Shown here: piece after piece, positions 1 to 64,000 of the stretch | How positions within the stretch are numbered: the stretch's first letter is position 1 | How the letters are laid out: each line of letters starts with the position of its first letter | NCBI RefSeq assembly: GCF_001488575.1 | Contig: NZ_LN831302.1 | Span: 2,356,001 to 2,420,000 of the forward strand | DNA length: 64,000 bases | Source: Halobacterium hubeiense | GTDB lineage: Archaea > Halobacteriota > Halobacteria > Halobacteriales > Halobacteriaceae | Reading direction: 5' to 3' | Program-made: the position numbers and the translations under genes | The notes under the pieces: generated by a model | Told to the model about the DNA's origin: nothing | What the model saw: only the letters and a program-made list of their open reading frames with translations | Database searches by the model: none

Positions 1-6
1 TGTGGT

Positions 7-969
7 GTGTTCGTCCTCGAACTCGGCGGCGCCGACGACGACTTCGCCGCCGCCGAAGCCCGCGCCGCCGCGACCGACGCCCGCGTCGCGGCCCCCGGTA
101 TCGGTCTCGCCAGCGACGTCGACCGCGAGCGCTTCCGCGGCCTCGCGTACGCGCACCGCGCCGGCCACCACGTCGCCACGACCGACGCCAGCGTCGCCGC
201 CGCTGCCGACGCGCTCCGGGAGGCCGACGTCGCTCGCGAGGGCACTGTCGCGGTCCGCGCGCGCAACGTCCGCAACACGACTGACGTGGACACCCAGCAG
301 GCCGAGCGCGACCTCGGCGGCGTGCTCGTCGACGTCGGCTTCGACGTGGACTTAGAGGAACCCGACCACGAACTCCGGGCGCTCTTCGCGGACGACTCCT
401 GTTTTCTCGCGTGGCTCGCCGCCGAGTCCGTCCGCGACTTCGGCGAGCGCAAGCCCACCGACCGCCCATTCTTCCAGCCGGGCAGCATGGACCCGCTGTT
501 GGCGCGCGCGCTCTGTAACCTCGCGCGCGTCCAGCCCGGCGACGTCGTTCTCGACCCGATGTGCGGCACGGGCGGCGTGCTCATCGAAGCCGGCTTGCTG
601 GGCGCCCGCCCGGTCGGCACCGACGCCCAGCAGAAGATGGTCGAAGGCGCCCGCGAGAACCTCGACGCCTACGCTGCCGACTTCGGCGTCGCGCGGGCCG
701 ACGCCACCCGGCTCCCGCTGCGCGACGGCGCGGCGGACGCAGTTATCTTCGACGCGCCGTACGGTCGGCAGTCGAAAATCGAGACGCACGAGCTCGCGGA
801 CCTCGTGGCGGGCGCGCTCGCCGAGGCGCGGCGGGTCACTGACCGTTGCGTGCTGGTCGCCGACCGTGACTGGCGCGACGCCGCTCGCGACGCCGGCTGG
901 TCGGTCACCGAGCGTTTCGAGCGCCGCGTCCACCGCTCCCTGACGCGGTACGTCCTCGTACTCGATTGA
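7..969 (+). CDS. trmG10: tRNA (guanine-10-N2) dimethyltransferase, Trm-G10 family
   Basis: Predicted SAM-dependent methylase that modifies G10 of tRNA to m2G/m2,2G in the cytoplasm. The first half is a THUMP-type RNA-binding region. The second half is a Rossmann methylase with an SAM motif I (DPMCGTGG, about residues 184-191) and a catalytic DAPYG motif near residue 248, a variant of the family's (D/N)PPY. The 320-residue length fits archaeal homologues. The start is taken at the GTG at base 7 giving MFVLELGG, the usual N-terminus of this family; because the window begins six bases earlier, an upstream start cannot be excluded. Function is assigned from family motifs. Confidence 0.85.
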   Translation: MFVLELGGADDDFAAAEARAAATDARVAAPGIGLASDVDRERFRGLAYAHRAGHHVATTDASVAAAADALREADVAREGTVAVRARNVRNTTDVDTQQAERDLGGVLVDVGFDVDLEEPDHELRALFADDSCFLAWLAAESVRDFGERKPTDRPFFQPGSMDPLLARALCNLARVQPGDVVLDPMCGTGGVLIEAGLLGARPVGTDAQQKMVEGARENLDAYAADFGVARADATRLPLRDGAADAVIFDAPYGRQSKIETHELADLVAGALAEARRVTDRCVLVADRDWRDAARDAGWSVTERFERRVHRSLTRYVLVLD

Positions 970-1136
970 CACGGCGGACGTGACAGCAGTCCTGAACGAA
1001 CGGCGCGGTCGGTGAGACGCTGTACGGCTCTATTTCGCTATGTATCCGAGCCGGTAGTGACCAGTGCGACAACGATTCACGGATAAGACTTTTGGCCACG
1101 TATCGGAGAACCTAGGGTATCAACGCCGAAACTGCC

Positions 1137-1382
1137 GTGCGTCTCTGTGCCGTCGCTGCCGCCGTCTGCCTGCTGGTGGGTGCCGGCGTCCAATCTGTCG
1201 CCGCAGGCGGCGAATCGACAGCGGCGCTCGGGGACTCCGACTACCTCGCTGCTGCCACCGACGCCGCCGCCGACGCCGCCGACGACACGCAGCTCACGCT
1301 CGGCATCAGTCCGAAGCGCGCGCTCGTCTCGCTGGCGTTCTTCGGCGCCGTCGCCGCGCGGAAGCGACGAGACACCGCCTGA
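1137..1382 (+). CDS. Small secreted or membrane protein, unknown function
   Basis: An 81-residue frame starting at GTG. I do not recognise the family. It opens with a hydrophobic signal-like stretch (about residues 3-17) ending in a likely signal peptidase site near VAA, then an acidic, alanine-rich region rich in Asp. A second hydrophobic stretch lies near residues 63-74 and is followed by a basic tail RKRR, so the mature protein may be anchored by its C-terminus with the tail in the cytoplasm. It is convergent with the membrane-protein gene that ends at 1390. Codon usage is typical of the region, and the signal-plus-anchor pattern is the main support for it being real. Confidence 0.55.
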   Translation: MRLCAVAAAVCLLVGAGVQSVAAGGESTAALGDSDYLAAATDAAADAADDTQLTLGISPKRALVSLAFFGAVAARKRRDTA

Positions 1383-1389
1383 GGGCCAG

Positions 1390-1737
1390 CTATCGGTAGC
1401 CGTCCGCGACGACCGCGACCGCGAACGACGCGACGAGCACGACCAGCACGCTCGTCGTGTGCTCGTAGACGGGCACCAGTTCGAGCAGGCTAATTGTCGC
1501 GACCGAGAGCACGTAGCCCGCGAAGCAGACGAACCAGACGCTCCCGTACGCCACCGGGAGGTCGTCGGTGGCCGCCGCCCACCCGACGACGAACCCGGGC
1601 GCGAGGACGACGAGGAGTTGCCACCACGGCGTCGCCGGGCCGACGACCGCGTCCACGGCCAGCGACAGCGGCAGCGCCACTAGCAGGACGGCACCGACGA
1701 CGACTCCGACGCGCTCGAACTGGTCGGCAAGAGACAC
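1390..1737 (-). CDS. Four-helix membrane protein, unknown function
   Basis: A 115-residue protein starting at GTG, with a short amphipathic N-terminus (MSLADQFERV) and four hydrophobic segments at about residues 11-33, 39-55, 64-84 and 92-110. A conserved-looking WW pair (residues 38-39) sits at the start of helix 2. No enzymatic motif is visible and I do not recognise the family beyond small haloarchaeal membrane proteins. It lies 42 bases downstream of the RFC-like gene on the same strand and may be cotranscribed with it. The opposite-strand frames here read as low-complexity Arg/Asp shadows. Confidence 0.65.
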   Translation of the reverse strand: MSLADQFERVGVVVGAVLLVALPLSLAVDAVVGPATPWWQLLVVLAPGFVVGWAAATDDLPVAYGSVWFVCFAGYVLSVATISLLELVPVYEHTTSVLVVLVASFAVAVVADGYR

Positions 1738-1779
1738 ACCGGGTCTCCGTGGCGACGCGTAGAAAAGCTACTCCTTCGG

Positions 1780-2790
1780 TCACGCCTCCCGGCCCAGCTC
1801 CGCGAGCAGCCGCCCGACCTGAATCCGGTCGCTGTTGCCCGCGTGCAGGTCGAACTCCACGTCGCCCGCGAGCCGGTGGAGTTCCGCGAGCTCCTCGCCG
1901 TCGTAGCGCGAGCGCCCGACGCGCAGAATCTCTTCGAGCACCTCCTCGCCGCTGAGGCCGTCGTCGACGAGCAGGTCGTCGAGCGTCGAGCGCGCGTCCG
2001 TGAACTCGCCGGCCTCCGCGTCGTCCAGCATCGACGCTATCTGGTCGTCCGCGCCGACGTCCTGAAGCGTCTCGTAGGCCGTGTTCATCGTAATCTCGCC
2101 CTCCTGCTCGGCGGTCGTCTGCGCGCCCAGCACGGCCTTCCGCAGGTCGCCGTCGGCGTACCCCGCGACGAACTCGATGCCGTCCTCGTCGTACTCTACG
2201 CCCTCGGCCTCCACGATGTCCCGGAGCACGTCCGTGATTTCGTCGGGCGTCGGCGAGCGCACCGACACCGGGAAACACCGCGAGCGAATCGGCGGGATGA
2301 GCTTCGACGGCTGCCGCGTCGCGATGATGAACTGCGTGGCCTCGTGGTGGCGCTCCATCACGCGCCGCAGCGCCTGCTGGAAGTCCTCGCGGATGGCTTC
2401 GGCGTTGTCCAGCAGAATCGTGTTGTAGTCGCCGGAGACCGGCGGGTAGCTCGCGGACTCCTTGAGCACGTGGTTGATGAGGTCCGCCTTCGAGGAGTTC
2501 CGGCGGCGCTTCGAGGAGATGAACTGCGAGAACCGCGGGTCCTCGCTGACCTCCTTCTTCGTCATCCCGAAGAAGTCCTGCACGTTCAGCTCCACGAGGT
2601 CGTTGTCGGCGTCCTCGTGGGCGTGCTCGGCGAGCGCACGCACCGCCGCCGTCTTCCCCGCGCCCTCCGGGCCGTAGACGACCAGGTTCACGGGCTCGTC
2701 GGTGGCGTCCCGCAGGCGGTCCCGCAGTCCCTCCTGTGGGAGGTCGGCCAGCGACGGCGCGTGCGCGTCTATCCACAGCGGCTCGTCCAT
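1780..2790 (-). CDS. rfcC: Replication factor C small subunit, divergent paralogue (RfcC-like)
   Basis: AAA+ clamp-loader subunit predicted to help load PCNA onto primed DNA. Of the possible in-frame starts, the ATG at 2790 gives MDEPLW, as in homologues. Walker A is GPEGAGKT (about residues 42-49). The Walker B region reads LLDNAEA rather than the usual LDEAD-type signature, so the Glu expected after the Asp is replaced by Asn. Sensor-1 (FIIATRQ) and the SRC motif with its arginine finger (IRSRC) are intact, as is the C-terminal collar domain. The 336-residue length is normal. Haloarchaea carry two small-subunit genes; this looks like the second, possibly ATPase-weakened one. Its partner PCNA is near the other end of the window. 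Confidence 0.82.
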   Translation of the reverse strand: MDEPLWIDAHAPSLADLPQEGLRDRLRDATDEPVNLVVYGPEGAGKTAAVRALAEHAHEDADNDLVELNVQDFFGMTKKEVSEDPRFSQFISSKRRRNSSKADLINHVLKESASYPPVSGDYNTILLDNAEAIREDFQQALRRVMERHHEATQFIIATRQPSKLIPPIRSRCFPVSVRSPTPDEITDVLRDIVEAEGVEYDEDGIEFVAGYADGDLRKAVLGAQTTAEQEGEITMNTAYETLQDVGADDQIASMLDDAEAGEFTDARSTLDDLLVDDGLSGEEVLEEILRVGRSRYDGEELAELHRLAGDVEFDLHAGNSDRIQVGRLLAELGREA

Positions 2791-2841
2791 TACGCGCAGG
2801 TAGCCGCTACGGGGCAAAGAAAGAGTCGGTCCGGGGGTCGC

Positions 2842-3587
2842 TTACGCGGCGGTCGGCTCGCCGCTCGCGGTCGTGGCGTCCGTGCCACTACTCGCAGTCG
2901 TGGCGTCGGTTTCGCCGTCCGCAGTCGTGGTGTTCATTCCACCGTCTGCGGTCGTGGTGTTCGTCTCGCCGTCCGCAGTCGTAGTGTTCGTCTCGCTCGT
3001 GGTCGTATCGGTCGTCGTGGTCGTCTGGTTGTCGTCGCCGCCGTCGTCGGCGACGAGCGTGACGTTGCCAGCGTCCACGACGGCGTCGCCGTCAGTCACG
3101 TACGGACCGTCCTGGCTGCCATTCGACGCGACGAAGTCGTAGGTAGTGTTGTTCGACGTTTCGAGGTGCGGCATCGCCACCAGCGTCTCGGAGGCGTTCG
3201 GCGCGCTGGCGTTCGAGAAGTCGGCGCCCGCGACGCCCTCGTACAGCGTCACGGTGACGTTCTCGTGCGTGCCGGCGTCGAGGTACTCGGAGACCCCGAC
3301 GACGCTCCCGACTGCGTCACCGTCCAAAAGGGTGCTGTCGTGGACGGCGACGTAGCCGCCGTCGGGGACGGTGACGTTCTGCACGGTCACCGCGCCGTCG
3401 CTGGTGTTCTGGTCGCCGAACGCGACGCTGGCGTTCTGCGTCTGGTTCTCCTGTACCGCGTCGGCGACCACGCCGTCGACGCGCTCGCCGGGCGTCTGCG
3501 TGGCCGGTGCTTGCACGGCTGCCGCTGCGCCGCCCCAGAGAAGGAGCGCGCCAACGAGGCCAGTACCGCGACTGTGTGTCTATGCAT
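2842..3587 (-). CDS. Secreted DUF7282-type surface protein with apparent frameshift in the signal peptide
   Basis: The uninterrupted frame (3516 down to 2842) encodes 224 residues: a beta-rich domain of the haloarchaeal DUF7282 type (motifs VTVPDGGYVAVHDS, VGVSEYLDAGTHENVTVTL), then a Thr/Asn-rich stalk built of 9-residue repeats. Many N-x-T/S sequons suggest a glycosylated cell-surface protein. Its GTG at 3516 would give no signal peptide. An ATG at 3587 in another frame opens MHRHTVAVLASL and, with one extra base near 3550, would continue as GALLLWGGAAAA into the main frame, making an ideal Sec signal. A stop codon blocks direct upstream extension of the main frame. Either the gene is broken or a base is missing from the sequence. 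Confidence 0.72.
2915..2995. repeat. Three tandem 27-base units coding for a Thr/Asn stalk
   Basis: Three consecutive 27-base units (2915-2941, 2942-2968, 2969-2995) differ by only a few bases and encode 9-residue repeats of the type ETNTTTADG in the surface-protein gene. Degenerate copies continue toward the C-terminus. Because the unit is a multiple of three, gain or loss of copies would change stalk length without a frameshift. Confidence 0.8.
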
Positions 3588-3836
3588 TTGTGGTGTTACC
3601 CATCCCACCCCGACGGGCGAACTGTGCATAAACCGGAACGATAGTTAGCGCCGATTTACGTACTTAGCGGCCTGCTACCCTCAGAAAAGGGGAGAGTACT
3701 ACGCGAACGGTGCTGTTACTCTCGTGCAAGCCGACCGTACCCGCGGCAACGTCCGCTTACCCGCCACAGGGACGGGAGCCGCCCGGCTTCTCCGGGTATC
3801 GGTGGGGTTTTGCGCGCGGCCCGCCCACGTTCGGGC

Positions 3837-4769
3837 ATGACTCTGCAGGCCACCTTCCTCGGGACGAGTGGCGCCGTCCCCACGACCGAACGCAACCCCA
3901 GTTCGGTGTTCGTGCGCCGCGGCGGCGACGCGTTCCTCTTCGACGCCGGCGAAGCCACCCAGCGCCAGATGATGCGGTACGGCACCGGCTTCGACGTCTC
4001 GGACGTGTTCGTCACGCACGCCCACGGCGACCACGTCTTCGGGCTCCCGGGGCTCGTCCAGACGTGGGACTTCAACGACCGCGAGGACCCCCTGACGATT
4101 CACGTCCCCCGGGGCGTCCGCGACCAGATAGAAGCCCTCGTGTTCGCCGTCGGCGGCGACGTCGGCTTCCCCGTCCGCGTCAGCGAAGTGAGCGCGGGCG
4201 AGACCGTCCTCGACCGCCCCGAGTACGAGGTCCGCGCGTTCGACACCGCCCACCGCACGACCTCCGTGGGGTACGCGCTCGTCGAGGACGACCGGAAGGG
4301 CCGCTTCGACCGCGAGAAGGCCGAGGAACTGGGCGTGCCGGTCGGCCCGAAGTTCTCGAAGCTCCACGACGGCACCGCCGTCGAACTGGAGGACGGCACG
4401 GTCGTCCGCCCCGAGCAGGTCGTCGGCGACCCCCGTCCCGGCCGCAAGCTCGTCTACACGGGCGACACGCGCCCCCACGACCCCGTCGTCGCCGCTGCGG
4501 ACGGCGCCGACCTCCTGATTCACGACGCGACGTTCACCGACGACGCCGCCGACCGCGCCGAAGACACCGGGCACTCCACCGCGGGCGAAGCCGCCGAAAT
4601 CGCCGCCCGCGCCGACGCCCGCGCGCTGGCGCTCACGCACGTCTCCTCGCGGTACGCCGGCGACGCCCGCGAACTCCGCGAGGACGCCGAGGCCGCCGAC
4701 TTCGACGGCGAGGTGTTCGTCGCCCACGACGGCATGACCTACGACGTCCCGTTCCCGGACGCCGACTGA
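3837..4769 (+). CDS. rnz: Ribonuclease Z (tRNA 3'-processing endonuclease)
   Basis: Zinc-dependent metallo-beta-lactamase-fold nuclease that trims the 3' end of pre-tRNAs in the cytoplasm. The signature THAHGDH (HxHxDH, about residues 60-66) and the later GDTRP and HSTAGEAAE metal or active-site motifs are present. The family N-terminus F-L-G-T-S-G-A-V-P-T-T-E-R-N-P is intact. The start is the ATG at 3837, preceded about 28 bases upstream by a TTTT-containing box, which suits a leaderless transcript. At 310 residues it is the normal archaeal single-domain (short) form. Confidence 0.93.
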   Translation: MTLQATFLGTSGAVPTTERNPSSVFVRRGGDAFLFDAGEATQRQMMRYGTGFDVSDVFVTHAHGDHVFGLPGLVQTWDFNDREDPLTIHVPRGVRDQIEALVFAVGGDVGFPVRVSEVSAGETVLDRPEYEVRAFDTAHRTTSVGYALVEDDRKGRFDREKAEELGVPVGPKFSKLHDGTAVELEDGTVVRPEQVVGDPRPGRKLVYTGDTRPHDPVVAAADGADLLIHDATFTDDAADRAEDTGHSTAGEAAEIAARADARALALTHVSSRYAGDARELREDAEAADFDGEVFVAHDGMTYDVPFPDAD

Positions 4770-4936
4770 CGCGCCGACACTCCGCGGCGTCCAGCGCTAT
4801 CGCTACAGCCCCGGGGTCGAGACGCCGGGAAACGCGTTTCTCGTACTGCTATGGCGACGGGAGGACGGCACTGTGACGGTGGCTGCTTGCGAGTGCCGGC
4901 CGCACTGCTTTCCGGGTCAGTACCGTATCCGGTGGC

Positions 4937-5269
4937 ATGGCAGACGACAAACAGGGCCGAAACGACCAGGCCGACAACGAGGAGGACCGACAGCAGCAGC
5001 GCATGCAGGCGGAGGCCAGGACCCGCGCGGACGAGAAGGAACCGGTGCCCGACGAACCAGACGACCAGCTCGGCGACCTCGGCGACGCCATCGATAGCCA
5101 CGACTACCCGGCGAAGACGGGGGAACTGGTCGAGGCCTACGGCGACTACGACGTCGAGACTCAGGACGGCGTCGCGCCCTTCGACGCAGTCCTCGACGAG
5201 TCCGACGACCGCACGTACGACTCCTCGGACGACCTGCGCGCCCGGATTTTGGGGCTGATACACCGCTGA
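4937..5269 (+). CDS. DUF5789-type haloarchaeal protein
   Basis: A 110-residue, very acidic soluble protein. The N-terminal third is charged and Gln-rich (helical, likely flexible). The C-terminal half carries the family pattern LGDLGDAI..YP..T.ELVEAYGDYDVE, which I recognise from haloarchaeal DUF5789 proteins of unknown function. No catalytic residues are evident. It lies between rnz and the DUF460 gene, with separate spacing on both sides, so it is probably its own transcription unit. Family recognition is by memory of the pattern, not by search. Confidence 0.78.
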   Translation: MADDKQGRNDQADNEEDRQQQRMQAEARTRADEKEPVPDEPDDQLGDLGDAIDSHDYPAKTGELVEAYGDYDVETQDGVAPFDAVLDESDDRTYDSSDDLRARILGLIHR

Positions 5270-5354
5270 CCGCTCACTCGGTGAGGCGCTCGCGACGGCT
5301 CCGTCCTGCTCCCGCCGTGCACTTATTAGCCGTCACGCCCTACATTTCGGCAAC

Positions 5355-7322
5355 GTGAGTACCCGCACGAGCGCCCTCGACGCCCGCGTGTTCGGCGTCG
5401 ACGTGCAGAGCGGTGACGTGCGCGGGGACGCCCCCTCCTACGCGCTGGTCGTCTTCGACGGCGAAGTCGTCGAGCGCGACGTCGTCACCCGCCGGAAGCT
5501 GCTCCGGCGACTGGACGGCGAGGAGCCCGCGATTCTCGCGACCGACAACATGTACGAGCTGGCCGCCGACAAGGACCAGCTCGTGCACTTCCTGCGCGGG
5601 CTCCCCGACGAGACGAAGCTCGTGCAGGTCACCGGCGACGAGCGCCCCGAGCCGCTCTCCCGCGTCGCGAAACGCCACGGCGTCCCGTACGGCAAGCCCG
5701 CGATGGAGGAGGCCGAGGCCGCCGCCCGGCTCGCCGCGCGCAACGTCGGCTACGAGGTGTCGGCGTTCACCGACGAGACCACCGTGAAGGTCGCTCGCGG
5801 CCGTTCGACCGGCGGCGGTGGCGGGTGGAGCGAGGACCGCTTCACGCGGCGCATCCACGGCTCCGTGAAGCGCGTCGCCCGCGAGGTCGAGTCCGACCTC
5901 GACGACGCCGGCCTCGACTACGAGCGCGAGGTCACCGAGAAGTACGGCGGGTTCGCCAACGCCGTGTTCACCGTGCAGGCGCGCCCCGAGGACATCCCCG
6001 TGAGCAGCCGGCGCTCCGGCGACACGCGCGTCGAGGTCGAGCCCGTGCGCCGGGACGGCATCGAGTTCGAGCCGCTCGCGCGGCGCCGCGACCGCGTGTT
6101 CGTCGGCATCGACCCCGGGACGACCACCGCGGTCGCGCTGGTCGCGCTCGACGGCCGCGTGCTCGACGTCACGAGCACGCGCACCGCCGACACCGCCGAG
6201 GTCATCGAGTGGATCATCGAGCGCGGCCGCCCGGTCGTGGTCGCCGCCGACGTGAATCCGATGCCGGCGACCGTCGAGAAGATTCGCGCGAGCTTCGACG
6301 CCGCCGGCTGGGCGCCCGACACCGACCTCCCCGTGGACGAGAAGCAACACCGCACCCGCGAGGAGGGCTACGAGGACGACCACCAGCGGGACGCGATGGC
6401 GGCGGCGCTGTTCGCCCGCGACGCCCACGCCGACCAGATTCGGCGCGCCACCGAGGAGACGCCGCCGGAACTCGACCGCGGCGAAGTCGTCTCCCGGGTG
6501 GTCGGGAACGACGAACCGCTCACCGCGGTCCTCGAGGACCTCACCGAGACCGACGAGCCCGAGGAGGAGGCCGTCGAGCACGAGCCCCGCGAGCTCACCG
6601 ACGAGGAACGGCGGATCCGGGACCTCGAAGCGCAGGTCGCCCGACTCCAGGACCACGTCGCGGACCTCGAAGCCGAACTCGACGAGAAAGACGACAAGAT
6701 CGCGGAGTACGAGGAGGAGCTCTCCGAGGCGCGCCGCGAGGAGCGACAGGAGGCCCGCGAGCGCCGCGAGGTCACCAAGCTGGAGTGGGAGAACGACCGC
6801 CTCGAAACCGAACTGGAGGAAGAACGCGAGCGCGCCGAGGAACTCGCCGCGAAGCTCGAACGGCTCAAGGACCTCTGGAAGCTCGACCACTCGAATCTGG
6901 GTGACGTGGACCACAGCGGCGACCTCGTCGCGGTCAAGCCCGTCGAGCAGTTCACCGTCGACGACATCGAGGCCGCCGACGACGAGTACGGCATCGCCGC
7001 CGGCGACGTCGTCTACCTCCGGGACGCCTCCGGCGCGGGCCGCTCGACGGCGGAACTGCTCGCGGAGTTCGATCCCCGCGTCGTCCTCCGGTCGGGCGGG
7101 CTCTCGGACGCCGCCGACGAGGTGCTGTTCGACCACGAGATTCCCGTCGGTCCCGCCAGTGAGGTGACCATCCGCGAGGTGGACGAGCTCGCCATCGCCA
7201 GCGAGCCCGAGGTCGAGGCCGTGATTGCGGACTGGCGCGAGCGGAAGGCCGAACGCGAGCGCGAGCGCAAGGAGAGCATGGTCGACTCCATCATCAGCGA
7301 GCACCGCGCCGACCGCGACTGA
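5355..7322 (+). CDS. DUF460 protein, RNase H-like fold with coiled coil
   Basis: A 655-residue archaeal protein starting at GTG. The middle region (about residues 248-360) contains an RNase H/RuvC-like core, with VGIDPGTTTAVAL, a central AADVNPMP segment and DDHQRDAMAAAL near its end, where acidic residues could bind metal. A Glu/Arg-rich coiled coil follows (about residues 415-520). The C-terminal domain is globular and the tail is charged. DUF460 proteins are conserved in archaea and predicted to be nucleases or nucleic-acid processing factors, but no function is established. The length is normal for the family. It appears monocistronic. Confidence 0.85.
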   Translation: MSTRTSALDARVFGVDVQSGDVRGDAPSYALVVFDGEVVERDVVTRRKLLRRLDGEEPAILATDNMYELAADKDQLVHFLRGLPDETKLVQVTGDERPEPLSRVAKRHGVPYGKPAMEEAEAAARLAARNVGYEVSAFTDETTVKVARGRSTGGGGGWSEDRFTRRIHGSVKRVAREVESDLDDAGLDYEREVTEKYGGFANAVFTVQARPEDIPVSSRRSGDTRVEVEPVRRDGIEFEPLARRRDRVFVGIDPGTTTAVALVALDGRVLDVTSTRTADTAEVIEWIIERGRPVVVAADVNPMPATVEKIRASFDAAGWAPDTDLPVDEKQHRTREEGYEDDHQRDAMAAALFARDAHADQIRRATEETPPELDRGEVVSRVVGNDEPLTAVLEDLTETDEPEEEAVEHEPRELTDEERRIRDLEAQVARLQDHVADLEAELDEKDDKIAEYEEELSEARREERQEARERREVTKLEWENDRLETELEEERERAEELAAKLERLKDLWKLDHSNLGDVDHSGDLVAVKPVEQFTVDDIEAADDEYGIAAGDVVYLRDASGAGRSTAELLAEFDPRVVLRSGGLSDAADEVLFDHEIPVGPASEVTIREVDELAIASEPEVEAVIADWRERKAERERERKESMVDSIISEHRADRD

Positions 7323-7346
7323 CGCCCACTTCTCGCGCGCTCCGGC

Positions 7347-8237
7347 TCATTCTTCGCCCGACCGAGCGCGCCGGTGACTCCGCACGAGCGCGTACAGGAG
7401 CCCGACGACCGCGCCGACGGCGAGCACGCCCGGCCCGACGCTCATCGAAATCTCGGTCGGCGACGACGAGAACGCGAACAGGAACGTGAACGTGTCCGGC
7501 GTGCCGACGGTCAGGGAGGTGACGCCGAGGACGTCCAGGACGAGCGGGCCGACGACAGCCAGCGCGATGAACACACCGACGGCAGCGACGGCCGCGCCGG
7601 CGAGCGCGTCCCAGACGACCGCCGTCACCGACAGCGAGCGCGGCCGGTCGCGCTTGTCGCCGACGATACGGACGCCGTCCGCGTGGTCTTCGAGGCGGAC
7701 GTCCTCTGGGAACCCCAGCAGCGTCATCGTCATCCAGACGTCCGCGACCGCGCCGGCGGCGTTCGCGGCCAGCGGGACGACCAGCCACCCCCACTCGAAG
7801 GCCAACATCAGCGGCACGCCGACGCCGGTCATCACGATCAGCGGCGTCATCAGGACGACGACGAACTGGTTGCGGGTGAACTCGTGGTCGGTCGTGGCGT
7901 ACGCGTACGGGAGGATGAAGTGCGCGAGGCCGACGCCGTACGTCGCTTCGCCGCCGTAGTACCGGATGGCGAGCCCGTGTAACAGTTCGTGGAGGACGAC
8001 GAAGACAGTCGCCAGCACTAGGATGACGAGGACGTCCAGCGCGTTCGTCCACCAGCCGACGCCCGCGGGCGCGAACTGGAACGACGCCGGGTGGCCGGTG
8101 ACGGCCTGGAACAGCGCGCTGAAGCCGGCGGCCGCGACGACGACCCCGAGCGTGCCCAGCGCGGTCATCTGGATGGTGAGCCCGCGGGTCAGTTCGAGGT
8201 CGGCGAGCACCGTCTCGCCGCCGGTGTCGGGAGCCAT
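7347..8237 (-). CDS. DUF3267-type membrane zincin metalloprotease candidate
   Basis: A 296-residue polytopic membrane protein with about six hydrophobic segments. The motif HELLHG (about residues 82-87) is the zinc-binding HExxH of the DUF3267 putative zincin family. YGGEATYGVG and an AHF(I/L)LPYAYA segment follow, as in relatives. It is therefore a candidate membrane-embedded peptidase, with substrate unknown. The short charged tail (RSHRRARSGEE) is cytoplasmic by charge rule. It is convergent with the DUF460 gene, whose stop is 25 bases away, and is transcribed in the same direction as hef without being clearly linked to it. Confidence 0.8.
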   Translation of the reverse strand: MAPDTGGETVLADLELTRGLTIQMTALGTLGVVVAAAGFSALFQAVTGHPASFQFAPAGVGWWTNALDVLVILVLATVFVVLHELLHGLAIRYYGGEATYGVGLAHFILPYAYATTDHEFTRNQFVVVLMTPLIVMTGVGVPLMLAFEWGWLVVPLAANAAGAVADVWMTMTLLGFPEDVRLEDHADGVRIVGDKRDRPRSLSVTAVVWDALAGAAVAAVGVFIALAVVGPLVLDVLGVTSLTVGTPDTFTFLFAFSSSPTEISMSVGPGVLAVGAVVGLLYALVRSHRRARSGEE

Positions 8238-8326
8238 ACCGCCACGTCGCCGCCGCGAACCTTAACTGATTGGACAGGTACGAGGCGCTGCCGTCCCCGT
8301 TCAGAACGAAGTCAGGAACCGGGGCG

Positions 8327-10774
8327 TTACGCGTCGGGCTGGTAGTCGCTACCGACGACCTCGCGGATGCGCTCGGCGGTGACCTGGCCGACGCCGTCCG
8401 CCGCCGTGAGGTCGTCCTCGCGGGCGGTCATCACGGCTTCGACGGTCCCGAACTCTTCGAGCAGCGAGCGCGCGGTCACCGGGCCGATGTCCGCGATGGA
8501 GGAGACGACGTACTCCTGCTGTTCGCCGAGCGTCTTCGCGGCCTTCTCGCCGTGCGCGCTCACCTCGCGGTCGTTGTCGGTCTGCTCGCGCTCCGCGATG
8601 GTCTGAATCAGCTCCGCGGTGTCGTCCTCGCCGCGCGTGTGCACCACGCTGATGCCCCAGTCGACGGCCAGCGACGCCAGCGTCGCGCGAATCGCGTTCG
8701 GGTGGACGTTGCGCTCCGCGTAGAGGTCGCCGTCACCCTCCAAGAGGAGGACGGGCCGCGTGTAGTGGCGGGTGAGGTCCTTGGCCTGCTCGAAGATAGA
8801 GCGGTCGCCGCCCAAGAGGGTGTCCAGGAAGTCCGCGTGAGACTTCCGCTCGACGGCGACGCGGTCCGAGAGCACGTAGTCGCCCACCGACAGCGTCTCC
8901 AGTCGGGTCTCGACTGCGTCGCGCTTCGAGAGGTCCCGCGCGATGTTCGAGTCGAGTTCGCGCTGGTCGACGACCACCTCGACGGCCTCCTCGTCGTTGC
9001 TGTCCGCGCGTGCCGCCACGCCCTCTTCGTCCTCGCTGTCCGCGACGTCGTCGGGGTCGGGCGCGTTGAAGTCCGTGAGCCCGGCCTGCCCGTCGCCGTC
9101 CGCAGCCGCGCTACCGCCGTCGGCTTCCGCGGGCTGGGCGCTCTCTGACGTGGCTGCCGCCGTCTCGCTGGCGTCCTCTGTCTCCTCGTCGCCGTAGTCG
9201 TCGAGCGCGCGCTGGCTCTCGCCGAGGTCGCCCTCGATGTCGTCCGCGAGGTCCTTCAGGTCGCGGAGCTCGTCCTCCATCTCCTGCTCGCGGCGCCGCG
9301 AAATCCAGAAGTACGCCTCGTCGCGGGTGTCCTCGGCCATCAACACGACGACCTTCCCCTTCGTCTGCCGGCCCGTCCGGCCCTTCCGCTGGACGGACCG
9401 AATCGCCGTCGGTACCGGCTCGAAGAAGAGGACGAGGTCGACCTCCGGCACGTCCAGCCCCTCCTCGGCGACGCTCGTGGAGACCAGCACCTCGAACTCC
9501 CCGCTCCGGAACTCTTCGAGGGTCTCCCGTTGCTCCTTCTGCGTCATCCCGTCGCTGCCGTCCGCGTCGCCCTGCCCGACGAACCGTCGCGCGTCGAAGT
9601 GCTCGCCGAGAAAGTCCGTCAGGGCTTCGGCGGTGTCCCGGGACTCCGTGAAGACGATGACGCGCTCGCCCTCCTCGATTCCCAGCGTCTCCGCGAGCAG
9701 CATCCGCGCGCGCCGGAACTTCGGGTGGAGCCCGTCGAACTCGTCGGCCTTCCGCATCGCCTCCTTGACCTTGGGCTCGGAGACGAGCCGCTGGCTCGCC
9801 TTCGACGCCCCCGAGGAGCGCGCGGCGTTGCGCTGGCGCTCGAAGTACCGCCGTACGGATTCGACGCTCTGGGTCTCCACGAGTTCGACCGCGCGCCGGA
9901 GCTTCATCACCTCCGCGTGCACGCTCATCCCCTGGTAGCCCTCGCTCTGGTCGTTGTCGATGAGCTCCTGGAGCTTCGCGCGAATCTTGTTCAAGTCCTT
10001 CTGGGAGACGTCCGGGCTGGAGACGCGCGTGACGCCCAGCTCGCGGAGTTTCTCCAGCCGGTCCTCGATGACCTCGTTGATGGCGTCCCGGACCTCGACG
10101 ACCTGCTCGGGGAGTTCGATGCGCTCCCACTGGACATCCGTGTCGTACGTGTGCTCGCCGACGTCCGCGTCGTCCTCGGTCATCACCTCGACGTTCCGCA
10201 CGCCGAGGTTCTCGCAGACCGTCCGGATGTCCTCCTCGTTGCCGCCCGGAGAGGCGGACATCGCCGTCACGAGCGGATTCAGCGCGTCCGCGTGGTAGCG
10301 CTCCGCGATGTACGTGTACGCGTAGTCGCCGGTCGCGCGGTGGCACTCGTCGAACGTGCAGTGGACGACCTCTTCGAGGCCGACGCGCCCGCCCACGAGG
10401 TCGTTCTCCACGACCTGCGGCGTCGCCACGACCACGCGCGCGTCGTTCCACGTCTCCGCGCGGTCGTCGGGACGGGTCTCCCCCGTGAACACGACGACTT
10501 CGTCGTCCGGGATCTGGAGCGCTTCCCGGTAGAACGCCGCGTGCTGTTCGACCAGCGGCTTCGTCGGCGCGAGCAGGAGGGACTTCCCGCCCGCGTCGTC
10601 GGCCAGCCGGTAGGCCGTCACCAGCAGGCTCACCGTCGTCTTCCCCAGTCCCGTGGGGAGGCAGACGAGCGTGTGGTCCTCCTGCGCGGCGGCCGCGAGC
10701 TGTAGCTGGTACTGGCGCGCCTCGATGACGCCCTCGGCCAGCATCGGGTGGTCGACGTACGCGGACTCCGACAT
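8327..10774 (-). CDS. hef: Hef helicase-nuclease (XPF/FANCM-type) for stalled forks
   Basis: An 815-residue fusion of an SF2 helicase and an XPF-family nuclease, which processes stalled replication forks in euryarchaea. Helicase motifs are intact: PTGLGKT (about residue 40), DECH (near residue 139), SASPGG and the C-terminal QRKGRTGRQ. An acidic linker follows. It contains QAGLTDF (residues 563-569), a plausible PCNA-interacting box. The nuclease domain has VDQRELDSN and VERKSHADF, the VERK-type catalytic centre. A helix-hairpin-helix pair (VSSIADIGPVTARSLLEEFG, ADGVGQVTAERI) closes the protein. No catalytic residue is visibly missing, so both activities are expected. Confidence 0.95.
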   Translation of the reverse strand: MSESAYVDHPMLAEGVIEARQYQLQLAAAAQEDHTLVCLPTGLGKTTVSLLVTAYRLADDAGGKSLLLAPTKPLVEQHAAFYREALQIPDDEVVVFTGETRPDDRAETWNDARVVVATPQVVENDLVGGRVGLEEVVHCTFDECHRATGDYAYTYIAERYHADALNPLVTAMSASPGGNEEDIRTVCENLGVRNVEVMTEDDADVGEHTYDTDVQWERIELPEQVVEVRDAINEVIEDRLEKLRELGVTRVSSPDVSQKDLNKIRAKLQELIDNDQSEGYQGMSVHAEVMKLRRAVELVETQSVESVRRYFERQRNAARSSGASKASQRLVSEPKVKEAMRKADEFDGLHPKFRRARMLLAETLGIEEGERVIVFTESRDTAEALTDFLGEHFDARRFVGQGDADGSDGMTQKEQRETLEEFRSGEFEVLVSTSVAEEGLDVPEVDLVLFFEPVPTAIRSVQRKGRTGRQTKGKVVVLMAEDTRDEAYFWISRRREQEMEDELRDLKDLADDIEGDLGESQRALDDYGDEETEDASETAAATSESAQPAEADGGSAAADGDGQAGLTDFNAPDPDDVADSEDEEGVAARADSNDEEAVEVVVDQRELDSNIARDLSKRDAVETRLETLSVGDYVLSDRVAVERKSHADFLDTLLGGDRSIFEQAKDLTRHYTRPVLLLEGDGDLYAERNVHPNAIRATLASLAVDWGISVVHTRGEDDTAELIQTIAEREQTDNDREVSAHGEKAAKTLGEQQEYVVSSIADIGPVTARSLLEEFGTVEAVMTAREDDLTAADGVGQVTAERIREVVGSDYQPDA

Positions 10775-10990
10775 TCGGGGAATCGTACGTCGCTCACGGG
10801 GTTAAGGGTTCGCGTAGCGCGGTGAAAGTGGCGAGGGGCGGAAGACTCACTGCGTTCGTCTTCCGGGGCTCGAAGGGGGACGGGGGCTTCCGAGGAAGCG
10901 TCGTCGTGAGAGCGCGCGCACGCAGTGGCCCCGGCGAATCACGAACGCGAAACCCACAGACACACAAGCCAGTCGGGCGAAACACAGCCC

Positions 10991-12280
10991 ATGACGACGC
11001 TACGAATCGCGGGCGGGCGGGTGCTCCACCCGGACCTGTCCGTGTCGGAGGCGGACGTGCTCGTGGACCAGGACAGCGGCGAGATTCTGGACGTTGGGGA
11101 CGTCGCAGAAGGCGACGAGCGGTTGGACGCCGAGGAGAGTCTCGTGATGCCGGGGTTGGTGAACGCGCACTGCCACGCGGCGATGACGCTGCTCCGGGGG
11201 TACGCCGACGACAAGCCGCTGGACGCGTGGCTGCAGGAGGACATCTGGCCGGCCGAGGGAGAACTCACGGAGGGCGACGTGCGGGCGGGCGCCGAGCTCG
11301 CGCTCGTGGAGATGATTCGGTCGGGGACGACGGCGTTCGCGGACATGTACTTCCACGTGCCCGAAATCGCCGAGGCCGTCGAGGCGGCGGGCGTGCGGGC
11401 GCGGCTCGGGCACGGCGTCGTCACGGTCGGGAAGGACGAGGGCGAGGCGTACCGGGACAACGACGAGAGCATCGAAATCGCGCGGGAACTCGATGGCGCC
11501 GCTGGCGGGCGAATCAAGACGGCGTACATGCCCCACAGCCTGACGACCGTCGGCGAGGAGTACCTCCGAGAGTTCGTCGGGAAGGCCCGCGAGCACGACG
11601 TGCCCGTGCACTTCCACGCGAACGAGACGACCGACGAGGTGGAGCCAATCGTCTCCGAGCGCGGCGAGCGCCCGCTGGAGTACGCCGACGACCTCGGGAT
11701 GGTCACAGAGGCGGACTTCCTCGCGCACGGCGTGCACACCGACGAGACCGAGCACGAACTGCTCGCGGAACGCGGCGCGAGCGTCGTCCACTGCCCCGCG
11801 TCGAACATGAAGCTCGCGTCCGGGATGGCACCCGTCCAAGAGATGCGCGAGGCGGGCGTGAACGTCGCGCTCGGGACGGACGGCGCGGCGTCGAACAACG
11901 ACCTCGACCTCTTCGACGAACTGCGGGACGCCGCGATGCTCGGCAAACTCGCGGCCGCCGACGCCGCCGCGGTCCCCGCGGAGGCCGCCGTCGAGATGGC
12001 GACCGCTGGCGGCGCGCGGGCGCTCGGGTTCGACAGCGGGCGCATCGAGGCAGGCGCGAACGCCGACCTCGCGGTCGTGGACTTCTCGGCGCCCCACCTC
12101 ACGCCCGTCCACGACTACGTCTCCCACCTCGCGTACGCCGCGACCGGGGGCGACGTCCGGCACACGGTCTGCGACGGCGAGGTGCTGATGCGGGACCGGG
12201 AGCTCCAGACGCTCGACGAGGCCGCGATTCGCGAGCACGCCGAGTCGCGGGCGGCCGCCGTCGCCGAACGCGCCGAGTAG
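10991..12280 (+). CDS. Amidohydrolase, S-adenosylhomocysteine / 5'-methylthioadenosine deaminase type
   Basis: A 429-residue metal-dependent deaminase of the amidohydrolase superfamily, TIM-barrel fold. Metal ligands are visible in GLVNAHCHAAMT (HxH), HFHANET, HGVH and GTDGAASNND (catalytic Asp). The N-terminal and C-terminal segments form the usual composite beta-sandwich. The family deaminates SAH, MTA or adenosine to the inosine derivative. Its neighbour on the same strand is S-adenosylhomocysteine hydrolase, which supports an SAH role. The start is the ATG at 10991; no TATA box is obvious at the leaderless distance. Exact substrate preference cannot be read from sequence. Confidence 0.85.
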   Translation: MTTLRIAGGRVLHPDLSVSEADVLVDQDSGEILDVGDVAEGDERLDAEESLVMPGLVNAHCHAAMTLLRGYADDKPLDAWLQEDIWPAEGELTEGDVRAGAELALVEMIRSGTTAFADMYFHVPEIAEAVEAAGVRARLGHGVVTVGKDEGEAYRDNDESIEIARELDGAAGGRIKTAYMPHSLTTVGEEYLREFVGKAREHDVPVHFHANETTDEVEPIVSERGERPLEYADDLGMVTEADFLAHGVHTDETEHELLAERGASVVHCPASNMKLASGMAPVQEMREAGVNVALGTDGAASNNDLDLFDELRDAAMLGKLAAADAAAVPAEAAVEMATAGGARALGFDSGRIEAGANADLAVVDFSAPHLTPVHDYVSHLAYAATGGDVRHTVCDGEVLMRDRELQTLDEAAIREHAESRAAAVAERAE

Positions 12281-12624
12281 CCGGCGCGAATCGCAAGCGG
12301 GCGAGCGAACACCGGCGAAACGGCTGCGAGAGCGGCTCAAAAACCGAATAAGTCAACTCCCGGCCAACGAGCTTTTTCCTCATCCGGCCGAGGAATCCAT
12401 TGCAGGCCAGACGGCCTGCGGCACCCACTGTCAACGGCGTCAGCGCCCGCGTCGAGCGGCCGCGAGGTGTGAGTCGAACACGTGGCGCTCCCGGCCGCTC
12501 GGCGCGGACTCCCGTCGGGCGTCGGACGGCGACCCCCTCCGCCATCGGGCTACGCGCACGCCGTCCCGCCCGCTTTCTCCGCGGCTTCGGTAGGGTTTTG
12601 AAGCCAGTCGCCGTGCCTCTCGGT
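12281..12624. other. Gene-free stretch between SAH deaminase and ahcY
   Basis: No credible coding frame was found on either strand. It contains a T5 run at 12373-12377 that could end transcription of the deaminase gene. A perfect 7-bp hairpin follows (arms 12402-12408 and 12413-12419, four-base loop). The rest is GC-rich upstream sequence of ahcY; a weak GTTTTG box lies about 30 bases before the ahcY ATG. Confidence 0.5.
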
Positions 12625-13908
12625 ATGACCACTGCGTCGCCGATCAGCGAGCGACTCGACGAGGTCGGGTCCGCTCGCGACGCCGGCCGGAAGAAAATCG
12701 ACTGGGCGTTCGAACACATGCCGATTCTCTCCTCGCTGCGCGCGGACTTCCAGGAGAACGAGCCGCTGGCGGGCGAGACCGTCGGGATGGCACTGCACGT
12801 CGAGGCGAAGACCGCGGCGCTCGTCGAGACGATGGCCGACGCCGGCGCGGAAGTCGCGATTACGGGCTGCAACCCGCTGTCCACGCACGACGACGTGAGC
12901 GCGGCGCTGGACGCCCACCCCTCGATTACGAGCTACGCCAAGCACGGCGTCGGCGACGAGGAGTACTACGAGGCCATCGACGCCGTCCTCGACCACGAGC
13001 CCACGGTCACGGTCGACGACGGCGGCGACCTCGTGTTCCGCGTGCACGAGCACCACCCCGAGCTCATCGACACCATCGTCGGCGGCACCGAGGAGACCAC
13101 GACGGGCGTCCACCGCCTCCGCGCGATGGACGACGACGACGCACTGGAGTACCCCGTCATCGCCGTCAACGACACGCCGATGAAGCGCCTGTTCGACAAC
13201 GTCCACGGCACCGGCGAGTCCTCGCTGGCCTCGATCGCGATGACCACGAACCTCTCGTGGGCCGGCAAGGACGTCGTCGTCGCGGGCTACGGGCAGTGCG
13301 GCCGCGGCGTCGCCAAGAAGGCCAGCGGGCAGAACGCGAACGTCATCGTCACCGAAATCGACCCGCGGCGCGCGCTCGAAGCCCACATGGAGGGCTACGA
13401 CGTGATGTCGATGAGCGAGGCCGCCGAGGTCGGCGACGTCTTCATCACCACCACGGGGAACCGCGACGTCATCGTCAAGGACCACTTCGAGCAGATGCAG
13501 GACGGCGTCGTCCTCGCGAACGCCGGCCACTTCGACATCGAAATCGACCTCGAAGCCCTCCGCGAGATGGCCGACAGCGAGCAGGAAGTCCGGGACGGCG
13601 TCCGCGAGTACGAACTCCCCTCCGGCAAGCGCATCAACGTGCTCGCCGAAGGCCGCCTCGTCAACCTCGCGACCCCCGTCAGCCTCGGCCACCCCGTCGA
13701 AGTCATGGACCAGAGCTTCGGCGTGCAGGCCGTCTCCATCCGCGAACTCGTCGAGAACGCCGACGACTACGACGCCGGCGTCCACGAGGTGCCGGACCAC
13801 CTCGACCGCAAGCTCGCGGAAATCAAGCTCAACGCCGAAGGCGTCGAACTCGACACCCTCAGCGAAGAACAGGAAGAGTACATGACCTCCTGGCAGCACG
13901 GCACATAG
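12625..13908 (+). CDS. ahcY: Adenosylhomocysteinase (SAH hydrolase)
   Basis: NAD-dependent cytoplasmic enzyme that splits S-adenosylhomocysteine into homocysteine and adenosine, removing a methyltransferase inhibitor. The start at ATG 12625 gives 427 residues, the usual archaeal length; the reading frame stays open upstream but loses family character. Hallmarks are FEHMPILSSLR, TGCNPLSTHDDV, TNLSWAGKDVVVAGYGQCGRGVA (NAD-binding GxGxxG; reported here as two blocks), NAGHFDIEID and VNLATPVSLGHP. The product homocysteine links to the methionine genes elsewhere in the window. It is followed by a hairpin-rich repeat region. Confidence 0.95.
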   Translation: MTTASPISERLDEVGSARDAGRKKIDWAFEHMPILSSLRADFQENEPLAGETVGMALHVEAKTAALVETMADAGAEVAITGCNPLSTHDDVSAALDAHPSITSYAKHGVGDEEYYEAIDAVLDHEPTVTVDDGGDLVFRVHEHHPELIDTIVGGTEETTTGVHRLRAMDDDDALEYPVIAVNDTPMKRLFDNVHGTGESSLASIAMTTNLSWAGKDVVVAGYGQCGRGVAKKASGQNANVIVTEIDPRRALEAHMEGYDVMSMSEAAEVGDVFITTTGNRDVIVKDHFEQMQDGVVLANAGHFDIEIDLEALREMADSEQEVRDGVREYELPSGKRINVLAEGRLVNLATPVSLGHPVEVMDQSFGVQAVSIRELVENADDYDAGVHEVPDHLDRKLAEIKLNAEGVELDTLSEEQEEYMTSWQHGT

Positions 13909-14150
13909 GTACCTTTTGCGCTGCGCTCGGCGGCTTCGCCGCCTCGTCTGCTCACGGGCGCTACGCGCCCGTTCACACGGCCAGCGGGACCTTCGGTCCC
14001 GCTCGGCTCGGCAAAAGCTACGCTAAAAGCACTCCTCCTTCGGTTCGCTCGCTTCGCTCACTCCCCTCAGTCGTCGGCCCGCGCTCCCTCCGGTCGCGCG
14101 GTGAACCGCTCGCCTCGGGTCTTTCAGACCGCTCGGCTCGCGGATGCTCA
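13909..14150 (+). repeat. Hairpin-mosaic intergenic repeat, copy B
   Basis: A chain of short perfect stems, several with TTCG loops (for example GGCGGC-TTCG-like at about 13928-13942, GGGACC-TTC-GGTCCC near 13988-14002), linked by short A/T runs such as CAAAAGCTACGCTAAAAGC. The 3' part (about 14065-14150) is roughly 80% identical to the reverse complement of the region near 14707-14790, and its architecture recurs after the tRNA at 29.4 kb. No coding frame is supported in 13909-14227. It lies 3' to both ahcY and sufU, which converge on it. Confidence 0.7.
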
Positions 14151-14227
14151 CAGCGATAACCGAGTAGCAGAACGGGAGCGGGCGCCGTTTTCGCGGGAGA
14201 ACTAAGCGTGTCGGCGAGTCGCGGGCG

Positions 14228-14647
14228 TTACTCCTCGGTGGTCGTCTCGTCGACGTCCGCGTCGCCCTCGTAGATTTTCGCGCCGTCCTGCACGACCTTC
14301 TCGGAGAGCACCGCGCACTTCACGCGCATCGGCGTCACTTCCACGCCGAGCATGTCGAGGACGTCGTCGGTGTCGAGTTCCTTCACTTCCTCCAGAGTCA
14401 TCCCCGGGAGCTTCTCCGTGAGCATACTCGCGGAGGCCTGACTGATGGCGCAGCCGTCGCCGCGGAACGCGACGCGCTCGATTGTCTCCCCGTCGTCCTC
14501 GAGCTTCACGTCGAACTCAAGCTCGTCCCCGCACGAGGGGTTGTAGCCGTCGTGGGAGAACGTCGCGTCGCCGAGCTCGCCGTGGTTGCGGGGGTTGCGG
14601 TAGTGGTCGAGAATCTGCTGCCGGTACATGTCCGAGCCCATGCTCAT
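14228..14647 (-). CDS. sufU: SufU/IscU-like Fe-S cluster scaffold protein
   Basis: A 139-residue NifU-N fold protein that accepts sulfur from cysteine desulfurase. The start at 14647 (MSMGSDMYRQQILDHY) sits 27-34 bases after a GTAAAAAC box, fitting a leaderless transcript; the longer open frame upstream is low-complexity. The three ligand cysteines occur in NPSCGD, GDGCAISQAS and RVKCAV. The normally conserved Asp of CGD is present. It is on the same strand as sufS but separated from it by about 290 bases of repeat sequence and has its own promoter. The partner relationship is inferred from family knowledge. Confidence 0.92.
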   Translation of the reverse strand: MSMGSDMYRQQILDHYRNPRNHGELGDATFSHDGYNPSCGDELEFDVKLEDDGETIERVAFRGDGCAISQASASMLTEKLPGMTLEEVKELDTDDVLDMLGVEVTPMRVKCAVLSEKVVQDGAKIYEGDADVDETTTEE

Positions 14648-14673
14648 ATTGGGCGTTCGTAGGGCAGAACGCC

Positions 14674-14681
14674 GTAAAAAC
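14674..14681 (-). promoter_or_regulatory. TATA-like box of sufU
   Basis: An A/T run (GTAAAAAC on the plus strand, read GTTTTTAC on the coding strand) 27-34 bases before the sufU ATG at 14647, the usual haloarchaeal leaderless distance. It decides the start among the upstream in-frame options. Confidence 0.55.
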
Positions 14682-14704
14682 GTTCCGCGGAACGACACAC
14701 CAGT

Positions 14705-14939
14705 AAAGGCCAGTATCCGCGAGTGAGCGGTCCGAAGGACCCGAACGAAGCGGTTCACCGCGCGACCGCAGGGAGCGCAGGCCGACAACCGACTAACGCG
14801 CCCGAAGGGCGCGGCAGTCACGTGAGTGTAGCGAACGTGACCTCGGCAGAGCGAAGCTCTGCCGGCGGGAGCGAGGAGTGCTTTTTCCGCAAGTTTTTGC
14901 CGAGGGCGGCCGCAGGCCGCCCGCAGCGCAAAAAGTGCG
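14705..14939 (-). repeat. Hairpin-mosaic intergenic repeat, copy A (inverted)
   Basis: Read on the minus strand from the end of sufS, it runs TTTTTGCGCTGCG, a GC stem, CTCGGCAAAAACTTGCGG, AAAAAGCACTCCTCG, further stems with TTCG loops, then a block ending in CTCGCGGATACT. The same order of blocks is found on the plus strand downstream of ahcY, so the two copies are inverted about sufU. No gene is supported in 14648-14939. The many UUCG-loop stems would be very stable in RNA, which fits termination or 3'-end protection of sufS mRNA. Confidence 0.7.
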
Positions 14940-16184
14940 CTAGTTGAAGATGTCGCGGGCGGCGTCCAGCGCGTCGACGAGCGCGTCGACTTCCTCCTTG
15001 GTGTTGTAGAGGTAGAAGGAGGCGCGCACCGAGGCCGCGATGTCGAGTTTCTGGTGGAGCGGCTGGGTGCAGTGGTCGCCGGCGCGGATGGCGATGCCGT
15101 AGTCGTTGAGGATGGAGGCGAGGTCGTGGGCGTGGATGCCGTCGACGTTGAACGCGACGACGGCGCCGCGGTCGTCCGCGGGCGGGCCGTAGATTTCGAC
15201 GTCGTCGAACTCGTCGAGGCGCTCGTAGGCGTACTCCGTGACGGCTTCCTCGTGGGCCTGAATCGCCTCCATGCCGACGTCGTCGAGGTAGTCGGCGGCT
15301 TCCGCGAGCGCGATGCCCTGCGCGATGAGCGGCGTGCCGGCCTCGTACTTCCACGGGAGGTCGTTCCACGTGGTGTCCTCGAAGGTGACGCGCCGAATCA
15401 TGTCGCCGCCGTAGAGGAACGGCTCCATGTCCTCCAGAATCTCCTTCTTGCCGTAGAGGCCGCCGATGCCCGTGGGGCCGGCCATCTTGTGCCCGGAGAA
15501 GACGTAGAAGTCCACGTCCAGCTCCTTGACGTCCACGGGGCGGTTGGGGACGGACTGGGCGCCGTCGCCGAGAATCAGGGCGTCCTGTTCGTGGGCGAGG
15601 TCCGCGAGTTCGCGCATCGGGTTGACGGTGCCGAGGACGTTCGAGGCGTGGACCACCGAGACCATCTCGACGTCCTCGTCGATGAGCTCCGCGGCGTGGT
15701 CCATGTCGAGGTAGCCGTCCTCGTCCACGCGGATGTAGCGGACTTCGGCGCCGACCTTCTTCGCGATTTCCCGCCACGTCACGAACGACGAGTGGTGCTC
15801 CATCTCCGAGAGCACGACCGCGTCGCCCTCCGAGAGCTCGTTGAGCCCCCACGCGTACGCCACGAGGTTGATGGACTCGGTGGTGTTCTTCGTGAAGATC
15901 ATCTCCTCGCGGCCGTCCGCACCGACGAACTCCGCGAGACGGTCGTGGGCCTCCTCGTACGCGATGGAGGCTTCCTGACTGAGCTGGTGGATGCCGCGGT
16001 GGACGTTCGCGTTGTACCCGCGGTAGTAGTCCGAGAAGACGTCGACGACCCGGTCGGGGGTCTGCGTGGTCGCCGCGTTGTCGAGGTAGACGAGCCGCTG
16101 GCCGTCGCTTACCTCCCGGTCGAGGATGGGGAAGTCCGCCCGGATGGCGTCGACGTCGAGGGGGTCCTGCTCGGTGGCTTCCAT
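14940..16184 (-). CDS. sufS: Cysteine desulfurase, SufS type
   Basis: PLP enzyme that removes sulfur from cysteine for Fe-S cluster assembly. 414 residues. YLDNAATTQTP near the N-terminus, TTESINLVA, and SGHKMAGPTG with the PLP-binding lysine (near residue 232) are clear. The persulfide cysteine lies in AGDHCTQPL (near residue 370), and the following LY(N)TKEEVD segment is typical of group II (SufS/CsdA) enzymes. The partner scaffold sufU follows downstream on the same strand. No sufBCD genes are in this window. Confidence 0.94.
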   Translation of the reverse strand: MEATEQDPLDVDAIRADFPILDREVSDGQRLVYLDNAATTQTPDRVVDVFSDYYRGYNANVHRGIHQLSQEASIAYEEAHDRLAEFVGADGREEMIFTKNTTESINLVAYAWGLNELSEGDAVVLSEMEHHSSFVTWREIAKKVGAEVRYIRVDEDGYLDMDHAAELIDEDVEMVSVVHASNVLGTVNPMRELADLAHEQDALILGDGAQSVPNRPVDVKELDVDFYVFSGHKMAGPTGIGGLYGKKEILEDMEPFLYGGDMIRRVTFEDTTWNDLPWKYEAGTPLIAQGIALAEAADYLDDVGMEAIQAHEEAVTEYAYERLDEFDDVEIYGPPADDRGAVVAFNVDGIHAHDLASILNDYGIAIRAGDHCTQPLHQKLDIAASVRASFYLYNTKEEVDALVDALDAARDIFN

Positions 16185-16266
16185 TACACGCGGGTAGGGG
16201 GCGGGGACACTACTGTTCTTCGGTGCCGGGAGCGCTGCCGGTATCGCTGACGCCCGAAAACAAGAG

Positions 16267-16557
16267 TTAGAGGCGCATGAACTGCGCGTGGACGGTGCCG
16301 TCGAGGTCGAGGACGTTCGCCTCCTCGACGTGGCCCTCCTCGATGGCGAGGGCGACGACTTCGGTGCCGACGAGGTTCGCGACGTTCGCGCGCGCCAGCG
16401 ACTCGCGAACGGCCTCCGGTTCGACGGTGTCGCCGCCGTAAAACTCCTCGGTGACGGTGAACTCCGTGTCGCCGTTCGCGAACGTCTCCCCGAGGACGTC
16501 GGGGTCGCAGGCCGTGACGAGGAGGCCGCGGTCGGTCTGTCGCTCGCTGAGTATCAT
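16267..16557 (-). CDS. DUF424 protein
   Basis: A 96-residue archaeal protein of the DUF424 family, function unknown. Recognised by the pattern DVLGE.F..GD.EFTVTEEFYGG and LVGTEVVALAIEEGHV. The ATG at 16557 overlaps the stop of the upstream TPR gene (TGATG), so translation is probably coupled; a GTG one codon earlier is an alternative start. The protein looks like a small compact alpha/beta fold. The pairing with a TPR protein suggests a shared complex, which is inference only. Confidence 0.82.
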   Translation of the reverse strand: MILSERQTDRGLLVTACDPDVLGETFANGDTEFTVTEEFYGGDTVEPEAVRESLARANVANLVGTEVVALAIEEGHVEEANVLDLDGTVHAQFMRL

Positions 16558-17321
16558 CACTCGCGCTCGACGAGGTCCCGCTCCTGGGCCTCCCGGATGT
16601 CCTCAGCCTGCTCGGCGACCTTCTGTGCTTCCTCGTCGCGGCCGAGCGCTTCGAGGGCGCGCTGTTTCTCCTCGTAGACGTCGGCCTGCTGGAAGCCAAG
16701 CCGGATGGCGTTGTTCAGCGCGTCGAGGGCCTGCTCGTGGCGGTCGCGCTCGTTCTCGATGAAGCCGAGGTTGTACCACGCCTGCGGCAGCCGGTCGTTC
16801 TCCCGGACGGCCTTCTCCGCGTGGTAGTAGGCCTCCTCGTCCTCGTCGAACTGCCAGAGCGCGTACGCGAGGTTCGTCTGCGCTTCCGCCTCGAAGTCAC
16901 CGTCCTCGGCGACGAAGATGGCTTCCCGGTGCGCGCCGACGGCCTCGTCCCACTCCTCCATCTGTCCGTGCGCGATGCCCTTGTTCACCCACGCCTCCTG
17001 TTCGAGGTCCTCGTCGTCGGTGAACCGGGCGGCGCGCTCGAAGGCGTCGGCGGCCTGCTCGTGGCGGTTGATGCCGAGGTAGCTGAGGCCGACGTCGATG
17101 AGTTCGTCGGCGTCCACGTCGTCGTTCTGGACGACGCGCTCGTCCAGCGAGTCGCTGACGACGCGGCTGTCCACGGGGTCCACGCTGGACGGGTCGTCCA
17201 CGGAGAGCTCCGGCGGGTCGAAGTCGAACCCCTCGTAGGGCTCGTCGAAGCCCTCCCCCTCGGAGAAGTCGTGGTCCGCGACCGGGTCCTCGGGCGGCTC
17301 GGGCTCCTCTCGGTCAGTCAT
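16557..17321 (-). CDS. Tetratricopeptide-repeat protein
   Basis: A 254-residue cytoplasmic protein beginning MTDREEPEPPEDP; the ATG at 17321 is chosen because the frame upstream runs through the divergent thpR promoter. The N-terminal 75 residues are acidic, Pro-rich and probably disordered. Five to six TPR-like helical pairs follow (for example GLSYLGINRHEQAADAFERA, and WYNLGFIENERDRHEQALDA), a scaffold for protein-protein contact. The C-terminus is a charged helix. It overlaps the DUF424 gene at its 3' end. The partner protein is unknown. Confidence 0.85.
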   Translation of the reverse strand: MTDREEPEPPEDPVADHDFSEGEGFDEPYEGFDFDPPELSVDDPSSVDPVDSRVVSDSLDERVVQNDDVDADELIDVGLSYLGINRHEQAADAFERAARFTDDEDLEQEAWVNKGIAHGQMEEWDEAVGAHREAIFVAEDGDFEAEAQTNLAYALWQFDEDEEAYYHAEKAVRENDRLPQAWYNLGFIENERDRHEQALDALNNAIRLGFQQADVYEEKQRALEALGRDEEAQKVAEQAEDIREAQERDLVERE

Positions 17322-17375
17322 ACCCGCGTCTAGCGCGGCCGGGAGGTTAAGGGCAACGCACCGAGAACCGCCGGT

Positions 17376-17897
17376 ATGCGGCTGTTCGTCAGTGTCGACC
17401 TCCCCGACCGGCTCCCCGCCGAGGGACTGGACTTCGTGGACCCCGGGCAGACCCACGTCACGCTGAAGTTCCTCGGCGACGTCGCCGACGACCGCGAAGA
17501 CGAGCTAATCGACGCCCTCGAAACCGCCGTCGCCGACAGCGGCGTCGAGCCGTTCGACGCGGAACTGGGCGGCCTCGGTGTGTTCCCGAGCCTCGACTAC
17601 ATCTCCGTGGTGTGGCTCGGCGTCGGCGACGGCAGCGCGGAACTCGCCCAGTTGCACGAGGCCATCGAGACGGCGTTCGTCGAGGAGCACGGCTTCGACC
17701 CCGAGGACCACGACTTCACGCCCCACGTCACGCTCGCGCGGATGAACCACGCCGGCGGCAAGGAACTCGTGCAAGACCTCGTGCGCGACCGCCACCCCGA
17801 GGTCGGGACGATGCGCGTCGCCGAGGTCCGGCTCACGGAGAGCACGCTCACCTGCGAGGGCCCCGAGTACGAGACTGTCCACGCCGTGGACCTCTAG
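17376..17897 (+). CDS. thpR: RNA 2',3'-cyclic phosphodiesterase (2H superfamily)
   Basis: A 173-residue 2H phosphoesterase related to the so-called 2'-5' RNA ligase LigT; it hydrolyses 2',3'-cyclic phosphates on RNA. Both HxTx motifs are present: HVTL at residue 27 and HVTL in [12 protein letters not shown]. Between the opening strand ([11 protein letters not shown]) and the first motif there are only about 15 residues, where relatives usually have a longer helix, so the first helix is shortened. The start ATG is 54 bases from the divergent TPR gene, so the two share a promoter region. Confidence 0.88.
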
Positions 17898-17961
17898 GGC
17901 GGCGTTGCGGCGGCTTCAGAAGAACAAGGTTTTAACGACGGCGGTGGTAGCGACGACCACT

Positions 17962-18114
17962 ATGGGCAAGAAATCGAAGGCGCAGAAGAAGCGACTGGCG
18001 AAACTCGAACGCCAGAACAGCCGCGTGCCCGCGTGGGTCATGATGAAGACGAACCGGGACGTCCAGCGCAACCCGAAGCGCCGCAACTGGCGGCGTAACG
18101 ACACCGACGAATAA
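17962..18114 (+). CDS. rpl39e: Large-subunit ribosomal protein L39e
   Basis: A 50-residue, highly basic protein ([19 protein letters not shown]...) with the family core [15 protein letters not shown] and the RNWRRN terminus, standard length. It is unusual in this acidic proteome for its positive charge, as expected for a protein in the ribosome exit-tunnel region. A TTTTAA box (about 17930-17937) lies 25-32 bases upstream. Its stop overlaps the ATG of rpl31e by one base, so the genes are coupled. Confidence 0.97.
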
Positions 18115-18392
18115 TGTCCGCCAGCGACTTCGAGGAGCGCATCGTCACCGTCCCGCTTCGGGACGTGACGAAAGTTCCCAACCACGAGCAGGCCGGACAG
18201 GCGATGACCATCATCCGCGAACACCTCGCGAAGCACTTCGCGGTCGACGAAGAGGAGGTCCGCCTGGACCCCTCCATCAACGAGGCCATCTGGTCGGAAG
18301 GTCAGAAGAACCCGCCGCGGAAGGTCCGCGTGCACGCCGCGCGCTTCGTCGAGGACGGCGAGACCGTCGTCGAAGCCGAATACGAAGAGTAA
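18114..18392 (+). CDS. rpl31e: Large-subunit ribosomal protein L31e
   Basis: A 92-residue L31e with the typical opening [10 protein letters not shown], central RAM-like segment ([14 protein letters not shown]) and the [12 protein letters not shown] and [11 protein letters not shown] blocks. It surrounds the polypeptide exit tunnel in archaeal and eukaryotic ribosomes. It overlaps rpl39e by one base and is followed four bases later by tif6. The order L39e-L31e-aIF6 is a conserved archaeal cluster. Confidence 0.97.
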
Positions 18393-18396
18393 GAAC

Positions 18397-19062
18397 TTGT
18401 TACGCGCTGCCTTCCTCGGGTCCCCGTACGTCGGCGTCTTCGCTCGCGCGACCAACGACTGCGTCGTCGTCCGCCCGGACATCTCCGAGGAACTGACCGA
18501 CGAACTCGCCGAGGAGCTCGGCGTCCCCGCCGTCCCGACGAACGTCGGCGGCTCGTCGACGGTCGGCTCGCTCGTCGTGGGCAACTCCAACGGCCTGCTC
18601 GCGAGCAGCCGCATCCGGCAGCGCGAACGCGACCGCATCGAGGACGCTGCCGACGTCACCGTCGGCAAACTCCCCGGCCGCGTGAACGCCGCCGGCAACG
18701 TCGTCGTCGCGAACGACGAGGGCGCGTACGTCCACTCGGAGCTCTCCCGGGAGGCCGTCAAAGCCGTCGAGGACGCCCTCGACGTGCCCGTGACCCGCGG
18801 CCGACTCGCAGGCGTGAACACGGTCGGCACGGCCGCCGTCGCGACGAACGACGGCGTGCTCTGCCACCCGAAGTCCACGGACGAGGAACTCGACGCCATC
18901 GAGGACGCCCTCGGCGTCCCCGCGGACATCGGGACCGTCAACTACGGCGCGCCGCTGGTCGGCTCCGGGCTCGTCGCCAACGACGAGGGCTACGTCGCCG
19001 GCGAGGACACCACCGGCCCCGAACTCGGGCGCATCGACGACGCGCTCGGGTTCATCGACTGA
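18397..19062 (+). CDS. tif6: Translation initiation factor aIF-6
   Basis: A 221-residue pentein-fold factor that binds the large ribosomal subunit and blocks subunit joining. Repeated alpha-beta units with the family motifs [42 protein letters not shown] and [14 protein letters not shown]. The start is TTG at 18397, an unusual but well placed initiator: the rpl31e stop ends four bases earlier and the N-terminus matches homologues. In other haloarchaea a gene for L18Ae/LX often follows; here the next gene is prefoldin. Confidence 0.95.
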
Positions 19063-19198
19063 CGCCGCTATCGGCTCCGTTCTCGCCACATCTCTATCTC
19101 CGCTACGAGCGCTGTCGCCCGCGAGGGCGGGCGTTTCGCCGCCGCGACCGAGTTCCCGAGTAGGAAGATACTTCCCGCTTGCTCCCCGAATTTCGGGT

Positions 19199-19657
19199 AT
19201 GAGTCTTGGAGGCGGCGGCGGTCAACAGCAGCTTCAGCAGCTTTCACAGGAAATTCAGGCCCTCGAAGAGGAGAAAGAGGAACTCGAGGAGGAAGTCGAG
19301 GAACTCGAGGCCGAGAAGGTCGAGGTCGACGAGGCGCAGGAAGCCCTCGAAGTCCTCGAGACCGGCTCGACCGTGCAGGTCCCGCTCGGCGGCGACGCGT
19401 ACGTCCGCGCGGAAGTGCAGGACATGGACGAGGTCGTCGTCAGCCTCGGCGGCGGCTACGCGGCCGAGCAGGACGCCGACGACGCGGCCGACGTGCTCGA
19501 CGAGAAGCGCGAGACGCTCGACGAGCGCATCGAGGACGTCCGCTCGGAAATCGCGGAAGTCGAAGAGGAGCAGGAGGCCCTCGAACAGCAGGCACAGCAG
19601 GCCCAGCAGCAGATGATGCAACAGCAGATGCAGGCCCAGCAGCAGGACGGCGAGTAA
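19199..19657 (+). CDS. pfdA: Prefoldin subunit alpha
   Basis: A 152-residue chaperone subunit that forms a hexamer with the beta subunit and passes unfolded proteins to the thermosome. Two long coiled-coil helices (about residues 8-50 and 95-140) flank a beta-hairpin region with TGSTVQVPLGGDAYVRAEV. The C-terminal tail is Gln/Met-rich. The start ATG at 19199 gives MSLGGGGGQQQLQ. ftsY begins four bases after its stop, so the two are cotranscribed, a conserved haloarchaeal pairing. Confidence 0.94.
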   Translation: MSLGGGGGQQQLQQLSQEIQALEEEKEELEEEVEELEAEKVEVDEAQEALEVLETGSTVQVPLGGDAYVRAEVQDMDEVVVSLGGGYAAEQDADDAADVLDEKRETLDERIEDVRSEIAEVEEEQEALEQQAQQAQQQMMQQQMQAQQQDGE

Positions 19658-19661
19658 GGGC

Positions 19662-20753
19662 ATGTTCGACGGGCTGAAGGACAAACTCTCGAACTTCCGC
19701 GAGGACGCCGAGGAGGTCGCGGAGGAGAACGCCGAAGAACTCGACAGCGACGAGGCCGCCGAAGCCGACGCCGAGGCAGACGCCGCAGAGGCCGACGCGG
19801 AAGCGGCCGACATCGAGGACGAGTCGGCGGAATCCGACGCGGAAACCGAGGCGTCCGACAGTTCCAGCGGCGGGTTCGTGAGCAAGGCGTCGTCGCTGGC
19901 GCGCGGGCGCGTGGTCATCGACGAGGAGGACCTCGACGGCCCGCTGCGCGAGCTCGAGCTCGCGTTGCTGGAGAGCGACGTGGAGATGAGCGTCGCCGAG
20001 GAGATTCTCGACCAGATTCGGGACGACCTCGTCGGCGAGGAGCGCAAGTTCACGGAGAGCACCGGCGCGCTCGTGGAGGACGCGCTCCGCGACGCGCTGT
20101 TGTCGGTCATCGACGTGAACGGCTTCGACTTCGAGGAGGCCATCGCCGAGTCGGAGAAGCCGGTGACGGTCGTGTTCACGGGCGTCAACGGCGTCGGGAA
20201 GACGACGACCATCGCGAAACTCGCGAAGCGCCTGGAAGACCAGGGGTACTCGGTCGTGCTGGCGAACGGCGACACCTATCGCGCCGGCGCGAACGAGCAG
20301 TTGCAGGAGCACGCCGACAACCTCGGCGTGAAGCTCATCAGCCACGAGCAGGGCGGCGACCCGACCGCGGTCGTCTACGACGCCGTGGAGTACGCCGAAG
20401 CCAACGACATCGACGTCGTACTCGGCGACACGGCCGGCCGGCTGCACACGTCCAGCGACCTGATGACGCAACTGGAGAAACTCGACCGCGTCGTCGACCC
20501 CGATTACACGGTGTTCGTCGACGAAGCGGTCGCGGGCCAGGACGCGGTCAACCGCGCTCGCGAGTTCGACGACGCGGCCGCCATCGACGGCACGATTCTG
20601 ACGATGGCGGACGCGGACAGTCAGGGCGGCGCCGCCATCTCGGTGTCGCACGTCACCGGGAAGCCGATTCTGTTCCTCGGCACCGGGCAGGGGTACGACG
20701 ACATCCAGAAGTTCGACCCGGAGGCGCTCGTCGACGACCTGCTCGAAGACTGA
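19662..20753 (+). CDS. ftsY: Signal recognition particle receptor FtsY
   Basis: SRP GTPase receptor at the membrane that docks SRP54-ribosome complexes. 363 residues. The first 75 residues are an extremely acidic, Ala/Glu/Asp-rich A-domain with repeats such as EADAEADAAEADAEA, as in haloarchaeal FtsY. The NG domain follows, with G1 GVNGVGKTTT (about residue 169), DTYRAGANEQL, DTAGRLHTS and TMADADSQGGAA (the usual TKxD region reads TMAD here). It is the partner of SRP54, encoded 2.3 kb downstream on the same strand. Confidence 0.95.
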   Translation: MFDGLKDKLSNFREDAEEVAEENAEELDSDEAAEADAEADAAEADAEAADIEDESAESDAETEASDSSSGGFVSKASSLARGRVVIDEEDLDGPLRELELALLESDVEMSVAEEILDQIRDDLVGEERKFTESTGALVEDALRDALLSVIDVNGFDFEEAIAESEKPVTVVFTGVNGVGKTTTIAKLAKRLEDQGYSVVLANGDTYRAGANEQLQEHADNLGVKLISHEQGGDPTAVVYDAVEYAEANDIDVVLGDTAGRLHTSSDLMTQLEKLDRVVDPDYTVFVDEAVAGQDAVNRAREFDDAAAIDGTILTMADADSQGGAAISVSHVTGKPILFLGTGQGYDDIQKFDPEALVDDLLED

Positions 20754-20795
20754 CCTGCCAGCAGCCATTTCCGGACGCCACCCGCAGCCGCGGGT

Positions 20796-22439
20796 ATGCG
20801 ACATCTTCCCGGACCGCTGCTGGTCGTGGACCTCGACGACCGGGAGGCGTGGACCGAGGACGTCAGCGACGTCGCCGAGCAGTACGTCGGCGGCCGCGGC
20901 GTCGCGACGCGGCTCGCGCACGAGCGCATCCCGTTCGACGCCGACCCGCTCGGCCCCGAGAACCGACTGTTCTTCGCGGTGGGACCGCTCCAGGCGACGA
21001 CCACGAGTTTCGCCGGCCGCACGAACCTCACGGGCGTCAGCCCGCTGACCGATGGCTTACTCTCCTCGAACGCGGGCGGCTACCTCTCCCGGAACCTCGC
21101 GAGCACGGGGTACGCCGCGGTCGAAATCAGGGGCGCGAGCGACGACCTCGTCGCCGTCCACGTCACCGACGACGGCGTGGAGTTCGAGGACGTGCCCGAA
21201 CTCGCGGACACGCTCGTTCCCGCAGTCTCGCGACGGATGGCCGGGGAGCGCGACCTCGGCGCGGCGCACCTCGCGACCGTCGGCCCGGCGGGCGAGCACG
21301 GCGTGCGGTTCGCGTCCGTGATGACCTACGACCACCGCGCGTTCGGCCGCGGCGGCCTCGGCGCCGTCCTCGGCGCGAAGGGCGTGAAGTGCGTGTCCTT
21401 CGACGGCGACAGCGAGCCCACGCTCGACGTTCCCGAGGGCGCACTGTCGGCCATCGACGAGGCGGCGGCGACCAGCGACGACCCCAAGCGCACGCAGGGC
21501 ACGCCGAGCACGGTCGACCTCCTGAACGAGGAGTACTCGCTGCCGACGCGGTACTTCAGCGAGCAGTCCTTCGAGGGCGCGGCCAACCTGAACGGCGACG
21601 CCGTCGAGGCGAAGAAGTACGAGAAGGCGACGTGTTCGGACTGCGCGTTCGCGTGCAAGCTCCCGACCCGCGACGAGGAGACGGGAGTCGAGACGGAGGG
21701 CCCCGAGTACGAGACGACGTTCTCGCTGGGCGCGAACGTCGGCGTCGGCGACCTCGTCGCCGTGATGAAGTCCAACGACCTCTGTGACGCGCTCGGCCTC
21801 GACGTCATCTCCTGCGGGGACGCCATCGCGGCGTACCTCGCCAGCGAGGACGCGTTCGGTGACGCCGACCGCGTCCACGACCTCGTCACGAAAATCGCGT
21901 ACCGCGAGGGCGTCGGCGACGTGCTCGCGGAGGGCGTGAGTGCGGCAGCCGACGAGTTCGGCGTCCGCGACTGGACGGTCAAGAACCTCGGGTTCCCCGG
22001 CCACGACGGCCGCGTCCTCCAGGGCCAGGGACTCTCGTACGCGGTCGCGAACCGCGGCGCCGACCACCTCTACGCCTCCGTGCTTTCCGACGAGTACGGC
22101 GACGTCCCCGAGGACACGCTCGATGGGAAACCCGCGCTGGTCGTCCAGCGGGAGAACGAGCACGCGCTCGAAGACGCCGCCATCGCGTGCACGTTCTCCG
22201 GCGGCAACGTTACCGACGAGCACTACGAGGCGCTGCTCGATGCTTCGATGGACGAATTGCGGAACGTGGGCGCTCGCATCGTCACACTGGAGCGGCACTT
22301 CAACAACGAGCGCGGCTTCGACCGCGGCGACGACCGCCTCCCGTTCGACCTCCCCGGGCTGGCGGACGCCATCGACGAGTACTACGAGCGCCGCGGCTGG
22401 AACGACGACGGTACGGTCCCCGACGCTGCCGTCCCCTAA
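20796..22439 (+). CDS. Aldehyde:ferredoxin oxidoreductase (AOR family, tungstopterin)
   Basis: A 547-residue member of the AOR family, which oxidises aldehydes to acids with a tungsten bis-pterin cofactor and a 4Fe-4S cluster. Cluster cysteines are C280, C283 and C287 in [10 protein letters not shown]; a fourth may be in EDAAIACTF. Pterin-binding motifs include [19 protein letters not shown] and GVGDVLAEG. It is shorter than the roughly 600-residue characterised enzymes, mainly by loops and C-terminus. The substrate is unknown. It lies between ftsY and srp54, 42 bases after ftsY, on the same strand. Confidence 0.9.
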
Positions 22440-22933
22440 ATCGGCGTCTCGGGGTCCGGCGTCTCCGCGTCCACGAGCACGAGGTCGAGTCGTTCGTCGT
22501 CGCGGTCGTACGCGCGCACGTCCTCGACGTCCCACGGCGGTACCGCCACCAGCACAGTCGCGTGGAGGTCGTCGGTCACCGACACCGTCGGGTCGCCGTC
22601 CGGGTGCGAGACGAACCGGCCCGCCGTCTGCCCGGTCGGCGCCGCGAGGTCCATCCCGAAGACGCCGGACAGCGAACTGCCCGCGTCCGGGAAGTAGAAC
22701 TCCGAGAGCACCGGCGTCGCCGGGTCCAGTTCCAGCGCGCCGTCCGTCGCGCGGAGGTCGCCCGCGGGCGTCGCGGCGAGCCGCACCGAAATGCTGTCCG
22801 GGTCGGCGTCCGCCGCGAGCTCGCAGAGCACGGAGACGAGCGCTCTCGTAGCGTACGTAGGCACGAACAGACGTACGGCGTCGCCGCGGTTGAACGTACC
22901 GACTGCTCCGGCGGGCTCCCTGTGGTCAGCCAC
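22436..22933 (-). CDS. Conserved-looking hypothetical protein
   Basis: A 165-residue acidic soluble protein that I do not recognise. It has no membrane segment, signal or catalytic motif. Composition (many V, D, T, A and short alternating hydrophobic strands such as [10 protein letters not shown] and [10 protein letters not shown]) suggests a beta-rich fold. It is convergent with the AOR gene and overlaps its stop by four bases; its start is about 110 bases from the divergent srp54 gene. Support is from haloarchaeal codon bias and clean fit between neighbours. Confidence 0.65.
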
Positions 22934-23044
22934 ACTACTCGCGGGTCGCTTCGCTCCCCGCTCGCATTAACGTGCCCTCCCTACGGTCGGGCACGCTTCG
23001 CAGAAAAAGGCTCTTACGCCCCCGTCGCCTATCAGTGGGTAATA

Positions 23045-24433
23045 ATGGTACTCGACGACCTCGGGAGTTCCCTGCGGGGGACACTCGACAAGCTCCGTGG
23101 GAAGTCCCGCATCTCCGAGGAGGACGTCGACGAAATCGTCAAGGAGATTCAGCGGTCGCTGCTCCAAGCCGACGTCGACGTGAGCCTCGTGATGGAGCTA
23201 TCGGACTCCATCGAAGAACGCGCGCTGGAGGAGGAGCCGCCGGGCGGGACGTCCGCCCGCGACCACGTCCTCCGCATCGTCTACGAGGAGCTCGTGGACC
23301 TCGTCGGCGAGTCCACGGAGATTCCGCTGGAGAACCAGACCATCCTGCTGGCGGGCCTGCAGGGCTCGGGGAAGACGACGACCGCGGCGAAGATGGCGTG
23401 GTGGTTCTCGAAGAAGGGCCTGCGCCCCGCGGTCATCCAGACGGACACGTTCCGCCCGGGCGCCTACGACCAGGCCAAGCAGATGACCGAGCGCGCGGAG
23501 GTGGCGTTCTACGGCGACCCCGACGAGGACGACCCCGTGAAAATCGCCCGCGACGGCCTCGAAGCCACCGAGGACGCGGACGTCCACATCGTGGACACGG
23601 CGGGCCGCCACGCGCTCGAAGACGACCTCATCAACGAAATCGAGGACATCGAGTCGGCGGTCGAGCCCGACCGCAGCCTGCTCGTGCTCGACGCCGCAAT
23701 CGGCCAGGGCGCGAAAGATCAGGCCCGCGAGTTCGACGACTCCATCGGCATCGACGGCGTCGCCATCACGAAGCTCGACGGTACCGCGAAAGGTGGCGGT
23801 GCGCTGACCGCCGTCGACGAGACGGGCTCGACCATCGCGTTCCTCGGGAGCGGGGAGACCGTCCAAGACATCGAGCGCTTCGAGCCGGACAGCTTCATCT
23901 CGCGGCTGCTCGGGATGGGCGACCTCAAACAGCTCACCGAGCGCGTCGAGCGCGCGATGGAGGAGACCGGCTTAGAGGAGGACGAGGACTGGGACCCCGA
24001 GGACCTGATGAAGGGGGAGTTCACCCTCAAGGACATGCGCAAGCAGATGGAGGCCATGGACAACATGGGCCCCCTCGACCAGGTGATGGACATGATTCCG
24101 GGGATGGGCGGCGGCCTGATGGACCAGCTCCCGGACGACGCGATGGACGTCACCCAGGAGCGCATGCGGAACTTCGAGGTCATCATGGACTCGATGACCG
24201 AGGAGGAGCTGGAGAACCCGCGCTCGATTGGCGCCTCGCAGGTGCGGCGCATCGCGAAAGGCTCCGGGAAGAGTGAGGACACCATCCGGGAGCTGCTCGA
24301 CCAGCACAAGATGATGTCCCAGACGATGAAGCAGTTCCAGGGGATGGGCGACGGCGACATGCAGCGGATGATGAAGCAGATGCAGCAGGGCGGCGGTGGC
24401 GGCGGAGGCGGCGGCTTCGGCGGGATGTTCTGA
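23045..24433 (+). CDS. srp54: Signal recognition particle 54 kDa GTPase
   Basis: SRP54 binds 7S RNA and signal sequences and targets ribosomes to FtsY. 462 residues. The N domain is helical, followed by the G domain with [13 protein letters not shown] (about residue 106), [23 protein letters not shown] and [13 protein letters not shown]. The C-terminal M domain is methionine-rich ([20 protein letters not shown]) with the RNA-binding SxGxGxx-type helix [17 protein letters not shown]. It ends in a run of nine glycines. The start ATG at 23045 yields [11 protein letters not shown], as in relatives. Confidence 0.97.
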
Positions 24434-24481
24434 GGCCGGCGACCAGTACTGTTTTGCCGTGGGGCGCGTACCTCGGTGTGA

Positions 24482-25405
24482 ATGGCGTCACGCCAGTCGT
24501 CCCCACGGCACGCGCGCGTCCAGCGAGTGACCCGCGTGCCGGTCGAGGAGGTGCCCGACGCCTACCCCTTCGACGTGGACGCCAGTCACGCGCTCGAACT
24601 CGTCGCCGAGCGCGAGGCTGAGTCACCCGAGGACGCGCCCGAGACGGTTCGCGTCTTCGAGGCGTGGCCGAGCGGCGGCCACGCCGGGAGCCGGCTGGCG
24701 CGCGTGCTGGACGCGGTCGGCGAGCCGTCCGGCAATCCGGGCGCGCTCGACGGGGCGCGCGTCGCCCTCGAATCGCGGGACGGCGCGTACCGCGTGGACG
24801 TGGACGGGACGCAGCGACTCCACCGGCGGGCGACGCCGGCGAGCGTGGACACGCACTCGCTGGCAGAGGTCGCAATCGGCGCGGGCGCGCTCGCCGGCCT
24901 GCTCGCGTTCTTCCTCGTCGGGGCAGCCTACGCGTGGGTGGCGACGCCGCTGTTCGTCGCGGCGGCCGTCGCGCTCGCGTGCTCGCTGGGCTACGACGCG
25001 TGGCAGACGCACGACGCGACGTGGTCGCCGCGCCCGCTCCCGTGGGCGGCCGGCGGCACCGTCCCCGTCGTGAACGTCGCCGTCGCCGTGGCGTACCTCG
25101 CGCGGAAGGCGGCGGTCGTCGACGCGCCGGCGGACGCCGAGACCGTCTGGCAGGACCTCCTCGCGGGGACGGTCGTCGCGTTCGCGGTGGGGCTGGCGCT
25201 CGCGGCGTTCGACTTCACGTTCCCCGTCGGCGCGACCGTGTTCGCGCACGCGTGGGCGCTCGCTCCGGTCGGCGTCTACCTCGACGCGCGCGCCGACCGC
25301 CACGGCACCGACCAGCCCAAGCGGGCGCTGTGGCTCGCGGGCGCGGTCGTGTTCGGCGGCGCGGGCGCGCTCGTCTACCTCCTGCGGACGGACGGCTTAC
25401 AGTAG
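24482..25405 (+). CDS. Membrane protein, unknown function
   Basis: A 307-residue protein with a soluble N-terminal half of about 130 residues (mixed alpha/beta, no motif recognised) and a C-terminal half with five to six hydrophobic helices (about residues 137-180, 192-207, 230-290). Internal repeats of small residues suggest tightly packed helices. It may start at a later GTG, since the first 12 residues are poorly conserved-looking. Its 3' end overlaps the convergent Nudix gene by nine bases. I do not recognise the family; no transporter signature is visible. Confidence 0.68.
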   Translation: MASRQSSPRHARVQRVTRVPVEEVPDAYPFDVDASHALELVAEREAESPEDAPETVRVFEAWPSGGHAGSRLARVLDAVGEPSGNPGALDGARVALESRDGAYRVDVDGTQRLHRRATPASVDTHSLAEVAIGAGALAGLLAFFLVGAAYAWVATPLFVAAAVALACSLGYDAWQTHDATWSPRPLPWAAGGTVPVVNVAVAVAYLARKAAVVDAPADAETVWQDLLAGTVVAFAVGLALAAFDFTFPVGATVFAHAWALAPVGVYLDARADRHGTDQPKRALWLAGAVVFGGAGALVYLLRTDGLQ

Positions 25406-25972
25406 CTCCAAAATTAGCTCGCGGTCCCGGAAGTCCGCGGGGAGGCTCTCGGCGTCGAACCAGCGGACGTCCTCGATTTCGGGTTCGCCCGAGGAGACGC
25501 GCACGAGCGGCGCCGCACGGCTACCGCCGACGCGTCGCCCCGTGAACACGACCAGCGGCACGTGGACGCGCTCGGGGCCGCCGTAGTCGATAGCGAAGTC
25601 CCGCGCGTACAGCACGCCCGTCACCTCCGCCTCGATGTTCGTCTCCTCGCGGGTCTCCCGGACCGCCGTCTCGGCGAGCGACTCGCCCGGGTCCTGCGCG
25701 CCGCCCGGGTTCGTCCACCCGTCCCGGTAGCCCTGCTTGACGCCCAGCACGCGCCCATCGTCGATAACGACGAGGCCGCCGACGCCGGGCAGCCGGTCGA
25801 GTTGTTCCTCGACGGACGACGGGAACGGGTCGTCGGTGGCGTGCGGCGGCGGGTCGATGGGCTGCGGGTCAAGCATCAGGGGGTCGTCGGCGTGTTCGGC
25901 GACCGCCCGCTCGCGGAGGCGGCGCGCGCGCTCGCGGAGCCGCTCGGCGACCGTTTCGGGGTCCTCGCTCAC
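25397..25972 (-). CDS. Nudix hydrolase
   Basis: A 191-residue Nudix-fold pyrophosphohydrolase. The Nudix box is GAQDPGESLAETAVRETREE (Gx5Ex7REuxEE) but the Gly after the EE pair is replaced by Asn (EETNI), a mild deviation. The N-terminal 55 residues form a charged helical region (ETVAERLRERARRLRERA). The GTG at 25972 is chosen because longer starts run into the divergent transporter gene. The substrate (nucleotide sugar, oxidised nucleotide, NADH or other) cannot be predicted from the box. Confidence 0.87.
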   Translation of the reverse strand: MSEDPETVAERLRERARRLRERAVAEHADDPLMLDPQPIDPPPHATDDPFPSSVEEQLDRLPGVGGLVVIDDGRVLGVKQGYRDGWTNPGGAQDPGESLAETAVRETREETNIEAEVTGVLYARDFAIDYGGPERVHVPLVVFTGRRVGGSRAAPLVRVSSGEPEIEDVRWFDAESLPADFRDRELILELL

Positions 25973-26051
25973 GACCACCGGTACGGGCGCGCGCCGCAAA
26001 AAGCCACGCCCGCCGGCGGGTTTTTTCCCGGGCGGACGCGTGCACTCGGCC

Positions 26052-26630
26052 ATGCCCATTCGCGCGGTCGCCGAGGACGCCTACCGCGAGGCGTTCGGCA
26101 TCCTCGTGCTGTCCGCGGTCGCGAGCGTCTTCTCCGGGGTCGTGCTCGGCGGGATGGAGCGCGAACTCACGGTCGTCCCCGGCCTGCTCACCATCGTCCC
26201 CGCGCTGCTGGCGACCCGCGGGAGCGTCTACGGGTCGCTGGGCGCGCGCCTCGCGACCGGCCTCCATCAGGGGCTGGTCGAACCCGAACTCTCGATTCCG
26301 GACGAGCGCGTGCGGTCGGCGGTCGCCGCGGCGATGCTCAACGGCGTCGTCATCTCCGCGGTCGCCGCCGCCGCCGGCTACGGCGTCCGCGTCGCGCTCG
26401 ACCTCCCGGTCGCGCCGCTTTCCGCGCTGCTCGTCGTCGCGCTCGTCGCCGGCGTGCTCTCGGGCGCGGGACTCACGCTCGTCGTCATCGTCACCGTGTT
26501 CGTCGGCTTCCGCCGCGGGCTCAACCCGGACGCGCTGGCGGGTCCGGTCGTCACCACGACCGGCGACGTCATCGGCATCGCGACGATGCTCGCGGGCGCG
26601 CGCCTCGCCATCGCCGCCGGGGTGGTGTGA
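26052..26630 (+). CDS. MgtE/SLC41-like membrane half-transporter, first subunit
   Basis: A 192-residue integral membrane protein with about five helices, matching the membrane domain of MgtE-type magnesium transporters without the cytoplasmic N and CBS domains. Signature segments are GLLTIVPALLATRGSVYGSLG and the pore-region motif PVVTTTGDVIGI. The next gene encodes a second, related domain starting immediately after this stop, so the pair probably assembles as one transporter for Mg2+ or another divalent cation. Loss of the CBS domain means the usual Mg2+ gating plug is absent. Confidence 0.83.
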   Translation: MPIRAVAEDAYREAFGILVLSAVASVFSGVVLGGMERELTVVPGLLTIVPALLATRGSVYGSLGARLATGLHQGLVEPELSIPDERVRSAVAAAMLNGVVISAVAAAAGYGVRVALDLPVAPLSALLVVALVAGVLSGAGLTLVVIVTVFVGFRRGLNPDALAGPVVTTTGDVIGIATMLAGARLAIAAGVV

Positions 26631-27188
26631 GTGCCCGAGGAGTGGAGCGTCAAGGGAATCGTCGCGGCGACGTTCCCGCTTTTGGCCGTGCTCACCGTCG
26701 TCGAACTCTGGGGCGGGCTCGTGCTGGACGGCAGCCGCGCCGTCCTCACGCGGTACCCGTCGCTGCTGACGCTCGTCCCCGGCATCATCGCCGTCGCGGG
26801 CAACCTCGGGAGCGTGCTCGCCAGCCGGCTCTCGACGGCGTTCCACCTCGGCACGCTCGCGTTCGCCCCGACCGACGACGAACTCGCCGGGAACGCCGCC
26901 GCGACGTTCGCGCTCGCCGCCACGCTGTTTCCCGCGGTCGGCGCGGGCGCGTGGCTCGCCCGCTACGCGCTCGGCGACGCCGCGCTCGCGCTCGGGACGG
27001 TCGTCTTCATCGCGGCGGCCTCGGGCCTCCTGCTCGCGGTCGTCGCCGTCGCCATCGCGACCACCGCGACCTACGCCGCCTTCCAGCTCCAACTGGACCC
27101 TGACGACGTCGTCGTTCCGGTCGTCACGACGACCTGCGACGTGCTCGGCGTCGTCGTCTTCCTGCTGGTCGTCGGCGCCGTCGTGTAG
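26631..27188 (+). CDS. MgtE/SLC41-like membrane half-transporter, second subunit
   Basis: A 185-residue membrane protein starting at the GTG that directly abuts the stop of the previous gene. It has the same architecture: five hydrophobic helices, LLTLVPGIIAVAGNLGSVLASRL in the first half (shown in two overlapping family blocks) and PVVTTTCDVLGVVVF at the end, equivalent to the ion-pathway motif of MgtE. The two proteins look like the two repeats of an SLC41 transporter split into separate genes. Substrate is inferred from family. Confidence 0.83.
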   Translation: MPEEWSVKGIVAATFPLLAVLTVVELWGGLVLDGSRAVLTRYPSLLTLVPGIIAVAGNLGSVLASRLSTAFHLGTLAFAPTDDELAGNAAATFALAATLFPAVGAGAWLARYALGDAALALGTVVFIAAASGLLLAVVAVAIATTATYAAFQLQLDPDDVVVPVVTTTCDVLGVVVFLLVVGAVV

Positions 27189-27233
27189 CCTGAGACCGAC
27201 ACCGGTAATTCGCCTGCGTGCGAACCATCGGGC

Positions 27234-28187
27234 GTGCAACTCGCGGCACTCCTCGGGGACGTCCTCCCGCGCGTCGCGGCGGTCTCGCTGGCCATCGCGG
27301 TGGGGCTGACGCTGGCGAACCTCGCGGTCGCGTTCGGCGCCGTGGAGTACGTCGCCCGGTTCGCGAAGCCCCTGACCGGTCCCGCGAACCTCCCGGACGA
27401 GGTCGGCACGGCAATCCTCGCGACCACCGCGTCCCCGACTGCCGGCTACGGGATGCTCAAGGAGTACCGGGACGCCGGCGTGCTCGACGACCGCGCCACC
27501 CTGATTGCGGTGACCATCAACACGTTCTTCGGGTTCGTCCAGCACATCTTCACGTTCTACGCGCCCGTCCTGATTCCGATTCTCGGGCTGGAGGTCGGGC
27601 TGACGTACGTCGGCGCGCGGGCGGGCGTCAGCCTCGCCATCACGCTCGTCGGCGTGCTCGCCGGCGCGCTGTTCCTCACGGAGCGCAACGTCGCGCCCGC
27701 CACCGGCGCGGACGTAGACCTCCCCGGCGACGGCGACCAGACCCGCAGCGAGGCCGTGCGGGACGCGCTCGCGAAGACAAGGAGAAAACTGTTCAGCATC
27801 GTCCCGCGGCTCGCAGTCGTCTACACGGCCGTCGTCTACCTCACGACAGCCTACGACGTCACGGAGTACACGGCCGCCGCGGCGCCGCTCACCGAGCTAA
27901 TCGGGTTGCCGTCCGCGAGCGTGCCCGCCATCGCGACGTTCGCCGTGGACACGACGACCGGCGCAATCTTCATCGCGCCACAGGTGCCGGGCACGTTCAC
28001 CGCCCGCGAGGCCGTCGCGACGATGCTCGTCGGCGGCGTCGTCTCGTTCGCCGTCTCGACGTTCAAGCGCTCGATTCCGTTCCAGTACGGCATCTGGGGG
28101 GCGCGCTTCGGGTCGAAAGTCATCGCCGTCAACGTCGCCACGAAAGTCGTCTTCATCGCGGTCGCAATCGCCGTCCTGCTCGCGTAG
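27234..28187 (+). CDS. Nucleoside-recognition (Gate) domain membrane protein
   Basis: A 317-residue polytopic membrane protein starting at GTG. It has two copies of a Gate-like helical region (about residues 20-150 and 190-315), with ATTASPTAGYGMLKEY in the first and FIAPQVPGTFTAREAVATML in the second. Such proteins resemble spore-maturation and concentrative nucleoside-transporter gates, but the substrate is not known. It follows the MgtE-like pair by 45 bases on the same strand and may be cotranscribed; a functional link is not evident. Confidence 0.82.
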   Translation: MQLAALLGDVLPRVAAVSLAIAVGLTLANLAVAFGAVEYVARFAKPLTGPANLPDEVGTAILATTASPTAGYGMLKEYRDAGVLDDRATLIAVTINTFFGFVQHIFTFYAPVLIPILGLEVGLTYVGARAGVSLAITLVGVLAGALFLTERNVAPATGADVDLPGDGDQTRSEAVRDALAKTRRKLFSIVPRLAVVYTAVVYLTTAYDVTEYTAAAAPLTELIGLPSASVPAIATFAVDTTTGAIFIAPQVPGTFTAREAVATMLVGGVVSFAVSTFKRSIPFQYGIWGARFGSKVIAVNVATKVVFIAVAIAVLLA

Positions 28188-28188
28188 G

Positions 28189-28620
28189 CTACTCGTCGAT
28201 TTCGACGGGTTCGCCGTCCTCGGTCTGGGGGGCGAGGTACGCGATGAAGGATTCCACGTCGGGCTCGTTCACCGTGACCTCGACGTGGAGGTCGCCGAGT
28301 TCGTCCGGGCTCCCGACCGAGAAGTTCACCTTCCCGACGTACGCCGCCTGCTTCTTCAGGTCGAAACTGAACCCCGCCTCGGTGCTGTTGCGGAGGAACT
28401 CCTTCCGAGCCGTGTCGAGGATGCGCTGCTCGAACAGCTGTTCGCGGAACTGCTCGACGTCGTGGCACTCCGCGGTGACGCTGTCTCCGTGCGTCTCGAC
28501 CTCCGCGGCCGGGAACAGTCCGGTAATCGTCTCGACGACGCGGTCCGTGACCTCCGTCGGCTTGACGGGCGCGGACAGTTCCACGTCCACGCTGTAGAGG
28601 ACGCCCTCGTCGTCGCTCAC
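28189..28620 (-). CDS. UPF0201 family RNA-binding-like protein
   Basis: A 143-residue archaeal UPF0201 protein with an alpha/beta fold related to ribosomal L5-type RNA-binding domains. Family features include ILDTARKEFLRNS and the F.L.KQAA.VGK.NF block. It starts at a GTG overlapping the stop of the UPF0200 gene (GTGA), which indicates translational coupling. This UPF0200-UPF0201 pairing is common in archaea. The biochemical function is unknown. Its stop is convergent with, and one base from, the Gate-domain gene. Confidence 0.87.
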   Translation of the reverse strand: MSDDEGVLYSVDVELSAPVKPTEVTDRVVETITGLFPAAEVETHGDSVTAECHDVEQFREQLFEQRILDTARKEFLRNSTEAGFSFDLKKQAAYVGKVNFSVGSPDELGDLHVEVTVNEPDVESFIAYLAPQTEDGEPVEIDE

Positions 28621-29201
28621 GACTCCCCCACCTCCGCTTCCGCGTCCGCCGGCGGGTCTCCGACTTCCTCGGTGAGGAGTTCGGTGACGCGCTCGTGGAA
28701 CTCCTCGAGGCTGCCCGCGTTCTCCACGCGGACGTCAGCGGCCTCGATGGCCTCGTCCATCCCGAACCCGCGCTCGCGCTCCTCGCGCTCCGCGAGGGTC
28801 TCGCCCTCGACGTCGCCGGGGCGGCCGCGCCCCTCGATGCGCTCGCGGCGCAGGTCGTAGGGCGCGTACACTTCCACGAGCGTGAACGCGCCGTCGAACG
28901 CCTCGCGGAACTGCTCGACCTCCACGCCCGACCGGATGCCGTCAACGAGCACCACGTCGCTGTCTTCGAGGTGGTCGCGGATAATCGGAAGCGAGCGCTC
29001 GGCGATGGCGCCCGGGCCGTTCTCCTCGCGGAGCGCCTGTGCGATGCGGCCGTGGTGCTCTGCCGGGTCGAGGCCGCGGTCCCGGCACTCCTGCCGGATG
29101 ACGTCGCCCATGATGACGACGGGCACGCCGAGCTCCTCGGCAACGGCAGCGGCCTCGCTCTTGCCGCTGCCCGGCATCCCCACGGTACCGATGACTCTCA
29201 T
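28617..29201 (-). CDS. UPF0200 P-loop nucleotide kinase-like protein
   Basis: A 194-residue P-loop NTPase resembling adenylate/dephospho-CoA kinases. Walker A is GMPGSGKSE (residues 7-15). Further family motifs are VIMGDVIRQE, VVLVDGIRSGVEV and an LID-like region rich in Arg (RRERIEGRGRPGD). The ATG at 29201 is used; the open frame upstream lacks family sequence. Substrate and role are unknown. It is the promoter-proximal gene of a two-gene unit with UPF0201 and faces the divergent tRNA-Arg gene. Confidence 0.88.
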   Translation of the reverse strand: MRVIGTVGMPGSGKSEAAAVAEELGVPVVIMGDVIRQECRDRGLDPAEHHGRIAQALREENGPGAIAERSLPIIRDHLEDSDVVLVDGIRSGVEVEQFREAFDGAFTLVEVYAPYDLRRERIEGRGRPGDVEGETLAEREERERGFGMDEAIEAADVRVENAGSLEEFHERVTELLTEEVGDPPADAEAEVGES

Positions 29202-29293
29202 TACACCGACGTAGCAGCCGCCCGTACCTGTGTGCTTCGACTCCACGCCGGGAACCCGTCGGTTTTTACTCGCGTCGCCTGTACCTCCCGGCA

Positions 29294-29368
29294 GGGCACG
29301 TAGCTCAGTTCGGACAGAGCGTTCGGCTTCTAACCGAAATGCCGGGGGTTCGAATCCCTCCGTGCCCG
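29294..29368 (+). tRNA. tRNA-Arg (anticodon TCT)
   Basis: Complete 75-base cloverleaf without an intron: acceptor stem GGGCACG/CGTGCCC, D stem GCTC/GAGC, anticodon stem TTCGG/CCGAA with loop CTTCTAA (anticodon TCT, reading AGA and AGG), a five-base variable loop, T stem with loop TTCGAAT, and discriminator G at 29368. CCA is not encoded. AGA/AGG codons are rare in this genome. A T-rich run follows directly. Confidence 0.97.
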
Positions 29369-29370
29369 CG

Positions 29371-29379
29371 TACCTTTTT
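29371..29379 (+). terminator. T-rich terminator after tRNA-Arg
   Basis: TACCTTTTT begins two bases after the discriminator base region of the tRNA. A short oligo-T tract right after a tRNA is a typical archaeal termination signal. Confidence 0.55.
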
Positions 29380-29590
29380 ACTCCTCAGGTGCGCTCGCTT
29401 CGCTCGCGCACCGCTCGTCGCAAAAAGCTACGCCGGGAGAGCTTTGCTCTCCCGACCCCTTCCTCGCTCCGCTCGGAAGCACGCTAAAAACGTCCTGCGC
29501 TCACTCGCTTCGCTCGTTCGCGCAGTGAAACGCACGGCTTCGCCGCGCGTATGCTCTGCACCGAAGAGCAACGTAACGAGCGACTAGCGG
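29380..29590 (+). repeat. Hairpin-mosaic intergenic repeat, copy C
   Basis: Downstream of the tRNA, short stems with TTCG or similar loops alternate with A-rich linkers: GCGCTCG-CTT-CGCTCGCGC, then CGCAAAAAGCTACGC, GGGAGAG-CTTT-GCTCTCCC, CACGCTAAAAACG and a final GCGTATGCTC. The order and linkers match copy B after ahcY (13.9 kb), with different stems. No coding frame is supported in 29369-29693; its last part (29590-29693) is plain GC-rich sequence. Confidence 0.65.
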
Positions 29591-29693
29591 CCGCTATCGC
29601 GAGAATCGGAGTGGTCGTGCCCGCGGCTCGGCAGCGGCACGCGCGGCGGCCCGCCAGCCGGCCGCGCGGTTCGCCGAACGCACCGTCGAGGAC

Positions 29694-29843
29694 TCACATC
29701 AACTGAGCGACTTCCTCGAAGTCGGCGCGGCAGAACGGGCAGCGGTAGCTCGTCTCGAATCCCGTGGTCTGGGCGACAGTTCGCGTTTCGAGTTCGTGCA
29801 TCGCGATGCCGCGACCACAGTCAGGGCAGTCGAGCTTTGGCAC
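29694..29843 (-). CDS. Tiny zinc-ribbon protein with two CPxC knuckles
   Basis: A 49-residue frame starting at GTG: residues 6-10 are CPDCG and residues 35-38 are CPFC, two CxxC knuckles about 25 residues apart, the pattern of a zinc ribbon. Such haloarchaeal micro-proteins bind zinc and can act in regulation, but the target of this one is unknown. A TTTTAAGA box lies 24-33 bases before the start, consistent with a leaderless transcript from GTG 29843. It is too short for usual gene callers but has clear motif and promoter support. Confidence 0.82.
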   Translation of the reverse strand: MPKLDCPDCGRGIAMHELETRTVAQTTGFETSYRCPFCRADFEEVAQLM

Positions 29844-29866
29844 GTGCCACGTATACACACGCCACT

Positions 29867-29876
29867 GTCTTAAAAC
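29867..29876 (-). promoter_or_regulatory. TATA-like box of the zinc-ribbon gene
   Basis: GTTTTAAGAC on the coding strand, centred about 28 bases before the GTG at 29843. Supports the start codon and leaderless transcription. Confidence 0.6.
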
Positions 29877-30058
29877 GAGGGTTGGTAAATGATAACACGT
29901 CAGCCGCGGAAACTGCTATTAGACGGCGGTAGCGGGCGTTCCGTCGAACCGGCGACGACACGAACGCGCCATACGCTTTGTGGCATCTCGTTTTCCTCGC
30001 GCCGCAAGAATCTATGCCGAGAGAGCGAGCCCTGCCTCACTGCGTTCGACAGGACGCT

Positions 30059-30113
30059 AAAAAACAGCAGAGTAGCCGGGTGGACGACTGCACTACGCGC
30101 CTCGCCCGACTAC
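30059..30113 (-). terminator. Hairpin plus U6, possible terminator of the M29 aminopeptidase gene
   Basis: On the minus strand a 9-bp stem with one mismatch (30105-30113 with 30072-30080) is followed by TTTTTT at 30059-30064. It lies about 75-130 bases beyond the stop of the aminopeptidase gene. The hairpin-plus-U pattern is suggestive rather than proven in archaea. Confidence 0.4.
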
Positions 30114-30187
30114 AGAACCGCATCCTCGCGGCTCACTCCGTTCGCCGCTCGTCTTTCCCGCGGGCCCTCACGACGTTCGGCCCCGCG

Positions 30188-31297
30188 CTACTCTTCGAAC
30201 CCGTCTTCGAATTTGAACGTCCCGTTGCGCTGGACGATTTCCCCGTCGACCTCGATGTACGAGTCTTCGCTCATGTCCACGATCATGTCGACGTGCTTCG
30301 CGGAGTCGTTCTGTTCGACGCCGTCGCCGACCGTCGCGGGGTACGCGCGACCGAGCGCCATGTGGACGGTGTCGCCCATCTTCTCGTCGAACAGCATGTT
30401 GTACGTGAACCGGTCGATGTCCCGGTTCATCCCGATTCCCAGCTCCCCGAGCCGGCGCGCGCCGTCGTCCGTTTCGAGGATGCCTTCGAGGACGTCCTCG
30501 TTCTGGTCGGCGCTGAAGTCCACGACCTCGCCGTCCTCGAACTTCAGCCACGCGCCCTGAATCTCGCGGGCCTGGTGGTAGACCGGCTTGTCGAAGAGGA
30601 CTTCGCCCTCGACGGAGTCGGGGACGGGTGCGGTGAACACCTCGCCTGCGGGGAGGTTGTTCGTCCCGCAGTCGTTGAGCGTCACCATGTCCTTCACGCT
30701 CATCGTCACGTCGGTCGTGTCGCCGGAGACGATGCGGACCTCCTCGGCGGGGTCGAGAATCTCGACCATCTGCTCCTGGTGGGCCTCGACCTCGTCCCAG
30801 TCTTTGAGCATCGCGTCGTAGACGAAGTCCTCGTAGGCTTCCGTGGACATCTCCGCGAGCTGGGCGTCGGCGGGCGCGGGGTAGTGCGTGAGACACCACT
30901 TCGTGTCGAGGCGGGCGTTCAGCACGTCGCGGTAGGCGGCGGCGAACGCGGAGCCGACCTCCGTGCTGACGTCGCTCTGCTCGCTGACGTTCTCGTGGGG
31001 GCGGCCGACGACGGCGGCATCGGCGTGCTCGAACAGCGACAGGAGGTGTTCGGGCTCGGTGAGGTCGTCGGGGTCGACCTCGCGGAGGTACGCGCGGGCG
31101 GCGCGGTCCGTGCCGATGCCGCGGTCGCCGCGCGCGAGCATCACGGGGTTGGCGCCGACCTTCCCGATCTCCTCGTAGAGGGCGACGGCGAGGTCCTCGG
31201 CGACCGGCGGCAGGCTCACCACGACGTTCTCCTCGGGCTGGAGGTCGATGGCGCGGTCGACGATGATTTCGGCGTGACGGTGGATGCGGTCGTCCAT
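30188..31297 (-). CDS. Aminopeptidase, M29 family
   Basis: A 369-residue metallo-aminopeptidase of the M29 (AmpS/AmpT) family, cytoplasmic. The start ATG at 31297 gives MDDRIHRHAEIIVDRAIDL, the typical N-terminus. The C-terminal catalytic half has the conserved TNNLPAGEVFTAP (metal-ligand Glu), a second Glu around LEGILETDDGARRLGELGIG (two blocks), DEKMGDTVHMALG (His) and SAKHVDMIVDM (His and Asp). All expected ligands appear present. It is divergent from the threonine aldolase gene, with 94 bases between the starts. Confidence 0.9.
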   Translation of the reverse strand: MDDRIHRHAEIIVDRAIDLQPEENVVVSLPPVAEDLAVALYEEIGKVGANPVMLARGDRGIGTDRAARAYLREVDPDDLTEPEHLLSLFEHADAAVVGRPHENVSEQSDVSTEVGSAFAAAYRDVLNARLDTKWCLTHYPAPADAQLAEMSTEAYEDFVYDAMLKDWDEVEAHQEQMVEILDPAEEVRIVSGDTTDVTMSVKDMVTLNDCGTNNLPAGEVFTAPVPDSVEGEVLFDKPVYHQAREIQGAWLKFEDGEVVDFSADQNEDVLEGILETDDGARRLGELGIGMNRDIDRFTYNMLFDEKMGDTVHMALGRAYPATVGDGVEQNDSAKHVDMIVDMSEDSYIEVDGEIVQRNGTFKFEDGFEE

Positions 31298-31391
31298 ACG
31301 CCACGTTTCGCGCGAACGACCGGAAGGACTTTTCGAATCGAAGCGGTGGCGTGACGCCTGACTTTTGCCGTTGCAGTGCGGACGGACGCAC

Positions 31392-32404
<1,013 letters not shown>

Positions 32405-32408
<4 letters not shown>

Positions 32409-32542
32409 CCGTCGCCGCGCTTCCCGCTCTCGAAGCCCTCCTTGAAGCCGGTGAGCGTGCGCCGGAGGAACATGAACAGGAAGAACACGAACAACAGGAA
32501 CGCGGCGGCGAGGACGTAGAACGCGGGACCGAGTTCCACCAT
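32405..32542 (-). CDS. Small single-span membrane protein (45 aa)
   Basis: A 45-residue frame starting at ATG 32542: MVELG, one very hydrophobic Phe/Leu-rich helix (about residues 6-26), then a basic and polar tail with RRTLTGFKEGFESGKRGD. I recall similar small haloarchaeal proteins of unknown function with an LRRTL.GF tail. It is convergent with ltaE, and both stop codons share the CTAG region, so the two genes overlap by four bases. The positive tail suggests a cytoplasmic C-terminus. Confidence 0.7.
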
Positions 32543-32654
32543 ACCTCCGCGTTCGACCCGCGGGCATTAGTCGTTTCCCCCACGAGCGTGGGTCGGAGGG
32601 GAGTGGAGCCAACGACTGAGACCCACGGACGCGGCGGGCGGCCGTCGTGTCAGG

Positions 32655-32661
32655 AAAAACT
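32655..32661 (+). promoter_or_regulatory. TATA-like box of the HTH/membrane gene
   Basis: AAAAACT 28-34 bases before the ATG at 32689, in otherwise GC-rich DNA. It favours that ATG over the upstream GTG at 32647. Confidence 0.5.
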
Positions 32662-32688
32662 GATTGGCCTGCGACTCGAAGCGGGGGT

Positions 32689-33318
32689 ATGTCCGGCCTG
32701 CTGCCCTCCCGCTCGGAGGCCGACGACCCCGAGGGCGAGCCCCGCGTGGTCGGCGTCGACTCCGAGGACGCCGACCGACTCCTGTCGGCGCTCTCCTCGG
32801 GGACCGCCCGCGACCTCTACGGCGCGCTCCACGACGCGCCGGCGACCCCCTCGGAGCTCGCCGAGGAATGCGAGACCTCGCTCCAGAACGCCCAGTACCA
32901 CCTCGGGAAGCTGGAGGACGCCGACCTCGTCGAGGAGTGCGACACGCGCTACTCCGCGAAGGGCCGCGAGATGAGCGTGTACGCGCCCGCCGACGCGCCC
33001 GTGGTGTTGTTCGCGGGCGACGAGGAGGAGAGCAAGTCCGTGCGGTCGGCGCTCGCGAACCTGCTCGGCGCGGTCGGCGTGCTGGGCGTCGCGAGCCTGC
33101 TCGTCCAGCAGTTCGTCGGCTCCGGACTGCAGGCGCCCGGAACCGCGGGGAGCGGCGGCGCCGAGACCGCCGGCGAGATGTCGGCGCTCGTCGCCGAGAC
33201 CGACCAGCCCGCGGCGGCGGCCGCCGGCGCCGCCGCGTCGCTCCCGCCGGGCGCGGTGTTCTTCCTCGGCGGCCTCCTCGTGCTCGCGCTCGTCGGCGTC
33301 GCGTACTACGCGCGATAG
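32689..33318 (+). CDS. Winged-helix (ArsR-like) regulator with C-terminal membrane anchor
   Basis: A 209-residue protein. Residues 35-100 form a winged helix-turn-helix of the ArsR type (LLSALSSGTARDLYGALHDA, TPSELAEECETSLQNAQYHLGKLE as successive blocks, then the wing YSAKGREMSVY). Two hydrophobic helices follow at about residues 124-142 and 185-205, separated by a Gly/Ala-rich linker that would lie outside the cell. It is thus a membrane-tethered DNA-binding protein, a layout common in haloarchaea. The signal sensed and target genes are unknown. Confidence 0.85.
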   Translation: MSGLLPSRSEADDPEGEPRVVGVDSEDADRLLSALSSGTARDLYGALHDAPATPSELAEECETSLQNAQYHLGKLEDADLVEECDTRYSAKGREMSVYAPADAPVVLFAGDEEESKSVRSALANLLGAVGVLGVASLLVQQFVGSGLQAPGTAGSGGAETAGEMSALVAETDQPAAAAAGAAASLPPGAVFFLGGLLVLALVGVAYYAR

Positions 33319-33413
33319 CCCGATGGTAAAATCGCGTTTTGAGTCTGCATCGGCTATTTGATACCACCGAGCGTACGACGTGGTACAGGCTCCCCCGGCC
33401 TGCCCCGCTGACG

Positions 33414-33926
33414 CTACTGCCCCTCCACGCGGAACTCCCGGAGGACGCTCCCGTCGCGGTCCCGAATCTCGCCGCGCACGCCCCCGTTGTCGGGGTGCAA
33501 CTCGGCGTGCGCCGCGGGGTTGCCGCGCGGGTCGGCGTGACTCCCGGGATTCAGCAACGTCACGTCTTCTGTCTCGGTCACCGTCGGCTGGTGGGTGTGT
33601 CCCGACACCACGAGGTCCGCACCGCTCTCCCGCCCGAACATCGCCAAGCCAGTGGTGCCGCCGCGCTGGCGGTGCGTGACCGCGACGCGGAGGCCGCCCG
33701 CTTCCAGCGTCCGCGCTTCGGGGAGCCGGTCGCGGACCGCGGGCTGGTCGGCGTTGCCGTGGACCGCGAACAGCTGGTCGGCGGCGTCGTAGAACGCGTC
33801 GAGCGCCGTCTCCGTGGTGAAGTCGCCAGCGTGTATCACGAGCTCCGCGTCCCGCACGGCGTCGAGTGCTCGCCCCTGCAAGTCGTGCCCGTCCGTGCTG
33901 TGCGTGTCGGACAGAACGGCTATCAT
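33414..33926 (-). CDS. Metallophosphoesterase, YfcE/MJ0936 family
   Basis: A 170-residue calcineurin-like phosphoesterase. Metal ligands are clear: SDTHS (residues 6-10), HAGDFT, VHGNAD, VTHR and SGHTHQP. Small archaeal members hydrolyse phosphodiesters in vitro but their natural substrate is unknown. Full length for the family, cytoplasmic, no signal peptide. The next gene on this strand, a small membrane protein, starts upstream and ends 37 bases before this start, so the two may be one unit. Confidence 0.9.
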   Translation of the reverse strand: MIAVLSDTHSTDGHDLQGRALDAVRDAELVIHAGDFTTETALDAFYDAADQLFAVHGNADQPAVRDRLPEARTLEAGGLRVAVTHRQRGGTTGLAMFGRESGADLVVSGHTHQPTVTETEDVTLLNPGSHADPRGNPAAHAELHPDNGGVRGEIRDRDGSVLREFRVEGQ

Positions 33927-33963
33927 GCTCGGTCGTAGCGGCCGCGCGGCCGTGACTGTTTGG

Positions 33964-34350
33964 TTACGCGAGCGCGCCGGCAGCGAGGTAGAGCGCGAGC
34001 GCGCCGACGGTCGCCGCGGCGAGCGCCTTCACGGAGAGGACGATGGCGCGCTTGCGGTCGGCGCGCTGGCCGGCTTCCGGCGCCGGCTGGCGCCGGTCCC
34101 CAGAAGCGCTGACGTCGAAGACGCCCGCCATCGCGAAGCCGACGCAGAACCGCGCTCGCGCCTGCAGGACGCCGAGGAAGCCGACGAACAGCGGCGCGAC
34201 GGCGGCGAGCAGCCACGCGCGGTCGGCGTGGACGGTTGCGACGGCGGCGACGAGCAGCGCGGCGGCGGCGAACCCCGCAACGCCGGTCAGGTAGCGTCTG
34301 CGTCGCTCCGCGTGACCGATGTTGCACGCGCCCGGTTGGTACTCTGTCAC
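33964..34350 (-). CDS. Small membrane protein with CNIG motif, unknown function
   Basis: A 128-residue protein beginning MTEYQPGACNIGHAERRRRY, followed by three hydrophobic helices (about residues 21-40, 44-61 and 105-126) and a polar loop of about 40 residues. The CNIG-x-x-E-x-x-x-R pattern at the N-terminus resembles a group of conserved haloarchaeal and bacterial small membrane proteins whose role is unknown to me. A second Cys lies in ARFCVGFAMAG. It is upstream of the phosphoesterase gene on the same strand. Confidence 0.72.
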   Translation of the reverse strand: MTEYQPGACNIGHAERRRRYLTGVAGFAAAALLVAAVATVHADRAWLLAAVAPLFVGFLGVLQARARFCVGFAMAGVFDVSASGDRRQPAPEAGQRADRKRAIVLSVKALAAATVGALALYLAAGALA

Positions 34351-34407
34351 GCCCGGGTCTTGGGGCCGGGCGAATACCTATGTGTCGGCGGGCTGAATCA
34401 CGAGGAA

Positions 34408-35355
34408 ATGGCCGGTAGCAAGTCCGTCGTGCTCGCGGCGCTGTTCGCGAACGGCGCGATTGCGGTGTTGAAGTTCCTCGCGTTCCTCGTGACCGGGAGC
34501 CCGGCGATGCTCTCGGAGGTGTACCACTCCGTCTCCGACACCGGGAATCAGGTGTTTCTGCTCATCGGCATCCGGTACGGCGCGCGGGAGGCGACGCGCT
34601 CGCACCCGTTCGGGTACGGGAAGGCGCAGTTCTTCTACTCGTTCCTCGTGAGCGTGATGCTGTTCGGCATCGCTGGCTGGGAGTCCGCCTCCCACGGCTA
34701 CGAGGCGCTCACGGGGCACGGGCGCGTGCTCGGCCGGCAGGCCGAACTGCTCGGCTACGAGTTCCCGGGCGTGTGGGCGAGCTACGCGGTGCTGCTCGGC
34801 GCCATCGGCTTCGAGACGTACGCGTTCGCGAAGGCGTACAAGGAGATGCAGCGGCAGATCGAGCGCCACGGCTGGAGCGGGTTCCGGGAGGCGTTCCGCC
34901 GCACCAGCGACACGACGACGCTGACCGCACTCACGGAGGACACGGTGGCGTTGCTCGGCCTCGGGCTGGCGCTGGTGGGCATCTTCCTCACCGAGCAGAC
35001 CGGCAACCACGTCTACGACGCGGCGGCGGCGCTGCTCATCGGGCTGCTGTTGATGGGGTTCGCGGCGGCGCTGGCGTGGGAGAACAAGCGCCTGCTGCTC
35101 GGTGAGAGCCTCCCGGCGGCCGACGAGAACGACCTGCGTCGCGTCGTCGAGGAGCGCCCGGAAGTGGAGTCCATCGCGGGCTTCCGGACGGTGTACTTCG
35201 GGCCGAACGAGGTGCTGGTGACGGCGGACGTGGCGTTCGACCCCGCGCTGGACACCGAGGAGATAGACGACGCGATAACGAGCCTCGAAGACGCGCTCCG
35301 GGAGGCCAATCCGGCAATCTCGAAGGTGTACGTCGAACCCGAGACCGAACGATAG
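34408..35355 (+). CDS. Cation diffusion facilitator transporter, ZnT9-like
   Basis: A 315-residue CDF transporter with six predicted helices and a C-terminal cytoplasmic domain. The first metal site is HSVSD (HxxxD, residues 41-45). The second CDF helix pair carries TALTEDTVALLG, where canonical CDFs have HxxxD; this Glu-Asp form is characteristic of the SLC30A9/ZnT9-like branch. Zn or Mn efflux or exchange is inferred, but the altered site makes the substrate uncertain. The start at ATG 34408 gives MAGSKSVVLAALFANG. It lies upstream of dpsA with a separate promoter between them. Confidence 0.88.
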   Translation: MAGSKSVVLAALFANGAIAVLKFLAFLVTGSPAMLSEVYHSVSDTGNQVFLLIGIRYGAREATRSHPFGYGKAQFFYSFLVSVMLFGIAGWESASHGYEALTGHGRVLGRQAELLGYEFPGVWASYAVLLGAIGFETYAFAKAYKEMQRQIERHGWSGFREAFRRTSDTTTLTALTEDTVALLGLGLALVGIFLTEQTGNHVYDAAAALLIGLLLMGFAAALAWENKRLLLGESLPAADENDLRRVVEERPEVESIAGFRTVYFGPNEVLVTADVAFDPALDTEEIDDAITSLEDALREANPAISKVYVEPETER

Positions 35356-35392
35356 TCGCACGGGATTCGGGAACTCTGTTTTCTCGTCTGCA

Positions 35393-35402
35393 AAATATAT
35401 TT
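35393..35402. promoter_or_regulatory. AT-rich palindrome upstream of dpsA
   Basis: AAATATATTT, a perfect 10-base palindrome about 15 bases upstream of the dpsA TATA-like box. In such GC-rich DNA this is a candidate operator, for instance for an iron or redox regulator. It could also serve as an alternative TATA element. Confidence 0.4.
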
Positions 35403-35416
35403 CCTCAGTTGGTAAA

Positions 35417-35424
35417 CCTTTAAG
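35417..35424 (+). promoter_or_regulatory. TATA-like box of dpsA
   Basis: ACCTTTAA-type box (CCTTTAAG region) about 28-35 bases before the dpsA ATG at 35452, giving a leaderless or nearly leaderless transcript. Confidence 0.55.
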
Positions 35425-35451
35425 TGCGATGGGGGCGAATAGTGGAGTGTA

Positions 35452-35991
35452 ATGAGCACCCAGAAGCACGTGCTGAAGCACGCCGGCGACGTCGAAGGCT
35501 CGGAAGGTCTTCGCATCGACGAGGAGAAGGCCGAACAGGTAATCGATGCGCTGAACGCCGACCTCGCGGCGACGTACGTCCTCTACCACCAGCTCCGCAA
35601 GCACCACTGGAACGTCGAGGGCGCGGAGTTCCGCGACCTCCACCTGTTCCTCGGCGACGCCGCCGCGCACGCCGAAGAGTTCGCCGACGAGCTCGCCGAG
35701 CGCGTGCAGGCGCTGGGCGGCGTCCCGCACGCCAGCCCCGCGACCCTCCAGGAGGAGTCGCCGGTCGAGCCCGAGGACGAGGACGTCTACGACATCCGGA
35801 CGTCCCTGCAGAACGACCTCGAGATGTACGGCGACATCATCGAGACGCTGCGCGAGCACGTCGACCTCGCGCAGAACCTCGGCGACCACGCCAGCGCGGA
35901 AATCGTCCGCGAGAACCTCGTGCAGGTCGAGGAGGACGCCCACCACGTCGAACACTACCTCGAGGACGACACGCTCGTCGTCAACGAGTAA
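35452..35991 (+). CDS. dpsA: DNA-protecting ferritin-like protein DpsA
   Basis: A 179-residue Dps protein: a dodecamer that oxidises and stores iron and shields DNA from peroxide. Four-helix bundle with the inter-subunit ferroxidase residues in LYHQLRKHHWNVEG (His) and FLGDAAAHAEEFADELAERV (Asp/Glu). The sequence closely resembles Halobacterium DpsA from memory, including the conserved ERVQALGGVPHA segment. The acidic surface is typical. The promoter region carries an AT palindrome. It is monocistronic. Confidence 0.95.
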   Translation: MSTQKHVLKHAGDVEGSEGLRIDEEKAEQVIDALNADLAATYVLYHQLRKHHWNVEGAEFRDLHLFLGDAAAHAEEFADELAERVQALGGVPHASPATLQEESPVEPEDEDVYDIRTSLQNDLEMYGDIIETLREHVDLAQNLGDHASAEIVRENLVQVEEDAHHVEHYLEDDTLVVNE

Positions 35992-36073
35992 CCCCGCCGA
36001 CGAGAGTTTCGTTTTTCTGCGCGCTATCGGTCGCTAGCGGCGCGTAGCGGCAGCGCGCGGGGAGAAGGGGCGG

Positions 36074-36226
36074 CTATCGTTCGACGGGGACGGTCTCGTC
36101 AGTAGAGATCCAGCCGTCGGGGTTGTCCGACTCGGTGAACACCGTTCGGGTCGGCGAGGACTGGAACGCCGCGACGCCCTCGCCGGCGGCCGGCGTCTCG
36201 TCCTCGCGGTCCTGCGTGACTGCCAT
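36074..36226 (-). CDS. Small haloarchaeal hypothetical protein (50 aa)
   Basis: A 50-residue acidic frame from ATG 36226 with an apparent conserved core RTVFTESDNPDGWISTDETV, a pattern seen in several short haloarchaeal proteins of unknown function. There are no Cys, no helix-turn-helix and no membrane segment. Upstream, a TATA-like run (TATACG region near 36252-36259 on the plus strand) is 26-33 bases away, consistent with its own leaderless transcript. It lies between dpsA and the divergent XPD-type helicase gene. Confidence 0.7.
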   Translation of the reverse strand: MAVTQDREDETPAAGEGVAAFQSSPTRTVFTESDNPDGWISTDETVPVER

Positions 36227-36338
36227 CACTACCCCGTAGGGACCCACCCACGAATATACGTTTTGGTGTGCCTAAACTCGTCCGGGGTGGCCGCCCCACG
36301 GCCGCTACCCCCGCGACTACTTCCGCTGGGAGCCGGAC

Positions 36339-36346
36339 GTTTATAC
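36339..36346 (+). promoter_or_regulatory. TATA-like box of the XPD-type helicase gene
   Basis: GTTTATAC 27-34 bases before the GTG at 36373; supports that start over the in-frame GTG at 36268. Confidence 0.6.
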
Positions 36347-36372
36347 GGCATCGAGCCGAATCGGACCCCAAC

Positions 36373-38583
36373 GTGGCCGCGAGCAACTCCCCGGACTACA
36401 TGGAGTTCTTCCCGAAGGCGTCGCCGTACGACAACCAGCGGGAGGCGATGGACGGCATCCGCGACGCCCTCGACAGCGGCCGCGACGTCCTGTTCGAGGG
36501 GGCCTGCGGGACCGGGAAGACGCTCGCCGCGCTCGCGCCGGCGCTGTCGCACGCCCGCGAGACCAACAAGACGGTCGTCATCACGACGAACGTCCACCAG
36601 CAGATGCGCCAGTTCGTGCGCGAGGCCCGCGAAATTCACGACGCCGAGCCGCTGCGCGCGGTCGTCTTCAAGGGGAAGGGGTCGATGTGCCACATCGACG
36701 TCGACTACGAGGAGTGTCAGGTCCTCCGCGACAACACCCACGAGCTGGTGGACGCCGAGCGCGACAAACAGCAGTTGGAGGAGCGCCAGCAGGCCCTGTT
36801 GGAGGAGAGCCAGGACGGCGACAGCGAGGCCGCCGAGGCGCGCGAGGCGGTATTAGACGAACTGGAGTCCGTGGAGGACGAACTCGAAGACCTCCAGGAG
36901 GGGAACGTCTGCGAGCGCTACTACGAGAACCTCGTCGGGGACAACGACGACTTCTACGAGTGGCTCTACGACGGCGTCCGCACGCCCGAGGACATCTACG
37001 AGTACGCCGAGGAGGCGGGCCTCTGCGGGTACGAACTCCTGAAGGACGGCATCGAGGGCGTGGACCTCGCGGTCTGCAACTACCACCACCTGCTGGACCC
37101 GGGGATTCGCGCGCAGTTCTTCCGCTGGCTGGGCCGCGACCCCGAGGACGTGGTGGTGGTGTTCGACGAGGCGCACAACGTCGAGGACGCCGCGCGCGAC
37201 CACGCCACGCGGACGCTCACCGAGAACACCCTCGACAGCGCGCTCTCCGAACTGGAGGAAGTCACGGACGACCGCGGCGCGGCCGCAGAGCGCGTGCTGT
37301 CGGCGTTCCGGGACGCGCTCGTGGAGACCTACGAGGGCGCGTTCGGGCCGGGCGGCGACGGTCCCGCGCTCGCGCGCTCGGAAGTGGACGGGAACTGGAC
37401 GGACGTCCCGGTGGCGAACGAGGACAAGCGCGACGACCTCACACTCGAGTTCCTCCAGCAGTACACCGGCCCCGGCATCCGGGAGGACGTCGACGACGCG
37501 CTCGCGCTCGGCGAGTACCTCGACGAGGAGTACGACGAGGCCTACCGGAACGGCGAGACGACCACGCGCCGGGAGTGCTTCGTGCTGGAGGCCGCGGAGT
37601 TCGTGGAGTCGTACGTCGAGGACAGCGGCGAACTCGGCCAGTACCCGACTGCGGCGGTGCGCCGCGACGAGGGGACGAACGACGTCTACGGCCGCGCGGA
37701 ACTGTACACGTGCATCCCGCGGGACGTGACGACGGACCTCTTCGACGCCGTGCACGCCAGCGTCCTGATGAGCGCGACGCTGCGGCCGTTCGACGTCACC
37801 GCGGACGTGCTCGGCCTGGAGGACCCGGAGACGATGGCGTTCGGCCTCCAGTTCCCCGAGGAGCGCCGGCGCACGTTCGCGGTGGACACGGAGCCGCTGT
37901 TCTCCTCGAACCGCGACGACCCCGACACTCAGGAGGAAGTCGCGGGCGCGCTCCGGGACGCCGTGAACTTCACGCCCGGGAACTGCCTGTTTTTCTTCCC
38001 GAGCTACGCGGAAGCCGAGCGCTACCACGACTTACTGGGGGACGTGGACGCCGCGCGCTACCTCGACCAGCCGGGCACGAGCGCCGAGGAGCTCCGGCAG
38101 ACGTTCACGGACGACCGCAACGGCGTCCTGTTCACGTCGCTGTGGGGGACGCTCGCGGAGGGCGTGAGCTTCGACGGCGACGACGCCCGCACCGTCGCGG
38201 TCGTCGGCGTCCCCTACCCCCACTTGGACGCGCGCGCCGAAGCCGTCCAGGACGCCTACGGGCGCGTGTTCGGCGACCGCGACGACCGCCGCAACGAGGA
38301 CGCCGGCTGGCGCTACGCCGTCGAGATTCCCACCGTCCGCAAGACGAGGCAGGCGATGGGCCGCGTCATCCGCTCCCCCGACGACTTCGGCGTGCGGATG
38401 CTCGTGGACCGCCGCTACACCAAGGAGAGCCGCACCGCGATGCGCAAGTACAGCGTCAACCCCGCGTTCCCCGCCGAGGAGCGCCGCGAACTCGTGGACA
38501 TCGACCCCGAGAAGCTCCGCGTGTCGATGCTGAACTTCTACACGGACCTCGACGCCTACGACGGTCAGCCCCCTCGTCCGTAG
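36373..38583 (+). CDS. rad3: XPD/Rad3-type Fe-S DNA helicase
   Basis: A 736-residue SF2 5'-3' DNA helicase. Walker A is EGACGTGKT (about residues 43-51), motif II is VFDEAH. Four cysteines between motifs I and II (GSMCHID, YEECQ, GNVCERYY, AGLCGYE) match the 4Fe-4S cluster of XPD, DinG and relatives. A long charged coiled-coil insertion (about residues 135-175) lies within this region. C-terminal motifs include SATLRPF and RQAMGRVIRSPDD. The role is DNA repair or unwinding; haloarchaea have more than one paralogue, so the exact name is uncertain. Confidence 0.9.
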   Translation: MAASNSPDYMEFFPKASPYDNQREAMDGIRDALDSGRDVLFEGACGTGKTLAALAPALSHARETNKTVVITTNVHQQMRQFVREAREIHDAEPLRAVVFKGKGSMCHIDVDYEECQVLRDNTHELVDAERDKQQLEERQQALLEESQDGDSEAAEAREAVLDELESVEDELEDLQEGNVCERYYENLVGDNDDFYEWLYDGVRTPEDIYEYAEEAGLCGYELLKDGIEGVDLAVCNYHHLLDPGIRAQFFRWLGRDPEDVVVVFDEAHNVEDAARDHATRTLTENTLDSALSELEEVTDDRGAAAERVLSAFRDALVETYEGAFGPGGDGPALARSEVDGNWTDVPVANEDKRDDLTLEFLQQYTGPGIREDVDDALALGEYLDEEYDEAYRNGETTTRRECFVLEAAEFVESYVEDSGELGQYPTAAVRRDEGTNDVYGRAELYTCIPRDVTTDLFDAVHASVLMSATLRPFDVTADVLGLEDPETMAFGLQFPEERRRTFAVDTEPLFSSNRDDPDTQEEVAGALRDAVNFTPGNCLFFFPSYAEAERYHDLLGDVDAARYLDQPGTSAEELRQTFTDDRNGVLFTSLWGTLAEGVSFDGDDARTVAVVGVPYPHLDARAEAVQDAYGRVFGDRDDRRNEDAGWRYAVEIPTVRKTRQAMGRVIRSPDDFGVRMLVDRRYTKESRTAMRKYSVNPAFPAEERRELVDIDPEKLRVSMLNFYTDLDAYDGQPPRP

Positions 38584-38960
38584 GTCTCGTGTCAGCGGCT
38601 AGCGTCTCCAGCTCCTTCGACGACACCTCGAAAGCCCCGGCACGCTCGCGTTCGCTCGCTTGCTGCGCTCCTCGGCCTCCGGCCTGCGGTGCTTGCGGCG
38701 CGAGCGAACAGGTAAACGCGAGCGCGCCGCCCCTTTCAGTCCGCCCGTAGCCGGTTGGTCAGCCGGTAATGGGCGGATTGAAAGGGGCGAGGCTGTAGAC
38801 GAAGGCGCACAAAGCAAGCACCGCAGCGTAGCGAGGAGCGCAGCGAGCGCACCAAGTCTACAGCCTCGGGGCTTTCGGGGTGTCAGAAGCCACTTCGGGG
38901 GAGTACGCTGCTTTCGAAGGATTCACTCCGATACAAAGAGCGGAAGAAAACTCTCGGACG
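38584..38960. other. Gene-free stretch holding a large inverted-repeat element
   Basis: No coding frame is supported. Bases 38622-38884 form the nested inverted-repeat element described separately. The flanks, 38584-38621 and 38885-38960, show no notable features except an A/T-richer patch near 38926-38950. Confidence 0.55.
38622..38884. repeat. Nested inverted-repeat element with alternative pairings
   Basis: Arms, in order: A 38622-38640 pairs with A' 38866-38884 (two mismatches); B 38651-38695 pairs in two blocks with B' 38815-38849; C 38728-38746 pairs with C' 38771-38789 (18 of 19); D 38789-38800 pairs perfectly over 12 bases with D' 38856-38867. B-B' and D-D' cross each other, so they cannot both form in a simple fold. 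It could be a structured RNA, a double-ended terminator or a small non-autonomous element. Confidence 0.75.
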
Positions 38961-39488
38961 TCACGCAGGAAGCGAGAGCGTGTCGACGCGTTCGCCGCGT
39001 TCGGCGTCGTAGAGGTACAGTTCTTCGATGTTCCACGTGACGGGGCCGACCTGTCGGCCGTCGACGTTCTCGACGGCGCGGCGGCCGCGGAAGCCGTCGG
39101 CGTCGCGGGCGAGCGTGACGTGGGGGTCGTAGTCGTCGCCGCCTTCCATCACGGGCACGGGGTCGAAGACCTCGCAGAGGCGCTGGTGGATGCCGTGGAG
39201 GCCGGGGCTCTCGACGGCGAGATAGACAACGGGGCTGGAGCCGTTCGGCGGGTTCTCGAACGTGTCGACTTCGGCGACGCGGGCTTCGACGACGGGCGCG
39301 CCGGCGAGGGCGTCCTGGGCGGTCTGCCACGCGGTGCGGAGCTGCTTGCGGTCGTCGGCGGGGACGCGCTTGACGAGCAGCGTCTGCTCGCGGCGCTCGC
39401 GGATGCGGGCGAACTCCGAGAGCGCCGGGCGGAGGTCCGCGGCGACCTTCTTGACTTCGGCCGGAACCGGAGCGTTCACGCTGTACAC
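38961..39488 (-). CDS. 2'-5' RNA ligase-like / 2H phosphoesterase family protein
   Basis: A 175-residue protein. The start is the GTG at 39488 giving MYSVNAPVPAEVKKVAADL, as in haloarchaeal homologues; the longer open frame upstream is Ser/Cys-rich noise. PHVTLARDA is the C-terminal HxTx motif of the 2H superfamily. The N-terminal motif is degenerate, with no clear HxTx at the equivalent strand (near QTLLVKR), so catalysis may differ from ThpR, the other 2H protein in this window. The function is unknown. Confidence 0.82.
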   Translation of the reverse strand: MYSVNAPVPAEVKKVAADLRPALSEFARIRERREQTLLVKRVPADDRKQLRTAWQTAQDALAGAPVVEARVAEVDTFENPPNGSSPVVYLAVESPGLHGIHQRLCEVFDPVPVMEGGDDYDPHVTLARDADGFRGRRAVENVDGRQVGPVTWNIEELYLYDAERGERVDTLSLPA

Positions 39489-39525
39489 GTGCGCTAGTGG
39501 GGCGTCGAGCGGGAAAGCGCTGACG

Positions 39526-39720
39526 TTAGATGCGGTCGAGCAGCCACAGCACGAGCAACACGAGCACGACGACCGCGATGAGCGGCTGGGCGAGTCCGAG
39601 CAGGCCGGCGAGCGCGCCGACAATCCCGCCCAGTATTTCGAGCGCGAGCCAGACGACCACCAGCACGAGCACGATTTTCAGCAGGTCTTCGACGTCGAGT
39701 GCGCCGCGGGCTGATGTCAT
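39526..39720 (-). CDS. Small two-helix membrane protein
   Basis: A 64-residue protein: polar start MTSARGALDVEDLLK, then two hydrophobic helices (about residues 16-40 and 44-61) joined by a Gly-rich turn, ending LWLLDRI. It resembles small haloarchaeal membrane proteins of unknown function (DUF7554-like, from memory). It lies 37 bases upstream of the 2H-phosphoesterase gene on the same strand and may share its transcript. Confidence 0.75.
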   Translation of the reverse strand: MTSARGALDVEDLLKIVLVLVVVWLALEILGGIVGALAGLLGLAQPLIAVVVLVLLVLWLLDRI

Positions 39721-39810
39721 GTGGGGTCGCTAGGGGAGCACGCTGATAAGGGTTCAGGCAATCGTGTGGCGTGTTACCGTAGATGGCAAGACCACGGGAC
39801 GGGAGCAACG

Positions 39811-39816
39811 TTTAAG
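39811..39816 (+). promoter_or_regulatory. TATA-like box of the argG leader
   Basis: TTTAAG, centred 28 bases before the ATG of the 35-codon leader frame at 39842. It is the only good box upstream of argG. Confidence 0.55.
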
Positions 39817-39841
39817 CACTCGGGACCGTTCGAGACTGGTA

Positions 39842-39949
39842 ATGACGCAGTCGTCGGCTCGCGCCCGCCGCTCGCCCTCGGTGAGCAGCGGGACCGTCGG
39901 CTGTCCGGTGTCCTCCCGTCGCGTGCCGCGACGACCGGGGTCCTTCTGA
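39842..39949 (+). CDS. Candidate arginine-rich leader peptide of argG (35 aa)
   Basis: A short frame with ATG at 39842 and TGA at 39947-39949, seven arginines among 35 codons, including the pairs R9-R10, R26-R27 and R30-R31 (the last pair CGA CGA, an uncommon codon here). A leaderless promoter box sits at the right distance. A 6-bp hairpin overlaps its stop codon. This arrangement would suit control of argG by arginyl-tRNA supply. Out-of-frame GC-rich DNA is also rich in Arg codons, so it may be spurious. Confidence 0.35.
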   Translation: MTQSSARARRSPSVSSGTVGCPVSSRRVPRRPGSF

Positions 39950-39953
39950 CCCC
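39937..39953 (+). promoter_or_regulatory. Hairpin in argG leader
   Basis: GGGGTC-CTTCT-GACCCC, a perfect 6-bp stem with a five-base loop that overlaps the leader frame stop. A T4 run lies about 20 bases further on (39973-39976). Candidate attenuator or RNA-structure element. Confidence 0.45.
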
Positions 39954-40030
39954 ACTACAGCTACATCCCTCGTTTTCGGTCTCGCATCACTTCCCGACTA
40001 CCGCGGCACACACCACACACGGAACACACA

Positions 40031-41251
40031 ATGACAGGAGGAACGGTCGCGCTCGCCTTCTCCGGCGGGCTCGACACGACGGTCTGCGTACCGCTGCTGA
40101 AAGAAGAGTACGGCTACGACGAGGTCATCGGCGTCACAGTCGACGTCGGCCAGCCCGAGTCAGAGTTCGCCGAGGCCCACGAGACGGCCGACGCGCTCGG
40201 CGTCGACCACTACGTCGTGGACGCGAAAGCCGAGTTCGCCGACCTCTGCTTCGAGGCGGTGCAGGCGAACGCTAGCTATCAGGGCTACCCGCTGGGCACG
40301 GCGCTCGCGCGCCCGGTCATCGCCGAGGCGATTCTGGAAGTCGCCGAGGAACAGGGCTGCACGGCACTCGCGCACGGTTGCACGGGGAAGGGCAACGACC
40401 AGCTTCGCTTCGAGGCCGTCTGGCGCGCCAGCGACCTCGACGTCATCGCGCCGGTCCGCGAACTCGGGCTGACGCGCGAGTGGGAAATCGACTACGCCGA
40501 CGAGAAGGGCCTGCCGGTCGAGGCGGGCAACGAGGGCGAGTGGAGCATCGACACAAACCTCTGGAGCCGCTCCGTGGAGGGCGGCCAGCTGGAGGACCCC
40601 GGCTACGAGCCGCCGGAGGACATCTACGACTGGACGGACGCCCCCAGCGACGAGACCGAGACCATCGACATCGAGTTTGAGGAGGGGGTGCCGGTCGCCG
40701 TGGACGGCGACGAGATGGAGCCGGTGCCGCTCATCGAGTACCTCAACGACCTCGCCGGGAGCTACGGCGTCGGCCGTACGGACATGATGGAGGACCGCAT
40801 GCTCGGCCTGAAGGTCCGCGAGAACTACGAGCACCCGGCCGCGACGACGCTGCTGACGGCCCACGAGGCGCTCGAACAGCTCGTGTTGACGAAAGACGAG
40901 CGCGAGTTCAGCCAGCAGGTCAGCCAGCAGTGGTCGGAGAAGGCCTACGAGGGCCTCGTCGACCACCCGCTGATGGACGCGCTGAACGGCTTCTTCGAGG
41001 GCACCCAGCAGAAGGTCACGGGCACGGTCACCGTCAAGTTCGAGGGCGGGCAGGCCCGCCCAGTTGCCCGCGAGAGCGAGTACGCGGTGTACTCCGCGGA
41101 CGCCGCGAGCTTCGACACGGAGACGGTCAACGGCATCGAGCAGGGCGACGCCACGGGCGTTGCGAAGTACCACGGCTTCCAGTCCCGCCTCGCGAACGCG
41201 AGCAAGCCGGAGCTGGCGCCGGATGGAGGCGACGAGGCGTCCGACGAATGA
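40031..41251 (+). CDS. argG: Argininosuccinate synthase
   Basis: Condenses citrulline and aspartate with ATP to argininosuccinate, the penultimate step of arginine synthesis. 406 residues. The ATP-pyrophosphatase P-loop is AFSGGLDTTV (residues 7-16); further family motifs are HGCTGKGNDQLRFE, EWEIDYADEKGLPV and NLWSRSVEGG. The ATG at 40031 lies at the end of an unusual CA-rich stretch with no Shine-Dalgarno sequence. Its stop overlaps the argH start (ATGA), so the two are translationally coupled. Confidence 0.97.
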   Translation: MTGGTVALAFSGGLDTTVCVPLLKEEYGYDEVIGVTVDVGQPESEFAEAHETADALGVDHYVVDAKAEFADLCFEAVQANASYQGYPLGTALARPVIAEAILEVAEEQGCTALAHGCTGKGNDQLRFEAVWRASDLDVIAPVRELGLTREWEIDYADEKGLPVEAGNEGEWSIDTNLWSRSVEGGQLEDPGYEPPEDIYDWTDAPSDETETIDIEFEEGVPVAVDGDEMEPVPLIEYLNDLAGSYGVGRTDMMEDRMLGLKVRENYEHPAATTLLTAHEALEQLVLTKDEREFSQQVSQQWSEKAYEGLVDHPLMDALNGFFEGTQQKVTGTVTVKFEGGQARPVARESEYAVYSADAASFDTETVNGIEQGDATGVAKYHGFQSRLANASKPELAPDGGDEASDE

Positions 41252-42768
41252 GCGGGGAGAGCGACGGCACGGTGGTTCGCCGCGACCGCTTCAGCGGCGG
41301 CCCCGCGCGGTCGTTCCTCTCCTCGATGGACGCCGACCACCGCATCTTCGCGGCGGACCTCGCGGTCGACCGCGCGCACGTGGTGATGCTCGCCGAGCAG
41401 GGCGTCGTCGACGACGACGAGGCGGCGACGATTCTGTCCGCGCTCGACAGCGTCGAGGACGCGGGCTTCGACGCGCTCCCCGAGGGTGAGGACGTCCACG
41501 AGGCAATCGAGACCGCGGTCGTGGAGCGCGTCGGCCCGGTCGGCGGGAAGATGCACACGGCGCGCTCGCGCAACGACGAGGTCGCGACCTGCATCCGCGC
41601 GCGCCTCCGCGAGGACGTGCTGGCCGCGCTCGACGCGGTAATAGCGCTCCGCACGGCGCTGGCGGACGTCGCCGAGGCCGAAGCGGACACCGTGATGCCG
41701 GGGTACACGCACCTCCAGCCCGCCCAGCCGACGACCGTCGCGCACTGGGCGCTCTCTTACGAGGGGACGCTCGCCCGCGACACGAGCCGGCTGCTGGACG
41801 CGTTCGGCCGCACGAACCAGTCGCCGCTGGGCGCGGCGGCGTTCGCGGGCACCACGTTCGACGTGGACCGCGAGCGCACCGCCGACCTGCTCGGGTTTGA
41901 CGGCGTCGTGGCGAACTCGATGGACGCGTCGGCGAGCCGTGACTTCCTCCTCGAAACCGTGGCGGCGCTGTCCTCGGTCGCGGTGACCTGTTCGGGCCTC
42001 GCGGAGGACGTCGTGCTGTTCGCGAACCGCGGGTTCGTGGAGCTCAGCGACGACTACTCCTCGACGTCCTCGATCATGCCCCAGAAGAAGAACCCGGACA
42101 CGCTGGAACTCGTGCGCGCGACCGCTGGTGACGCGGTGGGCGCGTACACGAGCCTCGCGACGACGCTGAAGGGGCTGCCGCGGGCGTACAACCGCGACCT
42201 CCAGCGCGCGACGCCGCACGCGTGGGACACCGCCGACGACGTGACCGACGCCGTCGAGGTTGCGGCGGGCGCGGTCGCGACGGCGGAGTGGCCAGCCGAG
42301 GAACTGGAAGCCGCAGCGGGCGAGGGGTTCTCGACGGCGACCGGCGTGGCGGACGCGCTGGCGGCGACGGGGATGCCGTTCCGCACCGCGCACGAAATCG
42401 TCGCGCTGGCGGCCGAGCAGAGCGACGACGCCGACGGGTCGAACGCGCTCCCGGAGAGCCACGCCAGCGACGGCGTCAGCGGCGAGCACAGCGCGGACCT
42501 CGTCGCGGTGGACGCGGCGGCCCGCGAGGTGACCGGAAAGCCGCTGTCCGAACTCGCGGACCCGGAAGTCGTGGCCGCGGCGCTTGACCCCGTGACGAAC
42601 GTCGCACAGCGTGACTCGGCGGGCGGCCCCGCGCCCGACGCGGTGCGCGACGCGCTGGACGACGTGCGGGTCGAGCTCGCGGCCGACGAGGCGGAAGTCG
42701 CCGACCACGAGGAAGCGCTAGCGGCGGCGGCCGACGACCTCGCCGCGGAGGTGGCGGCATATGAGTGA
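41248..42768 (+). CDS. argH: Argininosuccinate lyase
   Basis: Splits argininosuccinate into arginine and fumarate. 506 residues from the ATG at 41248, which overlaps the argG stop. HTARSRNDEVATC and the fumarase/aspartase signature SSIMPQKKNPD (about residues 272-282) are clear, with THLQPAQPTT carrying a conserved His. The C-terminal region has an acidic extension typical of haloarchaea, with an insertion around residues 395-410 (SDDADGSNALPESHASDG). It ends the first transcription unit of the arginine cluster. Confidence 0.97.
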   Translation: MSGESDGTVVRRDRFSGGPARSFLSSMDADHRIFAADLAVDRAHVVMLAEQGVVDDDEAATILSALDSVEDAGFDALPEGEDVHEAIETAVVERVGPVGGKMHTARSRNDEVATCIRARLREDVLAALDAVIALRTALADVAEAEADTVMPGYTHLQPAQPTTVAHWALSYEGTLARDTSRLLDAFGRTNQSPLGAAAFAGTTFDVDRERTADLLGFDGVVANSMDASASRDFLLETVAALSSVAVTCSGLAEDVVLFANRGFVELSDDYSSTSSIMPQKKNPDTLELVRATAGDAVGAYTSLATTLKGLPRAYNRDLQRATPHAWDTADDVTDAVEVAAGAVATAEWPAEELEAAAGEGFSTATGVADALAATGMPFRTAHEIVALAAEQSDDADGSNALPESHASDGVSGEHSADLVAVDAAAREVTGKPLSELADPEVVAAALDPVTNVAQRDSAGGPAPDAVRDALDDVRVELAADEAEVADHEEALAAAADDLAAEVAAYE

Positions 42769-42965
42769 GGCGGCCGCCGGCGCGACGGCTCGCGCCCGCT
42801 CGTCTGGCACGCCGGCCGGTCTGCGACGAGAGCGACCGCCCCTCCGTGGGCAAATAGACAACATACTTACTACGTATCTGGTTTCGGCTGGTTGGTCGTT
42901 TTGGGCGTTTTCGCGTCGTTAGCTGCTTCTCCAGTTCGTAAAAGAAGTTTGACAAGTCCGATTAG

Positions 42966-42971
42966 CTTAAG
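42966..42971 (+). promoter_or_regulatory. TATA-like box of the lysW operon
   Basis: CTTAAG 28-33 bases before the lysW ATG at 42999, in an A/T-rich intergenic segment (about 42850-42985). It indicates that lysW to argF form a transcription unit separate from argG-argH. Confidence 0.6.
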
Positions 42972-42998
42972 TGCTATCAGTGAGAACGTGGGAGTGCT

Positions 42999-43163
42999 AT
43001 GAGCACATGTCCCGAATGCGGGTCCGACGTGGCCCTGCACGACGACCTCGAAGTCGGCGAAATCGTCGACTGCGACACCTGTGGCACCGAACTGGAAGTC
43101 GTGGACACCGACCCCGCAGCCCTCGATCGAGCGCCCGAGCTCTCCGAGGACTGGGGGGAGTAA
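42999..43163 (+). CDS. lysW: Amino-group carrier protein LysW
   Basis: A 54-residue carrier protein. Four cysteines form a zinc ribbon (CPECG at residues 4-8, CDTCG at 25-29) and the C-terminus is the family signature EDWGE, whose last Glu gamma-carboxyl is joined to the amino group of glutamate. It protects and carries the intermediates from ArgX to LysK instead of an acetyl group. It is leaderless, followed one base later by the argX start. It is shorter than common ORF length cut-offs, but motif and context are decisive. Confidence 0.96.
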   Translation: MSTCPECGSDVALHDDLEVGEIVDCDTCGTELEVVDTDPAALDRAPELSEDWGE

Positions 43164-43164
43164 G

Positions 43165-44031
43165 TTGCGCGTCGGCATCCTCTACTCCCGGATTCGGAAG
43201 GACGAGAAACTGCTGCTCGGCGAGCTCCGCGAGCGCGGCCACGACGTCGAGAAGATAGACGTCCGCAAGCACGGCTTCGGCCTCGACGACACCGACGCCG
43301 CCATCGCGGACTGCGACCTCGTGGTCGACCGCTGTCTGGCGACCAGCCGCAGCAAGTACGCCACGGAGTTCTGCCGGCACTACGACGTCCCCGTCGTGAA
43401 CAGCCCCGACACCGCGGCCGTCTGCGCGGACAAAGTGCGGACGAGCCTCGCGCTCGACGACGCGGGACTCCCCACGCCCGACACCACGGTCGCGTTCACC
43501 ACCGAGAGCGCGCTGGAGGCCGTCGAATCCTACGGCTACCCCTGCGTGCTGAAGCCCGTCGTGGGCTCGTGGGGACGCCTGATGGCGAAACTCGACTCGC
43601 GGAACGCCGCCGAGGCCGTCCTCGAACACAAGGCGACGCTCGGGCACTACGAGCACAAAGTGTTCTACATCCAGGACTTCGTGGAGAAGCCGGGGCGGGA
43701 CATCCGCGTGCTGGCGACCGACGGCGAGCCCGTCGCCGCGATGACGCGCTCGGGCGACCACTGGCTGACCAACGCCGCGAAGGGCGCAGAGACGAACTCC
43801 TTCGAGGTCGACGAGGAGGTCGCCGACCTCGTCGAGACCGCCAGCGACGCGGTCGGCGGCGGCCTGCTGGGCGTGGACCTGATGGAGACCGGCGACGGCT
43901 ACACCGTCCACGAGATCAACCACACCGTCGAGTTCAAGGCGCTGAACGACGCCAGCGACGTGGACGTCCCGGCCGCGGTCGTCGACTGGCTGGAGGACCG
44001 CGCCGCCGCGGAAGTGGAGGTGACGCCCTGA
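43165..44031 (+). CDS. argX: LysW-glutamate ligase ArgX (LysX/RimK type)
   Basis: ATP-grasp ligase joining glutamate (or alpha-aminoadipate) to the C-terminal Glu of LysW. 288 residues. The TTG at 43165 is the start: it follows the lysW stop by one base and gives MRVGILYSRIRKDEKLL, the family N-terminus. ATP-grasp motifs are PCVLKPVVGSWGRLMAK, VLATDGEPVAAM and VHEINHTVEFK; the last, with NHTVEFK, is the LysX/ArgX-type substrate loop. In haloarchaea the pathway is thought to serve arginine, so ArgX is preferred over LysX. Confidence 0.95.
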   Translation: MRVGILYSRIRKDEKLLLGELRERGHDVEKIDVRKHGFGLDDTDAAIADCDLVVDRCLATSRSKYATEFCRHYDVPVVNSPDTAAVCADKVRTSLALDDAGLPTPDTTVAFTTESALEAVESYGYPCVLKPVVGSWGRLMAKLDSRNAAEAVLEHKATLGHYEHKVFYIQDFVEKPGRDIRVLATDGEPVAAMTRSGDHWLTNAAKGAETNSFEVDEEVADLVETASDAVGGGLLGVDLMETGDGYTVHEINHTVEFKALNDASDVDVPAAVVDWLEDRAAAEVEVTP

Positions 44032-45071
44032 TGGCCGAGAGCACGACCGCCACGATCGTCGGCGGGAGCGGGTTCGCTGGCGGGGAACTCCTCCGCCTGC
44101 TCGCCGGCCACCCCGACTTCGAGGTGGCGCAGGCGACCAGCCGCGAGTACGCGAACAAGACCGTCGGGAGCGTCCACCCGAACCTCCGCGAGATGGACCT
44201 GCGGTTCACGCCGCCGACGGACCTCGAATCCGTAGACGTGCTGTTCGCGGCGGCGCCCCACGGCGTCGCGATGGACCACCTCGACGAGTGGCAGGACGCC
44301 GCGGACACCGTGGTCGACCTGAGCGCGGACTTCCGCCTCGAAACCGAGAGTCAGTACGACGAGTGGTACGACGGCCACAGCGCGCCCGAGTACCTCGACG
44401 ACGCTGTGTACGCGCTCCCGGAGCTCTCCCGCGAGGAGCTCTACGGCGCGGACCTGATTGCGGGCGGCGGCTGCAACGCGACCGCGACGATTCTCGGCCT
44501 GCTCCCGCTCGCGGAGGCCGGCTTGCTGGACGACGCGCACGTCGTCGTGGACGTGAAAGTCGGCTCCTCGGAGGGCGGCGCGGGCGGCGGCCCCGCCTCC
44601 TCCCACCCCGAGCGCTCGGGCGTCGTGCGCCCGTACGCGCCCACGGGCCACCGCCACGAGGCCGAAATCGAGCAGTTCCTCGGGCTCTCGGTCTCCTTTA
44701 CCGCGCACGCCGTGGACATGGTCCGCGGCGCGAGCGCGACCTGCCACGTGTTCCCCGAGGAGACGCCCTCGACGGGCGACCTCTGGAGCGCGTACCGCGA
44801 GACGTACGAGGACGAGCCGTTCGTGGACATCGTCGCGGGCGGCAGCGGCGTCTACCGCTACCCGGAGCCGAAGGCCGTCGCCGGGACGAACGGCGCGGAG
44901 GTCGGCTTCGAGCTGGACGAGGACAACGGCCGCGTCGTGGCGTTCTCGGCCATCGACAACATGATGAAAGGCTCGGCGGGGCAGGCCGTCCACGCGGCGA
45001 ACGTCGCGCTCGGCTTCGACGAGACCGCCGGCCTCGACCAACTCGGGTTGCACCCGGTGGGAAGCCCATGA
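44031..45071 (+). CDS. argC: LysW-gamma-glutamyl-phosphate reductase (ArgC/LysY)
   Basis: NADPH-dependent reductase turning the LysW-bound acyl phosphate into the semialdehyde. 346 residues. N-terminal Rossmann motif VGGSGFAGGELLRLL (GxGxxG), catalytic cysteine in GGGCNATATILGLL, and the GSSEGGAGGGPASSHPERSG segment. It overlaps argX by one base (TGATG). Its stop is overlapped in turn by a tiny 11-codon frame that leads into argB. Confidence 0.95.
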   Translation: MAESTTATIVGGSGFAGGELLRLLAGHPDFEVAQATSREYANKTVGSVHPNLREMDLRFTPPTDLESVDVLFAAAPHGVAMDHLDEWQDAADTVVDLSADFRLETESQYDEWYDGHSAPEYLDDAVYALPELSREELYGADLIAGGGCNATATILGLLPLAEAGLLDDAHVVVDVKVGSSEGGAGGGPASSHPERSGVVRPYAPTGHRHEAEIEQFLGLSVSFTAHAVDMVRGASATCHVFPEETPSTGDLWSAYRETYEDEPFVDIVAGGSGVYRYPEPKAVAGTNGAEVGFELDEDNGRVVAFSAIDNMMKGSAGQAVHAANVALGFDETAGLDQLGLHPVGSP

Positions 45072-45103
45072 GTCACGCTCACCACGCGGGGTGGTTCGCG
45101 TGA
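45068..45103 (+). CDS. Eleven-codon bridging frame between argC and argB
   Basis: ATG at 45068 overlaps the argC stop (ATGA) and the frame ends with TGA at 45101-45103, which overlaps the GTG start of argB (GTGA). The peptide would be MSHAHHAGWFA. It could exist only to hand ribosomes from argC to argB. It may also be a chance result of the GC-rich sequence. Confidence 0.35.
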   Translation: MSHAHHAGWFA

Positions 45104-45936
45104 CTGTAGTGGTCAAAATCGGCGGCGCGCGCGCCGTCGACCCGGCGGGCGCGGTGACCGACGTCGCGCACCTCACGGTGAACGACGAGGACGTCGTGGT
45201 CGTCCACGGGGGGTCGACGGCGGTCGACGACGCGCTCGACCAGATGGGCAAAGACCCCGAGTACGTCGAGTCGCCGTCGGGGGTCACCGGCCGGTTCACG
45301 GACGCGGAGACGATGGACGTCTTCGAGATGGCGATGGGGAAGGTCAACACCGACCTCGTCGCGGCGTTCGAGAACGCGGGCGTGCCCGCGGTCGGCCTCA
45401 ACGGCGTCGACGGGAAGCTCCTCACTGGGCCGCGGAAGTCCGCAATACGGGTCGTCGAGGACGGCAAGAAGAAGATTCGCCGCGGCGAGCACTCCGGCAC
45501 CATCGAGGCGGTCAACACGGACCTGCTGGAGGCCCAACTGGACGCGGGCTACGTGCCCGTGGTGTCGGTGCCGATGCTCGCCAAGGAGAGCGACGACGAG
45601 GAGGAGTGGACGCCCGTGAACGCGGACGCGGACCGCGCGGCGGCGGCCGTCGCGGGCGCGCTCGACGCCACGCTGGTCGTGCTGACCGACGTGGAGGGCG
45701 TCTACGAAGACCCCGACGACCCGAGTTCGCTCATCGAGGAAGTGCTGACGCCCGCGGACCTCGACGGCGCGAAGGAGGCCGCGGAGGGGTTCATGACGAA
45801 GAAGGTGCTGGCGGCGACCGAAGCACTCGAAGGCGGCGCGGAGTCGGTCGTGGTGTCGGACGCGAACCGCCGCGACCCAATCGTCGCCGCGCTGGAAGGG
45901 GCTGGCACGCGCTTCAGCCCGGAGGCCCTGTCATGA
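45100..45936 (+). CDS. argB: LysW-glutamate kinase (ArgB/LysZ)
   Basis: Amino-acid-kinase-fold enzyme phosphorylating the LysW-bound glutamate. 278 residues from the GTG at 45100 (MTVVVKIGGARAV); another in-frame GTG at 45091 would add three residues. Motifs are VVKIGGA, VVVHGGSTAVDD, GLNGVDGKLLTG, PVNADADRAAAAVAGAL and VLTDVEGVYEDPDD. Its stop overlaps the argD start by four bases. The substrate GRKS/N-acetyl loop differs from acetylglutamate kinases, as expected for the LysZ branch. Confidence 0.95.
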   Translation: MTVVVKIGGARAVDPAGAVTDVAHLTVNDEDVVVVHGGSTAVDDALDQMGKDPEYVESPSGVTGRFTDAETMDVFEMAMGKVNTDLVAAFENAGVPAVGLNGVDGKLLTGPRKSAIRVVEDGKKKIRRGEHSGTIEAVNTDLLEAQLDAGYVPVVSVPMLAKESDDEEEWTPVNADADRAAAAVAGALDATLVVLTDVEGVYEDPDDPSSLIEEVLTPADLDGAKEAAEGFMTKKVLAATEALEGGAESVVVSDANRRDPIVAALEGAGTRFSPEALS

Positions 45937-47045
45937 GCGGGTTCGTCTTCGGGGAGAAGCCCATCCAGATCGAGTCCGGCGAGGGGCCGTACGTCTACGA
46001 CGACGGCGGCACCGAGTACCTCGACATGGGCGCGTCCTACGCCTGCGCGCCGGTCGGCCACTGTCACCCCGACGTGGTGGAGGCCGTGGAGTCCCAAGCC
46101 AGCGACCTGCTGTTCGTGCAGGGGTCGTACCCCACGGAGACGCGGACCGCGCTGTACGACCGCCTCGGCGACCTCGCGCCCGGCGAGCTGGACAACGTCT
46201 GGCTCTGCAACTCCGGGACGGAGGCCAACGAGGCGGCGCTGAAGTTCGCGCGCCACGCGACCGGCCGCGAGAAGGTCGTCGCGGCCAAGCGCGCGTTCCA
46301 CGGCCGCACGCTCGGCTCGCTGGCGGCGACGTGGAAGCAGAAGTACCGCGAGGGGTTCGCGGTCCCCGACAACGTCGAGTTCGTCGACTACGGGGACAGC
46401 GAGGCACTCGCGGACGCCGTGGACGACGAGACGGCGGCGGTCATCCTCGAACCCGTGCAGGGAGAGGGCGGCGTCCATCCCGCGCCCGACGGCTACCTGC
46501 AGGCCGCCCGGGACGCCTGCGACGAGACGGGCGCGGCGCTGGTCTTCGACGAGATTCAGACCGGGCTCGGGCGCACGGGCTCGCTGTGGGCGTGCGAGCA
46601 GGCGGGCGTCGCGCCGGACGCACTCACCGTCGCGAAGGGGCTGGGCAGCGGCCTCCCCATCGGCGCGACGCTGGTCGCGGACTGGCTCGCCGAAGATAGC
46701 GGCGACCACGGCTCGACGTTCTCCGGCGGTCCCGTGCCGTGTGCCGCGGCGCTCGCGACGCTCGACGTGCTGGAGGACGACGGCCTCGCGGCGAACGCGG
46801 CGAGCGTCGGCGACTACCTCCAAGACCAGCTCGCGGAACTGCCCGTTCGGGATGTTCGCGGCGAGGGGCTGATGGTCGGCGTCGAGGTGAAACGGGGGGC
46901 GAACCGCGCGCTGAAGTCGCTGGCGCTGAACCACAGGATTCTCGCGCTCCCCGCGGGACGCACCGTGGTGCGCCTCTTACCGCCGCTAACTGTCACCGAG
47001 TCCCACGCCGACCGCGTGGTCGACGCGCTCGCCGAGGAGCTATGA
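45933..47045 (+). CDS. argD: LysW-glutamate-semialdehyde aminotransferase (ArgD/LysJ)
   Basis: PLP class-III aminotransferase giving LysW-ornithine. 370 residues. Motifs are NSGTEANEAALKFAR, RAFHGRTLGSLAAT, EPVQGEGGVHPA, VFDEIQTGLGRTG and TVAKGLGSGLPIGA (PLP lysine). It starts at ATG 45933 overlapping the argB stop, and its own stop overlaps the lysK start. Whether it prefers the ornithine or lysine intermediate is decided by context, which is arginine here. Confidence 0.95.
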   Translation: MSGFVFGEKPIQIESGEGPYVYDDGGTEYLDMGASYACAPVGHCHPDVVEAVESQASDLLFVQGSYPTETRTALYDRLGDLAPGELDNVWLCNSGTEANEAALKFARHATGREKVVAAKRAFHGRTLGSLAATWKQKYREGFAVPDNVEFVDYGDSEALADAVDDETAAVILEPVQGEGGVHPAPDGYLQAARDACDETGAALVFDEIQTGLGRTGSLWACEQAGVAPDALTVAKGLGSGLPIGATLVADWLAEDSGDHGSTFSGGPVPCAAALATLDVLEDDGLAANAASVGDYLQDQLAELPVRDVRGEGLMVGVEVKRGANRALKSLALNHRILALPAGRTVVRLLPPLTVTESHADRVVDALAEEL

Positions 47046-48052
47046 CGCCCCGCGAGCTCCTCCGCGACCTCGTCGCGACCCCCTCCGTTTCGGGTGCGGA
47101 GTCCGAGGCGGCCGGCGTGCTCGTGGACTACTTCGAGCGCCACGGCCGCGAGGCGTGGACCGACGACGCCGGCAACGTCCGCGCGCCCGGCGACGACAGC
47201 GTGCTCCTCACGAGCCACGTCGACACCGTCCCCGGCTACATCGACGTGCGCGAGGAGAACGGCAAACTCTGGGGCCGTGGGAGCGTGGACGCGACCGGGC
47301 CGCTGGCCGCGATGGCCGCGGCGAGCGTCGAAACCGGCGCGTCGTTCGCGGGCGTCGTCGAGGAGGAGACGACCTCGGCGGGCGCGCGCCACCTCGTCGC
47401 GGACCGCGCGGAGCCCGACGCCGTCGTGAACGGCGAGCCCTCGGGCTGGGACGCGCTGACGCTGGGCTACCGCGGGCTGGTCGCGGGCACCTACGAGGTC
47501 GCCACCGAGAGCGGCCACTCCTCGCGCCCCGAGCCCAACGCCGTCCAGCTCGCGACCGCGTGGACCGAGCGCGTGCGCGCGGCGTTCCCGGACGACGACA
47601 CCGTCTTCGAGTCGGTGACGGTCAAGCCCGTCTCCTTCGACGGCGGGCTCGCCGACGACGGCACCGCCGTCGAGGCGACCGTCGAGATGCAGTTCCGGCT
47701 GCCGCCCGGCACCACCGCCGACGACGTCTACGAGACCGTCGCGGACTGCACCGAGCGCGGGTCGGTGACGTGGACGGAGTCGATTCCGCCCGTGATGGCG
47801 AGCCCGCGGACGCCGGTCGCGGGCGCGCTTCGAGCGGGCATTCGCGAGGCGGGCGGCGACCCAACGCACCTCCGGAAGACCGGCACGAGCGACGCGAACA
47901 TCTACGCCGGCGCGTGGGACTGCCCCGTCGCCACCTACGGCCCCGGGGACTCGAATCTGGACCACGCGCCCGACGAACGCATCGACCTCGCCGCGTTCGA
48001 CCGCGGCGTCGAGGTACTCACCACCGCAGCAGACAGGCTATGCACTTCCTGA
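47042..48052 (+). CDS. lysK: LysW-ornithine/lysine hydrolase (LysK)
   Basis: M20-family zinc hydrolase that releases ornithine from LysW, regenerating the carrier. 336 residues. The metal ligands appear in SHVDTVPGY (HxD), GRGSVDATGPLAAM (Asp), VEEETTSAGARH (catalytic Glu pair) and KTGTSDANIY. The N-terminus PSVSGAESEAAGVL is typical of this branch. It overlaps argD by four bases and argF by 13 bases. Its product ornithine is the substrate of the next gene. Confidence 0.94.
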   Translation: MTPRELLRDLVATPSVSGAESEAAGVLVDYFERHGREAWTDDAGNVRAPGDDSVLLTSHVDTVPGYIDVREENGKLWGRGSVDATGPLAAMAAASVETGASFAGVVEEETTSAGARHLVADRAEPDAVVNGEPSGWDALTLGYRGLVAGTYEVATESGHSSRPEPNAVQLATAWTERVRAAFPDDDTVFESVTVKPVSFDGGLADDGTAVEATVEMQFRLPPGTTADDVYETVADCTERGSVTWTESIPPVMASPRTPVAGALRAGIREAGGDPTHLRKTGTSDANIYAGAWDCPVATYGPGDSNLDHAPDERIDLAAFDRGVEVLTTAADRLCTS

Positions 48053-48921
48053 CAATCGACGACCTCACGACCGACGAACTGGCCGGCGTCGTGGACGACG
48101 CGGCCGCGCTGAAGCGCGCGCAAGCCGACGGCATGCCCCACGAGGCCCTCCCCGGGCGCTCGCTGGCGATGCTGTTCGAGAAGCCCTCGACGCGAACCCG
48201 CGTGAGCTTCGAGGTCGGGATGACCCAGCTCGGCGGCCACGGCGTCTTCCTCGGCGACGACGACATCCAACTGGGACGGGGCGAGCCCGTCGCGGACACC
48301 GCTCGCGCGCTCGGCCGGTACGTCGACGCGGTGATGGCGCGCGTCTTCGACCACGGCGACCTCGAAGAGATTGCCGCGCACGCCGACGTCCCGGTCGTGA
48401 ACGGCCTCACCGACGACGCGCACCCGTGTCAGGCGCTGGCGGACCTCCTGACGCTCCGCGAAGAAGTCGGGGACTCCGGGACGGTGGCGTGGGTCGGCGA
48501 CGGCAACAACGTCGCCGCGTCGTTCACGATTGGCGCCGCGATGATGGGCTACGACGTCAACGTCGCCACGCCCGAGGGATACGGCCTCGACGACTCCGTC
48601 ATCGAGCGCGCCGAGGAACACGGCGACGTGACCGTGACGACGGACCCCGAGGCCGCCACCGCGGACGCCGAGGTCGTCTACACGGACGTCTGGGTGAGCA
48701 TGGGCCAAGAAGACGAGCGCGAGCAGCGCCTCGACGCCTTCGAGGGGTTCCAGGTAGACGCGGATCTGCTCGGGGACGCGGCGTTCATGCACTGCCTGCC
48801 GGCGAACCGCGGCGAGGAGGTCACGGCGGACGTCATCGACGGCGAGCAGTCCGTCGTCTGGCAGCAGGCCGAGAACCGCCTGCACGCTCAGAAGGCGCTG
48901 CTCGTCGAGCTCGTGGACTGA
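48040..48921 (+). CDS. argF: Ornithine carbamoyltransferase
   Basis: Makes citrulline from ornithine and carbamoyl phosphate. 293 residues. Carbamoyl-phosphate motif EKPSTRTRVSFE (residues 48-59), DDAHPCQALADLLT (HPCQ), VGDGNNVAASF and the ornithine-site HCLPANRGEEV are intact. The ATG at 48040 lies 13 bases inside lysK, in another frame. It completes the path: its product is used by ArgG at the other end of the cluster. Carbamoyl-phosphate synthase is not in the window. Confidence 0.96.
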   Translation: MHFLTIDDLTTDELAGVVDDAAALKRAQADGMPHEALPGRSLAMLFEKPSTRTRVSFEVGMTQLGGHGVFLGDDDIQLGRGEPVADTARALGRYVDAVMARVFDHGDLEEIAAHADVPVVNGLTDDAHPCQALADLLTLREEVGDSGTVAWVGDGNNVAASFTIGAAMMGYDVNVATPEGYGLDDSVIERAEEHGDVTVTTDPEAATADAEVVYTDVWVSMGQEDEREQRLDAFEGFQVDADLLGDAAFMHCLPANRGEEVTADVIDGEQSVVWQQAENRLHAQKALLVELVD

Positions 48922-48964
48922 CGCCGCGTGGGGGATTTATTGTCGGTGCGGTCATAGGTACGGT

Positions 48965-49435
48965 ATGACACTCGACGTCTCCATCCCCGAGCCGCCGGAC
49001 CTCTCGAACCGCGGCGCGCCCGAGGAGTTCGAGTGGACCGAGGACACGGGCGGCGCGGAGGACTTCCGCCGCGAGGAGCTCGAAGCCCTCCTGAAAGACG
49101 GCGCGTGGGCGGAGGGATTCAACGAGTGGGGCGAGTACATGAGCATGGACGAACAGCAGGTCCGCGCCGTCGAGGACCTCGGCCTGTTCCACGAGTTCGA
49201 CTTCTACTGGGACCCGACGCAGGACCGCCTGCGCGCGGACCCGCCGGAACTCCCCGAGGACTGGGCGGAACGGGAGGCGACGGCGTCGTGGAACTCCAGC
49301 ACGGTCGGGGCCGTCGAGTCCGAACTGCAGGACCTCGGCGACGTCGTCCACGAAGTCCTCAAGGACTACCTCGGCGGCGACGACGTCTCCGAGCACCACT
49401 GGGGCGACCGCGACTACGGCGACCGCGAGGAGTGA
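48965..49435 (+). CDS. Haloarchaeal hypothetical protein
   Basis: A 156-residue, strongly acidic soluble protein starting at ATG 48965. It is Trp/Tyr-rich for its size (FNEWGEYMSM, EFDFYWDPTQD, HHWGDRDYGD). No signal, membrane segment or known motif is visible, and I do not recognise a function. A TTTATTGT box (about 48936-48943) lies 22-29 bases upstream, supporting expression separate from argF. It sits between the arginine cluster and thrC. Confidence 0.72.
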   Translation: MTLDVSIPEPPDLSNRGAPEEFEWTEDTGGAEDFRREELEALLKDGAWAEGFNEWGEYMSMDEQQVRAVEDLGLFHEFDFYWDPTQDRLRADPPELPEDWAEREATASWNSSTVGAVESELQDLGDVVHEVLKDYLGGDDVSEHHWGDRDYGDREE

Positions 49436-49513
49436 GCGCGGAGGCTGCGCGACCGGGAGGCAAGTACGGTAGAGACCACCCGCTTCTTGTACCGCGAGCC
49501 CGCACTTCGAGGC

Positions 49514-50761
49514 ATGACTGACCTCTCGCTGGGCGGCCCGACGCCGGATGTCGCCGACGACGGCGTCTGGCTGGCGTGCGTCGAGTGCGGCGACGCCATC
49601 GCGCCGTTCGACGACGTGGTGTACGAGTGCCCGGACTGCGGCGGCCTGCTGGAAGCCCGCTACGCCGACTACCCGACGTTCGAGGAGTTCTCGGGGGACG
49701 GCGTCTGGCGGTACGCGGCGGCGCTGCCGTTCGACGAGGGCGTCACCATCCGCGAGGGGAACACGCCGCTGTACACCGTCCCCGAAATCGAGGCCGAGGC
49801 GGACGTCGCGGACCTCCGCGTGAAACACGAGGGCGCCAACCCCACGGGGAGCTTCAAGGACCGCGGAATGACCGTCGGCGTGAAGGTCGCCGACCGGCTC
49901 GGCGTGGACCGGCTCGCCTGCGCCTCCACGGGGAACACGTCCGCGGCGCTGGCGGCGTACGGCGCTCGCGCGAACACGCCCGTGCTCGTGCTCCTCCCCG
50001 CCGGCAAGGTCGCCGCGGGGAAGGTCGCGCAGGCGGCGCTGCACGGCGCGCGCATCTGCGAGGTGGACGGCAACTTCGACGACTGCCTCGACGTCGTCGC
50101 GGAACTCGCGGACCGCGGGGAGGCGTACCTCCTGAACTCCCTGAACCCGTTCCGCTTGGAGGGGCAGAAGACCATCGGCCTCGAAATCTTAGAGCAGTCC
50201 CGCGACGCCCACGGCCACCTCCCGGACCGCATCGTGCTCCCCGTCGGGAACGCGGGGAACACGGCGGCCCTCTACAAGTGCTTCCGCGAACTCGTCGAGG
50301 CCGGCGAACTGGACAAGTCCGAGGTGCCGAAGCTCACGGGCGTGCAGGCGGAGGGCGCGGCGCCGATGGTCGAAGCCGTCGAGAACGGCCGCGACTACGT
50401 CGAGCGCTGGGACGACGTGGAGACGCGCGCGACCGCCATCCGCATCGGCAACCCCGTGAACGCGCCGAAGGCGCTGCCCGGCATCTACGACACGGGCGGC
50501 ACCGCGGTCGCCGTCTCGGACGAGAAGATTACCGAGGCCCAGCGGATGCTCGCCGAGGACGGCGTCGGCGTGGAGCCGGCGTCCGCCGCGAGCGTCGCCG
50601 GCCTCCTGAAGCTCCGCGAGCGCGGCGACATCGACGCTGACGAGCGCGTCGTCTGCCTCACCACCGGCCACCTCCTGAAGGACCCCGAGGCGGCCGCGGA
50701 AGCCGGCGGCGACACGACGCCCGTCCCCGCGGACGCCGACGGCGTGCTGGACGCACTGTAA
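49514..50761 (+). CDS. thrC: Threonine synthase
   Basis: PLP enzyme converting O-phosphohomoserine to threonine. 415 residues from ATG 49514. An N-terminal zinc-ribbon-like region (CVECGD and CPDCGG) precedes the fold-type II core, with NPTGSFKDRGM (PLP lysine), CASTGNTSAALAAY, LPVGNAGNTAALYK (phosphate loop) and TTGHLLKD. Length and zinc-ribbon are typical of archaeal threonine synthases. It is convergent with a thioesterase gene, with six bases between the stops. Confidence 0.94.
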   Translation: MTDLSLGGPTPDVADDGVWLACVECGDAIAPFDDVVYECPDCGGLLEARYADYPTFEEFSGDGVWRYAAALPFDEGVTIREGNTPLYTVPEIEAEADVADLRVKHEGANPTGSFKDRGMTVGVKVADRLGVDRLACASTGNTSAALAAYGARANTPVLVLLPAGKVAAGKVAQAALHGARICEVDGNFDDCLDVVAELADRGEAYLLNSLNPFRLEGQKTIGLEILEQSRDAHGHLPDRIVLPVGNAGNTAALYKCFRELVEAGELDKSEVPKLTGVQAEGAAPMVEAVENGRDYVERWDDVETRATAIRIGNPVNAPKALPGIYDTGGTAVAVSDEKITEAQRMLAEDGVGVEPASAASVAGLLKLRERGDIDADERVVCLTTGHLLKDPEAAAEAGGDTTPVPADADGVLDAL

Positions 50762-50767
50762 CTGTTC

Positions 50768-51211
50768 TCAGTCGGTTCCTTCGCTGGCGAGCGCCTCCTG
50801 TTCGAGCCGGCGGTCGCGGTCCGTCTCGACGCTCAGCTCCGGTACTGTGGTCGGCTTCATGTCCTCGTCGACGGCGACGAACACGAAGTGCGAGCTCGTC
50901 GTCTGCTCGGTCTCCCCGGTTCGGGGGTCCTCGCGGAACGCCCGCAGGCGGACGCGCACGCTGCTCGTCCCGGCGTCGTAGGCGTACGACTCGATGATGC
51001 AGATGTCGCCCTGCGGAATCGGGCGCTCGAAGTCGAGGCCGTTGATGCGCGCGGTGACGCAGGTCGCGCCCGCGAGCCGCATCGCGGACATCGCGCCCAC
51101 CTCGTCCATCCACTTCACGACGTTCCCACCGTGCGCCGAGGCGTAGTTGTTCGTGTCGTCGGGCTGGACACGCACGCGGTTCTCGATGTACGTCTCCGAA
51201 ACTGTCGGCAC
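50768..51211 (-). CDS. Acyl-CoA thioesterase, hotdog fold
   Basis: A 147-residue hotdog-domain thioesterase of the YciA/BACH type. MPTVSETYIENRVRVQPDDTN opens it in two short blocks, followed by NYASAHGGNVVKWMDEVGAMSA, where His and the Glu/Asp helix residues are expected to be catalytic, and SYAYDAGTSSVRVRL. The GTG at 51211 is the start, about 28 bases from a TTTTCTC box. Acyl chain specificity is not predictable. It is 32 bases downstream of serA on the same strand. Confidence 0.87.
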   Translation of the reverse strand: MPTVSETYIENRVRVQPDDTNNYASAHGGNVVKWMDEVGAMSAMRLAGATCVTARINGLDFERPIPQGDICIIESYAYDAGTSSVRVRLRAFREDPRTGETEQTTSSHFVFVAVDEDMKPTTVPELSVETDRDRRLEQEALASEGTD

Positions 51212-51243
51212 GACCGAACGCGCGGGCCGACGGGAGAAAAGGG

Positions 51244-52827
51244 TTACTCGCCGTTGAGCTCGATGTTGTGGACGTCGATGATACGCTCGTCCGCGAGCAG
51301 CTCGTCGAGCGCTGCCTCGGGGACCGTGGAGTCGAGGTTGTAGACGGTCAGCGCCTCGCCGCCGATGGTCTCGCGGGCGTTGAACATCCCCGCGATGTTG
51401 ACGTCGGCGTCGCCGAGCACGGTGCCGATGAAGCCGATGACGCCGGGCTCGTCCTCGTTGCGCGCGGCGAGCATGTGGCCGTGCGGGACGGCGTCCACGC
51501 GGTAGCCGTCGATTTTCACGAGCCGCGGGTCGTCGCCCGCGAACAGCGTCCCGGAGACGGTGAGCTCCTCGTCGCTGTTCCCGACGGTCACGGAGACGAG
51601 GCTCTGGAAGTCCTCGCTCTGTCGGGTCTTGGACTCCTTGACGTCGATGCCGCGCTCCTCCGCGACGCGGGGCGCGTTGACGGCGTTGACCTGCCACTCC
51701 AGCGGGTCGAAGACGCCCTTCTGCGCGCTCGCGGTGACGAGTTCGAGGTCCTCGGCGGCAATGTCGCCCTCGTAGCTGACCTCGACGCGCTCGATGCGGC
51801 CGTCGAACAGTTGGGCGGCGACCTTCCCCGCGGTCTCGGCGAGCCCGATGTACGGCTCGATGCGGCCGAAGGAGCTCTCGTCGACGCTCGGCGCGTTCAG
51901 CGCGTTCAGCACGGGCTCGTCGTTCAGCGCGGCGACGACCTGGTCGGCCGTCGAGGTGGCGACGTGCTCCTGGGCGGCCTGCGTGGACGCGCCGAGGTGC
52001 GGCGTCACGACGATGTCGTCGGCGTCGAGCAGCGGCGAGTCCGCGGGCAGCGGCTCCTCCGCGAACACGTCGAGCGCGGCGCCAGCGAGCACGCCGTCCT
52101 CGACGGCGTCCACGAGCGCGTCCTCGTCGACGACGCCGCCGCGCGCGACGTTCACGACGTAGCCGTCCTCGAGTTGGGCGAACTCGTCCTCGCCGAGCAG
52201 CCCCTCGGTCTCGTCGGTGAGCGGGACGTGGACGGTGACGAAGTCCGCGCGCTCGATGCACTCGTCGAACTCCACGAGGTCGGCGCCGAGCTGTTCGGCG
52301 CGCTCCTCGCCGATGTAGGGGTCGTAGGCGACGAGGTCCATGCCGAGGCCGCCGAGGCGCTTGGCGACCTCCTGGCCGACGCGGCCGAGGCCGACGACGC
52401 CCAGCGTCTTCCCGTTGAGTTCCGTGCCGAGGTAGTCGCCTTTCGCCCACTCGCCGTCCTTCAGGCGGCCGTGGGCCTGCGGGATGGAGCGGGCCGCGGC
52501 GAACGTCATCGCGACGCTGTGCTCGGCGGCGGCGCGGACGTTCCCCTCGGGGGCGTTGGCGACGATGACGCCGTGGTCGGTGGCGGCGTCGATGTCGATG
52601 TTGTCCACACCGATGCCGGCGCGCCCGACGATGACGAGGTCGTCGGCGGCGTCGAACACTTCTTCAGTGACTTCGGTGCCGGAGCGGACGATGAGGCCGT
52701 GGGCGTCGCTGACGGCGTCGAGGAGCGCGTCGCCCTCCACGTCGTAGGCGGTTTCGACATCGTGACCCGCCTCGCGGAGTCGGTCGAGACCGGCGTCCGC
52801 GATGGGGTCCGTGACGAGTACCTTCAT
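51244..52827 (-). CDS. serA: D-3-phosphoglycerate dehydrogenase
   Basis: First enzyme of the phosphorylated serine pathway. 527 residues, long form: substrate and NAD domains with VGRAGIGVDNID, GVVGLGRVGQEVAKRL, NVARGGVVDED and TPHLGASTQAAQEHVA, an intervening domain (about residues 320-445) and a C-terminal ACT domain (GVIGFIGTVLGDADVNIAGM) for likely serine feedback. Catalytic Arg, Glu and His are in place. serB lies 1 kb away on the other strand. The intergenic region upstream holds a perfect palindrome. Confidence 0.95.
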   Translation of the reverse strand: MKVLVTDPIADAGLDRLREAGHDVETAYDVEGDALLDAVSDAHGLIVRSGTEVTEEVFDAADDLVIVGRAGIGVDNIDIDAATDHGVIVANAPEGNVRAAAEHSVAMTFAAARSIPQAHGRLKDGEWAKGDYLGTELNGKTLGVVGLGRVGQEVAKRLGGLGMDLVAYDPYIGEERAEQLGADLVEFDECIERADFVTVHVPLTDETEGLLGEDEFAQLEDGYVVNVARGGVVDEDALVDAVEDGVLAGAALDVFAEEPLPADSPLLDADDIVVTPHLGASTQAAQEHVATSTADQVVAALNDEPVLNALNAPSVDESSFGRIEPYIGLAETAGKVAAQLFDGRIERVEVSYEGDIAAEDLELVTASAQKGVFDPLEWQVNAVNAPRVAEERGIDVKESKTRQSEDFQSLVSVTVGNSDEELTVSGTLFAGDDPRLVKIDGYRVDAVPHGHMLAARNEDEPGVIGFIGTVLGDADVNIAGMFNARETIGGEALTVYNLDSTVPEAALDELLADERIIDVHNIELNGE

Positions 52828-52882
52828 GCGAAGTCGGTCGGTTCACTCGCGGATAAGCGTTTCCGCACGCACACGAATTGTC

Positions 52883-52900
52883 GGTGGTTCACGAACCACC
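52883..52900. promoter_or_regulatory. Inverted repeat between serA and aldolase gene
   Basis: GGTGGTTC-AC-GAACCACC, a perfect 8-bp inverted repeat with a two-base spacer, 55 bases upstream of serA and about 135 upstream of the aldolase start. Candidate regulator binding site. Confidence 0.5.
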
Positions 52901-53005
52901 ATAATGACCACGTTTGTGTAGTATATAGTCGCGGAGCGTCACGGTTTGCCCACGCCCACGCCCGAATCCGGCGGGGCTTGCCGGACCACGGCGGGCCGCC
53001 CCCGA

Positions 53006-53014
53006 GACTATACG
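53006..53014 (+). promoter_or_regulatory. TATA-like box of the HpcH-type aldolase gene
   Basis: GACTATACG, 22-30 bases before the GTG at 53036; supports that start over the upstream in-frame ATG at 52946. Confidence 0.55.
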
Positions 53015-53035
53015 TCGAGCGCGCGACGGGACCGT

Positions 53036-53827
53036 GTGCCCAACGCAGAACCGACGAACCAGTTGCGAGAGCGCGTCGAGGACGGCGGCGTCGCCGTCGG
53101 CGTGCTCGACTCGACGTACAGTCCGACGCTCGTGGAGTTCTACGGCGACCTCGGCGTGGACTTCGTGTGGCTGGACTTCGAGCACGGCGGCCCCGACCCG
53201 TGGGACGGCCCCACCGTCGAGAACCTCCTGCGGGCGGCCGACCGCTCCGACGTCGAACTGCTCGTTCGGCTACCGGACACCGACCCCACGCTCGTGCGGA
53301 AGGCGCTGGACCTCGGCGTCCGCAACGTCTTCCTGCCGCGCGTGGAGACCGCGGCGGAGATCGAGGCCGCCGTGAAGTCCGCGCGCTTCGAGTACGACGG
53401 CGAACCCGGGAACCGCGGGCTGGGGTCGCCGCGGGCGCGCCGCTGGGGGCTCCGCGAGAACTACGTCGCCGTCGAGGACCGCGAGACGATGGTCGGCACC
53501 ACCATCGAGACCCGGGAGGCCGTCGAGAACATCGACGAGATTCTCGCCGTCCCCGAACTCGGGTTCGTCTTCCTCGGGCCGCTGGACCTCTCGGTGGCGT
53601 ACGGCCACCCCGGGGAGTTCGACCACCCCGAGGTGCAGGACGCCGTCGAGACGGTGCGCGCGGCGGCCGTCGACGCCGGCGTCCCAGTCGGCGGGCTCGC
53701 GTTCGGGATGGACGACGCCGCGGCGAAAGCCGAGAACGGCTACCAGATACTGAACCTCGGGAGCACCACGGGCGCCCTGAAGGAGGTCGTCACGGGGTGG
53801 CTCGACGAGTTCGGCGCCCGCGAGTAA
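53036..53827 (+). CDS. HpcH/HpaI-family aldolase
   Basis: A 263-residue class-II (metal-dependent) aldolase of the 2-keto-3-deoxy-acid type, TIM barrel. Motifs are VDFVWLDFEHGG, NVFLPRVET, ENIDEILAVPELGFVFLGPLDLS (in two blocks; the metal/pyruvate site residues are the Glu and Asp) and GLAFGMDDAAA. Start at GTG 53036 gives MPNAEPTNQLRERV. The physiological substrate is unknown. It lies between serA and serB on the serB strand, 51 bases before serB, but a role in serine synthesis is not implied by its family. Confidence 0.88.
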   Translation: MPNAEPTNQLRERVEDGGVAVGVLDSTYSPTLVEFYGDLGVDFVWLDFEHGGPDPWDGPTVENLLRAADRSDVELLVRLPDTDPTLVRKALDLGVRNVFLPRVETAAEIEAAVKSARFEYDGEPGNRGLGSPRARRWGLRENYVAVEDRETMVGTTIETREAVENIDEILAVPELGFVFLGPLDLSVAYGHPGEFDHPEVQDAVETVRAAAVDAGVPVGGLAFGMDDAAAKAENGYQILNLGSTTGALKEVVTGWLDEFGARE

Positions 53828-53878
53828 CGTCTGCCAGAGCAGCGACGCTTTTCCCTACCCGTCGCCTAGGCGGCGGCA

Positions 53879-54514
53879 ATGACGCTGGTCGCGTTCGACT
53901 TCGACGGCACGCTCGCGGACTCGGAGATGATGGACCGCCTCGCCGCCCGCCACGGCGTCGGCGAGGAAGTCGCGGACATCACCGAGCGCGCGATGCGCGG
54001 AGAGCTCTCGTACGCCGAGAGCCTCCGCGAGCGCGCCGGCCTCGTCGCCGGCCTCCCCGCGGAGGACGCTGCCGACGTGTACAGCGGCGTCCGCCTGCGG
54101 GACGGCGCCGGCGAACTGCTCGGGAAGCTCTCCGATGACGGCGTCCGCGTCGTCGTGCTCACCGGCGGGTTCGGGCCCGGCGTGGAGGCCGCCCTCGACG
54201 CCGCGGGCGTGACCGTGGACCGCGTCGTCGCCAACAGCCTCCCCGAGGCGGACGGCGAACTCACGGGCGACGTGGAGGGGCCGCTCATCGAGGGGACGAA
54301 AGACGACGCGCTCGTGGACGTCTGCGAGGCGTACGGCATGGACGTCGCGGACGCCGTGGCCGTCGGGGACGGGGCCAACGACGCGCCGATGCTCGACGAG
54401 GCCGGCTGCGGCGTCGGCTTCCAGCCGAAGCCGGGGGTCGACGAGCACTGCGACACCGTCGTCGAGTCGATGGCGGAGCTGGAGGCGCTGCTGCGCGAGC
54501 GCAACGTGCTCTGA
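53879..54514 (+). CDS. serB: Phosphoserine phosphatase
   Basis: HAD-superfamily phosphatase, last step of serine synthesis. 211 residues. Motif I DFDGTL (residues 7-12, catalytic Asp), motif II VVLTGGFG, conserved Lys in EGTKDDAL, and motif III GDGANDAPML. The small cap domain with ERAMRGELSYAESLRERAGL matches SerB. No N-terminal ACT domain. It is the functional partner of serA 1 kb upstream, on the opposite strand. A structured gene-free stretch follows. Confidence 0.9.
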   Translation: MTLVAFDFDGTLADSEMMDRLAARHGVGEEVADITERAMRGELSYAESLRERAGLVAGLPAEDAADVYSGVRLRDGAGELLGKLSDDGVRVVVLTGGFGPGVEAALDAAGVTVDRVVANSLPEADGELTGDVEGPLIEGTKDDALVDVCEAYGMDVADAVAVGDGANDAPMLDEAGCGVGFQPKPGVDEHCDTVVESMAELEALLRERNVL

Positions 54515-54765
54515 AGGATGGGACTGCCCGCGCCGGCCGCGGGCGAGTTCGGGTACTGAAGCGTGTGACGAGAAACCCGCGACGGGTGGAGCCGCGGGGT
54601 TTCCCAGGTCGGGCGGCCAGGGCACACTGAGCGGTACCGACCCGGGCGACTCCTGCTACACCCCTCTAACCCTTGCTTAATTGGTCGTTAAGGTCGCTTT
54701 CTTCACGTGATTCGCGGTCGCCGGCAACCGAAGGTTGATTGGTCGAACCGACGAACGTGGGGGTA

Positions 54766-55296
54766 GTGGCGGACGACTCAGACGGGACGCTGCCCGAGGC
54801 GGACATCCACGACGTGCTCCGGAACGACCGGCGCCGCATGGTCATCGAACTGCTCGGCGACGCCGACGAACCGGTGACCGCGCGCGAACTCTCGGAGGCC
54901 GTCGCCGCCCGGGAGACCGGCGAGGACCCGCCGCCGCGGGACGTCCGGCAGAGCGTCTACATCTCCCTCCAGCAGACCCACCTGCCGAAGCTCTCGGACC
55001 TCGGCATCGTGGAGTACGACGAGCAGACCAAGGAGGTGCGGCCCGCGGAGCACGCGCCCGCGGTCGGCGTCTACATGGAGGTCGTCCCGAAGTACGGGCT
55101 CTCGTACGCGGAGTTCTGCGGGTCGCTGGGCGTACTCGGCGCGCTCCTCGTCGCCGCCGCGGAAGTCGGCGTCCCGGTCGTGAGCGAGGTCTCCGCGAGC
55201 GCGTGGGCGGTCGCCGTCTTCGGCGTGCTCGTCGCGTCCGCGGGCTACCGGACGTACAGCCAGCGGAGCACGCTCGTCCACCGGCTGCGGAACTGA
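54766..55296 (+). CDS. DUF7344-type winged-helix protein with membrane anchor
   Basis: A 176-residue haloarchaeal protein. The domain DVLRNDRRRMVIELLGDADE...VTARELSEAVAARE...VYISLQQTHLPKLSDLGIVEYDE is the DUF7344-like winged-helix region (about residues 12-95), likely DNA-binding. Two C-terminal hydrophobic helices (about residues 118-155) would anchor it to the membrane. The GTG at 54766 is preferred; TTG at 54739 and GTG at 54757 are alternatives. The target is unknown. It is convergent with the methionine gene cluster, with stops adjacent. Confidence 0.82.
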   Translation: MADDSDGTLPEADIHDVLRNDRRRMVIELLGDADEPVTARELSEAVAARETGEDPPPRDVRQSVYISLQQTHLPKLSDLGIVEYDEQTKEVRPAEHAPAVGVYMEVVPKYGLSYAEFCGSLGVLGALLVAAAEVGVPVVSEVSASAWAVAVFGVLVASAGYRTYSQRSTLVHRLRN

Positions 55297-56592
55297 CTAC
55301 CGCGAGGCCGCCTCGATAGCGGCTTCGAGGTCCGCGACCACGTCCGCGGGGTCCTCGATGCCGACGCTCAGGCGCACGAGGTCGTCGCGGACGCCCGCGG
55401 CTTCCTTCTCCTCGTCGGTGAGCTGCTGGTGGGTGGTGGAGGCGGGGTGGATGATGAGCGTCTTCGCGTCCCCGACGTTCGCCAGCAGGCTCGCGAGGTC
55501 GGTGTTCTCGGTGGTCTCCTTGGCGGCCTCGTAGCCGCCCTCTAGCCCGAACGTAATCATGCCGCCGTAGCCGCCGTCCAGATACTCGCTGGCGTTGTCG
55601 TGCGTGGGGTGGTCGTCCAGCCCGGGGTACGTGACCCACGCGACGTCCTCGTGGTCGACGAGGTACTCGGCGACCTTCTGGGCGTTCTCGCAGTGCTTCT
55701 CCATGCGCAGCGGCAGCGACTCCAGCTTCTCCAAGGTCTGCCACGCGTCGAACGGCGACTGCTGGTTCCCGAGGTCGCGCAGGCCGCGCGCGATGGCGGC
55801 GTACGTGAACGCCGCGTCCCCGAACGCCTCCGAGAAGTTCACGCCGTGGTACGCGGGGTTCTCCTGCCCGATTTCGGGGTACTTCTCGGCGTGCTTGGCC
55901 CAGTCGAAGTCCCCGCCGTCCACGAGCGCGCCGCCGACCGTGGTGCCGGCGCCGTGAATCCACTTCGTGGTGGAGTGCCAGACGATGTCAGCGCCGTGGT
56001 CGAGGGGGTTGCAGAGGTACGGCGTCGCGAACGTGTTGTCCACGACGAGCGGGACGCCCGCCTCGTCGGTGATTTCGCCGAGACGCTCGAAGTCCGGCGT
56101 CGTGAGGCTGGGGTTGCCGATGGTCTCGACGAGCACGTACGCGGTGTCCTCGTCGATGGCCTCCTCGTAGGCGTCGTAGTCCAGCGCGTCAACGAACTCC
56201 GTCTCGACGCCGCGTCGCTCGACGCTGTGCGTGAGGTACGTGTACGTCCCGCCGTAGAGGTCGCTGGACGCGACGATGTTGTCGCCGGCGCTCGCGAGCA
56301 CGAACGTCGCGAGGTCCAGACTCGCCATCCCGGAGGCCGTCGCGACCGCGCCGACGCCGCCCTCCAGTGCCGCGAGGCGCTCCTGGAGCGTCTCGACGGT
56401 GGGGTTCATCAGCCGCGAGTAGATGTACCCGGACTTCTCCAGCGCGAACTGCGCGGCGGCGTCGTCGCTGTCCTCGAAGACGTACGACGTCGTCTGGTAG
56501 ATTGGCGGCGCGCGCGACCCCGTGGCCGGGTCGACTTCCTGGCCCGCGTGGACGCTGTTCGTGTCGAATTCGTAGTCGTCTCCGTCTCCCAT
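55297..56592 (-). CDS. metY: O-acetylhomoserine sulfhydrylase, first copy (MetY)
   Basis: PLP enzyme (Cys/Met metabolism family) making homocysteine from O-acetylhomoserine and sulfide. 431 residues. Motifs are [61 protein letters not shown] (PLP lysine) and HPASTTHQQLTDEE. The long form over 400 residues indicates MetY rather than cystathionine gamma-synthase. It follows metX by 103 bases on the same strand; a second MetY-type gene precedes metX. Start ATG 56592. Confidence 0.92.
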   Translation of the reverse strand: MGDGDDYEFDTNSVHAGQEVDPATGSRAPPIYQTTSYVFEDSDDAAAQFALEKSGYIYSRLMNPTVETLQERLAALEGGVGAVATASGMASLDLATFVLASAGDNIVASSDLYGGTYTYLTHSVERRGVETEFVDALDYDAYEEAIDEDTAYVLVETIGNPSLTTPDFERLGEITDEAGVPLVVDNTFATPYLCNPLDHGADIVWHSTTKWIHGAGTTVGGALVDGGDFDWAKHAEKYPEIGQENPAYHGVNFSEAFGDAAFTYAAIARGLRDLGNQQSPFDAWQTLEKLESLPLRMEKHCENAQKVAEYLVDHEDVAWVTYPGLDDHPTHDNASEYLDGGYGGMITFGLEGGYEAAKETTENTDLASLLANVGDAKTLIIHPASTTHQQLTDEEKEAAGVRDDLVRLSVGIEDPADVVADLEAAIEAASR

Positions 56593-56695
56593 ACACGGTA
56601 CTGGTGCGCCGGGGTCGTTAAGCCGGGGGGTCGCCTGCAGTTCCTGCCGGCTACGGTGACGCTCGCTTAGGCGTAAATTCGGTTCGAGAGGAGGT

Positions 56696-57877
56696 CTACC
56701 CCGAGAAGAGGCTGTTGTGGACGGGGGCGTACAGCGTCCGACGGTCGTCGTCGTGGTCGACGGTGTCGGTGACGGCGCGGCCGGCGACGCCGTTCGCGAG
56801 GAAGTCCCGGACGGGCGGGCCGACGGACTCGGGTTCGACGAGGAACGCGTCGTGGCCGTGGTCGGACTCGACGACGTGGTGCGAGACCGGGACCTCCTGC
56901 TCGCGGAACGCCTGCGCGACGCCCTCGCTCTGGTCCACCGTGAAGTGCCAGTCGCCCGTGAACGACACGAGCAGGGCTTCACCGGCGAACGCGCCGACGG
57001 CGCTGGCGTCCGAGTCGTAGCCCTCCGCGAGGTCGTAGTCGTCCATCGCCCGCGTGAGGTAGAGGTAGCTGTTGGCGTCGAAGCGGTCGGTGAACTTCTC
57101 GGCCTGGTAGTCGAGGTAGGATTCGACGTCGCGGTACGGGAAGAAGGCGCCCGCGTCGTCCACCGGGAACGCGTCGCTGCCGGCTTCCCGGCCGGCGGTG
57201 CGGCGGCCGAACTTCCGCTCCATGGAGTCCTTCGAGAGGTACATCAGGTGACCGAGCTGGCGCGCGAGCGCCAGCCCCTGCGTCGGGAACTCGCCGTCGT
57301 AGTAGTCGCCGCCGTTCCAGTTCGCGTCGCCGCGGATGGCCCGGCGCGCGACCGCGTTCAGCCCGAGACACTGCGCGTCTAGCCGGGGCGCGGCGGCGAT
57401 GGCGGCGACGCGGCGGGCGTCGTCGGGGAAGCGGCGCGCCCAGTCGAGGGCGTTCATTCCACCGACGCTGCCGCCGAGAACGGCGTGCAGGCGGCCGACG
57501 CCGAGGTCGTCGAGCAGGCGGCGCTGGCTGCGCGTCCAGTCGCCGACCGTGACCGGCGGGAAGTCGGTGCCGTAGGGTTCGCCGTCCGGTCCTTCGCTGG
57601 CGGGGCCGTCCGTGCCGTAACACGACCCGGGGACGTTCGCGCAGACGACGTAGTACTCGTTCGTGTCGATGGCCTTCCCCGGACCGACGACGTCGTGCCA
57701 CCAGCCCCGCCCTTGCCCGTCGCCGCGGCCGCGGACGTGCTGGCTGCCCGTGAGCGCGTGACAGACGAGGACCGCGTTGTCGCCGGTGAACTCGCCGTAC
57801 GTCCCGTAGGCGACAGTGAAGTCTTCGAGGGTCTGCCCGCTCTCGAACTCGAACTCGTCGAAGGTGGTCGTGGGCAT
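56696..57877 (-). CDS. metX: Homoserine O-acetyltransferase
   Basis: Alpha/beta-hydrolase fold enzyme acetylating homoserine with acetyl-CoA. 393 residues. Catalytic Ser is in [14 protein letters not shown] (near residue 136), Asp in SFTGDWHFT and His in [22 protein letters not shown] and [14 protein letters not shown] are family motifs. Its ATG overlaps by one base the stop of the upstream MetY paralogue, so the two are coupled. Acetyl versus succinyl specificity is inferred from family and neighbours. Confidence 0.94.
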
Positions 57878-59160
57878 CAGTGGGCGTCCTCCAGCGCTCG
57901 GTCGAAGTCAGCGAGCACGTCCGCGGTGTCCTCGATGCCCACGGAGACGCGAATCATGTCGGGGCGGACGCCGGCGGCGCGCTGTTCGTCCTCGGAGAGC
58001 TGTGCGTGCGTGGTGCTGGCGGGGTGGATGACGAGCGTCTTCGCGTCCCCGACGTTCGCCGCGAACGACGCCAACTCGACGCCCTCGCAGACGGCCTTTG
58101 CGGCGTCGAAGCCGCCCTCGGGGCCGAACGTGAGCATCCCGCCGTACCCACTATCGAGGTACTCGCTGGCCTCGTCGTGCGTGGGGTGGTCGTCGTGGCC
58201 GGGGTAGGAGACCCACGCGACGTCCGGGTGGTCGGCGAGGAAGTCTGCGAGCGCGGCGGCGTTCTCGCAGTGGCGGTCCATCCGCAGCGGCAGGGTCTCG
58301 ACGCCCTGCATCGTCTGCCACGCGTCGAACGGCCCCTGTCCGGTGCCGGTAGCTCGCACCGCCCGCTGGCGGACGGCCGCGGCGAGCGCGCGGTCGCCGA
58401 AGCGCTCCGTGAAGTCGAAGCCGTACGCGGGGTTCTCGCCCGACAGCTCGGGGAAGTCGGCGTCGGGGTGGTCCCACGGGAACGTGCCGCCGTCCACGAC
58501 GACGCCACCCAGCGTCGTGCCCGCGCCGTGGAGCCACTTCGTCGTGGACTCCCAGACGACGTCCGCGCCGTGCTCGATGGGGCGGCAGAGGTGCGGCGTG
58601 GCGAACGTGTTGTCCACGACGAGCGGGACAGCGTGGTCGTGGGCGACGTCCGCGATGGCCTCGAAGTCGGGCGTGACGAGCGACGGGTTCGCGATGGTCT
58701 CGACGTGGACGAACGCGGTGTCCTCGTCGATGGCGTCCTCGACGGCCGCGGGGTCGAGGGCGTCCACGGTCCGGGTGTCGATGCCGCGCTTGCCGGCGAT
58801 GTGCGAGAAGTACGTGCCGGTGCCGCCGTACATGTCCTCGCTGGCGACGATGTTCCGGCCGACCTCGGCGAGGACGGTGGTGATGCCGTCGATGGCGCCC
58901 ATGCCGGCGTTCGTGGCGACGGCGCCGACGCCGCCTTCGAGGCTGGCGAGGCGGGCTTCGAGCGTCGAGACGGTGGGGTTGGAGATGCGCGAGTAGACGT
59001 CCGCCTCCGACTCTAAGGCGTACCTGTCGGCGGCGTCGTCGGCGTCCGGGAAGACGTACGACGTGGTCTGGTAGATGGGCGGGGCGCGCGCCCCTGTCTC
59101 GTCGGGGTCTTGGCCCGCGTGGACGCTGCGGGTGTGGCGCCCGCCGCTCGCGTCAGTCAT
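57877..59160 (-). CDS. O-acetylhomoserine sulfhydrylase paralogue, second copy
   Basis: A 427-residue paralogue of the gene at 55297, with the same motifs: [62 protein letters not shown] (PLP lysine) and [14 protein letters not shown]. By eye it is clearly homologous but not a recent copy. It leads the metX transcript. It may favour a different sulfur donor or substrate (O-acetylserine, methanethiol). An A/T-rich promoter region (59161-59192) lies upstream, shared with the divergent MFS gene. Confidence 0.9.
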
Positions 59161-59288
59161 GTATCAAAGTAATATAGCTCGAATAGAATATGCGTGGTAG
59201 TTACGGCAACGCTTGCCCGTGGTGGGGGAGTTCCAGTCGTCGCAGCCGATTCCGGCGCGTTCTTGGCGACGCAGCCGAAACGCCCGGT

Positions 59289-62619
<3,331 letters not shown>

Positions 62620-62697
62620 GCGTCGCCGTCGAGCGGAGCGTGACCCGCCGCGTCGCGGCGCGGGCGGAGCGCAGAAACGAGTCGTGGGGAACAGACG

Positions 62698-63441
62698 CTA
62701 GTCGCTCTGAATCCGGGGCGCGAGCATGTAAGTGACGTGGCCCTGCGCCTCCGCGATGTCGAAGTGAATCTTGACGGGGTACTCGTCGCCGAGTTCGAGT
62801 TCGACCTCCGCGTCCTTCGGGATGGCCTTGTTCATGTCCTTGAGGTAGTCGAGACTGAACAGGCTGTGGGCGTCGCCCGCTTCGAGGTCGATGAGGTCGT
62901 CGCGCGTGAGTTCGAGGTGGACGTCGTCCGTGTCGCCCTCCGCGTCGACGTAGAACAGTTCGTCGGCGGCGTCGACGCCGAGCGCGATGTGGTCCGAGAC
63001 CATGTCGGCGGCGCGCACCGAGCGGTCGATGTCCGCGCCCTCGATGACGACGTTCGCGGAGAGGTCCAGGTCCGGGATGTCCGGCTCCTGTCGGATGGAG
63101 TCGGGGTCGATGAGCGCGAGCGTGTACTCCAGCCCGTCGATCTGGATGTGGAGCTTGCGGGTCTCCTCGTCGAGTTCCAGCTGGACGAGCTGGTCGGTGT
63201 CGGCCATCCCGGCGATGTCTTCGAGCCGGGAGAGATTGACGCCGATGATGCCGCCGTCGGCTTCGTAGGATTCGAACGCGGCCGCCCCGAGGTCGAGGTC
63301 GACCATGCCGACGTTCGCGGGGTCGACAGCGCGGATGGAGAGGCCGTCTTCGTCGAGGTGGATCTTGCATTCGTCCACCAGCACGCTCACGGAGTCAAGC
63401 GTTTCCCGGAGCGTGTCGGCGCTCACAATCGCCTTGAACAT
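62698..63441 (-). CDS. pcn: DNA polymerase sliding clamp (PCNA)
   Basis: Homotrimeric clamp of 247 residues. The start ATG at 63441 gives [18 protein letters not shown]; upstream in-frame codons lie between it and its TATA-like box. Two PCNA repeats are evident, with an inter-domain connecting loop around [20 protein letters not shown] that receives PIP-box partners, and the C-terminal [10 protein letters not shown]. It is highly acidic, as in halophilic PCNA. RFC small subunit, Hef and LigA in this window are known or expected partners. Confidence 0.97.
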
Positions 63442-63465
63442 ATGCGAACTGCTACGCAATCAGGG

Positions 63466-63474
63466 ACTAAAAAG
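63466..63474 (-). promoter_or_regulatory. TATA-like box of pcn
   Basis: CTTTTTAGT on the coding strand, 25-33 bases before the pcn ATG. Supports a leaderless transcript from 63441. Confidence 0.6.
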
Positions 63475-63558
63475 CCCCACGTTCCGCGTGCGCGCGTGAA
63501 TCGCGGGACGGCGACGGGGTCGCGAGCGCGGCCGGCGCGCCGCGGCGAGCGGCCGTCG

Positions 63559-63601
63559 TTAACCCGGGTTAATCCGGGTTAATCCGGCGGTTGACCGGGT
63601 T
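63559..63601 (+). promoter_or_regulatory. Helically phased repeats upstream of the lipoprotein gene
   Basis: A perfect palindrome TTAACCCGGGTTAA (63559-63572) merges into a run of 10-base units AACCCGGGTT, AATCCGGGTT, AATCCGGCGG and a partial TTGACCGGGTT. The 10-base spacing would place the units on one face of the helix. The run ends about 13 bases before the CCTTTAGG box. It is a likely multimeric operator. Confidence 0.55.
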
Positions 63602-63613
63602 CACGGCTTGGTC

Positions 63614-63621
63614 CCTTTAGG
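63614..63621 (+). promoter_or_regulatory. TATA-like box of the lipoprotein gene
   Basis: CCTTTAGG 29-36 bases before the ATG at 63650. Confidence 0.45.
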
Positions 63622-63649
63622 TGCGTGTGGCCCGTGGGGTCGAACGCAC

Positions 63650-64000
63650 ATGAGACGCACCGCAGCCAGCCTCCTCGTCGCAGTGCTCGTGGTGCTCGCC
63701 GGATGCGCCGGCGGCATCGCGGGCCCGAACGGGGAACAGACGGCCGACAGCGAGAACGGGACCGTCCAGTTCTACGTGAGCGACGAACAGAACGCCATCA
63801 GCCAGTTCGAGCACCTGAACGTGACCGTGACGAGCGTCGGGTTCGCGCAGACCGCGGCGGCGAACGCGTCCGGTGATGCCGACGTCGAGTCCGAGAGCGA
63901 GAACGGGCTCGCGGTCAGCGTCGTCGGGAACGTGACCGCCGGCGAGAACGCCACCGTGCTCGTGACCTACGACGGCGAGCCCGTCGAGAACGCCACCGTC
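63650..64000 (+). CDS. Tat lipoprotein with DUF4382-like domain, cut by window end
   Basis: The frame is open to the last base, so only the first 117 residues are seen. The N-terminus MRRTAASLLVAVLVVLAGC has twin arginines and an LAGC lipobox, predicting Tat export and lipid attachment at Cys19. The following segment GTVQFYVSDEQNAISQFEHL and NVTVTSVGF resembles the DUF4382 beta-sandwich seen in archaeal surface lipoproteins. Function is unknown. The phased repeats upstream suggest specific regulation. Confidence 0.82.
   Translation, partial: MRRTAASLLVAVLVVLAGCAGGIAGPNGEQTADSENGTVQFYVSDEQNAISQFEHLNVTVTSVGFAQTAAANASGDADVESESENGLAVSVVGNVTAGENATVLVTYDGEPVENATV

Follow-up and report, generated by a model that had tools for sequence, protein, structure and literature searches.

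Within the window, the stretch of 64,000 nucleotides of Halobacterium hubeiense DNA analysed here, two convergent genes enclose an element of 263 bases. The Helicase_C_2/DEAD_2 gene on the + strand ends at 38583 and the gene of the 2'-5' RNA ligase superfamily occupies 38961-39488 on the - strand, which bears out the convergent placement given in a preliminary description of the sequence. The inverted repeats of that description are likewise present: the outer pair lies at 38622-38674/38832-38884 and the central hairpin at 38728-38757/38760-38789, and further repeats pair 38780-38800 with 38856-38876 and, at 13 of 13 positions, 38684-38696 with 38814-38826. The + strand folds at -182 kcal/mol versus -118.5 ± 4.8 kcal/mol for shuffled sequences (z -13.2), the - strand reaches z -11.4, and on either strand 0 of 200 shuffles were as good. 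The minimum-energy fold consists of the outer stem and three arms and is near a four-way junction. It had been stated that no coding frame is present; a codon-based gene caller, trained on 23 ORFs of the window and used without a cross-check against annotation, indeed called no gene across the 263 bases, but mechanical open reading frames do extend into the element.

The element is composed of two hairpin units of 116 and 105 nt in inverted orientation, joined via a 32-nt spacer (Table 1). The 13/13 repeat is the pair, termed B-B' in the preliminary description, that crosses another pair and gives rise to two mutually exclusive folds. Both folds are true of the sequence, but they have a simpler cause: because the two arms are inverted copies of one unit, a common tip motif occurs in both arms in opposite orientation. 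Thus, the B-B' complementarity is homology and not a designed switch.

Table 1. Features of the element and its flanks (positions in the window)
Feature	Position	Strand	Basis
Composite core (T box-arm 1-C box-spacer-c box-arm 2-t box, with outer stem)	38622..38884	.	box parsing, fold, repeats
T box, left unit, CTCGAAAGCCCC	38627..38638	+	exact match
Arm 1, long imperfect hairpin with variable outer stem and conserved tip motif	38639..38728	+	fold, unit alignment
C box, left unit, GCCCCTTTCAGTCC	38729..38742	+	exact match
Quasi-palindromic 32-nt spacer between the units	38743..38774	.	box parsing
c box (inverted C box), right unit	38775..38788	-	one mismatch
Arm 2, likewise a long imperfect hairpin, in the inverted unit on the right	38789..38867	-	fold, unit alignment
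t box (inverted T box), right unit	38868..38879	-	one mismatch
Tip motif of arm 1, complementary to 38814-38826	38684..38696	+	repeat search, tip comparison
Tip motif of arm 2 (motif of arm 1 on the opposite strand)	38814..38826	-	repeat search, tip comparison
Left subterminal flank; starts with the helicase stop TAG (38581-38583), at most 1 base from the TAG of GGTAGTGTTCAG in intact-ended relatives	38581..38626	.	spacing; terminal repeat not recognisable by score
Right subterminal flank; GATTCACTCC at 38920-38929 is the expected right terminal repeat end	38880..38929	.	by eye, suggestive only

A search for homologues had been proposed in the preliminary description, and many were found. In the own genome (3,130,345 bases, 4 contigs), a DNA search gave 27 matches, which were merged by hand into 14 places, and matches occurred in 31 of 59 genomes, the own genome counted. 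A first set was formed from the window and loci L020-L148 (129 loci fetched by similarity to the window's composite) and parsed by the four boxes; the duplicate loci L060-L063 were dropped from the architecture, gene-context, spacing and gap counts, which left 125 loci and the window. This set holds 98 elements with 142 units; 91 elements are from the genus and seven from other genera (L136-L140, L142, L144). Units other than the window's were picked by the T box with at most two mismatches. The order of the parts is strict, namely T box, hairpin arm and C box; in composites, a spacer leads on to the C box in inverted form, another arm and the T box, likewise inverted. With one outer box allowed to be missing, 52 elements are composites and 46 are single units, a proportion to be read with the composite query in mind. 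The composite spacer measures 29-95 nt (31-34 nt in 46 of 52), and the units measure 28-235 nt, with a mode of 113. A second set from other haloarchaea (L196-L355) yielded 32 composites and 121 single units by the same parsing, as well as 28 exact C boxes with no T box nearby. The composite may be an inverted dimer of the single form rather than its ancestor.

Two alignments of units were prepared. Alignment A1 retained 94 of the 142 first-set units (95-123 nt, both tip motifs), or 73 after removal of near-duplicates, two of which (L136, L138) are from outside the genus; alignment A2 retained 136 of the 185 second-set units by length, 117 with both motifs and 92 after removal of near-duplicates. 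The two appear to have at least one genome (G033) in common. A covariance model, R1, was built from the 73 dereplicated units of A1. With 150 candidates per genome scored, it gave 5 to 57 matches in each of 12 of the 13 genomes of the genus; across the order, where 15 candidates per genome were scored, it matched 192 of 243 Halobacteriales genomes. Among the 13 genus genomes, G006 alone had no unit match to R1; in this genome, only about 6 nt lie between the two genes at the window locus. Moreover, the exact 20-base C-box pattern occurred in at least 120 stretches of named genomes, and among the 80 matches listed, 79 bear haloarchaeal names, the exception being 'uncultured archaeon A07HN63'. 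Among 50,697 phage records, none matched at E 1e-5, and seven plasmid records gave partial matches, none covering 80% of the query.

The stems of the arms turn over while staying self-complementary. A stem census covered 136 of the 142 first-set units, composites without a T or t box having been dropped, and ortholog groups were listed by hand from flank BLAST. These 136 units hold 79 distinct 10-nt stems, of which 9 or 10 of 10 positions form Watson-Crick pairs in 113 units and at most 7 in 13. At the window locus, the element is kept in eight species, the own one included, and the ligase is 81-95% identical in the other seven; the stems are mostly different across these species, yet mostly matched within each arm. 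G009 and G011 have both stems in common, and G012 has one arm reduced to a broken stub. The best stem identity was at least 0.9 in 36 of 87 orthologous pairs versus 14.4% of 3000 sampled other pairs, and the medians of whole-arm identity were 0.63 and 0.58, respectively. The tip motifs were examined in 327 units, of which 250 could be classified, 246 as forward and four as inverted, and 77 had another class or none. At a locus that we take to be hisA-hisB, G000 and G009 share largely the same stem with the tip inverted. Furthermore, ten copies are armless, with the T and C boxes joined by CG, and 111 of 185 second-set arms start and finish with CG.

As regards gene context, none of the 98 first-set elements overlaps a called gene; the neighbouring genes are convergent in 15 cases, divergent in 24 and tandem in 59. 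A bidirectional terminator had been among the earlier suggestions; the distribution of contexts argues that convergent-gene termination is not what places the elements, and putative bidirectional termination is possible as a side effect of the element. The distances to genes are peaked, although many of the counted ends and gaps are orthologous and thus non-independent: in the first set, the distance from T box to stop codon is about 43 nt, with 38 of 55 stop ends falling in the range 36-56 nt, and that to the start codon is about 95 nt, with 56 of 87 in the range 80-106 nt. In the second set, the start-side peak recurs at 85-100 nt, and the stop-side distances are broader. Convergent gaps without an element have a median of 6 nt (69 gaps), whereas in those with an element at least 84 nt of DNA lie outside it (15 gaps, of which the window locus supplies about half). 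This contrast is weaker elsewhere, with medians of 57 versus 194 for tandem and 206 versus 231 for divergent gaps. The contrast in convergent gaps suggests that the flanks of about 43 nt come along with the element. In addition, the roughly 40 nt before the T box show a period-3 composition in the inward frame, at both stop-type and start-type ends and outside called genes (first set); a coding reading of these flanks gave negative mean codon log-odds in all frames. CTAG is rare in the window (19 in 64 kb) but concentrated 40-55 nt outside the T box in first-set T-side flanks, where 33 of 35 such sites, orthologs counted, fall at distances of 3n+1 (40, 43, 46, 49, 52, 55). A peak at 40-52 nt had led us to consider CTAG as an insertion target, which was dropped in favour of a terminal-repeat reading.

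Comparison of the flanks by ortholog groups from flank BLAST revealed both shared and changed neighbourhoods. At least one flank is common to another copy in 78 of 98 elements, mostly across species, and several ortholog groups have one common flank only. In G003 and G011, the ligase side of the window locus is kept and a different gene lies on the other side, and relatives of that other gene adjoin elements in other species too. These one-flank groups indicate that the elements mark gene-order changes. Shared placement of this kind would suit a REP/BIME-like palindrome between genes that the host retains for its structure as DNA, for example as a four-way junction forming a transcription or supercoiling boundary, with mobility secondary or long past. 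The avoidance of called genes, the peaked spacing and the self-complementarity of changing stems agree with this reading, as do the inward flanks after stop codons, which are T-rich and A-poor; in passages of a study on Haloferax volcanii, a T stretch and one tested hairpin ended transcription (PMC7237163). On the other side, the occurrence in all three gene contexts and the broader gene spacing in other genera do not fit easily. Presence is also patchy: the element is absent at the presumed hisA-hisB locus in G002, G004 and G006 and at a presumably RNase Z-like locus in G007. In addition, some relatives bear transposon ends and target duplications. We hold this reading to be tentative, and the less probable one. 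A putative host role as a boundary or terminator is plausible.

Covariation, a test named in the preliminary description, proved very strong. In A1, double changes occurred in 22 of 28 pairs, 96.0% of cells pair versus 69.7% in shuffles, and 482 double-change cells were counted versus 150 in shuffles and 57-94 in slid controls; the covariation score was 0.600 versus 0.148. By a weaker measure, further pair types numbered 57 versus 52.4, a value equalled or passed by 27 of 500 shuffles. In the 92 units of A2, computed without shuffles, 24 of 27 pairs had at least two Watson-Crick types. G-U pairs are nearly absent. They account for 0.98% (A1) and 0.85% (A2) of pairs versus 7.41% in 29 RNase P RNAs of the same order, for 1.20% and 0.77% versus 4.85% in variable pairs, and for 0.038 and 0.031 versus 0.234 relative to minority Watson-Crick cells. 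The RNase P structure used for this control is a rough one, the RNAalifold consensus on a MAFFT alignment with one locus (G026) skipped. The near absence of G-U in the compensatory changes speaks for pairing maintained as DNA rather than for a regulatory RNA; on these alignments, it points to pairing at the DNA level or to replacement of a whole stem at once.

A structured non-coding RNA or RNA switch, as put forward in the preliminary description, would account for a fold that is very stable on both strands, for the strong covariation and for the conserved unpaired tip motifs with their nearly uniform orientation. The lack of G-U is not the covariation of an RNA, orthologous copies at one locus carry the tip in opposite orientations, armless copies exist, and the complementarity that had suggested a switch is explained by the inverted paralogous units. 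An Rfam search of the element returned four matches at E up to 1, none near the gathering score. Given the G-U test and the tip inversion, we rejected this as the main reading and consider it very improbable.

In other haloarchaea, relatives of the element carry transposon ends. We selected 32 elements for GTGTTCAG-like ends on both sides with at most one mismatch. Their left consensus is GGTAGTGTTCAGATAAG (17 bases) and their right consensus is GGCGGTGTTCAGATAnG; only the eight central bases were selected for, and the nine other bases of the left consensus were not part of the selection. The left end lies 48 nt from the box in 27 of the 32; this distance outside the GAAAGCCCC box is the usual one in relatives with ends, and composites have 50 nt. 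Flanks match at six or more of 8 positions in 9 of 32 elements (over 2000 shuffles, the null mean was 0.58 and the maximum 4), and among the lengths compared, 8 gives the highest flank identity (0.473 versus 0.23-0.39 at other lengths). Of the 121 second-set single units, 38 score at least 12 bits for the left terminal end versus 0 after shuffling. The link between an end and the GAAAGCCCC box was found in 18 of 243 genomes versus 2 with a reversed control pattern; among these 18, ten show GTGTTCAGAT, spread over four families, and about eight look like chance.

The same 17-base consensus also forms one end of the DNA that surrounds an annotated IS6-like ISH29-family transposase CDS on pNRC200, where the other end is its near inverse and an 8-bp duplication is present. 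Composites with such ends on both sides, in the order T-arm-C-spacer-c-arm-t, were found three times, at L427 (348 bp), L429 (449 bp) and L433 (387 bp), all in one 63%-complete genome, G043; at L427, an 8-bp repeat shifted by a single base is visible by eye. End-bearing relatives measure 121-449 bp and are thus by length too short for a full transposase.

In the first set, a terminal repeat was recognisable by score at 0 of 142 T-side ends (135 in the genus, seven in other genera), the window copy included, and inspection of the sequence around the window copy showed no 8-bp duplication. With softer scoring, the first set had a weak average signal, with z 4.4 at 33-47 nt and z 4.1 at 40-54 nt, but a control window at 70-84 nt also reached z 2.9, and on the C side there was no signal at the expected distance. 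When 30 composites of other genera were scored, the 28 with ordinary spacers reached at most an isolated one-sided 13.5 (L329), and the two that scored high are pairs of neighbouring elements. The missing recognisable ends in the first set and in ordinary composites, those of G043 excepted, are the main gap in the argument for a transposon. TAG is the stop codon in 24 of 38 cases at the T-box distance versus 188 of 455 overall (p 0.01, with orthologs non-independent), and CTAG and TAG peak at the stop distance of about 43 nt, as expected had a GGTAG end once lain there.

Read against the G043 composites, the window core with its flanks of about 45 nt is the same kind of object with its ends decayed. 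We consider it likely that the window copy is the old, immobile core of a transposase-free miniature inverted-repeat transposable element (MITE) of the IS6/ISH29 type, in composite form, the ends of which once lay about 45 nt outside. The small mobile element of the preliminary description was thus the best supported of its three suggestions, but the repeats at 38622 and 38884 are not the transposon ends; element boundaries at these two positions were rejected because relatives have their ends 45-50 nt beyond them. The intact form would be about 350 bp long and would run from an ISH29-like terminal repeat through about 45-50 nt of subterminal DNA, T box, arm and C box to a palindromic spacer, followed by the same parts in reverse. 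An IS6-type transposase supplied in trans would insert it via the terminal repeats and generate the 8-bp duplication. In Halobacterium, the terminal repeats would then decay and copies would mostly be inherited in place, while the hairpin arms might keep turning over by exchange, tip inversion and loss, self-complementary as DNA throughout. The gene caller's result agrees with this reading, no transposase gene having been called in the element. Against it, five genomes with 12 to 45 unit matches each (G001, G004, G007, G010, G012) have no PF13610 match, and G006, without unit matches, has three. Additionally, the shared placement and the retained pairing suggest selection by the host, something that a dead transposon would not require. 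Mobilisation as a REP-type element by an IS200/IS605-like Y1 (HUH) transposase acting on the hairpins, for which the conserved foot boxes and an outline likeness to REP/RAYT systems might speak, was rejected as hardly credible: Y1_Tnp (PF01797) is missing in six of the 13 genus genomes (G002, G004, G005, G007, G008, G012), all of which carry unit matches (G007 has 45), and occurs in G006, a genome without any such match, and the terminal repeats and 8-bp duplications of the relatives fit an IS6-type mechanism.

A bolder reading of the arms, which we think rather unlikely, is that they are exchangeable DNA-structure cassettes in themselves, with insertion, inversion and loss taking place precisely between T and C boxes; a process acting on the DNA would keep them self-complementary, and haloarchaea would use them as four-way-junction boundaries at gene borders. 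If so, a dead transposon would have become a rapidly evolving chromosomal element conserved in structure only.

Several known systems share traits with this family. The BIME, REP, ERIC and BOX elements of bacteria are intergenic and modular and consist of paired inverted palindromes, as here, whereas the present family has no Y1/RAYT link and its relatives carry IS6-type ends. Integron attC sites have conserved terminal boxes around a hairpin in which the sequence varies and the pairing is kept; the resemblance is limited to boxes and hairpin pairing. The ISH29-type element of pNRC200 from Halobacterium salinarum shares the 17-base end and the 8-bp duplication but encodes a transposase. IS6-family MITEs, one of them haloarchaeal by name, are already known: ISfinder lists MITEBth2 and MITEHarch3 (PMC6807381), and two IS6 MITEs of 227 and 336 bp are given elsewhere (PMC7986276). 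They are transposase-free and IS6-type by listing, and IS6 members make 8-bp target repeats. One of the two lengths, 336 bp, is near that of the 348-bp composite, a comparison by name and length only; the passages on these MITEs mention no hairpin architecture. In Haloquadratum walsbyi, according to excerpts of one report (PMC3119063), SMR-A resembles our elements in its length of about 110 bp, inverted ends, high copy number and insertion inside palindromes, and PATEs in having palindromes near their ends. Unlike the relatives described here, with their ISH29-like ends and 8-bp duplications, SMRs are given there as lacking target duplications and matching no transposon, and PATEs as lacking terminal inverted repeats and being related to IS605.

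Among the open-access literature matches listed, no title or abstract start describes the family, which is no proof of absence. The two-hairpin architecture, the stem turnover, the armless and tip-inverted forms and the order-wide spread are apparently new. An abundant and apparently little-described class of haloarchaeal intergenic DNA is hereby named and tied to a transposon family. It provides hundreds of natural hairpins that retain their pairing while the sequence changes and G-U is sharply lacking, and it raises a testable general question, namely whether long palindromes are kept by selection on DNA structure or by repair that copies one arm from the other. Lying at several gene-order changes and near stops and promoters, the elements matter for annotation and for haloarchaeal genome rearrangement.

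Further observations concern variant arms, plasmids and inserts. A second arm class, in which CATATC...GATAG replaces the usual tip motif, occurs in 14 of 142 first-set units (L020, L021, L036, L043, L045, L059, L098, L099, L103, L105, L108, L112, L124, L133) and in 3 of 185 second-set units. L417 and L418 lie on plasmids of Halorientalis and Haloglomus with the same IS4 - IS6 - IclR arrangement and identical protein accessions, hinting at recent transfer. At L443 (G176), the left arm is missing and two right terminal repeats stand in tandem; the stretch between them recurs after the second repeat. Finally, a second small palindromic insert (GCGAACGC..GCGTTCGC..CTTCCG) adjoins the C box in L023, L059, L026, L027, L134, L147, L080 and L124. 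Repeated GGACTGA flanks it in L023, and repeated GGACTG in L059, which suggests that the elements receive insertions of small hairpins.

Follow-up and report, generated by a model that had tools for sequence, protein, structure and literature searches.

The arginine operon of Halobacterium is preceded by a short leader frame that is rich in arginine codons and ends in a hairpin, and the best explanation overall is that this leader is probably a cis-acting, translation-sensing attenuator of the operon. That it senses arginine in cis is very likely, and the specific mechanism, in which a stalled ribosome occludes a terminator, is held to be somewhat likely. The sequences show the anatomy, conservation, frame, codon bias and geometry of the leader, its restriction to haloarchaea among the genomes sampled and parallel leaders with matching amino acids; we infer that stalling would raise expression and that the block would be one of transcription termination.

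In the window, which is the whole 64-kb stretch of Halobacterium DNA that was analysed, the locus is composed of the following features:

39811..39816, + strand: TATA box of the leader promoter (TTTAAG), its first base 31 nt and its last base 26 nt before the ATG at 39842.
39842..39949, + strand: leader peptide frame of 35 codons plus TGA with seven Arg codons, predicted to be leaderless, the frame being kept in 88/88 loci.
39864..39892, + strand: hairpin A, within the leader frame, CCCGCCGCTCGCC / GGTGAGCAGCGGG, a predicted fold of the window sequence.
39917..39934, + strand: control-codon run CGT CGC GTG CCG CGA CGA (codons 26-31), ending 2 nt before the arm of hairpin B.
39937..39953, + strand: hairpin B, GGGGTC-CTTCT-GACCCC, a perfect 6-bp hairpin with the TGA inside, candidate terminator.
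39954..39971, + strand: G-poor tract 3' of hairpin B, ACTACAGCTACATCCCTC, with 1 G per 18 nt.
40031..41251, + strand: argG, argininosuccinate synthase, first gene of the operon, without a TATA box of its own in Halobacterium.
41248..48921, + strand: argH, lysW, argX (LysX-like), argC, argB, argD, argE ([LysW]-hydrolase) and argF, the remaining genes of the operon.

The coding frame of the leader (39842-39946, followed by the TGA at 39947-39949) is MTQSSARARRSPSVSSGTVGCPVSSRRVPRRPGSF, and its Arg residues are R7, R9-R10, R26-R27 (CGT CGC) and R30-R31 (CGA CGA). The TATA-like box, the 35-codon frame, the seven Arg codons with their RR pairs and the TGA within a 6-bp hairpin, from which the original prediction of an attenuator had been made, are all present. 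The leader is bounded by a divergent small gene and argG, with 81 nt from the leader stop to argG. On the basis of the TATA spacing, the leader start codon is predicted to lie approximately at the transcript start, i.e. the transcript would be leaderless. The argG of the window shares 98% identity with its counterpart in Halobacterium sp. KA-4, and the operon order argG-H-lysW-X-C-B-D-E-F is that of the LysW-carried arginine route, the genes of which make arginine. Scanning the argG upstream region for bacterial-style terminators and promoters gave 0 matches, and Rfam 15 returned nothing above the gathering score, only a chance match, for the window region and seven leader loci.

Conservation was assessed in 88 distinct haloarchaeal argG loci, comprising 75 named contigs from many genera and 13 Halobacterium species. 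The same anatomy of TATA box, leaderless frame, Arg run by a G+C hairpin and G-poor tract was found in 88/88 loci, a number that counts related genomes and not independent events. The start codon is ATG in 84 of the 88 and GTG in the other four. In all 83 distinct ATG-start leaders the distance from TATA box to start was 30-34 nt, within a search window of 24-39 nt, which matches the spacing of leaderless haloarchaeal transcripts; leaderless transcripts account for 72% of the protein-coding transcripts of Haloferax (PMC4983044). The leaders range from 22 to 87 codons in length, the frame into the Arg run is kept throughout, and 2-8 Arg codons adjoin hairpin B. The in-frame stop falls inside hairpin B or at most 3 nt after it in 84/88 loci. 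In the Natronorubrum/Salinadaptatus clade (L031, L037, L043, L045) the frame stays open across hairpin B and ends about 60 nt beyond it, its Arg run being retained or lengthened, and since these frames read through, a stop in hairpin B is not essential. The leader of L060, with 87 codons (-388 to -127 before argG), has grown by a chain of palindromic repeats, and its frame to the Arg run is intact. Two more haloarchaea (L264, L265) also carry the argG leader, and it was absent from 18/18 non-haloarchaeal argG regions of the same phylum. Among the genomes sampled, the argG leader is restricted to haloarchaea, and it is not a one-genome accident. The original prediction had named missing conservation of the frame and hairpin among close relatives as a finding that would speak against it; the leaderless frame, Arg run and hairpin are kept in every argG locus of the sample, and the attenuator idea is thereby supported.

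Another statement of the original prediction, that the only TATA-like box before argG is that of the leader, is correct for Halobacterium, since no TATA-like box was found 22-36 nt 5' of the argG ATG in the window or in any Halobacterium examined. It does not extend to haloarchaea in general, for in 59/88 loci, none of them from Halobacterium, a second TATA-like box is located just 5' of argG. In Haloferax, Halorubrum and Natrialbales (e.g. L028, L061, L018) this second box lies 25-60 nt before the argG ATG, and a conserved A/T-rich block (TTTAATTTC..AAA..), perhaps a regulator site, is found upstream of it. The second TATA box with its A/T-rich block is absent in Halobacterium, Halorussus, Halarchaeum and Halomarina. 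In the 59 loci with a second box, the leader would control the distal promoter only and thus part of the transcription.

The position of argG relative to the leader bears on the alternative of control at the level of translation, in which leader translation and hairpin B would determine how ribosomes move on to or re-initiate at argG, or how stable the RNA is, without transcription termination. Upstream frames in general can govern downstream ribosome movement, re-initiation or RNA stability, and argG of Halobacterium, having no TATA box of its own, follows the leader stop by about 80 nt and is predicted to share its transcript. However, the leader stop varies from about 95 to 183 nt before a fixed argG codon, and because of this variable distance and the TATA-like box of argG itself in 59/88 loci, a link from the end of the leader frame to the start of argG cannot be how the system works in general. 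We consider translation-level control rather improbable, and attenuation remains the preferred reading.

Codon usage separates the leaders from the genes behind them. Arginine accounts for 22% of the codons in leaders versus 3.7% in argG. The original prediction had cautioned that non-coding G+C-rich DNA is biased to Arg codons, which is also what would favour a chance open frame whose Arg codons result from base composition. For CGA this caution fails: the codon makes up 59.6% of the Arg codons in leaders compared with 0.9% in argG of the same loci and 5% in the window genes, and because CGA is almost unused in genes, G+C bias does not explain it. Its use peaks at codons -4 to -8 relative to the leader stop, positions from which a ribosome that stalls would reach over the hairpin arm. 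In 83/83 scored leaders the final Arg codon is 0-5 nt from the hairpin B arm, five leaders having been excluded from this distance as their automatic hairpin call was wrong.

A codon-position test was performed on five close species. Codons 24-35 were altered once only, synonymously; the peptide body varies freely (variable codon positions in the leader 7/4/5) and is without purifying selection, which is expected for a leader. Across loci, the Arg run, the frame, the stop and the hairpin pairing are kept and the peptide body is not conserved.

A chance open frame was also weighed against a fixed search, which combined a TATA box, an ATG/GTG frame of 18-60 codons and a stop in a perfect G+C hairpin. 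In the 64-kb window the single match was the argG leader. In 591 kb of haloarchaeal loci there were four matches outside the argG leader, 0 of them with the G-poor tract that completes the architecture, versus 86 at argG. In about 1.6 Mb of the Halobacterium genome to which the window belongs (about half of it), the sensible matches with a G-poor tract were the argG and ilvB leaders; two others with such a tract were located at 2232153, in an apparent tRNA gene, and at 152674, without a plausible gene behind it. With CGA nearly absent from genes, and with frame, stop and hairpin kept across loci, the chance frame is refuted by conservation and its probability is negligible.

Hairpin B retains its pairing despite base changes (GC/CG at pairs 1, 3 and 4; UA/CG at pairs 5-7). 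Scored per sequence against dinucleotide shuffles, the mean z was -1.5 for hairpin B and 2.1 for hairpin A, and the combined z values for the two hairpins are inflated by relatedness. RNAalifold consensus folding of the MAFFT alignments (A1, A2) gave no pairs, because the stems stand in different registers between clades. In the folding of 32 leaders, the probability of hairpin B in free RNA was 0.98 on average, dropped to 0 when the A site of the ribosome was placed on the last Arg codon and was about 1 again once the A site was at least 13 nt upstream, the ribosome footprint being assumed to extend 12 nt downstream of the first base of the A-site codon. No antiterminator competing with hairpin B was found in these 32 leaders. 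In the same model a ribosome at the leader stop codon likewise covers hairpin B, so the states of the switch would differ by dwell time and not by alternative folds. The folding results thus point to hairpin B as the default, which would be held open for long only by a ribosome that lingers at the final two or three Arg codons.

In most clades hairpin A falls within codons 1-20, and its sequence differs between them (GGACTCGCGG/CCGCGAGTCC, GCGACTCGCAGC/GCTGCGAGCCGC, CCGTCGGTACC/GGTACCGACGG, CGGCTCAC/GTGAGCCG against CGGCTCCC/GGGAGCCG). In the window strain it is weaker or shifted, and the hairpin A of relatives uses a register overlapping that of the window, e.g. CGGCTCAC / GTGAGCCG. It may serve for holding back further initiation or for pausing the polymerase.

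In the mechanism we propose, the leader promoter would be the site of initiation, and translation of the 5' end would set in immediately at the leaderless start codon. By default the leader RNA would fold into hairpin B, past which only part of the polymerases would get; the hairpin would either serve as a terminator itself or form, jointly with the G-poor tract, a place for a termination factor to land. A shortage of arginyl-tRNA, above all of the one that reads the rare codon CGA, would make the ribosome stall on the CGA codons touching the hairpin; with the stalled footprint over the 5' arm, hairpin B could not form and the polymerase would proceed into the genes from argG to argF. With ample arginine, the ribosome would reach the stop in the hairpin and be released, hairpin B would form, and transcription, or the use of the downstream RNA, would stop.

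Termination at hairpin B is not obvious from its sequence, because a competing antiterminator and a conserved U-run are both missing. The T4 run that the original prediction had placed after the hairpin is indeed present in the window (39973-39976) but is not conserved, being missing in L088-L090 and L092-L094, and across loci the tract directly 3' of hairpin B is C/A/T-mixed without a conserved U-run. In Haloferax, a hairpin motif that lacks a T-run brought about termination of 59% of transcripts in vivo (PMC7237163), and hairpin B is therefore plausibly a terminator. The Haloferax volcanii hairpin terminator tested (S12) sits in a coding region (PMC7237163), whereas the argG hairpin B belongs to an upstream leader and is a candidate only.

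The main rival to hairpin B as the terminator is a termination factor acting on the G-poor tract. By the logic of Rho-dependent attenuators and tnaC, the naked tract would bind aCPSF1/FttA after release of the ribosome and the polymerase would be stopped, hairpin B merely keeping the tract clear or blocking the next ribosome. Between about 6 and 23 nt past the stop, G accounts for only a few percent at most positions in 83 leaders, the tract is as regular across loci as hairpin B, and aCPSF1 is reported to be the general archaeal termination factor (PMC7515710, PMC8716108). On the other hand, aCPSF1 is reported to work with U-tracts (PMC8716108), whereas this tract is of mixed composition, and the survival of the hairpin B pairing through base changes suggests that the stem itself matters. 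The factor-dependent version is thus judged unlikely, and termination at hairpin B, relieved by a stalled ribosome, is preferred.

Before ilvB, the first gene of the branched-chain operon, the same leader design was found in 41/42 loci (13/13 in Halobacterium and 28/29 class-wide; L108 and L235 were counted by leader sequence, since the automatic frame search missed both). It is represented by the following feature:

L100, G000 C1, about 1873101, minus strand: ilvB leader with its stop in the hairpin AGGGGC..GCCCCT and a G-poor tract, found also in L096-L108 and L218-L245.

The ilvB leader peptides end in IIVGA, GIVGA or RIVGA. Within their last nine codons, ATT represents 84% of Ile codons versus 9% in ilvB, and GTA represents 63% of Val codons versus 0.3%. 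The exception, L217, is without a leader; its ilvB is the top-scoring one to the family model and is probably of different origin. As judged from sequence, it is this parallel with matching amino acids that decides the class to which the argG leader would belong. The attenuator reading first made from the window is supported both by the conservation at argG and by this independent case.

A Phe leader (GFGFFFA) precedes pheS in all 13 Halobacterium loci (L124-L136), and a Phe-run frame was found before pheS in 16/25 other haloarchaeal loci. Upstream of pheS (L124-L136, L297-L318), the segments CCGAACCC / GGGTTCGG are repeated further downstream, and this recurrence may allow alternative pairings of the classic four-segment type. 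At the second (bacterial-type) trpS (L266-L275), the loop of a roughly 10-bp hairpin, GTCCGCTCCC/GGGAGCGGAC, contains Trp codons (W-R-W), and the stop of the leader is beside a small hairpin. No leader was found at trpC, which has a direct leaderless start. In L115, L117 and their relatives a palindrome-like block, ACTAGTGCATTAATGCAC, is located between the TATA box and the trpC ATG and is possibly a repressor site.

The leaders at other operons also bear on the idea that the argG leader is a stand-alone small gene for a basic micropeptide or a small RNA acting in trans, with hairpin B as an ordinary terminator. Such a gene would fit the promoter and hairpin of the leader and the second argG promoter in many genera. 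But the peptide body is unconserved among close species and the length ranges over 22-87 codons; only control codons, frame and pairing persist, always in the same place before argG, and the matching amino acids at ilvB (Ile/Val) and pheS (Phe) would have to be coincidence. A stand-alone gene is therefore very improbable. Regarding the leaders as cis-acting attenuators, we consider it reasonably probable that amino-acid operons and tRNA synthetases of haloarchaea are controlled via coupled transcription and translation by a whole family of such leaders, with leaderless frames for Arg, Ile/Val, Phe and Trp. This would represent attenuation in Archaea with two simple hairpins, no antiterminator and the stop in the terminator hairpin. 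If true, class-wide leaders with matching control codons would imply that archaeal transcription-translation coupling is tight enough for regulation, would supply a convenient readout for coupling and for termination in Haloferax, and would account for the way in which haloarchaea regulate their arginine and branched-chain synthesis. The leader frames and hairpins are absent from Rfam and easily lost in annotation.

In Haloferax volcanii, transcription starts have been mapped before a 26-aa frame at pheS and a 23-aa frame at tryptophan-tRNA ligase (PMC4983044, Table 2), to which the Phe and Trp leaders described here are similar in size and place. Babski et al. class such frames as small proteins in long leaders, with attenuation unmentioned, and their list of upstream frames does not contain argG or ilvB (PMC4983044). 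For argG this counts against the attenuator, although the list holds 15-31-aa peptides of low isoelectric point in 150-250-nt leaders. No report of leader-peptide attenuation in archaea was found in the literature searched, which covered few subscription papers, and older work is possible.

In bacteria, ribosome-sensed attenuation is a textbook mechanism, and the trp, his, leu, ilv and pheST operons of E. coli have ribosome-mediated attenuators of this kind. The argG leader resembles them in its short frame with many codons for the end product, the rare codons at the presumed stall site, the adjoining hairpin and the biosynthetic operon downstream, and the GFGFFFA leader at haloarchaeal pheS has a parallel in the Phe-rich leader of E. 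coli pheST. It differs from these E. coli attenuators in its archaeal promoter, its predicted leaderless start and its stop in or beside a terminator-like hairpin. In the E. coli pyrBI and tnaC leaders, a ribosome near the termination signal blocks its use without an alternative fold. The argG leader shares with them the ribosome beside the signal and the absence of an alternative fold, but its own signal would be codon-specific Arg stalling, whereas pyrBI uses UTP-dependent polymerase pausing and tnaC uses nascent-peptide arrest with bound tryptophan. The ilvB uORF attenuators of Corynebacterium (PMC10272879, PMC11857589) have a leader frame before ilvB in common with the haloarchaeal ones; they are bacterial, and the likeness is one of position. 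Departing from the trp type in having neither a competing antiterminator nor a conserved U-run, the argG leader, as far as its sequence features indicate, would work like a bacterial attenuator.
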